This document shows positions 1 to 33,774 of a stretch of 33,774 bases of DNA, one piece after another. Each line of letters begins with the position of its first letter. The first letter of the stretch is position 1. The stretch spans positions 1 through 33,774 of the forward strand of contig CAJWYM010000042.1 of assembly GCA_913049555.1 (NCBI GenBank), in the 5' to 3' direction. The position numbers were made by a program, and so were the translations under genes. The notes under the pieces were generated by a model that saw only the letters and a list, made by a program, of their open reading frames with translations, had not been told where the DNA came from and did no database searches. Source of the stretch: an uncultured Opitutia bacterium. GTDB taxonomy: Bacteria > Verrucomicrobiota > Verrucomicrobiia > Opitutales > CAJWYM01.

Positions 1-160
1 GAATCATAAAATCTTTAATAATTCGATGAAAAATAATCCCATCGTAATAACCCTTTTTAACTAAACCTACAAAATTTTCACAAGTTTTAGGAGCTACATC
101 ACTTAATAAAGATAATTGGATGGTGCCTTGAGTTGTTTCTAATGAGATCGTTGTTGTCAT
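1..160 (-). CDS. Cyclophilin-type peptidyl-prolyl cis-trans isomerase, 5' part only
   Basis: This is the first 53 codons of a gene cut by the left edge of the window. The ATG is at 160 and the frame stays open to base 1. The product begins [19 protein letters not shown] and continues with the cyclophilin signatures [19 protein letters not shown] and [10 protein letters not shown]; the FHR..KDFM block carries the catalytic arginine in this family. Cyclophilins catalyse proline cis-trans isomerisation and assist protein folding. No signal peptide is visible, so a cytoplasmic location is likely. No clear Shine-Dalgarno sequence precedes the ATG. The gene lies downstream of the respiratory operon on the same strand but is separated from it by about 540 bases with hairpins, so it is probably an independent unit. 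The family call is firm; the full length cannot be judged. Confidence 0.9.
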
Positions 161-332
161 AATAATAGAAGAATAAAAGTTAAGCTTTGTTTAATAAGCA
201 ATCCGATTATTATACAAGTAAAGCATCTTCAATTACAAACAAAATTGACTCGATATAAAGGTGCTTATTGGGAAGGATCTAGTGAATCAATGAAGTTCAT
301 AGAGACCGAACTACGAAAACTAAAATCTATAA

Positions 333-355
333 AAATCCGCCCCAAGTGTGGATTT
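333..355 (-). terminator. Possible secondary terminator hairpin
   Basis: An 8-bp stem with one G-U pair (AAATCCGC / GTGGATTT) encloses a 7-nt loop. Read on the minus strand, the closing arm runs into a T-rich stretch (GGATTTTTATAG). It lies downstream of the respiratory operon, beyond the stronger hairpin at 625-650, and upstream of the cyclophilin start. It could be a backup terminator or a leader structure. Confidence 0.3.
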
Positions 356-624
356 ATATTAAAGCGCTGATTAATTTTTGTGATCTTACTTACAAATAAA
401 GAACAATTGAAAATTAAGACCAAAATTTTACTATTAGAAAGTGAGAAACAAGCAAAATAGATTGCAACGAAAGCCGTTGCGTCGAGAATTCAAACAACTT
501 GTTCCGTGAAGAATTTAATAAAATATTACAGTAGAAAATGTGAATCTCATAAAAAGAACTCAAGAGAAATTTTGAATGAAGCTTACAATTGAAGCTTAAA
601 AGTAAATCCAATAAGACAAATAAA

Positions 625-650
625 GTTTAAAAGTAAAAGGACTTTTAAAC
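625..650 (-). terminator. Likely terminator of the act/cco-like operon
   Basis: A perfect 10-bp inverted repeat, GTTTAAAAGT (625-634) and ACTTTTAAAC (641-650), has a 6-nt loop. On the minus strand the stem is followed by a T-rich tail (TTTATTTGTCTTATT). It lies 47 bases past the stop codon of the last respiratory gene. The stem is AT-rich, so its strength is uncertain. Confidence 0.6.
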
Positions 651-696
651 AGGGGCATCTCAATTAACAATCCTTATTAAATCAAAAAACTCGAAA

Positions 697-1380
697 TCAA
701 TTTGATGGAAGTAACTCTTGAATGTTGTAAGTCGTTTTTCTATCCCCAACTTGAGCACGATAATTGGCAACTTCTTCCTCCATGACAATTGGAGCTTCAT
801 TTCCCCAAGAGGTTCTAATATAACTCAAGATGGCTGCAATGTCTTTATCCTTTAAGATCTCTCCAAAAGCAGGCATAGCTCCGTTGTAATTGACACCCTT
901 AACTTCAATAGGACCTGCTAATCCAAGCAAAATAAGTTTAGCAGGAATTCCAGCATCCCCAGTAACCCACCTAGACTCGGCAAGAGGTGGGAAAGCAGGC
1001 GGAAGTCCTTTACCACTTCCTTGGTGACATGCAGCACAACGAGATGTGTATAGCTTTTCACCTTTACCAATAAACTTCACTTCATCAAAAACTGGAACTA
1101 CATCTTCTTGAACTGCGTAGAGATCCTCCGCAGAAAATATATCCTCACGAAATTCACCCGTATTTTTTGCAAGATAAACGGCCGCCCAAAAAATAGTGCC
1201 ACCAAACAAGAAAATCAAAAAAATTGGCATTGTTTGAAAACCAAAATCCGACTTTACAATCGAATCTTTCGCCTGATTGCTATGAAAGGACAAAATTTCT
1301 TCATCAGAAATACCCTCATAATCAAAAGACTGGTTTGAATTATCAACTTTATTTGTGTTTTCTGTCTCTGTGTTCGGCAT
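697..1380 (-). CDS. Membrane-anchored monoheme cytochrome c (CcoP-position subunit)
   Basis: This 227-residue protein has a polar N-terminus of about 50 residues, one transmembrane helix (about 51-70) and a periplasmic class I cytochrome c domain. The heme site is C115-A-A-C118-H119 and the likely sixth ligand is M169 in GAMPAFG. Canonical CcoP of cbb3 oxidases carries two c-hemes; this protein has one, so it is only a positional counterpart. The start overlaps the stop of the CcoO-like gene (TAATG), which suggests translational coupling. It is the last gene of the ten-gene respiratory operon. The likely role is passing electrons between the ACIII/CcoO module and a soluble cytochrome or terminal oxidase; that role is inferred. 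Confidence 0.85.
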   Translation of the reverse strand: MPNTETENTNKVDNSNQSFDYEGISDEEILSFHSNQAKDSIVKSDFGFQTMPIFLIFLFGGTIFWAAVYLAKNTGEFREDIFSAEDLYAVQEDVVPVFDEVKFIGKGEKLYTSRCAACHQGSGKGLPPAFPPLAESRWVTGDAGIPAKLILLGLAGPIEVKGVNYNGAMPAFGEILKDKDIAAILSYIRTSWGNEAPIVMEEEVANYRAQVGDRKTTYNIQELLPSN

Positions 1381-2042
1381 TATTCTAGTGCTGTAAATTT
1401 CATTTCAGGGAGTTCATAATCTTGGTTTAGACTCATCATATATTCAACCAATGCTTTCGCTCTAGTCGTAGGGACCACTTCAAAACCCTCTTCAGGTTTG
1501 TATAAATTACTAGTGTCCATAGAAAAATCCAAGGCATCTAGAGATTTTTGACCTTTGATTTTTTTGTAATCAAAAAGAAAAGAATAAGGAGGCATATTTG
1601 AATTTGGACTTGTGATTTGTGGATTGTAAAAATGAAGCATATGCCAGTTACGATCATAATCCCTGTCTCCAACATTTGCCAAATCTTGGCCAATTCTATA
1701 AGACCCTAGAAGAACTCTACTTTGTAGAATATAATCTCTAGCAACACTTTGACGCTTCCCCCAACCCCGCTCAAAATCCGACCCCATGCCTTTCTTCCGA
1801 ACCTGTTGAGTGTGGCAATGAGAACAACCCATCTCAGTATAAACTTCCTCACCGATTTGGGCTAGACCTACAAGAGGTTCTGGGAACAAAGTCTCATCGC
1901 TTAAAATGTTTCCATTCTCATCTAACTCGCTAGAACTTCTCTCGAGATCTCCATATTGGATTTGAGTACCAAGAACCACACCCATCCATGAAAATAGAAG
2001 AGTTGCAAAAATGCCGGAAATTAAAAAAGGTAAATTTTTCAT
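1380..2042 (-). CDS. ccoO: CcoO-like monoheme cytochrome c subunit
   Basis: This 220-residue protein matches cbb3 oxidase subunit II (CcoO). It has an N-terminal membrane anchor (about 5-26), the heme c motif C73-S-H-C76-H77 followed by TQQVR, the family block GSYRIGQDLANVGDR, and the Met ligand M150 in NSNMPPYSF. In cbb3 oxidases CcoO relays electrons from CcoP to the heme b of CcoN. The start at 2042 was preferred over an in-frame one at 2147: it gives MKNLPFLISGIF, a normal anchor, and lies 16 nt after the stop of the preceding gene, whereas the longer form would run deep inside it. The heme site is intact, in contrast to the CcoN partner, which has lost its metal ligands. Confidence 0.88.
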   Translation of the reverse strand: MKNLPFLISGIFATLLFSWMGVVLGTQIQYGDLERSSSELDENGNILSDETLFPEPLVGLAQIGEEVYTEMGCSHCHTQQVRKKGMGSDFERGWGKRQSVARDYILQSRVLLGSYRIGQDLANVGDRDYDRNWHMLHFYNPQITSPNSNMPPYSFLFDYKKIKGQKSLDALDFSMDTSNLYKPEEGFEVVPTTRAKALVEYMMSLNQDYELPEMKFTALE

Positions 2043-2058
2043 AAGACAAAAAAAGGCA

Positions 2059-3489
2059 TTACGCTTCAACAACGAGTTGCTTTGAATCCACAGGTTCAAA
2101 TAAAGCAACAATGGATACGAATAACAATTTAAGGAAATTGAATGCAAAAGAAAGATGGCCTAATAACAGCAAAACCAAGGCAAATGTTCTCGTTACTAAA
2201 TAGGGTTGTGTAACCTCAGTGATTGTCAAAAAGCTAACATTAGGATCGGACATTAATTCCCCTTGGATGTTACCACACAACCACAAACTAATAATAACGA
2301 CTGTTATTCCGATACTGGAGGATAAGAAATGAAAGTTGATAAGAAATTTAGAAGGCCAGTCAGTTCTAACGAACTTCGGTAAAATAAAGTAAAGAGAACC
2401 AAACATTAACATAGAAAAGAATGCATAATTTCCAAGTTGACTGAGAGATTCTCTAGCATAGGTGAATTGGTTGACTGCAACAGAATCAGGAGTGGATGAA
2501 AAAATTCCAAGAATTCCAAACACCGTGAATGAAAATGCACCAAAAACAGCAAACCTGAGTTTGTAATTGGATAAAACCTGCTTGAAAAATGGGATTACTG
2601 TCCAATTTACATTGATCAATGTTATCAATGCAGGAACAAACATCAAAACAGTGGCAATCGTTCCGGAAGCCTGAATCCAAACTGGAACAGGTCCATTGAT
2701 GAGCAAACGCCCGACCCCCCATGAATAAAACAATGCAAGAGACCAAAACCCAAGTGGAGCTAGGTAATACTTGTTGATGGGCCTTTTTAGAAGTTTAGGA
2801 ATGAAATAGTAAGCTGCAGCTAGACCGATTGGAGTTAGCCACATACCAAAAAAGTTATGTGCATACCAACCATGAGTCACAGATTGAACCGTTCCTCTTA
2901 CATCTGTGAAATAAATAATAAATAACGCCGCACTGAAAAACCATGGAAACCAAAAAAAGCCAGCGACAGCGTACAACTGAGATATGTAAATTTCTTTATT
3001 CAATCGATTTTTAAAAATCATAAAAGCAGAAATACCAATAAGGGCATAACTAAATAACATGGATAAAAAAACACCCCCTGGCATTTCAAGAAAATCAAGG
3101 GAAGTCATTTGACCTAAGAGAATGCACAGAATCCCAAAAGATAAGCTTAAATTCCAAATTAAACCCCCACAGAACATCAATCCTCCATGCCTGACTTCTC
3201 TAAGCCCAAGACGAGCAATAATCCATAGACCGACTGCAAAAATTGCATTGCAAGACCAACCATAGGCCATAGAGCAAATAAAAACAGATTGGGTGCGCCC
3301 ATACGTAAACCATTCAAACCCAGACAAAAAAGAAGGAATGTGAAGTTTGATCGCAGAAACTAATCCAAAAAGAGAACCGATAATCAACCAAACGATCGCA
3401 GACGCGCTAAAAAGTAGGCCTGCAGATTGCATAGATCTATCAATTTTTGATTGAATGGATTCTTCTGAAATAAGAGTGTCTTTACTCAT
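2059..3489 (-). CDS. CcoN-like (cbb3 oxidase subunit I) protein lacking heme and most copper ligands
   Basis: This 476-residue protein has about 12 membrane helices and the length and layout of CcoN. Recalled CcoN sequence aligns without gaps around the active site. The helix II heme b histidine corresponds to F70. The first CuB histidine is kept (H211, in WYAHNFFG), as is the cross-link tyrosine position (Y255, in FYSWG). The next two CuB histidines (the HH pair) are R261-L262. The helix X histidines for heme b3 and heme b are L349 and Q351. The conserved glutamate of the following region is also lost. Family scaffold signatures remain (YYFIPK, LYFILPK, INFHF). It is therefore probably not catalytic. 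It sits 30 nt after a small membrane protein and 16 nt before the CcoO-like gene. A structural or docking role with ACIII is inferred. Confidence 0.85.
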   Translation of the reverse strand: MSKDTLISEESIQSKIDRSMQSAGLLFSASAIVWLIIGSLFGLVSAIKLHIPSFLSGFEWFTYGRTQSVFICSMAYGWSCNAIFAVGLWIIARLGLREVRHGGLMFCGGLIWNLSLSFGILCILLGQMTSLDFLEMPGGVFLSMLFSYALIGISAFMIFKNRLNKEIYISQLYAVAGFFWFPWFFSAALFIIYFTDVRGTVQSVTHGWYAHNFFGMWLTPIGLAAAYYFIPKLLKRPINKYYLAPLGFWSLALFYSWGVGRLLINGPVPVWIQASGTIATVLMFVPALITLINVNWTVIPFFKQVLSNYKLRFAVFGAFSFTVFGILGIFSSTPDSVAVNQFTYARESLSQLGNYAFFSMLMFGSLYFILPKFVRTDWPSKFLINFHFLSSSIGITVVIISLWLCGNIQGELMSDPNVSFLTITEVTQPYLVTRTFALVLLLLGHLSFAFNFLKLLFVSIVALFEPVDSKQLVVEA

Positions 3490-3519
3490 AAATATGAAAT
3501 TATTAAAATTTAAGAAAGA

Positions 3520-3813
3520 TCAAAGTTCAGACCTATATTTTTGTAATGCTTTAAAGGAAGCACTTTCAATAGGGATTTGGTAAATCTTCTTATCAGCATC
3601 TAAAACTTTATAATTGTTAAGTTTTGAATTGCCTTCGGCCATGGAATCATTGGCTTTCAAAATCCTCTCCTGCTCAATGTTAAAATCGATAGGATCACTT
3701 TTTTGAGGCAAATATCCAAAATAAATAACAGCCACAAAAAGCAGAATGACGATTAAGCCCCCAAAAAAGCTTAAAAGAAGGTTGTCAGGTGAAGATGATT
3801 TAGAATTACTCAT
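3520..3813 (-). CDS. Small one-helix membrane protein of the respiratory operon
   Basis: This 97-residue protein of unknown function has a short polar N-terminus, one strong transmembrane helix (about 12-34, ending in IYFGYLPQ) and a polar tail. The tail ends in a segment around YQIPIESASFKALQKY that resembles the short I-P-I-x-x-A motif I recall from small proteins near cytochrome oxidase genes. The start overlaps the end of actF by 8 bases, and the CcoN-like gene follows after 30 bases, so it is firmly inside the operon. It may be an assembly factor or accessory subunit joining ACIII to the CcoN/O-like module. That is inference from position only. Confidence 0.7.
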   Translation of the reverse strand: MSNSKSSSPDNLLLSFFGGLIVILLFVAVIYFGYLPQKSDPIDFNIEQERILKANDSMAEGNSKLNNYKVLDADKKIYQIPIESASFKALQKYRSEL

Positions 3814-5086
3814 GATGATTTACAGACGCTAAAATTCGAGGATCTCTAATCGGTATGGCCTCTGCTTTATTCATACTCCTAAAAAAAGCAAACATGCAGA
3901 TTAAACCGATGCCAATCAATGAAGTAACATCATAAAGACTAATATTTAATTCTCTTACAACATAACCTAGGACATTGTCGGCAGCTTTTTTACCAGGTAA
4001 AATATTCCAGTATAAATCTAGTATGTGAAAAGTTAGGATCCAACAGGCGATAAAAACAGTATTTGGCATAGTCACTTTATTTTTGTAACGAAGCAACATA
4101 AAGAAAGGGGCAAAGAAATGTAAAAAGATCAAACCCATACTTACCCAAAACCATGAATTAAACTTACCAGTTATGGGGTTGATTTCACGAATAACATACC
4201 AAAAAGTTTCCTCTGGGATGTTCGCTGTATAAATCAAAAAATACTGAGAAAAACTAATATAAGTCCAAAAAATTGTAAAAGTTAACATCATACAAGCTAG
4301 ATCATACAAATGACCCCTGCCAAAAATTCCTTTCAAATAGCCCTTAGTGGCAAGAAAGAAACAAATAATGATCGTAACTGAAAGAGCTGCTCGCATTGAA
4401 GCAGCGAAAAACCAAACGCCATACATAGTTGAAAACCAATGAAATTCAAGGGATTTAAACCAATCAAAAGCTAGGAAAGTGGTTGCAAGAGCAACAAAGA
4501 AGATCGTGCCCGCCGATGTTTTAATACCGATTGAAGACCACTTGGAATCTCCATCTTGATCCATACGAAACGAACAAGTTCTCAAAATATAGGAGACAAC
4601 AAAAAACAGAAGAAAGTAAATACAAGTTCGAGCAATGAAAAAATCAACATTCAAAAATACCGACTTAGCTTGGTAGAGAGTGTCATCTCCAACCTTCAAG
4701 CCATCAGGAGTGGGCATTACATACCCCGGATCCATCCACTTCCAGACAACCCCTGCGTAATCAGGTGCCAACTTAGCAATACAAACGATAGGCAATGACA
4801 ACAAAAAAAGAACAGGGAATGCGGATAAGCCATGTTCGAGTTGCCTTCTGATAATAATTGGCCATTTAGCTTTGAAGATATAAAAAAGCAAAGTCATAAA
4901 TAACATACCAATAATGATAGAAGTCCAAAAACCAAGACCAATCAGGTATCCAAGTAAATTCCGTTTTTCATGGAGTAAAATCCCTTGATACATACCATAC
5001 CAAGATATAAAAACAAACACTAAGCCAGTAATGAGGGCAATTGTGGCATATTTGCTGTAATTTGATTTAGAGTTTGAATCAATCAT
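3806..5086 (-). CDS. actF: Alternative complex III subunit ActF (NrfD-like quinol-site membrane subunit)
   Basis: This 426-residue polytopic protein of about ten helices belongs to the NrfD/PsrC-like family. ActF is the second NrfD-type membrane subunit of alternative complex III, which oxidises menaquinol or ubiquinol and passes electrons to cytochrome c or an oxidase. Early segments such as FISWYGMYQG and the HGLSAFPVLF loop, plus the late HILDLYWNILP, fit the family. It follows actE by 18 nt and its last 8 bases overlap the next gene. Position at the end of the act block, after the monoheme cytochrome, separates it from ActC. Confidence 0.88.
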   Translation of the reverse strand: MIDSNSKSNYSKYATIALITGLVFVFISWYGMYQGILLHEKRNLLGYLIGLGFWTSIIIGMLFMTLLFYIFKAKWPIIIRRQLEHGLSAFPVLFLLSLPIVCIAKLAPDYAGVVWKWMDPGYVMPTPDGLKVGDDTLYQAKSVFLNVDFFIARTCIYFLLFFVVSYILRTCSFRMDQDGDSKWSSIGIKTSAGTIFFVALATTFLAFDWFKSLEFHWFSTMYGVWFFAASMRAALSVTIIICFFLATKGYLKGIFGRGHLYDLACMMLTFTIFWTYISFSQYFLIYTANIPEETFWYVIREINPITGKFNSWFWVSMGLIFLHFFAPFFMLLRYKNKVTMPNTVFIACWILTFHILDLYWNILPGKKAADNVLGYVVRELNISLYDVTSLIGIGLICMFAFFRSMNKAEAIPIRDPRILASVNHHE

Positions 5087-5104
5087 TGTTTTATAAATTG
5101 TTTA

Positions 5105-5764
5105 TTACAATCCTAGAGACTTCTTGTCAGACTCATTTAGATCTTCATAAGTAGCATATTGTGAAAGCTGCAAGGCCCTTACATATAATATAATGGCCCA
5201 CCTTTCCTCGGGCTTTACTCTAGCTTTAAGACCATACATTAAATTTTTTCCATTCGTAATAATATCAAACAATTCTCCTTCAGACATATCTCTGATACGA
5301 TCATCGTGATAACTTGCAGCCAACATTCCATAATCTCTTGTTACTCCACGACCATCTCCAGACGCCCCGTGACAAGTTCCACAATAGATGTCATAATGGA
5401 CCTTTCCGTCCTCCAGTAATTCGTTGGTGATTTTTAACCCAGAAGGAAATCCACGCATCCAATTTCCATCAGGATCCTTACCTGAATAGAAGGAAGGATT
5501 TTCAAGTCGGTCATTCTTGTAGTCAGCATTGAATACATCTTGAAAATGTATATTATTTCCCCTTTGAACAGTGTTTTGAACTTGCTTACGATCGCTCATT
5601 CCATTGGAGAAGAAATCATTTTCAGATTGAGACAAATACTTATCTTGATGATCCATATCTGGAAAAATCTCAATCGGAGTATTTTTTGTTTTCTTACCTT
5701 GAAATCCTAAAATAGAAACCAAAGTAATAATAGCTAGAAAGTATATACCAAAAAAATATTTCAT
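5105..5764 (-). CDS. actE: Alternative complex III subunit ActE (monoheme cytochrome c)
   Basis: This 219-residue protein has an N-terminal hydrophobic helix (MKYFFGIYFLAIITLVSILG) and a periplasmic cytochrome c domain with C128-G-T-C-H132. A C-terminal PEERWAIILYVRALQLSQ block is typical of ActE. The start at 5764 lies 1 nt after the actD stop; an in-frame start at 5863 would overlap actD by about 100 bases and spoil the signal/anchor. ActE carries one c-heme in the peripheral part of ACIII. Many ActE proteins are lipoproteins with a lipobox cysteine; here no cysteine follows the hydrophobic segment, so it is probably held by an uncleaved helix. Confidence 0.88.
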   Translation of the reverse strand: MKYFFGIYFLAIITLVSILGFQGKKTKNTPIEIFPDMDHQDKYLSQSENDFFSNGMSDRKQVQNTVQRGNNIHFQDVFNADYKNDRLENPSFYSGKDPDGNWMRGFPSGLKITNELLEDGKVHYDIYCGTCHGASGDGRGVTRDYGMLAASYHDDRIRDMSEGELFDIITNGKNLMYGLKARVKPEERWAIILYVRALQLSQYATYEDLNESDKKSLGL

Positions 5765-5765
5765 C

Positions 5766-6305
5766 TCACTCCTTAGCAGTAATAACGGTGATATCGCTTC
5801 CACCAAGTTCAGCCATAAACTCAGCAGTTCTATCCTCATCAAATTTAGGATCTCTAGATTCAATGACGATCATAAATGTGTCATCCCCTGATTTATGAAA
5901 ATCTTTATAATCGAACAAAGGATGGTTGTATCGAGGGAGGAGATTCGTTAAAAACATACCTCCGAGGGTTCCAAAAGCCGCTAACAAGATAGTCAACTCA
6001 TAAAAAACTGGGAAAGGAAAAATAGGACTGAAATAGGGTTTACCCCCTACAATAAGTGGGTAATCGTGTGCATTCATATACCAGACAATGATCAATCCTG
6101 TAACAAATCCAGAAAGACCCCCTATCAAGGTAAAACAAGGAACTTTAGATCTTTTCTGACCCATCGCATGCTCTAGACCATGAACCGGAAAAGGAGTAAA
6201 AGCGTCCCAATAGAGGAAGCCTGCATCTCGAACTTTTTCAGAAGCATGAAATACATCGGGTGTCGTTTGGAACGAAGCAATTATGCCATATTTTTTTTCA
6301 CTCAT
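5766..6305 (-). CDS. actD: Alternative complex III subunit ActD (DUF3341 membrane protein)
   Basis: This 179-residue protein matches the ActD/DUF3341 family in length and layout. It has a soluble N-terminal domain ([25 protein letters not shown], shown here only as its key region), the family motif around [16 protein letters not shown], two membrane helices (about 58-77 and 100-122), and a cytoplasmic C-terminal domain. ActD has no cofactor and is a structural subunit that packs between the two NrfD-like subunits. It follows actC by 18 nt and precedes actE by 1 nt. Confidence 0.9.
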
Positions 6306-6323
6306 TGCAATAAAGTTTAAAAA

Positions 6324-7739
6324 TTAATGATCGTGACCATGCGGATCGGCAGCTGGAATAACATGTTTCACCTCAGCCAATGGCATCAGAGGAAGGAACC
6401 TTAGAAACAATAAAAATAGAATAGAAAATAAACCAAATGTTCCGAAAAATGTAAAAATGTCTACAACAGTCGGACTGTAATAACCCCAGCTTGAGGGTAA
6501 GAAATCATTTGCCAATGAAGTGGCTGTAATTACAAAACGCTCAAACCACATTCCTATATTCACAAAAATTGAAATGACCCAAACAAGAGGAGTATTGTTA
6601 CGAATCCATGAGAACCAAAACAATTGCGGGCTGATAACATTGCATCCAACCATAATCCAATAAGCCCAGGCATATTGCCCGAAAGCACGATTGACAAAAG
6701 CGAAAACCTCAAAAGGATTGGCACCATACCAAGCTATAAAAAACTCCATTGAGTAGGCATAACCTACCATGGTTCCAGTTGCCAAAACAATCTTACACAT
6801 ATTGTCTATGTGGTTTTGGGTTAAAAGATCATGAAGACCAAACACTGCCCGCAATGGCAACATCAAAGTCAAGACCATCCCAAAACCTGAGAAAATCGCA
6901 CCCGCAACAAAGTAGGGCGGGAAGATAGTAGTGTGCCATCCTGGCAAGTTGGCACCTGCAAAGTCAAAAGATACAATTGTATGAACAGATAAGACTAGAG
7001 GAGTGGATAAACCCGCTAACAAAAGGTAAGCCATTTCGTAGTTGTTCCAATGGCGAGCTGAATTTCTCCAACCCATTGCTAAAACTCCATAGAAATACTT
7101 ACGCCATTTAGCTTTAGCGCGATCTCTGAGAACCCCAAGATCAGGAATCATTCCCATGTACCAAAAGAGAACAGAAACCGTTCCGTAAGTAGAAACAGCA
7201 AATACATCCCATTCTAAAGGACTTCTAAAATTAGGCCAAATGGCATTTGAATTGGGTAAAGGAAATAGAAACCATGCATACCAAACACGTCCAACATGGA
7301 ATAAAGGGAAAATCCCTGCACAGACAACCGCGAAAATTGTCATTGCTTCAGCAGCACGATTGATAGAAGTTCGCCAAGGTTGTTTGAGTAAACATAGGAC
7401 AGCTGAAATCAAAGTTCCGGCATGCCCGATACCAATCCAAAATACAAAATTAACAATCGCCCAGCCCCAATTGACTGGATTAGCAAGACCCCACACTCCA
7501 ACTCCAGTAGAAACAAGGTACACAAGACCGAAGAGTGTAAAACTTGCGGTTCCCATAGCTGCAACCATACAAACCCACCACCATCGAGGAGTGTCTGCTT
7601 CTACAATCCCACAAATTTTATCGGTAATCCAATGAAAATCACGGTTGTTTTCAACGAGAGGTCTGGTTTCAATTTTAACAGGTTCAAGCCTGGTTAAAAT
7701 CTCCGGTGTATCATCTAAATTGTGAGTGGAAACGGCCAT
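6324..7739 (-). CDS. actC: Alternative complex III subunit ActC (NrfD-like quinol-oxidising subunit)
   Basis: This 471-residue NrfD/PsrC-family protein has about ten transmembrane helices and is the first integral quinol-binding subunit of ACIII, lying next to the ActB iron-sulfur part. Typical features are the N-terminal [15 protein letters not shown], the [19 protein letters not shown] helix, [14 protein letters not shown], and the late [13 protein letters not shown] segment. The C-terminus ends in a short His-rich tail (PHGHDH), echoing the longer tail of ActB. It follows actB by 17 nt. Quinol oxidation near the periplasmic side and a possible role in proton movement are known for the family, not shown by the sequence. 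Confidence 0.92.
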
Positions 7740-7756
7740 AGATAAAAAAATAAAGA

Positions 7757-10700
7757 TTAATGATGGTTGCTTTTCTCATGACCATGATCACTTGGACCAT
7801 GAGCATCATGCCCATGTGAATCCTCATGCCCATGATGGTCGCCATGACCATAACGATCTTCATATTCTTGTCGTGCAAAAGGCTGACTGTAAGAATTCGG
7901 CATTTTAGGATTAGGATTGCGAATTTTGGCTAAATAAGTAGTTCTTGGTCTCAGTTGAAGATATCCGAGTAGTGAATAGTCACGGTCACTTAGCTTCATT
8001 TTAGAAACTTCACTTTCAGGATCAGAAATATCACCAAAAGAAATCGCGTCCGCTGAACAAACTTGCTGACAAGCTACCTTTATTGTTCCATCTGGGACTT
8101 TAACATTCCCCGTTGAGCCATGACGATTTTTATGATGAATCTTGGCTTCTTGTAGTCTTTGAACACAATAAGTGCACTTTTCCATAACCCCACGCATGCG
8201 AACCGTAACATCTGGATTTCTTTGCATGGCGGGAAGTTCACCTTCCAAATTTTCGCCAAAGGGACCTTGATTGTAATTGTCAATGGCTCTTTTGTTCCAA
8301 TCGTAAAAATTAAACCTTCTAACTTTGTAAGGACAATTGTTGGCACAATAACGGGTTCCAACGCAACGATTGTATGCCATGGTATTCAGACCCTCATCAT
8401 CATGGACTGTAGCATTTACAGGACAAACTTGTTCACAGGGAGCGGTTTCGCACTGAGCACAAGAAATTCCTTGAAAGGAAACCTGAACATCTTCTGGAAC
8501 CCCATTTACTGTAGAAGAGCCTTCGTCAGAGGAATAGTATCTGTCTAATCGCATCCAGTGCATTTCACGTCCTCGAGCCACTTCAAACTTTCCGACAATC
8601 GGGATGTTGTTCTCGCTTTGACAAGCAATCACGCAAGCATTGCAACCAGAGCAAGTATTCAGGTCAACAGCCATTCCCCACTGATGAGCCCCATCAAAAT
8701 TAGGAAATTCGTAGGCAGACATTCCTCGATGGGTCTCAACGGACTTTTCCTGCAATGATTTGTCTTTATCGGCTCCATAAATTGGAGGCGAGTGGGACTC
8801 CATACCCATTTTGTCTACAAAATTTGGATCTTCTTTGTAAGCTTCGACACTGGATTCTCTTATGATTGCCCGACCCTCCATGGACCAATGCTCTTGAGTA
8901 TTGGCAAGTTTGTAACGATCACTCAAAACTTCTATATTTACATTGTTTGTAAACAACGGGTTCTCAGAATTCACCAATGGGTAGGCATCAAAACCTGCGT
9001 CCTCACCAATCCTACCAACCGTCTTTCTACCGAAACCAAGAGGGGCAACAAGAGTATAATTAGCAAGACCCGGCTGGACGTGTAAGGGTCCTTTGATAGA
9101 GCGCCCGTTGACACTCAAAATAGCAAGAGGAGCCATTTCCTTCCCTCGATCGAAAACAGCCTCATATTGTTCTAAGCCAAATTTCCCTGCTCCATCTAAT
9201 AGAGCATCATCTAAATTGTTCATCTTAATTTCAGGACCAAAAATATTGACCTGGAATTTATCTTCCAACTCTTTAGCAAGACGAGGACTGATTAGAATTG
9301 CATTGTCCCATGTAAGCTTTGTCATAGGCTCAGGGCACTCCATCAACCATCCATTGTTTGCATACCTACCGTCTCCAATTTGGAGACTGGCTGGTAATAA
9401 AACTTCTACATTTTCAGAAGATACTCGAGGAGTAATAGAGCTAAATGCAGATACTAGCCTAGTGAGTTGATTGATCTCAATGGAAGGATATAAAGTTTTA
9501 AACTTGGAATCTTCGACTAAACCCTCAGCTAAGAATTTGTTAAATGCCAAATCGGGGTTGTTTGATTTGACCAACAAATCGAATGTCTTTCTGACCTCCG
9601 AGTAAGAGTCTGTATCAGACATTCCCAGAATTCCGGACATTACTTCAACAGCAGATAAACCCTCAAACAAAGGTTGTATCATAGGTTGAACAGGAAGATA
9701 AGTCCCGTCCAAAGTTCTTCCATCACTCCAAGATTCAAGGTAGTGAGTAGCAGCGATAAAGTCTCCAGAAAGCTTTGAAGTATCATCATATTCGTAGCCC
9801 CATCGAATCACATGGGAAGCTTTTGACTGAGCAGATTTCCAATCCAAATCACCCGGTGCGTTGTACACTGGATTGCCACCCAAGACAACTAAAGTTTCGA
9901 CGTCTCCACTATTTAATGAATCCGTGAGGTTTTTAATACTTGTAACTTCATGGCTCGGAATCTCTAAATAATCGACTGTATGCCCAACTGATTCTAGAAC
10001 CTCATTGATTGCAAAAGCTAAAATATGAGCTTCGACTGGGTAATGACTTCCTACAACAACCAACGACTGCTGCTTATTGCTGATTAAGTCGGTAACACAT
10101 TCATGAATCCATTGGTGATCTACATCCAGTTTTCCACCTATATTTTTTAATTTATTGACAACGTTAGGATAAACATTGGATTCATTAAAAAGTTCGGCAG
10201 CAAAAAGTCTCAAGAAAGGTAAAATGTGAGAAGAAGACAAACGAAGTCTGTGGTCTGCCATACCACCAGTTGCTGAAAGTTTCGCCTCGACAGAATACAA
10301 ACGATTCATTTTGTGAGAATCTTTAGCCGAAATAACCTTTCTTGCTTTAGAAAAACCTCTAGCTGAGGACAAACTTCCAGATTCGGATTGAAGGAAATCA
10401 CAATCAAAGGAAACAACCCTGTGAGCCTTTTCAAACTTATAACTCGGCTTTAATGATTTTCCAAATAACTGATTCGCAGCAATCTCAGGATTTTTGGAAA
10501 TGATAGGCTCATATTCAGACCAAATCACATCCGGGTATTCGGACCTGAGTTTTTGAATCAATCTATGCCGAGTTGGGGAACTGGACATTTCAGATAAAAA
10601 TGCAACTCCTTTTCCTGAAGACTGACTCAATTTAGTGTGTAAATCATGAAGAATATCATGGGCAACTGCCTTTGAAATTTTCTTACCGGCACGGGTTGAG

Positions 10701-11167
10701 TGTTTGGCTCGATCTGGATCATAAAGATCTAAAACACTTGCTTGAGCATACCCTGAAGTTCCCCCACCATAAGGAATGTAAGAAGGATTTCCTTCGATTT
10801 TAGTAGGACGGTTTTCATGAGTTTCTACAATTAAGGGCTGATTTTCAGAACCTGCGGGCATCGAGGTAGAAAAATAAGAAGCTACACCCGGAATAGTCAT
10901 TTCTGGCTGTTTGGCGTAGGGTCTGATGATCTGCTCAGGGCGACGGCAACCACTCAATCCCAAACCTGCGAGACCAAAAGAGGCAGCCATAATTTTCATA
11001 AAATGACGACGATTTACTCCTTCGATTTCAGAAGCGCCTTGAGGAAATTCACGGTGCAACCAGTCTTTAAATGCAGGAGCCTCGGACAAATCATCCAAAC
11101 TCCTCCAGTATTTGGAGCCGTTTAATTTGACATCTTGACTATTTTTATCTTGGTTTTTTAGTTTCAT
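7757..11167 (-). CDS. actB: Alternative complex III subunit ActB (molybdopterin-like plus Fe-S protein)
   Basis: This 1136-residue fusion has an N-terminal molybdopterin-oxidoreductase-like domain and a C-terminal ferredoxin-type domain with four cysteine clusters (about residues 830-1035). The clusters include [38 protein letters not shown] and CTYC with CQQVC. These fit three [4Fe-4S] and one [3Fe-4S] cluster, as known for ActB. A Tat-like signal is present, R53-R54-HFMKIMAAS with C74 in LSGC, which suggests export and lipidation. The start at 11167 overlaps the actA stop (ATGA); in-frame starts at 11176 and 11209 would add up to 14 residues inside actA. The last 30 or so residues form a His-rich tail ([14 protein letters not shown] and onward), an unusual addition. 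Confidence 0.93.
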
Positions 11168-11817
11168 CGATGACATCCTGAACAACTGATTGGTGGATTT
11201 ACGTTCCAATCATGAACGAGTTCCATACCCATTTCTAGCTGAGCTTCTTTAGATTCTGCTTTCCATTTTAAATCATACACCTTGTCAAGAGGCCTTATTT
11301 TCTCTTCAGGATTGTTATGACACTCAAGACACCATGACATACTGAGGGATTGATCATGGTGAACGACTTCCATTTGATCGATTCGACCGTGACACTCAAC
11401 ACAGCTGATACCACGGTTGACATGGATCGAATGATTGAAATAAACATAATCAGGAACCTTGTGAATTTTCACCCACTCAACAGGTTTGTCATTTTCGTAG
11501 GAAGCACGAATAGGAGCTAAGGCTGCAGACTGCGTTTTGATGATAGAATGACAGCTCATACAAGTGCTTGTGCTAGGAACATTTGCATGTGCAGACTCAT
11601 CAACATGATTGTGACAAAACCTACAGTCCATTCCCAATTGACCTGCATGAAGTTTGTGACTGAAAGCAACTGGCTGTGTGGGTTGATACCCAACTCGAGT
11701 GTACTTGGGAGTGAAGTAATAAGTCACAATTGAAGTGATTGCAATGAGCACAAGAACAATTCCAATAATAATTTTTATTGGAACGAAATTCGCCCATTTA
11801 GGAAAAACATTAGCCAT
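11164..11817 (-). CDS. actA: Alternative complex III subunit ActA (pentaheme cytochrome c)
   Basis: This 217-residue protein has one N-terminal membrane helix (about 14-34) and a periplasmic domain with five CxxCH heme sites: CRFCH (from residue 65), CMSCH, CVECH, CLECH and CSGCH at the C-terminus. Extra histidines in FSHKLHAG and FNHSIHVN are good distal ligands for bis-His hemes. ActA is the multiheme subunit that takes electrons from the Fe-S subunit ActB and feeds ActE or an outside acceptor. It is the first firm gene of the operon. A good ribosome-binding site (TTAGGAG) lies about 10 nt upstream. Its stop overlaps the actB start. Confidence 0.93.
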   Translation of the reverse strand: MANVFPKWANFVPIKIIIGIVLVLIAITSIVTYYFTPKYTRVGYQPTQPVAFSHKLHAGQLGMDCRFCHNHVDESAHANVPSTSTCMSCHSIIKTQSAALAPIRASYENDKPVEWVKIHKVPDYVYFNHSIHVNRGISCVECHGRIDQMEVVHHDQSLSMSWCLECHNNPEEKIRPLDKVYDLKWKAESKEAQLEMGMELVHDWNVNPPISCSGCHR

Positions 11818-11838
11818 ATCTGACGATCTCCTAAAACT

Positions 11839-12009
11839 CTAAACCGATTTTCTCGGTATTATGTTAGAGGCTTTTTTAACTTTCAGAGAGAGATTTGAGG
11901 CCGAATCTTGGTTCGATTCAGGTCTCAAAAAGCTTGAGAATTTTGGAAATAATAAAGATAAAGCTCCGATGGAAGATAATTTAACTAGGAAACTCTTACG
12001 TGTCTGCAT
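11839..12009 (-). CDS. Possible 56-residue exported peptide upstream of actA
   Basis: An ATG at 12009 opens a 56-codon frame ending at TAG 11839-11841, 21 bases before actA. The peptide starts MQTRKSFLVKLSSIGALSLL and continues with FPKFSSFLRPES, which looks like a Tat/Sec-type signal (T-R-K-S-F-L, then a hydrophobic stretch). It ends in a basic tail with NIIPRKSV. No Shine-Dalgarno sequence is visible, and the -10 element at 12020-12025 would place the transcript start almost at the ATG. It may be a small operon-leading peptide, the remnant of a larger gene, or chance. The function is not recognised. Confidence 0.4.
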   Translation of the reverse strand: MQTRKSFLVKLSSIGALSLLFPKFSSFLRPESNQDSASNLSLKVKKASNIIPRKSV

Positions 12010-12019
12010 AAAAAACTTA

Positions 12020-12025
12020 ATTATA
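12020..12025 (-). promoter_or_regulatory. Candidate -10 element for the respiratory operon
   Basis: The minus strand reads TATAAT at 12025-12020, a perfect -10 hexamer, about 200 bases upstream of actA. No convincing -35 is found at 16-18 bp spacing (the position reads ATTATT). A transcript from here would start close to 12013 and include the small frame at 11839-12009 before actA. Confidence 0.35.
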
Positions 12026-12165
12026 ATCTATTAACTAGGGAAAATAATATAGAACACTCGAATACCCCTTTCTGACAAGTAAAATCTGTATTTATCGGAA
12101 TAAAACATCCTTCTTAATACTGTCCATAAGTTTGACTTCAACCGATCCAGATTCGTGATTGAAAT

Positions 12166-12645
12166 TTATAAAAAATCACGGACATCATCTAATACTTGAG
12201 ATGCATGTTCAGGGGGTTTTACTTTTGGATACACTTTTGCAATTTTCCCTTCATTATTAATCAAATAAGAGACCCGATGAATCCCCTCGTATATCTTACC
12301 CATAAATTTCTTTTTGCCCCAAATCCCATAACGGTGGACAATCTCCTTTGTTTCGTCGGTGGCCAAACCAAAGGGCAAATTAAACTTACTCCGAAATTTT
12401 AAATGAGATTTTTCTGAATCACAACTCACACCAATAACAGTGAGACTCATTTTACTGAAATCTGGATGTAAATCTCGGAAACCGCAGGCCTCTTTATTGC
12501 AACCCGGAGTATTGTCTTTGGGATAAAAATAGACCAGCCACCAAGAGCCTAAAAGTTCTTTGGTTTCATGCTGGATACCTTCGGCATCCATGTAATTAAA
12601 ATGAGGCGCATCTGCCCCGACATCTAAAAGGTTTATTTCTTTCAT
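12166..12645 (-). CDS. bcp: Thioredoxin-dependent peroxiredoxin, Bcp/PrxQ type
   Basis: This 159-residue protein is a Bcp/PrxQ peroxiredoxin that reduces hydrogen peroxide and organic hydroperoxides with thioredoxin as donor, in the cytoplasm. The catalytic motif is YPKDNTPGCNKEACGFRD, with peroxidatic C49 and the nearby C54 that serves as resolving cysteine in the atypical two-Cys group. The HRVSYLINNEGKI block is also typical. It lies 10 nt after the tricorn-like protease gene and is the last gene of a six-gene string. The neighbouring respiratory operon may be a source of peroxides, but a functional link is not shown. Confidence 0.95.
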   Translation of the reverse strand: MKEINLLDVGADAPHFNYMDAEGIQHETKELLGSWWLVYFYPKDNTPGCNKEACGFRDLHPDFSKMSLTVIGVSCDSEKSHLKFRSKFNLPFGLATDETKEIVHRYGIWGKKKFMGKIYEGIHRVSYLINNEGKIAKVYPKVKPPEHASQVLDDVRDFL

Positions 12646-12655
12646 AAATTCTATT

Positions 12656-15600
12656 TTATAGTTTTGGGAGCGTTAGTTTTGGACGATTGTTAAGGTTCGG
12701 TCTCTTTTGTGGATTTTTCTTTAAAGATTCCATTGCAATTTCGATAGATTTATCCAACTGAGTATCCAATCCTTTGCTAGAATCTTCGGGAGTAATTGTC
12801 ACCTCGACGTCAGGATCTGTTCCATAATTTTCAACGCCCCAACCCACGTCCTCAAACCAGAAGGAATACTCAGGTTGAGAAGTAATTCCTCCATCTACCA
12901 TAGAATATTGACAAGTAATACCAATCACTCCGCCCCAAGTTCTCTTACCCACTAAAGGTCCTAGTTTAAGCATCTTAAAGGAGTGAGAAAAAATATCCCC
13001 ATCGGAACCGGCCCATTCATTGGTCAATCCAACCACAGGACCGGCAATCGAATAAAGCGGATAAGGTTCTGGCCTTTTTGACCATCGAACTTTGTCGTAT
13101 CCGATCCTTTTTCGACTCAGTCGCTCCAAAATCAATTGTGAAACATGACCTCCACTATTGTATCGAACATCTACAATCAAACCATCCAACTCGCATTCTG
13201 TCAGGAAATAACGATGAAATTCAGCATATCCATTGGCAACCATATCTGGAATATGAACATACCCAATTCTGCCCTTTGTTTTTTGATGAACATATTCTCG
13301 ATTCTGCTCCACCCATTGACGGTACAAAATGGGCGCATCCGAACCCACAGCTTTTACTACAAATTCTTCTTTCTTTTTCTTTCCCTTTTTTCGAATCTCT
13401 ATCAAAACATTGCTATTAGCATGCTCTAAAAGTGCCTCTCTTGGAGAAAGCTCTTTTCCCAACTCTCTTCCATTGATCGCTATAATTTGATCTCCAGAGG
13501 CCATAGAAAACCCAAGCTCTTTCAATGGAGATTGCTCCCTTTTTTTAGTAGGATCGCCAGACCAAATTTCTTTAAGAAAATATTTACCATTCCTGTCTTG
13601 ACGATAATTACAGCCCAAACGCCCAAGGTTGTAATGATGAGAAGCTTGATAATCTCCTCCAAATTCATAACAATGAGAAGTTCCTAACTCCCCTTGCATC
13701 TCCCAAACTAGATCACTAAATTCAGATCGACTGCCTACTTTTTCTAGTAGTGGAAAATATCTTTCATATACAGAGACCCAATCCACATCGCTCATATTTT
13801 CTGTCCAAAAATGTTCTCTTTGCCTAAGCCAAGCCTCTTTAAACATTTGCTGCCATTCAGCTTTTCGATCCACTTCCACCTTTATACGATCCAAATTGAT
13901 TTTTCCTCCTTCAGGCGAATAAGGATTTTTAGCACTTTCCTTAGCTTCATCTCCCGCCTTTGTAACATACAAGGAATCCGAAACCATATAGGCCATTTTC
14001 TTTCGATCCATGGACAAACAATAATGATCCACTTCGGAGAGGACTGTAGAAGAAACCAACTTATTGAAATCAAAACTCATGAGTTTTGTTTTCTCTCCAT
14101 CTCCTCCAACACTCTTTAAATCTCGTATAGAAGAATAATAAAGAAGTTCCTCTTTAGCGGCATTCAGCCCGGAGTAAGATCCGACGGGCAAAGGGAGTTG
14201 TAAAATCCGATCCTGAATAGAATCTAAATCAATTTTAATCAGCTTAGGCTTCTTTTTTTTGTCTGAATCCTCGTCTGAATTTTCGTCGGAATCCTCTTCT
14301 TCCCTCTTTTTTTCATAAGTAAAAGGGTTTCTCTGAGATTTTAATAAAGAGATCGCATACAATCTTGTAGAATAAGCAAAGCTCATATCAAAAAGTTGGG
14401 CATCGTACTGAGCTAAAAATTCTCTTTCCCCAGCAAAATAGACAAACAACCCATCCATAGAGAATACCGCAGAATGATCATAACGAACCGTGTTCGTTAA
14501 ATCTGTTTTTTGCCTAGTGCTCAATCGAATCAATCGAATCACTGAGCTTGCTGGAGTGTTACGATAGGTGTACACCAACCACTTTCCATCTGGACTCCAG
14601 TTTACATCTCGAATTCTTCCATGATCCGATACATCTAATTTCAATTTCTTTTTTTTATCCAGATCTATAATAATTAGCTCATTGCGGTGATTTGTAAGGG
14701 CAATTTTTTCGTCCTTAGGAGATGCCATTATGCTACGAACAATCCCAACTTCTAATTTAGATAGAAAAAGCCGATTTTTCTTAGAGAGATCGAAAGCGAC
14801 AATTCTATCTTCACCATTCAATTCATCCGAAGTCGCAACAATTGTTTTCTTGTTATGCAACCAAGTTGGCATGCGATATCGAACCCCTTGCCTATGCCCC
14901 AATTGAATACTCGGTCCAAACCAATTTTCACAAGTCACCAATTTTCCGCGAAAGCTGGCAGCCAATTCAGATCCATCCGGGCTCAAATCCAGACCATGCA
15001 AGCAATCCTCTGGGGAATCAAAAGCCCGCTGCAAAAGAGGATAGGAACTGCAATAATCTACCTCCAACATTCTTTCCTCGGAGGTTGAAGAATTATAAAT
15101 AAAGAGATTACCTCCTGCATGATAAATAATAGAAACGCCGTCCGACTTAGCATTCCTTGCATAAAACTGAGTTTGATTGCTATGTTTAGAAATGTCCTCT
15201 CCATCAAAATTACAAGAATACAAATTGGCTATTCCCTCATGGTCTGATAAGAAATACAACCGATTGCCAACGATCATTGGATCTGACAAATCGGATTTTA
15301 AGTCGACGACTGGCTTAAAAAGCTCTTTGCTATTTTTCTTGAGCCAAATATTTCCAACCGTTCCTCCTCGGTAGCGTTTCCATCGAGCAGAATCTTTATT
15401 GCATCTCCCCAAAGCAACCGCACCTCCAGATTTAGCAAAACTAATCCTATTGGCATCTCCTACTGGAAGCTGAATCGGCTCTCCCCCTTGGATGGAACTC
15501 GTATAAATATTAAAATCATTAGGGTTCTCAAAGTTTGAATAAAACAGAATTTCACGATTGGATTTCCAACCAAGAACCCGACTGACCGAACCCAAGTAAG

Positions 15601-15844
15601 TAATTCTCTTACTGATGCCTCCAGCAGTCGAAATACAAAAAACTTCTAAAAACCCCTCTTTTTGGGAGGAGAAAGCGATCCATTTACCATCTGGTGAAAT
15701 GGAAGGACAAGAGCATCGACCCTCATCACTAGTCAAACGCTGGGATTTTCCCCCTTTAGAAGAAATAAGCCAAAGATCATCTTCACTAATAAAACAAATC
15801 AAATCCCCAGAAATACTAGGAAATCTATAATAGCCATCACTCAT
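12656..15844 (-). CDS. Tricorn-type protease
   Basis: This 1062-residue protein has the tricorn layout: two N-terminal beta-propellers (about residues 1-520, with repeated SPDGKWIAFSS-type blades), an acidic linker, a PDZ domain (about 760-830) and a C-terminal C1/C2 protease core. Residues matching the tricorn catalytic set are visible: S723-H724 in GTSHCYE, S947-D948 in WAGSDGDIF, and E1005 in GVENYGTDPD. Tricorn proteases trim peptides released by proteasome-like or Clp-type proteases. No signal peptide is seen, so it should act in the cytoplasm. The linker around 515-540 is very charged (EEEDSDENSDEDSDKKKK). It starts 2 nt after the stop of the DUF255 gene. Confidence 0.93.
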   Translation of the reverse strand: MSDGYYRFPSISGDLICFISEDDLWLISSKGGKSQRLTSDEGRCSCPSISPDGKWIAFSSQKEGFLEVFCISTAGGISKRITYLGSVSRVLGWKSNREILFYSNFENPNDFNIYTSSIQGGEPIQLPVGDANRISFAKSGGAVALGRCNKDSARWKRYRGGTVGNIWLKKNSKELFKPVVDLKSDLSDPMIVGNRLYFLSDHEGIANLYSCNFDGEDISKHSNQTQFYARNAKSDGVSIIYHAGGNLFIYNSSTSEERMLEVDYCSSYPLLQRAFDSPEDCLHGLDLSPDGSELAASFRGKLVTCENWFGPSIQLGHRQGVRYRMPTWLHNKKTIVATSDELNGEDRIVAFDLSKKNRLFLSKLEVGIVRSIMASPKDEKIALTNHRNELIIIDLDKKKKLKLDVSDHGRIRDVNWSPDGKWLVYTYRNTPASSVIRLIRLSTRQKTDLTNTVRYDHSAVFSMDGLFVYFAGEREFLAQYDAQLFDMSFAYSTRLYAISLLKSQRNPFTYEKKREEEDSDENSDEDSDKKKKPKLIKIDLDSIQDRILQLPLPVGSYSGLNAAKEELLYYSSIRDLKSVGGDGEKTKLMSFDFNKLVSSTVLSEVDHYCLSMDRKKMAYMVSDSLYVTKAGDEAKESAKNPYSPEGGKINLDRIKVEVDRKAEWQQMFKEAWLRQREHFWTENMSDVDWVSVYERYFPLLEKVGSRSEFSDLVWEMQGELGTSHCYEFGGDYQASHHYNLGRLGCNYRQDRNGKYFLKEIWSGDPTKKREQSPLKELGFSMASGDQIIAINGRELGKELSPREALLEHANSNVLIEIRKKGKKKKEEFVVKAVGSDAPILYRQWVEQNREYVHQKTKGRIGYVHIPDMVANGYAEFHRYFLTECELDGLIVDVRYNSGGHVSQLILERLSRKRIGYDKVRWSKRPEPYPLYSIAGPVVGLTNEWAGSDGDIFSHSFKMLKLGPLVGKRTWGGVIGITCQYSMVDGGITSQPEYSFWFEDVGWGVENYGTDPDVEVTITPEDSSKGLDTQLDKSIEIAMESLKKNPQKRPNLNNRPKLTLPKL

Positions 15845-15846
15845 AA

Positions 15847-17847
15847 TTATATTTTTTCAAGGATTTTCTCTAAATGCGATTCTGCAAAACAAGTGCTTCC
15901 TATACACAACTGATAGGGAGTGGATAAATCACTCTTAGGAACCACCTGCAAAAATAACTTTCTCCAGACTTTAGACAACAGCTTCTCCCTTAAAGGCAAA
16001 AGATCACAATCCTCTCGAACTTTTAAAACGGCAATCCCCACATTATAATCTACTAGGCCCGCCAAAGCATGACTGACCCCTTGAGGCACAGTCCTCACAT
16101 AAGCATTGTAGGATTGGATCAATTCTTGCAATTCTATTAGGTAAGAATCCTCCCCCGTGATTGCATGCAAAGATGAAAAAACATGAACCAAACCCGAGTT
16201 CGCAGTTGGGATTGCATTGTCAAACCAATCCTTTCTCCTAATGACTCGCGCCTCACTGGTATCAGATGTAAAGAAATATCCAGGAGCCTCCAAATCTTTG
16301 TAATGTTTTTGAATGTATTTTATATTTTGAATCGCTAGTCCTATCAGTCGATCTGATGACTTACCGGCAACTAACTCATATTTAGAAGCCAAAGACAACA
16401 ACCCCTCCGTATAAAAAACATAATCATCCAAATATCCGGGAACATTCGATGCATCCCCCTCATAAAAAACTGATAACAAAGAACCATCCTCTTGCCTCAT
16501 TGTATTTTCCGCCCAATCTACAATTTCCTCAGCAGAATGAAGAAAATCAAGATTATCAAAAGCATAAGCTGCCTCAGACAATCCCCGAAGTAAAAGAGCA
16601 TTCCAACTCATCACTCGTTTGGAATCACGACCTGGAGAAACTCGATTATCTCGAGCTACAAAAAGTTTTTTTCGATCCTCTTGAAACTCATCTCGCTTCG
16701 ATACAAATCCCTCGCCCAAAAAAGGATTGGAAAAACCATTTTCAAAATTTCCATCCTGCGTAATGGAATAAGCTTCACAAAACGGCAAAGCACGATCTCC
16801 AAGAATCTCCTCAATCTCCTCCGGTTTCCAGACATAAAACTTCCCTTCCACCCCCTCACTATCTGCATCCAGAGCAGAATAATAGCTCAAATCCTCTGCT
16901 TGCATTTCTCGTTGCAGCCATTTGTAAGTATCCTCGACCACTCCTTTAAACAAAGGATTCCTATAGCGGGTGTAAGCTCTTGAAAAAATATCCAATAGAA
17001 GTCCATTGTCATAAAGCATTTTCTCAAAGTGTGGGATCTGCCAATTGGCATCCACACAATAGCGAGAAAAACCACCGCCAATTTGATCCAACAATCCTCC
17101 AGCCCCGATTTTAATCAAGGTTTGTTCTATAATAGCATCCAATTCTACTCGAAAGGATCCCCTAGCCTCACAAGCCTGACTCGATCTTAGTGAGAATAAA
17201 TAGCTTAGTTTTGAACTAGGCGGGAACTTGGGCGCATTGCCGAATCCACCATTCACAGAATCAAAAGTTTTGGTGATTTGTTCCGCACCATCCACGAGTA
17301 AAAGCGGATCCCACTGTTCTTTTTCTCCAACTGTGGCATTGTTTTGATATTCTATATTCTTAACGATAGAAACTGCATTTTCAGTCAATTCATGCGGATT
17401 TCTTTTGTAGTGTTCGCTAATCCTCATCAAAAGCTGTGGCCAAGGAATCACTTGGTGACCAGCCCCATCCTCCGGAGGAAAGTAAGTGCCTCCAAAAAAA
17501 GGCTTCCCATCAGGCAAACAAAACATATTTAAAGGCCATCCTCCATGCTGAGTGATCATCTGCACAGCATCCATATAGACCTGATCTACATCAGGACGCT
17601 CCTCTCTATCCACCTTAATATTGATAAAATGAGCATTCATCAAACCGGCAATGTAATGGTCCTCAAAACTTTGGTGTGCCATCACATGACACCAATGACA
17701 TGCAGAATATCCAATCGAAACTAATACAGGACGATCCAGTCTCTTTGCTTCCTCAAAAGCTTCATCGCACCAAGGCCACCAATCCACAGGATTGTCTGCA
17801 TGCTGTTTTAAATATAAACTGGATTCATTTGCTAATCGGTTTGGCAT
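15847..17847 (-). CDS. DUF255/YyaL-type thioredoxin-domain protein
   Basis: This protein of about 666 residues matches the YyaL / spermatogenesis-associated protein 20 family. An N-terminal thioredoxin-like domain opens with [22 protein letters not shown], abbreviated here to its hallmark [12 protein letters not shown], and has the CxxC site SACHWCHVM; next come [14 protein letters not shown] and GGWPLNMF. A long C-terminal alpha/alpha-barrel-like part contains [11 protein letters not shown] and [20 protein letters not shown]. The biochemical role of the family is not established; a redox or sugar-epimerase-like function has been suggested from fold. The start at 17847 (MPNRLANES) fits family N-termini better than one at 17859. 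Either overlaps the upstream gene, so translation is probably coupled. Confidence 0.9.
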
Positions 17848-18371
17848 ACAACCATCCATGCACAGATTGCGCCAACAATAAAGAAAAATAATGGAACGAA
17901 TACATAAGAAACCCTTTGCAAATCTCTAGGAGTATTGAATTCTATCTTGGAGAGTTTCTTCTTGTCGGCATCGAAAAGATAAATCTCATCCACGGAAGCA
18001 TGCACTGAATACTCTAAAAGTTGTCTTCGGGTACTCATATACAATGGGTTTGGAGCAGAAGTTCCGGTTTTTACTTCTACAATGGCAAGCTTCCCATCTT
18101 TTTTTACACAAAAGTCAGGCCTCAATTTTAAAAACTGCACCACTCCATCTACTTTGAATTCGATAGGCAATTCTGGCTGTTCTGATAAAATACGAAATCC
18201 ATTAGACTCCAGCCAAGATTTTGCAATACTTTCACCTTTTCTTCCCTGTTTGAACTTTTTCTCGCGACCCCATCTCAGGAATCTTCTTCTAAGAAATAAG
18301 AAAAAAAAGCCTCCAATTAAAAAACAAAAAGCAATCATTTCATAGAGGTAGCTCCAGAGAAAATCCTTCAT
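17832..18371 (-). CDS. Membrane-anchored PD-(D/E)XK nuclease-like protein
   Basis: This 179-residue protein has a transmembrane helix at each end (about 9-28 and 156-175) and between them a soluble PD-(D/E)XK-type fold. Motif candidates are E47 in [17 protein letters not shown]86 in LRPDF, E99-V-K101 in AIVEVKTG, and R116-Q117 in RRQLLEY. This pattern is seen in Holliday-junction-resolvase-like, YraN-like and NERD-like nuclease domains. All the core residues of the nuclease site appear to be present, so it may be active on DNA or RNA near the membrane, but no specific family was recognised. It starts 25 nt after the preceding gene and overlaps the next by about 16 nt. Confidence 0.65.
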
Positions 18372-18396
18372 TTTATTCGTATTATAAAAGGAAGAA

Positions 18397-19308
18397 TCAA
18401 AATGCCAAGGAAGGTTTCAAAACCCTCTTCGCCAAAGTTTCGAACTCCAACCCCTTCATGATTTTTTTAGGCGCAACCAACTCAAATGCGTAGATTCTTT
18501 TTTCATCTTTTTGGTGCAAACAAATCCCATTTCCAAGCCACCAGCTTCCCAATAATTTATCCATATTTTTCATACCGCGTTCTCGAAACTCAATGAAGGA
18601 CCCTTCGCCAGAAGGATTTTCATAAGATTGCACGGAGTCGATAACGGCTCGTTCTTGCTTCAAAGCCGATCGATAAAATTGCTGTAAATTATAATCCTTC
18701 AGCAATTCCGAAACCAATCCCCAACGATGCAATCGAATTTTATGATAATGTTTGTTAACAAAAGTCATTCCCACGCTAGCAGGGTAACAAGAAACCTCCT
18801 CTAATTCATAACCCTCAGGCATATTTGCTTTTAGACCCCAGCAAGACCAATAATTGCCCTGCTCCCCCATTGGATTTTCCGAGTAAGAATTCAAAAACTG
18901 ATTGAAAGTTTCGGATTCAACCCAAGCCTCTTCAAAGACAGGAAAATACAAATCTAGAACCACTCCGGTTTTTTTTGAAAATAAAGAAACCCAAAAAGGT
19001 TCTCCATCCGCAATCTTAGAAATTAAAAAAGAGCCCTTCTTAAAATGCTGAGCGACAGGATTGGAAGGAAAAGATCCCAACTTATTTTTCTTAACAAACG
19101 AATCGAACCATTTTTGATGCGCCACTCTAAAATCTGGTTTATTCAAAGCTTCTCGCCAATGAATCCTGCAAGTATAACTCTCTCTATCCGAAAGTTCCAA
19201 TCGTCCCTCTTTGTGATCCAAAGTATGCCCGGTAACTTCCCAATTTTCAGGCAAAGTAAAACGAAAATCAAACCAAGCAAGGTCCCTAATTGTATCCAAA
19301 TAATTCAA
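18397..19308 (-). CDS. Conserved-looking hypothetical protein, TTG start
   Basis: This 303-residue soluble protein is not recognised. It has no signal peptide or membrane helix and is rich in aromatic residues. Two halves seem to begin similarly (WFDFRFTLPENWEV near 12 and ANMPEGYELEEVS near 160), which hints at an internal duplication of a beta-rich domain. The start codon is TTG at 19308, whose bases overlap the coaB stop (TTGA); no ATG occurs in frame for more than 150 codons, so coupled translation from TTG is the best reading. It lies between coaB and a nuclease-like membrane protein in a tight string. No function is proposed. Confidence 0.7.
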   Translation of the reverse strand: MNYLDTIRDLAWFDFRFTLPENWEVTGHTLDHKEGRLELSDRESYTCRIHWREALNKPDFRVAHQKWFDSFVKKNKLGSFPSNPVAQHFKKGSFLISKIADGEPFWVSLFSKKTGVVLDLYFPVFEEAWVESETFNQFLNSYSENPMGEQGNYWSCWGLKANMPEGYELEEVSCYPASVGMTFVNKHYHKIRLHRWGLVSELLKDYNLQQFYRSALKQERAVIDSVQSYENPSGEGSFIEFRERGMKNMDKLLGSWWLGNGICLHQKDEKRIYAFELVAPKKIMKGLEFETLAKRVLKPSLAF

Positions 19309-19946
19309 GAAACGATCACTTTCTCCAAGATTTTCTTAGCCACTTCTTTTTTAAAATTTGAAGAAACAGGAACGCGTTCTCCACGACAACCCAACAAAAC
19401 TACTTCATTCATCTCGGATCCAAAACCCCCAGAGGAACCACCCACTAAATTGGCGACGATCCAATCCAATTTCTTACTAAACAATTTTTTCTTCGCATTT
19501 TCCTCCAGATCATTGGTCTCTGCACTAAAACCAACCAAAATCTGAGACTCTTTCTTGTCCGACATCGTCTTTAAAATATCAATCGTTGGAGACAATTCAA
19601 CTTTTATAGAATTTCCATCTTTTTTCAACTTTGTGTTCTCATAAGAAATCGGCCTAAAGTCCATGACCGCCGCAACACTTATAAAAAGATCACATTTGGG
19701 AAACAAAGCATCCACCGCATTCAACATCTGTTCTCCAGTTTCGACAGAAATTCGATTGACCCCCAAAGGACACTTTAAAGAAACCGGACCACTGACTAAG
19801 TCCACTTTAAACCCTCGCTCAATGGCTGCTTCAGCAATCGCATATCCCATCTTTCCAGTGGAAGGATTGGACAAAAATCTCACCGGGTCAAAATACTCCC
19901 GAGTGGGACCCGCACTTATCAAAACTTTAAAGTTGGAACTAACCAT
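19305..19946 (-). CDS. coaB: Phosphopantothenate-cysteine ligase (CoaB domain alone)
   Basis: This 213-residue protein matches the CoaB half of the bifunctional Dfp/CoaBC protein. It joins cysteine to 4'-phosphopantothenate in coenzyme A synthesis, in the cytoplasm. Visible motifs are [25 protein letters not shown] at the N-terminus (key part SAGPTRE..DPVR), the AAVMDFRP segment, TKLKKDG with the conserved lysines, and [18 protein letters not shown]. The CoaC flavoprotein decarboxylase half is absent, and no CoaC frame lies next to it. A modest ribosome-binding site (AGGT) precedes the ATG. It is the first gene of the string ending at bcp. Confidence 0.93.
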
Positions 19947-19989
19947 ACCTATTCAAGATAAAATCAGGAAAGACTAAATACAAAAACAA

Positions 19990-20019
19990 AAGAGTGAGTT
20001 CCCAAGGGAACTCACTCTT
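19990..20019 (-). terminator. Strong hairpin terminator of ppdK
   Basis: A perfect 14-bp inverted repeat, AAGAGTGAGTTCCC and GGGAACTCACTCTT, is separated by two bases. On the minus strand it is followed by a T-rich tail (TTTTGTTTTTGTATTT). It begins about 24 bases beyond the ppdK stop. The tail runs toward the coaB start at 19946, so coaB needs its own promoter or receives read-through. Confidence 0.88.
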
Positions 20020-20042
20020 CAATTTTAATGAAATGTTTTTAA

Positions 20043-22739
20043 TTAAGCTTGTAAAATTGCCGCTTGAGCAGAAGCCAGCCTTGCAACTGGTACTCGATTG
20101 GGCGAACAACTTACGTAAGACAAAGGAACCGTGTTGCAGAACTTGATAGATTCTGGATCTCCACCATGCTCACCACAAATACCTAGTTTGATATTTGGAC
20201 GAGTTTTGCGGCCACCCTCTGCACCTATTTTAACCAATTTGCCAACACCCGTTTGGTCGATCGTGGCAAATGGGTTTCCTTGAACGATCTCTTTATCAGA
20301 ATAATTCGGCAAGAAAGTGCCCGCATCATCCCGACTCATACCCAAAGTAGTTTGAGTCAAATCATTCGTTCCGAAACTGAAGAACTCAGCGAGTTCAGCG
20401 ATTTCTTCAGCAACGAGAGCCGCTCTTGGAATTTCAATCATAGTTCCTACCATGTATTGAATCTCAACGCCTTGCTCTTTTTGCACAAGATCCGCTTGTT
20501 CACGGATGATTGCTACTTGATTTGCAAGTTCCCCTTTGAAACCGATCAATGGAACCATTACTTCAGGCTCACACTCAATTCCCTCTTTAAGAGTTGTCGC
20601 TGCTGCCTCAAAGATTGCGCGTGCTTGCATTTTAGTAATTTCAGGATACGAGATTCCTAAACGACAACCACGATGGCCCAACATTGGATTTTCTTCATGA
20701 AGAGCTTTTACGCGCTCAGTAATCTTTTCATGAGAAATGCCTAATTTTTCTGCCAAAGCACGAACTGTTGAATCGTCATGCGGTAAAAACTCATGCAAAG
20801 GAGGATCCAATAGACGAATCGTAACTGGAAGTCCTTTCATAGAGCGGAACAAGCCTGTAAAATCCTCTTTTTGATAAGGGAGTAACTTGTCCAAAGCAGC
20901 TTCTCTAGCCTCTGTATTTTCGGAAAGAATCATTTCTCTCATATGATCAATGCGATCTCCCTCAAAAAACATATGCTCCGTCCGACAAAGACCAATTCCC
21001 TCAGCACCAAATGCAAGAGCCAACTCCGCTTGAGAAGGGGAGTCTGAGTTGGTACGAATTTTCATTGTGCGGAATTCATCCGACCAATTCATAATCTTAT
21101 TGAAGATTTCAAAAGTGTAGCTGTCCTTAGCTTCCATCTTTCCTTCTAAGACTTGGATCACTTCAGAGGGAGCCGTATCGACGCCCCCAGCAAAAACTTC
21201 ACCCGTAGTTCCATCCATAGAGAGAGAGTCAAACTCTTTCAAAACAGTGTCCCCAACGGTCAAGGTCTTTTTAGCATAGTCCATTACAATTTCTTGAGCT
21301 CCACAGACGCAGACCTTACCCAATTGACGAGCCACCAATGCAGCATGAGAACTTACCCCTCCACGGCTAGTCAAAATTCCTTGAGAAGCAAGCATTCCTC
21401 GAAGATCCTCAGGAGAAGTTTCCGTTCTACAAAGAATCACAGATTCGCCCTTATTGGACTGAACTTCAGCCTCTTCCGCACTGAAAACGATCAATCCAGA
21501 GGCAGCACCTGGACCCGCAGGCAGGCCTTTAGCAATGAGAGTAGCTTTAGAGCGTCCTGCATCATCGAAAACAGGAGTCAATAAACTAGAAATGGAGTCC
21601 GCAGGGATACGACGCACCGCCTCTTTTTTATCTATAAGTCCTTCAGCCTCCATTTCAGAAGCCAAGCGAACTGCAGCGAGACCAGTTCTTTTACCATTTC
21701 GGGTTTGAAGCATATACAACTTGTGATCTTCAACCGTGAACTCAAAGTCTTGCATATCCTTAAAGTGACTTTCAAGGGTCTTACAAACTTCCACGAGTTC
21801 CTTGTGAGAATCAGGCATTTCGGTAGCCAATTCAGCAATCGGCTTCGGAGTCCGAATCCCTGCAACCACATCTTCGCCTTGAGCATTGATTAAATACTCA
21901 CCATAAAAAACTTTTTCTCCATTGGCAGGGTCACGAGTGAATGCAACCCCAGTAGAGGAGGTGTCACCCATATTACCGAAAACCATCGCTTGAACATTGA
22001 CAGCCGTTCCCCACTCAACAGGAATATTGTATTTTTGTCTGTAAATAACCGCTCGCTCATTACTCCAAGAACCAAAAACCGCTGCGATCGCACCATTTAA
22101 TTGTTCTTTAACATCTTGTGGAAATTGAGAACTCGTGCGCTCTTGGATCAAAGCCTTGAAACGAGCGATCAACTCTTTCAAATCTTCTGCTGAAAGATCG
22201 GAGTCCAACTCAACTCCCTTTTCTTCTTTAATTTTATCTAAAATAGCATCGAATGGCTCATGCTCATCGGCGTGAGCAGACTGAACGCCCATGACCACGT
22301 CTCCATACATCTGAATAAAGCGACGATAACAATCATAGGCAAAACGAGGATTTCCTGACTTCTTAGCCAAACCCTCAACAGTTACGTCATTCAAGCCTAA
22401 ATTCAAAATGGTATCCATCATACCAGGCATAGATTCCCTAGCTCCGGAACGAACAGAGAAAAGGAGAGGATTGTCATTGTCCCCAAATTTCTTATCCAGT
22501 TCTTTTTCAACAATTGCAATGGCATTGTTCATTTCATCAACCATAGATGGTGGACAAGATTTTTCATTTGCATTGAAGTAGGTACAAACCTCGGTAGTAA
22601 TCGTAAATCCAGGAGGCACTGGAAGGCCTATTTTGGCCATTTCAGCAAGATTGGCACCTTTGCCACCTAGCAAGTTTCTTAGCTTAGCATCCCCATCGGT
22701 TTGCTCACCAAAAGAATAGATATATTTTGTGTCTGACAT
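20043..22739 (-). CDS. ppdK: Pyruvate, phosphate dikinase
   Basis: This 898-residue enzyme interconverts ATP, pyruvate and phosphate with AMP, phosphoenolpyruvate and pyrophosphate, in glycolysis or gluconeogenesis. The N-terminal ATP-grasp domain begins [15 protein letters not shown] and [12 protein letters not shown]. The central swivelling domain has the phospho-carrier H465 in [15 protein letters not shown]. The C-terminal barrel includes [10 protein letters not shown], and the catalytic C855 lies in [11 protein letters not shown]. The length fits the family. The ATG at 22739 was chosen over a TTG at 22799 because the promoter at 22807-22835 would place the transcript start near 22800, leaving a leader of about 60 nt, and because [12 protein letters not shown] is a normal start for the family. 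It is transcribed as a single gene with its own terminator. Confidence 0.97.
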
Positions 22740-23015
22740 ATTTGTCTTATTGTTAGTTACTAATTTCAGTTTACTGATATATATTCTTGCATTACGCAAA
22801 GTTCAATTTATACAAATCATAAGAATTTCTGTCAATGGGTAAAAGGAAATCCTAATAGATTCGATCCTTCATAAATTCTTATAAATCTACCTAATTTTCA
22901 AAGATCTCAATAGGTGACTTTAAAGCGCAATCCAGAGTTGCGAATTAAGAGCTTTCTGCTAAATTAAGAGAGTTTAAATTTCATCCATTTTTTTTCATTC
23001 TAAAATACTACCCCG
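22740..23015. other. Divergent intergenic region between ppdK and the GH10 gene
   Basis: These 276 bases separate the two divergent genes. The ppdK promoter is clear (22807-22835). For the GH10 gene on the plus strand no consensus promoter or ribosome-binding site was found. The ppdK leader (22740-22800) contains short inverted repeats such as TCAGT/ACTGA and TTGC/GCAA that are too weak to name. Confidence 0.5.
22807..22835 (-). promoter_or_regulatory. Sigma-70-like promoter of ppdK
   Basis: The minus strand reads TTGACA at 22835-22830, a spacer of exactly 17 bases, and TATAAA at 22812-22807. This is near the sigma-70 consensus with ideal spacing. The predicted start is near 22800, about 61 bases before the ATG. 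It is the clearest promoter in the window. Confidence 0.85.
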
Positions 23016-24434
23016 ATGATCCAATCCTCTCCTGCCCCCATTTTCCGATTTCCAATTTTAAGATCGCTACTTGTATTGCTATTTCACACAAACTTATGCT
23101 CGATCGAGCAAATTCAGTTGACTCACAAGAAATGGAAACTGGAGGGAGCTGAGGAGCGAATTGAGCAAATAAGAACAGGAAAAGCTGAAATCGAAATCCT
23201 TTTTCCCGATGGAATACAAATACCAGAGAACGCATCCATCCAATACAAAATGTTAGAGCATGAATTTGATTTCGGGATATCCATGACGCAGTTTTGGACC
23301 TTCAAAAAAGGAATAGACCAGGAACAATCCTATTTGGAAAACATAAAAAAACTCTTCAACTATGTCACCATGGGAACCTATTGGGCATGGCATGAGAAAA
23401 CGAAAGGAAAGTGGGAGTTCCAAAATCGACAAGCCGATGTTCTATCTTTCGCTCAGAAAAACAACATGACTGTTAAAGGTCATCCATTGATGTGGCACAA
23501 CACGTTTCCCAGATGGGCCGATAAAATTACCGACGATCAAGAACTCTCCAATACAGTCGATTTTCATATAGTTCGCACACTGAAAAATTTTCCTGAAATT
23601 ACCGAGTGGGACAGCTACAATGAAGCACCGGGAATACTTTTCAAACATGTCGACAAAAATGCTGGTGGTAGACGTTATTTAATGCAAAATGGAGGCCTGT
23701 ACGAAGGCATGACTCATGTTCACAATGTAATAGAAAGCACTGGAACCCAGGCTAAAATGGTGTTGAATCATTATAAGATCAATGAACCCAGTTTTCACAA
23801 ACTCATTGAGCACTTGCAAAAAAAAGGCAAAAAGATTGATAAAATCGGCATACAAACCCATATGTTCACAGAGTCACAGAATTATGATGAAGGATTCTAT
23901 TGGGATCAATTTGAACAATATAAAAAGCATGGACTCCCCGTTCAATTGAGTGAAATCACCATCCTAAGCGCTGCTCATTTTAAAGACTGGAGAGAAAAGC
24001 AAAAGTGGAAACAAATTCGAACGGAAGCTCTTAAAAACAAAGAAAAACCCCCGCAATTGCCCAACACTGTAGAGGGAATCCATTATCAGGCCGGCTACTT
24101 ACATGACTTTTACACACTCGCATTTTCCCATCCCATAATCAATGGGATGGTCTATTGGTGTGGCACGGATCGCAGATGTTGGGATGGTCAACAAGGAGGT
24201 CTCTTGGACGAAAATATGAATCCAAAAGATTCTTACCTCATTCTCTACGATCTCATCAAAAGAAAATGGTGGACGGATGGCGAAGCAAAATTGAAAAAGC
24301 AAAGACTGCATTTCCGAGGTTTTTATGGAACCTACCAAATATCAACAACGATCCATGGGACCCATTATTCTGCTAACTATAAGCTTCAGAAGAAGAAGGA
24401 GTCAGCAAAATCCTTGAAACTAACTGCCCTGTGA
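23016..24434 (+). CDS. Glycoside hydrolase family 10 (endo-beta-1,4-xylanase-like), secreted
   Basis: This 472-residue protein has an N-terminal signal-like segment (hydrophobic core LRSLLVLLFHTN), a beta-rich lead-in (about 40-85) and a GH10 barrel. GH10 enzymes cut internal beta-1,4 bonds of xylan with retention. The signature KGHPLMWHNTFPRW is clear. The acid/base is E203 in WDSYNEAPG and the nucleophile is probably E313 in VQLSEITIL; usual GH10 forms are WDVVNEA and ITELDI, so the D after the nucleophile is T here. VYWCGTDRRCWDG near the end replaces the typical W.D..SW block. It is monocistronic, convergent with the sulfatase genes. The divergent active-site flanks leave room for another beta-glycan substrate. 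Confidence 0.88.
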   Translation: MIQSSPAPIFRFPILRSLLVLLFHTNLCSIEQIQLTHKKWKLEGAEERIEQIRTGKAEIEILFPDGIQIPENASIQYKMLEHEFDFGISMTQFWTFKKGIDQEQSYLENIKKLFNYVTMGTYWAWHEKTKGKWEFQNRQADVLSFAQKNNMTVKGHPLMWHNTFPRWADKITDDQELSNTVDFHIVRTLKNFPEITEWDSYNEAPGILFKHVDKNAGGRRYLMQNGGLYEGMTHVHNVIESTGTQAKMVLNHYKINEPSFHKLIEHLQKKGKKIDKIGIQTHMFTESQNYDEGFYWDQFEQYKKHGLPVQLSEITILSAAHFKDWREKQKWKQIRTEALKNKEKPPQLPNTVEGIHYQAGYLHDFYTLAFSHPIINGMVYWCGTDRRCWDGQQGGLLDENMNPKDSYLILYDLIKRKWWTDGEAKLKKQRLHFRGFYGTYQISTTIHGTHYSANYKLQKKKESAKSLKLTAL

Positions 24435-24465
24435 TGCTTCAGGAATTAGAATTTAAGATTGGCCT

Positions 24466-25785
24466 TCATTGAATTTCCAGATCTTGAAGCAGCTTTTCCT
24501 CTAAAGTTCTACGGACTTCAGGATATTTCTGGCAAAGATTCACTCTTTCATTTGGATCCTTCTCCAGATCGAAAAGCAATGAAGGCTTATGATCGGTAAG
24601 AACATATTTATACCTCCCATCAAAAATCATTTTCCACTCATTCAATGAACATTTTACATGCCCTCGATGATCCATGCTTTCTCCCGACAATACCCGATTA
24701 AAACTCATCGCATCTGAATCTGACAATGGCTGCGCGCCAGCCATATCTAAAAAAGTAGCCGCCAAATCATGAAGAGAGATCAATGCCTTTGAGGAAACCC
24801 CTGTTTGTACTCCGGGTCCAGTTACTACTAATGGAATTTTGGATGAGGGGGAATGCCAAGTCATCTTGCCCCAGCGATTGTGATCCCCTAACATTTCACC
24901 ATGATCTGAGGAGAAAACAAGGATTGTATTGTCAAGTTCCCCCCTAATTTTTACTTCCTCGATCATTTTACCCATCAAAGAATCTATATTTTCAATCATT
25001 GCAGCATAATTGCGACGGCGGTTTTCTACTTTTTCAGGATCCGACTGTTCGTTGTCAACGGGAGGAGGCATTCGAACCCCGCTCCATTTTTCATTCATAC
25101 TTTCTGTAATATCAAAGGGTCCATGAGGACCTACAAAATTAACAACAAGGTGCCAAGGTTTGTCCTTTTCAAATTCTTTCAGGCACTGAATCCCATTATT
25201 TGCTACCCAATTGTCACAATATGCGGATTCTGGTAAATCACTCACACACGCAAAATTGCAATCCCCAGCATTTTCTTCATACATCCGAACATGATTTTCC
25301 ACCCAATTTGCCTTTTTTAGAAACTCCATATATGGACCTCTAGGAGACCTTCCATTATTCTTATAAGAAGAGATCGCATCCATTTTGCCTTCGTTGTCAA
25401 TTCCCGAAGTAAATCCATATTCAGTCAAACAATGGCTTCCATCCAAACCCCAGTCAAAATCAGCCTTGTGCAAATCTAGCTTTCCAACCGTAGCCACTGC
25501 ATATCCAGCATTTCTTAAATGTTGATAATAAGTCGGTAAAGAAAGAGGGGTATTTTGTCCATTGTCCACAACCCCACACCTTTCATAATCTCTACCAGTC
25601 GCCAGGCATGCTCTTGCAGGAGAACAAAGAGGAGAAGGAGTGAAAGCATGCGTAAATTTCATACCTCTGGAAATCAATTTGTCTACATTCGGAGTTCGCA
25701 ACGGTAAATCAGGATTGTCTCCCAACCAATCAGCCCGATGCTGATCCGGCAAAAAAAAGAGAATATTAGGCTGTGTCTTATTCAT
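24466..25785 (-). CDS. Sulfatase (formylglycine type), no signal peptide
   Basis: This 439-residue type I sulfatase removes sulfate esters, probably from a carbohydrate. The modification motif is C54-S-P-A-R58 within SPLCSPARACLATGR; C54 would be converted to formylglycine by a maturing enzyme that is not in this window. The metal-site start NILFFLPDQHRADWLG, SSDHGEMLGDHNRWGK and the C-terminal LFDLEKDPNERVNL are typical. It begins MNKTQPNILFF with no leader, so it should act in the cytoplasm. That is unusual for polysaccharide sulfatases, which are commonly exported. It lies 9 nt after a second sulfatase gene in an operon with the FGGY kinase. Confidence 0.93.
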   Translation of the reverse strand: MNKTQPNILFFLPDQHRADWLGDNPDLPLRTPNVDKLISRGMKFTHAFTPSPLCSPARACLATGRDYERCGVVDNGQNTPLSLPTYYQHLRNAGYAVATVGKLDLHKADFDWGLDGSHCLTEYGFTSGIDNEGKMDAISSYKNNGRSPRGPYMEFLKKANWVENHVRMYEENAGDCNFACVSDLPESAYCDNWVANNGIQCLKEFEKDKPWHLVVNFVGPHGPFDITESMNEKWSGVRMPPPVDNEQSDPEKVENRRRNYAAMIENIDSLMGKMIEEVKIRGELDNTILVFSSDHGEMLGDHNRWGKMTWHSPSSKIPLVVTGPGVQTGVSSKALISLHDLAATFLDMAGAQPLSDSDAMSFNRVLSGESMDHRGHVKCSLNEWKMIFDGRYKYVLTDHKPSLLFDLEKDPNERVNLCQKYPEVRRTLEEKLLQDLEIQ

Positions 25786-25794
25786 GATTCATTT

Positions 25795-27177
25795 CTACCC
25801 CCAAAATTCAACAGAAGAAGGGTGGTCAAGATCTTCCCAAGTGTCTTTATAATAGAGCAACTCCCTCTTTAAATCCTCAATGATAGCGGATGCACTCTCA
25901 GAATTTGCCAAATTATTTCTTTCAAGCGGATCTTTTTTAAGATCAAACAATTGATAGCGATGTGCATCCTGATATTTATAATGGATCCACTTATAATCCC
26001 CTTTTCGAACCGCCCGGATCAAATTGTGATAGGCAAAGTATAAAGACTCCCGATGCTTTGATTCTCGGTTGCAAATCACATTTGCTAAACTTTTGCCCTC
26101 CACCGACTCTGGAATATCTATCTTAAGCAAATCACACAAAGTTGGAAAAACATCCAGCAAATAACAAAGCACATCTGTCTTTTTGTTTTTTGGAATCCCA
26201 GGGCCAGAGAAAATCAAAGGCACTCTCACACTGTGATCATATGCGCTTTGTTTGCCCATCAAACCATGTTGACCCAATGCAAGGCCATTGTCTCCAGCAA
26301 ATACAAAAAGGGTGTCCTCCCATTCCCCTCGACTCTCAACAGCATCCAAAATTTTGCCAATTTCATCATCCAAATGAGAGATCATACCATAATATTCAGC
26401 AATGTGTCTCTGAATCTCAGACTCTTCCCTTGGATAATTTGCTAACATTTCATCCCGAACCTCTCGAACCCCATATTCAAAAGAATGCTGATTCAAGAAA
26501 TTTTCGGGCAACTCTATGGAATCCTCGGGATACATCTTTTTGAAACGATCTGGCATGGTTCTGGGATCATGGGGAGCCATAAAAGAAATATACATAAAAT
26601 ATGGATTTTCACTTCGATAATTTTGCAACCAATCCACCGCTGCATCGGCAAACAACTCCGAAGAGTGAACCCCATTATTGATATGATCTGCATCCCTAAA
26701 AGTAAGCTCATTGGAAGACCAAGTATCTTTCACCTCAGGAAGTCTCGATGCGTATTTCCCCTCAGGGTCGTAGTGATGAACCGGCACATTCCAATGATCC
26801 GCCATACCTCCAAACATGATCTCATCTCCATCCTGAAATGCTCGATTGAAACTAGACTTTCCATTGTGCCATTTACCAGTTGCCCAAGTTTGATATCCCT
26901 GACTCTTTAACAACTCACCAAGAAGCCTATGAGATTCTGGAATCTCTTTTCCAGCATCTTGCAAGTGGAACAAAGTTCTCCCAGTGTGCAACATCGCCCT
27001 AGAGGGCATACAAACTGCCGGATGGATCCCACCCGGAATGTGCGCGTGGGTACAACTTGTGCCAGCTGCAACCAGCCGGTCCATATTAGGAGTTTTTACA
27101 GCAGGATTGCCCAAAGCTGCAATGGTATCAAAACGCTGATCATCCGTAAAAAGGATCACTAAATTTGGAGATTTCAT
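25795..27177 (-). CDS. Sulfatase (formylglycine type), second copy, no signal peptide
   Basis: This 460-residue type I sulfatase has the motif C56-M-P-S-R60 within HPAVCMPSRAMLHTGR. Metal and sulfate site segments are NLVILFTDDQRFDTI, FAGDNGLALGQHGLMGKQS and the C-terminal LFDLKKDPLERNNLANS. It has no signal peptide. It differs clearly from its neighbour, so the two probably attack different sulfate positions or were acquired separately. It follows the kinase gene by 54 nt and precedes the other sulfatase by 9 nt. The exact substrate cannot be read from sequence; context suggests sulfated xylo-oligosaccharides or related glycans. Confidence 0.93.
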   Translation of the reverse strand: MKSPNLVILFTDDQRFDTIAALGNPAVKTPNMDRLVAAGTSCTHAHIPGGIHPAVCMPSRAMLHTGRTLFHLQDAGKEIPESHRLLGELLKSQGYQTWATGKWHNGKSSFNRAFQDGDEIMFGGMADHWNVPVHHYDPEGKYASRLPEVKDTWSSNELTFRDADHINNGVHSSELFADAAVDWLQNYRSENPYFMYISFMAPHDPRTMPDRFKKMYPEDSIELPENFLNQHSFEYGVREVRDEMLANYPREESEIQRHIAEYYGMISHLDDEIGKILDAVESRGEWEDTLFVFAGDNGLALGQHGLMGKQSAYDHSVRVPLIFSGPGIPKNKKTDVLCYLLDVFPTLCDLLKIDIPESVEGKSLANVICNRESKHRESLYFAYHNLIRAVRKGDYKWIHYKYQDAHRYQLFDLKKDPLERNNLANSESASAIIEDLKRELLYYKDTWEDLDHPSSVEFWG

Positions 27178-27231
27178 AAAAGCATTGTGTTACATTTTTT
27201 AAGAATTGAAATAGACTTCAATGACTCTAAA

Positions 27232-28899
27232 TTAAAGATTCAATGGACTATCCATGATTTTTTTGTAGGACCTCTGATCCTCATACAGCTTATGAAAAAC
27301 CTTGTACTTCTTACTGTGATACTCAACTAGACTCAATTCTGGCTTTGTAGTTTTACCAGCAGAGGCCATACTCTTCATTGCCTGTTCCAAAGTCGAAAAC
27401 CCACCAGAGGCATAGGCCCCAATCATCGCACTTCCAAGCAGAACAGACTCAGGCTCTTTTCCTTGAACTAAAGAGCAGCCCGTAATATCTGCATGTTGTT
27501 GCAAAAAGACAGGGTTTTTACAACCCCCTCCACAAACGCACAGCAAATCAATGGAAAAGCCAGCCTCATTCATTTCTTCAATAATATGGCGTGTCCCATA
27601 AGCAATCGCTTGAATAGTTGCCAAATACAAAATCGCTAAATCCTCAACTTTGGTGGAGAGATGCAATCCAGACAACATACCCACAAGGTTGGGATTTGCT
27701 CTTGGAGAGCGATTCCCATGGAAATAAGGACACACATGGAAATTTTCTGTCAACCATGCCATAGGTTTCCCTTCGCAGAGACGATCCAGCACCTCATTCA
27801 AGTATTCATATTCATTCACTCCCTCCTCTCTGGACTGCTCAATCAACTCATTGCTACCAGGAGAATGAAACACAACATGATCCACCAAAGATCCAGTTGC
27901 CGATTGTCCACCCTCGGTCAACCAGAGATCAGGAACCATCGCCGAAAAATACGGGCCCCAAACCCCCTCTATAAACTTCGGTTCTTTAGAAACTGCCATG
28001 TGGCATGACGAAGTGCCCCCAATCAAAGCCAATCTCTTCTCAGGAGCCTCAGAAAAAGAGGCCTGACCTTTTAGATCCATCCCGATCATTCCTAAGCCCC
28101 CAGCGTGCGCATCAATAATAGAGACCCCAACCGCAGTACCCTCTAACAATCCCAACTCATTTGCTGAGCGCGAACAAAGACCGCCAGAAATCCTTTCCCC
28201 AACTGGCCGAACTCGATTGCCAACTCTTGCATAATTCTCATTCACCAAGTCGCCCAGTCCAATTTCCCTAAAGAAAGAATCACTCCAGTGTCCAATGTTA
28301 TCCTTAGATTCAGCCCCCTCATGTCCAAGATAGGTCCATTTACAAACAGTCGAACAAAGGGAGCGAACCTCTTTTCCCGTAGCCCTGTAGGTCAAGTAAT
28401 CTGGCAAATCAAAAAACCGTTTGGTTTTAATCCAAGAATCAGGCAGGTGATTCTTGAGCCAAAGCAATTTTGGCAACTCCATTTCTGGAGAAATTTTCTT
28501 GCCCACAAATTCAAGCACAGAATGCTCCGTCCGGTTGATGATTTCTGCATACTCCTTAGCCCTATGATCCATCCAAACAATCACATTTTGAGAATCCTCA
28601 CCACTCGGACTCACAGTCACCGGTCGATCGAATTCATCCAGACAAACCAAAGAGCAAGTCGCATCAAATCCCAGACCCTTCACTCGATCTGAAGAGACTC
28701 CAGCTTTTTTAAGAATTTCCTGAACACAGAAAACTACAGAATTCCAGATATTCTCTGAAGATTGCTCCACAAAATCTCTCTTAGGCTTCCACATTTGGAT
28801 TTCCATAGCTTCGGAAGCTAAGAGCTCTCCCCGAGCATTGAAGAGTCCAGCCCGAGCACTCCCAGTTCCAACATCCACACCAATATACAAAGGATCCAT
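27232..28899 (-). CDS. FGGY-family pentulose kinase, ribulokinase-like
   Basis: This 555-residue sugar kinase has the N-terminal phosphate motif [15 protein letters not shown], the substrate-side FDATCSLV and WMDHRA, the STVCKWTY block, and the C-terminal [20 protein letters not shown]. These features and the length fit the five-carbon kinase group that includes human FGGY and yeast D-ribulokinase, rather than canonical XylB, which is nearer 480-500 residues. It phosphorylates a pentulose (D-ribulose or a similar sugar) for entry into the pentose phosphate pathway. It is the first gene of an operon with the two sulfatases and is divergent from the XylR-type regulator, with 72 bases between them. 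Use of D-xylulose cannot be excluded. Confidence 0.88.
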
Positions 28900-28971
28900 G
28901 CATTACATTAAGCCCAAAAGCCATTTGACTCCATACTCATTTACGTCTTTTTTTATACAAGAATACGAAAA

Positions 28972-30111
28972 ATGATAAAAGTCGCACTTTTAATGAATTT
29001 AGAGATTGGATACTGCAGAGCATGCATGCATGGAATACTCGAGTATCCACACTCCTCAAGAGAATGGTTCTTTAGAGAATGGAGAAATGACCCAGAAGAA
29101 ATAAGAAAACTAAAAAACTGGAAACCCGATGCATTGATCGGCCACATATACTCAGCAAAAATAGCCAAAGAGTTAAAAACCTGGAATATTCCAGTCATCA
29201 ATACGACAGAAACCCTTCCTGACATCCATTTCCCAACCGTCGATGTAAATCACCGAAAAGCAGGGAAAATGGCGGCCCAATACTTTTTAGAAAAAGGCTA
29301 CAAAAACTTTGCTTATTTAGGGAGTCGATGGGCAAGATTTTCCATCGATCGATCCAAAGGATTCCAAGAAACTTTATCCAGTAAAAATTATGAATTGCAT
29401 AAATTCTATGCCGATTTTATCCCAAAATATCAGAACAATTCCAATGACAACTCCATTGAGAGCGCACTCTTAAACTGGATTTTAAAACTCCCAAAACCAA
29501 TCGCCATACTCGCATCCAACGATATACCCGCCCGATTCTTGACTCAAATCTGCTACAATCACAAGATCCGCATACCTGATGAAGTCGCCATTTTAGGAAT
29601 AGACAATGACGAGTCTGAGTGCCGATTGTCTAAAATCCCCCTATCCAGCATAGCCCTCAACGCAGAAAAAATTGGATATGTCGCTGCAAAAACACTAGAC
29701 CAACGGCTCCAACAATCCAAGGTTCCAAAACGACAACAACTCGATCCACTCTACATTGTCCCCCGACAATCCACCGACCTATTTATCTCTAAATCAGAAT
29801 CCATCAACGAGGCCTTGCAATTCATCCAAGAAAACTCCAGATCCATCAAAAATGTTCTGGAAGTCTCCCAAGCAGTCGGTATTTCCAGAAGATCATTAGA
29901 AAAAAAATTCCAAAATCATCTAGGTCGCACTCTCCTACAGCAGATCCATTTATCCAAACTATCCAATGCTCAAAGACTTTTAAGAGAGACCCATCTGCCC
30001 ATCCATCAAATTCCATCTCAATCCGGATTTTTATCGGAAAGACAAATGAACACCCTTTTTCGAAAATTCCTCCATCTAACTCCTCGCCAATTTAGACAGA
30101 AAGAAACTTAA
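28972..30111 (+). CDS. XylR-family transcriptional regulator (LacI-like sensor plus AraC DNA-binding domain)
   Basis: This 379-residue protein has the two-part layout of XylR. A periplasmic-binding-protein-like sensor (about 1-270) includes VDVNHRKAGKMAAQYFLEKGYKNFAYLG (key V-x-x-N-H-x-x-A-G) and AILASNDIPARFLTQIC followed by VAILGIDNDE. The C-terminal AraC-type double helix-turn-helix (about 275-375) includes VSQAVGISRRSLEKKFQNHLG and ends SGFLSERQMNTLFRKFLHLTPRQF. XylR-type proteins activate pentose or xylan genes when the sugar binds. Being divergent from the kinase-sulfatase operon and upstream of two plus-strand genes makes it the likely regulator of the whole locus. The length is close to E. 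coli XylR. Confidence 0.93.
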   Translation: MIKVALLMNLEIGYCRACMHGILEYPHSSREWFFREWRNDPEEIRKLKNWKPDALIGHIYSAKIAKELKTWNIPVINTTETLPDIHFPTVDVNHRKAGKMAAQYFLEKGYKNFAYLGSRWARFSIDRSKGFQETLSSKNYELHKFYADFIPKYQNNSNDNSIESALLNWILKLPKPIAILASNDIPARFLTQICYNHKIRIPDEVAILGIDNDESECRLSKIPLSSIALNAEKIGYVAAKTLDQRLQQSKVPKRQQLDPLYIVPRQSTDLFISKSESINEALQFIQENSRSIKNVLEVSQAVGISRRSLEKKFQNHLGRTLLQQIHLSKLSNAQRLLRETHLPIHQIPSQSGFLSERQMNTLFRKFLHLTPRQFRQKET

Positions 30112-30120
30112 TTTTAGCGC

Positions 30121-30154
30121 TCCATCCTTTCAACCCTCATTTATTCCATCCTTT
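30121..30154 (+). repeat. Direct repeat, candidate XylR-type operator
   Basis: The 10-mer TCCATCCTTT occurs at 30121-30130 and again at 30145-30154, a start-to-start distance of 24 bases. It lies between the regulator gene and the hydroxyacid dehydrogenase gene. AraC-family dimers commonly bind direct repeats spaced about two helical turns apart, so this could be a regulator site. No matching pair was confirmed upstream of the other genes. Confidence 0.25.
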
Positions 30155-30270
30155 TAAAAGTTCCTGACTGTGTCCATACCAAATCCCGATTAAACCATAA
30201 AAATCCAGATCATCCTTGAAACAAACCCTCTATAAATCCACATAAAACAATATTTACTGAAGCCAAATAA

Positions 30271-31218
30271 ATGAAGATTGTGATACTTGACCACTTCCCC
30301 TTAAAGGAGCAAAAAAATAAATGGAAACCAATCTCAGATTTAGGAGAATTGACTCTTCACGACCGAACTGAGCCGCATCAAATTCTGGAAAGAGCAAAAC
30401 ATGCAGATATTATTTTCACTAACAAAGTCCCCCTCCAAGGCTCTGTACTCAAAAAATTACCACAGCTCAAATACATTGGAGTCTTGGCAACCGGTTATAA
30501 CTTAATAGATCTAAAAACAGCAAAATCCCTTAAAATTGTAGTAAGCAATGTTCCTGCATACAGCACAGCCTCAGTGGCTCAACTCGTTTTTTCTCTTCTA
30601 TTAGAATCGCTGAATTCTATTTCCACTCATTCCCAAAGTGTCCATCAGGGCGACTGGACAAAATGCCCCGATTTTTCCTACACATTGAAACCCCTAAAAG
30701 AGCTAGAGCAATCCATCCTAGGAATTATTGGTCTCGGAAATATAGGTAGAAATGTCGCTCAAATAGCTCAAGCTTTTGGAATGAAAGTAATCGCATATTC
30801 GAGAACCAAAAGACCCACATCCGGTGTTCAATTCAAAGATTTAGACACCCTCTCAAGAGAGTCTGATTTCATCAGCTTGCACTGCCCTCTAAACTCCGAA
30901 ACACAAAAGATAATTGATTCCGCCTTTCTAAAAAAGATGAAAAAAAACGCATGGCTAATAAACACAAGCAGAGGCCCCTTGATTGATGAACCTGCATTGA
31001 GCCATGCCTTAAATAACAATCATATAGCAGGCGCAGCATTAGATGTCCTCTCCGAGGAGCCCCCCAGAGAGGACAACCCATTGCTGAAAGCAAAAAACTG
31101 CATCATCACCCCTCATATTGGGTGGTCCACTGTAGAATCCAAAGAAAGACTCATTGAAATAAGCATCCAAAACCTGAAAGCCTTTATTCAAAAGAATCCT
31201 ATCAACCAAGTTCAATAA
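30271..31218 (+). CDS. D-isomer-specific 2-hydroxyacid dehydrogenase
   Basis: This 315-residue NAD(P)-dependent enzyme reduces 2-oxoacids such as hydroxypyruvate or glyoxylate to D-2-hydroxyacids, or runs in reverse. It has the Rossmann motif GLGNIGRNVAQIAQAFG, the LHCPLN segment, the substrate arginine in NTSRGPLID, the glutamate in the LSEEPP region, and the catalytic histidine in TPHIGWST. No signal peptide is seen, so it is cytoplasmic. The closest fit is the glycerate dehydrogenase / hydroxypyruvate reductase group, but the substrate is not settled. It lies 159 bases after the regulator and 463 bases before the beta-xylosidase on the same strand. A role in a side branch of pentose or glycolate metabolism is possible. 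Confidence 0.92.
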   Translation: MKIVILDHFPLKEQKNKWKPISDLGELTLHDRTEPHQILERAKHADIIFTNKVPLQGSVLKKLPQLKYIGVLATGYNLIDLKTAKSLKIVVSNVPAYSTASVAQLVFSLLLESLNSISTHSQSVHQGDWTKCPDFSYTLKPLKELEQSILGIIGLGNIGRNVAQIAQAFGMKVIAYSRTKRPTSGVQFKDLDTLSRESDFISLHCPLNSETQKIIDSAFLKKMKKNAWLINTSRGPLIDEPALSHALNNNHIAGAALDVLSEEPPREDNPLLKAKNCIITPHIGWSTVESKERLIEISIQNLKAFIQKNPINQVQ

Positions 31219-31235
31219 TTCTACAAAACCCACCC

Positions 31236-31251
31236 ATCCAATCCATTGGAT
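31236..31251. repeat. 16-bp palindrome, possible operator
   Basis: ATCCAAT and ATTGGAT form perfect 7-bp arms around CC, 17 bases after the dehydrogenase stop. No T tract follows, so it does not look like a terminator. It could be a protein-binding site. Confidence 0.3.
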
Positions 31252-31271
31252 TCAATGCAAGAAGCGTCAAA

Positions 31272-31293
31272 AGTTTCTTCAATAAAAGAAACT
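31272..31293. repeat. 8-bp stem-loop
   Basis: AGTTTCTT (31272-31279) and AAGAAACT (31286-31293) form a perfect stem with a CAATAA loop. There is no T-rich tail on the plus strand. It may stabilise the 3' end of the dehydrogenase transcript or act as a weak terminator. Confidence 0.3.
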
Positions 31294-31681
31294 AGCAAAC
31301 AATAAAAACAGTACAAATACGGATAAGGAAAAAGAAAACGCACCTTATTAAAAGCACTCAAACCGCAACCATTCAAACCCAGTGGATTGAATGAATTAAA
31401 AAGAAAATGAAAATCCAAAGATGGATCAGGGATCCGAATTCAATCAAAAAGTAAGAAAACCCCAGCGATTCAGGATTTTAAGAAACCCTTGAATTCATTT
31501 CTTAAGATTAGGATAATTTTTCCGTGGATTGAAGATTTCCCCCAATTGAGATAATCTAATCTCACTCTGTTTCTAAAAAGCAAAATAAATTGCAATTCCT
31601 AAGCAGACCAATAGGCGCCTAAAGATCATTTGAGCCTCATCCAGCAGTAGAGATTTTCAACGAATTTAAATAAAAAGAAAA

Positions 31682-33637
31682 ATGAACAAAGAAATCCATG
31701 TATCCAAAGACGGAAACGATCTGAACAAAGGAACCGAAGAATTTCCCTTTCTAACCATCAATAAAGCGGCCCAAGTAGCAGAAGCTGGAGCCACCATAAC
31801 CGTTCATGAAGGAACTTACCGAGAAAGAGTGGATCCAAAGAACGGAGGCACCTCAGAATCAAACAGAATCACATATCAATCCGCTCCCAATGAGCAAGTC
31901 ATCATCAAAGGTTCCGAGCTTATTAAAAATTGGGTAAAGACCCAGGATGGATTATGGAAGGCCACAATCCCCAATTCAATATTCAATAATTTCCATCCTT
32001 ACACAGAACTCATACATGGAGACTGGTTTCAATCCGAAGGCAGAAAGCATCACCGAGGAGAAGTTTACCTAGATGGAAAATCACTTTTTGAGGCGAAATC
32101 CCTAGAAGAAACAAGACTCGGTACTTTATCTAGCGATTCCAGAGATCCTAATTGGTCCAAACACAAATGGTTTTCTGAAGTCCATGAATCAGAAACAACT
32201 CTCTATGTTAACTTTCAAAACTATGACCCCAGAGAACACTGCATTGAAATCAACGTGCGCGAATTCTGTTTTTGGCCATCCAAAACAGGGAGAAATTATA
32301 TAACCGTTCGAGGATTCACAATGCGACAGGCAGCTACCCAATGGGCTCCACCAACCGCTGAGCAAATTGGAATGATCGGGCCCAATTGGAGTAAAGGTTG
32401 GATCATAGAAGACAACACATTGAGCGATTCCAAATGCACTGCAATTTGCCTAGGCAAAGAAAAAACAACCGGTCACAACGAATGGACAGAGCTAGAATTC
32501 AAGCATGGAACCCAAAGAGAAAGAGACGTTGTCCTAAGAGCCCTCAAGATTGGCTGGAATAAAGACAACATAGGCTCTCACATCGTCCGCAACAATACCA
32601 TCCACGACTGTGAACAAACAGCAATTTGCGGACATTTAGGAGCTATTTTTAGCACCATAGAAAACAACCACATCCACAACATTTATACCAAACGACTGTT
32701 CAAAGGGGCCGAAGTTGCCGGAATCAAATTTCATGCACCCATAGACACCCTAATATGCAACAACCACATCCACAATACATTCCGTGGTATCTGGATGGAT
32801 TGGCAAACTCAGGGAACAAGAATAAGTAGCAATCTCATCTACGACAATGACTGCGATGACCTATTCATTGAAGTCAACCATGGCCCCTACTTAATCGACA
32901 ACAATATACTTTTGTCAGACGTAAACTTTCGGGACATGTCCCAAGGAGGCGCATATTTGCACAATCTCTATTACGGTAAAAATGTGACCACTCCAGTTCA
33001 TATAAGATTCACCCCTTACCATATTCCACACCAAACCGAAGTCATGGGATTTATGACCATTCAAGGAGGAGACAACCGTTTTTATAACAACATATTTATA
33101 AATCCGTCCCCAACCACGGAGCAAAGTGAAAACTCAGACAAAAAAGTAGAAGGAGCCTTCATCGGAAAAGTTCCCGATCATATTCCATCCGGAACTCATA
33201 TCTACAACGGCTATCCAACAAAAGGTGAAAAATGGTTTGAAGGTCACAAAACCGCCCAAGAATTCAATCAACACACATTTCCAATAGACAGTCATACAAA
33301 CCTTTATTACAACGGAGCAAAAGAATACGAAAAAGAGCAAAACCCCATAATTAAAGAAAACTACTTACCCAAAATAAGCGTTTGCACAGAAGACGAAACC
33401 GTTTATCTACAAATCACAATAGACCAGACGATTGAAAACACCCCCGCCCAATTAATAACAAGCCAGCAACTAGGATTTACAATACAGACTGAGAGCCAAT
33501 TTGAAAATCCTGATGGAAGCCCGCTAAGAATTGACAAGGATGCGCGCAAACAAAGCCGCAAAAGTTCGCCCACATTAGGTCCCATAGAAGCCCTGTCTGC
33601 AGGAACCCACCGGATTCCATTGGCTGTTCCTGCCTGA
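31682..33637 (+). CDS. Glycoside hydrolase family 120 beta-xylosidase
   Basis: This 651-residue right-handed beta-helix protein matches, along its length, the GH120 beta-xylosidase XylC of Thermoanaerobacterium as I recall it. Shared blocks include FLTINKAA, TITVHEGTYRE, WAPPTAEQ, IGPNWSKGWIIEDN, GSHIVRNNTI, HGPYLIDNNIL and DNRFYNNIFI. The catalytic pair of XylC (D382 nucleophile, E405 acid/base) corresponds to D373 in WMDWQTQGT and E397 in LFIEVNHGPYL. It releases xylose from the non-reducing ends of xylo-oligosaccharides. There is no signal peptide, so it acts in the cytoplasm after uptake. It complements the secreted GH10 enzyme of the same locus. The C-terminal 100 residues or so form a separate small beta domain. 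Confidence 0.92.
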   Translation: MNKEIHVSKDGNDLNKGTEEFPFLTINKAAQVAEAGATITVHEGTYRERVDPKNGGTSESNRITYQSAPNEQVIIKGSELIKNWVKTQDGLWKATIPNSIFNNFHPYTELIHGDWFQSEGRKHHRGEVYLDGKSLFEAKSLEETRLGTLSSDSRDPNWSKHKWFSEVHESETTLYVNFQNYDPREHCIEINVREFCFWPSKTGRNYITVRGFTMRQAATQWAPPTAEQIGMIGPNWSKGWIIEDNTLSDSKCTAICLGKEKTTGHNEWTELEFKHGTQRERDVVLRALKIGWNKDNIGSHIVRNNTIHDCEQTAICGHLGAIFSTIENNHIHNIYTKRLFKGAEVAGIKFHAPIDTLICNNHIHNTFRGIWMDWQTQGTRISSNLIYDNDCDDLFIEVNHGPYLIDNNILLSDVNFRDMSQGGAYLHNLYYGKNVTTPVHIRFTPYHIPHQTEVMGFMTIQGGDNRFYNNIFINPSPTTEQSENSDKKVEGAFIGKVPDHIPSGTHIYNGYPTKGEKWFEGHKTAQEFNQHTFPIDSHTNLYYNGAKEYEKEQNPIIKENYLPKISVCTEDETVYLQITIDQTIENTPAQLITSQQLGFTIQTESQFENPDGSPLRIDKDARKQSRKSSPTLGPIEALSAGTHRIPLAVPA

Positions 33638-33692
33638 GTCCTGTCCTCTAGGATAGTTTGAAAAACAGCCAACCACCCATTTCGATAAAAAT

Positions 33693-33774
33693 TCAGATCA
33701 TTTTTGCATCCACAAATCGATCGGGCTCGGTGCCGTATTCTTGTCCTGCATCACGTGTAGATAAATCATCGTAG
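33693..33774 (-). CDS. Possible 3' end of a minus-strand gene, cut by the right edge
   Basis: A minus-strand frame is open from the right edge to TGA at 33693-33695 and reads YDDLSTRDAGQEYGTEPDR then FVDAKMI. Its codon choice (GAT, TTA, TCT, GCA, GGA, CAA, GAA) resembles the other genes here. A second open frame ends at 33698 and reads MIYLHVMQDKNTAPSPIDL then WMQK, so the frame is not certain. The product is not recognised. It would be convergent with the beta-xylosidase gene. Confidence 0.35.
   Translation of the reverse strand, partial: YDDLSTRDAGQEYGTEPDRFVDAKMI

Follow-up and report, generated by a model that had tools for sequence, protein, structure and literature searches.

A gene for subunit I of a cbb3-type oxidase (CcoN) that lacks most of the residues needed to bind heme and copper raises the question of what such a protein is kept for. 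The gene discussed here lies among those for alternative complex III (ACIII) in a 33,774-nucleotide stretch of DNA from an uncultured Opitutia bacterium, and it is this whole stretch that we refer to as the window. An earlier note on the same DNA had proposed that five of the six ligand histidines were replaced and that the product was a selected, heme-free scaffold or docking subunit, or one with a new function, liable to be annotated automatically as a terminal oxidase. No case is known to us in which the subunit I of a heme-copper oxidase gave up heme and copper as a group yet stayed a working part, and no published account of ligand loss in CcoN was found in the open-access literature searched.

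The window protein and its operon

The setting in an ACIII operon is confirmed by the gene run on the minus strand, in which ActA to ActF follow one another in order and are succeeded by a small one-TM protein, CcoN, CcoO and CcoP, with intergenic gaps of at most 30 bp (Table 1). Every ACIII locus of the class that is long enough to display it has the same order of ACIII, CcoN, CcoO and CcoP. The CcoO-like reading frame opens at 2147 and probably starts at the ATG at 2042. Elsewhere in the window, between 23016 and 33637, genes recognized by eye encode a GH10-like xylanase, two sulfatases, a xylulokinase-like kinase, an AraC/LacI-type regulator, a hydroxyacid dehydrogenase and a beta-helix protein, which together are likely to form a polysaccharide-use locus.

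Table 1. Features of the ACIII operon in the window
Feature	Position	Strand	Remarks
CcoP-like membrane monoheme cytochrome c	697..1380	-	Pfam Cytochrom_C 1.5e-13; CxxCH and Met retained
CcoO-like membrane monoheme cytochrome c (FixO)	1380..2042	-	Pfam FixO 3e-21; CxxCH and distal Met retained
CcoN-like protein, 12-TM heme-copper oxidase fold	2059..3489	-	476 aa
Gap between small gene and CcoN, 30 bp	3490..3519	-	site of ccoS in every intact relative; ccoS absent here
Small one-TM protein (not CcoS), 97 aa	3520..3813	-	conserved, at intact and ligand-poor loci alike, after ActF and before CcoN
ActF, NrfD-like membrane subunit of ACIII	3806..5086	-	synteny and homology
ActE, ACIII monoheme cytochrome c	5105..5863	-	
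ActD	5766..6305	-	Pfam ActD 2e-60
ActC (NrfD)	6324..7739	-	Pfam NrfD 4e-21
ActB, molybdopterin-like and iron-sulfur domains	7757..11209	-	
ActA, multiheme cytochrome c	11164..11817	-	

The CcoN-like protein matches the Pfam COX1 family (E=2e-36), while its score against the ccoN equivalog TIGR00780 is 108 bits, below the cut-off of 583 bits. Its best PDB matches by phmmer are all CcoN, and the alignment to the Pseudomonas stutzeri protein (3mk7) and its relatives is gapless at the ligand sites, as the earlier note had supposed. The AlphaFold2 model (pLDDT 94.9) has cbb3 CcoN chains as its best Foldseek matches, with 3mk7_A at TM 0.88/0.90 and rmsd 1.8, and the fold is that of subunit I of a C-family heme-copper oxidase. 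The ligand sites of the P. stutzeri protein, whose numbering we take to be H60, H207, Y251, H257/H258 and H347/H349, pair with F70, H211, Y255, R261/L262 and L349/Q351 of the window protein. Both low-spin heme b positions (F70 and Q351) and the heme b3 position (L349) are therefore occupied by other residues, and among the CuB positions (H211, R261 and L262) only H211 is a histidine, leaving one of the six histidines of the cbb3 enzyme. The replacement of five ligands is upheld by both the alignment and the model set against 3mk7, and the retention of H211 and of the helix VII cross-link tyrosine, Y255, by the alignment. The K-channel serine, presumably S240 in P. stutzeri, is replaced by A244. 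The protein contains six histidines in total (50, 101, 206, 211, 387 and 445), and inspection of all six revealed no substitute in the ligand columns besides H211; H387 is present in intact and ligand-poor CcoN alike. The earlier reading thus withstood a search for other histidines in the ligand positions.

It is scarcely credible that the ligands have been misaligned and that the protein is an active, if unusual, oxidase or NO reductase. NCBIfam and Pfam do still name it an oxidase subunit I, but the gapless alignment and the predicted fold fix the columns unambiguously, a single relevant histidine is left, ccoS has been lost, and a complete A-family oxidase is encoded elsewhere in the genome. 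The subunit I of that oxidase, on another contig, is the one further COX1 protein of the source genome, and it is accompanied by a subunit II of the caa3 type, which bears a cytochrome c domain of its own. The window protein is almost certainly not an oxidase; its residues make it near certain that it would be unable to reduce either O2 or NO.

Loss of ligands and of ccoS among relatives

Of 52 genomes searched in its order, 36 have a homologue of the window protein; across the phylum the family profile, which also catches ordinary cbb3, matches in 93 of 289 genomes. For comparison we used 86 ACIII-linked CcoN proteins from class-mates within the Verrucomicrobiota, whose ligand columns are bimodal: all six histidines and the tyrosine are present in 28, none has five histidines, and 58 have between zero and four. 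The 58 ligand-poor proteins display 45 different patterns over these seven positions, often constant inside a genus, as with the near-identical AHSSRRW/AHSARRW of four congeneric species; that of family f29 is HSAQKFI. The earlier note had called for a search for homologues sharing the F/R/L/L/Q pattern of the window protein, and no such subfamily emerged, the patterns being lineage-specific and the nearest relatives (43-46% identity) fully intact. At each of the seven positions the ancestral residue is retained by at least one ligand-poor protein, so that the common ancestor was intact unless residues have been regained. Loss extends beyond the histidines: the cross-link tyrosine has become Gly, Ala or Ser in 53/58 ligand-poor proteins, and Y255 of the window protein is matched in none of the other 57. 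The K-channel serine, present in 29/29 intact proteins, is Ala in 39/58 ligand-poor ones.

The ligands are not lost alone. The gene ccoS, whose product is a factor for cofactor insertion, immediately precedes ccoN at 28/28 intact ACIII loci and at 1/58 ligand-poor loci, a result cross-checked by scanning whole genomes with PF03597, and phylogenetically independent pairs on the ACIII tree agree in 8-9 cases out of nine (p ~0.004). No FixS (ccoS) match was found anywhere in the source genome, nor any ccoS-like reading frame at the ccoS site of the window. The sole ligand-poor locus with ccoS (L095, G008:C32) reflects either a recent loss of ligands or another role for CcoS in that genome. Searches for ccoG and ccoH gave no match above family cut-offs in intact or ligand-poor genomes, and so are uninformative on loss.

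A CcoS-less form of cbb3 described by Koch et al. in 2000 reportedly lacks heme b and copper while keeping its c hemes. CcoS is required for active cbb3 (PMC7558416), and in Rhodobacter capsulatus mutants without it cbb3 is fully assembled yet inactive (PMC5742617), from which it follows that the intermediate state is viable. By analogy, the CcoS-less enzyme would be a direct precedent for a stable, cofactor-free CcoN shell, although the R. capsulatus form is a laboratory mutant whereas the state of the window protein is evolutionarily fixed and under selection. The missing ligands and the missing ccoS together suggest that the window protein would indeed be heme-free, as the earlier note held.

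How often this happened was assessed with a tree built from the partner subunits ActB, ActC and ActF, where intact and ligand-poor loci are interleaved with 11 changes. Branches with strong support require at least nine of these changes, 14 events are counted if loss is assumed to be irreversible, and a single clade of ligand-poor loci is rejected by the AU test (p 3e-5). A quick tree of CcoN itself, with ligand columns masked, places 57/58 ligand-poor rows on one side, where long branches meet. The CcoN likelihood nevertheless improves by 54 log units when family f11, with its intact and ligand-poor members together, is held whole and by 30 when f13 is. Given this gain and the rejection on the ACIII tree, the grouping in the CcoN tree looks like long-branch attraction, and a single ancient loss was discarded. 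We read the history as one of repeated, parallel ligand loss, with at least 9-14 independent events.

Features kept after ligand loss

Both cytochrome c subunits outlast the ligands, CcoO and CcoP with CxxCH being encoded at 58/58 ligand-poor loci. The distal methionine is kept in 90% of CcoP and 64% of CcoO; its loss from CcoO in some f13 and f29 lineages counts against an electron relay through these subunits. A second CxxCH cytochrome c domain has been added to CcoO in families f2 and f18, at five loci (L067, L068, L069, L070 and L072). Extra CcoP-like cytochromes occur in L033 and L034. Another heme addition to the module occurs in family f29, where the small one-TM gene that separates ActF from CcoN carries a fused monoheme cytochrome c domain (L170:12153-12947).

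For CcoN itself, dN/dS between congeneric ligand-poor proteins is ~0.05-0.25 against ~0.01-0.13 for intact pairs; constraint is relaxed yet clear, and the proteins are under purifying selection. (ActC values for L144, L166 and L171 were set aside as unreliable, the match being probably wrong or fragmentary.) Among 151 columns nearly invariant in intact CcoN, 35 remain nearly invariant in the ligand-poor proteins, mostly Gly, Pro and aromatic residues of the scaffold. Among the columns that relax most are those of the ligands and, close to them, 214, 215, 67 and 71. Only one column, Y76, is newly conserved across the ligand-poor members.

These observations bear on whether the protein comes from a decaying pseudogene that the inertia of the operon carries along while its ligands drift without selection. 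Ligand patterns do drift within genera (G030 compared with G046), the branches of ligand-poor CcoN are longer, and dN/dS is somewhat above that of intact pairs. All sampled ligand-poor frames are open and free of internal stops, however, and the dN/dS range, the 35 conserved columns, the constant presence of CcoO and CcoP and the near-identical pattern shared by four species of one genus all argue against decay, which we hold to be very improbable. The earlier note would have taken a sporadic pattern, absent from close relatives, as pointing to decay; that rule fails here, since frame, operon and purifying selection outlast the loss of ligands. Its view of a selected CcoN shell mis-annotated as an oxidase is supported by the loss of ccoS, the dN/dS values and the heme c motifs of CcoO and CcoP.

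The same evidence makes it quite unlikely that the shell has been turned to a new chemical or transport role, such as a proton or ion conduit or a substrate channel, in place of electron relay. A polytopic fold strongly kept around an emptied active site is what such a role would leave, but the K-channel serine is lost in most members, the single newly conserved column implies no new shared active site, and CcoO and CcoP are always kept.

A further alternative, which we consider unlikely, is that the protein still has a single heme, such as a low-spin heme b held by residues other than histidine, and conducts electrons inward, across the membrane or to quinone. Family f31 (L173:13054-14397 and L174:1345-2679; pattern HNSQRYH) keeps both low-spin heme b histidines, 70 and 351, but no longer has the ligands for heme b3 and CuB, and is possibly a half-way state with one heme; families f29 and f33 keep H70. 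With the ccoS of G008, f31 indicates that not every member need be fully heme-free. Against a heme in the window protein itself stand F70 and Q351 at the low-spin positions, the lack of a spare histidine and of any FixS match in the source genome, and the fact that every ligand position is missing from some lineage.

In the account that we favour instead, the ancestor was a working six-histidine CcoN, encoded after the ACIII genes together with CcoS, CcoO and CcoP, as the intact relatives show. Here and independently in many lineages it lost its ligands for heme b, heme b3 and CuB along with the K-channel serine, and ccoS disappeared as well, while the CcoN shell and both cytochrome c subunits were retained. 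The window protein would most likely be a membrane platform, free of cofactors, on which CcoO and CcoP are seated against ACIII, a role akin to the scaffold or docking function suggested in the earlier note. Electrons from menaquinol would enter ACIII (ActA/ActE), pass to CcoP and CcoO and leave for a separate aa3 or caa3 oxidase, probably within a supercomplex. As an explanation of the whole, a cofactor-free platform for relay between ACIII and the aa3/caa3 oxidase appears probable to us. Against the platform, CcoO and CcoP apparently have TM anchors of their own and do not obviously require a further 12-TM protein.

Partner oxidases and published counterparts

A full-length A-family COX1 was found in 51/52 ligand-poor genomes scanned, the remaining genome (G041) having a fragment. 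Such an oxidase is also encoded in 22/28 genomes with intact CcoN and is missing from 6/28, so that it may permit the loss of ligands but was rejected as its explanation; the Fisher p for this comparison makes no correction for relatedness among the genomes. In G010 and G186 the intact ACIII-linked CcoN is the sole COX1 protein, and must therefore be a working heme-copper oxidase there. Genes for A-family subunit I follow CcoP at 16 sampled loci, and families f29, f30 and f33 have ACIII, ligand-poor CcoN, CcoO, CcoP, CtaD, CtaE and CtaC in a single run. One of the 16 loci (G295) is intact, hence the arrangement is not specific to loss and may be older than it. A point against the relay is that the caa3 genes of the source genome lie on a different contig, where gene order does not tie them to ACIII.

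Supercomplexes of ACIII with caa3 and with aa3 are known, with direct heme-to-heme transfer (PMC5928083). Those of Rhodothermus marinus (caa3) and Flavobacterium johnsoniae (aa3) resemble the proposed arrangement in handing electrons directly to an A-family oxidase via c-type hemes, and differ in having no module of CcoN, CcoO and CcoP between the complexes. With the cbb3 oxidase the window module shares the fold of subunit I, the order ccoN-ccoO-ccoP and the heme c motifs of CcoO and CcoP; unlike that enzyme it has no heme b, b3 or CuB ligands, K-channel serine or ccoS, it sits in an ACIII operon and its CcoP is monoheme.

A C-type oxidase beside ACIII has been described from verrucomicrobial methanotrophs and Opitutaceae only, and was treated as an oxidase (PMC8498564). 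For Methylacidiphilum kamchatkense Kam1, the cbb3 linked to ACIII was presented as consistent with a high affinity for O2 (PMC6688271). These systems have the gene arrangement of the window, and the Methylacidiphilum protein is homologous to the window CcoN, but they were published as active cbb3 whereas the active site is kept in some lineages only. The ACIII-linked CcoN of M. kamchatkense is missing five of the six ligands: in the genome that we take as M. kamchatkense Kam1 (G191), which carries pmoA-family genes, the seven positions read S/E/S/S/H/F/V. The published 'cbb3-type oxidase' is contradicted here, for the only C-family CcoN match found in the Methylacidiphilum group belongs to the ligand-poor kind. 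In the same genome, ActF, the ligand-poor CcoN, CcoO, CcoP, CtaD and CtaE form one run (L191:12624-19204). With more reserve than for the window protein, we lean towards the broader proposal that many parallel conversions across Verrucomicrobiota have produced a cofactor-free pseudo-oxidase platform, bearing a cytochrome c relay, in a supercomplex of ACIII, CcoN with CcoO and CcoP, and aa3, and that the cbb3 reported as a high-affinity oxidase from verrucomicrobial methanotrophs is not an oxidase.

At least nine losses accompanied by that of ccoS amount to a natural experiment on the non-catalytic role of an oxidase shell, and inform the wiring of respiratory complexes III and IV. Ligand-poor CcoN genes are counted as oxygen reductases both by automatic annotation and in published physiology, and microaerobic or high-affinity respiration inferred from CcoN matches in Verrucomicrobiota needs a check of the ligands. 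Two genomes contain CcoN of both kinds: G023 has a stand-alone, fully intact CcoNOP with its own ccoS (L066, G023:C93) and a ligand-poor ACIII copy without ccoS, and G144 has a ligand-poor ACIII CcoN (C1; QQGRHQQ) and a second, intact CcoN elsewhere.
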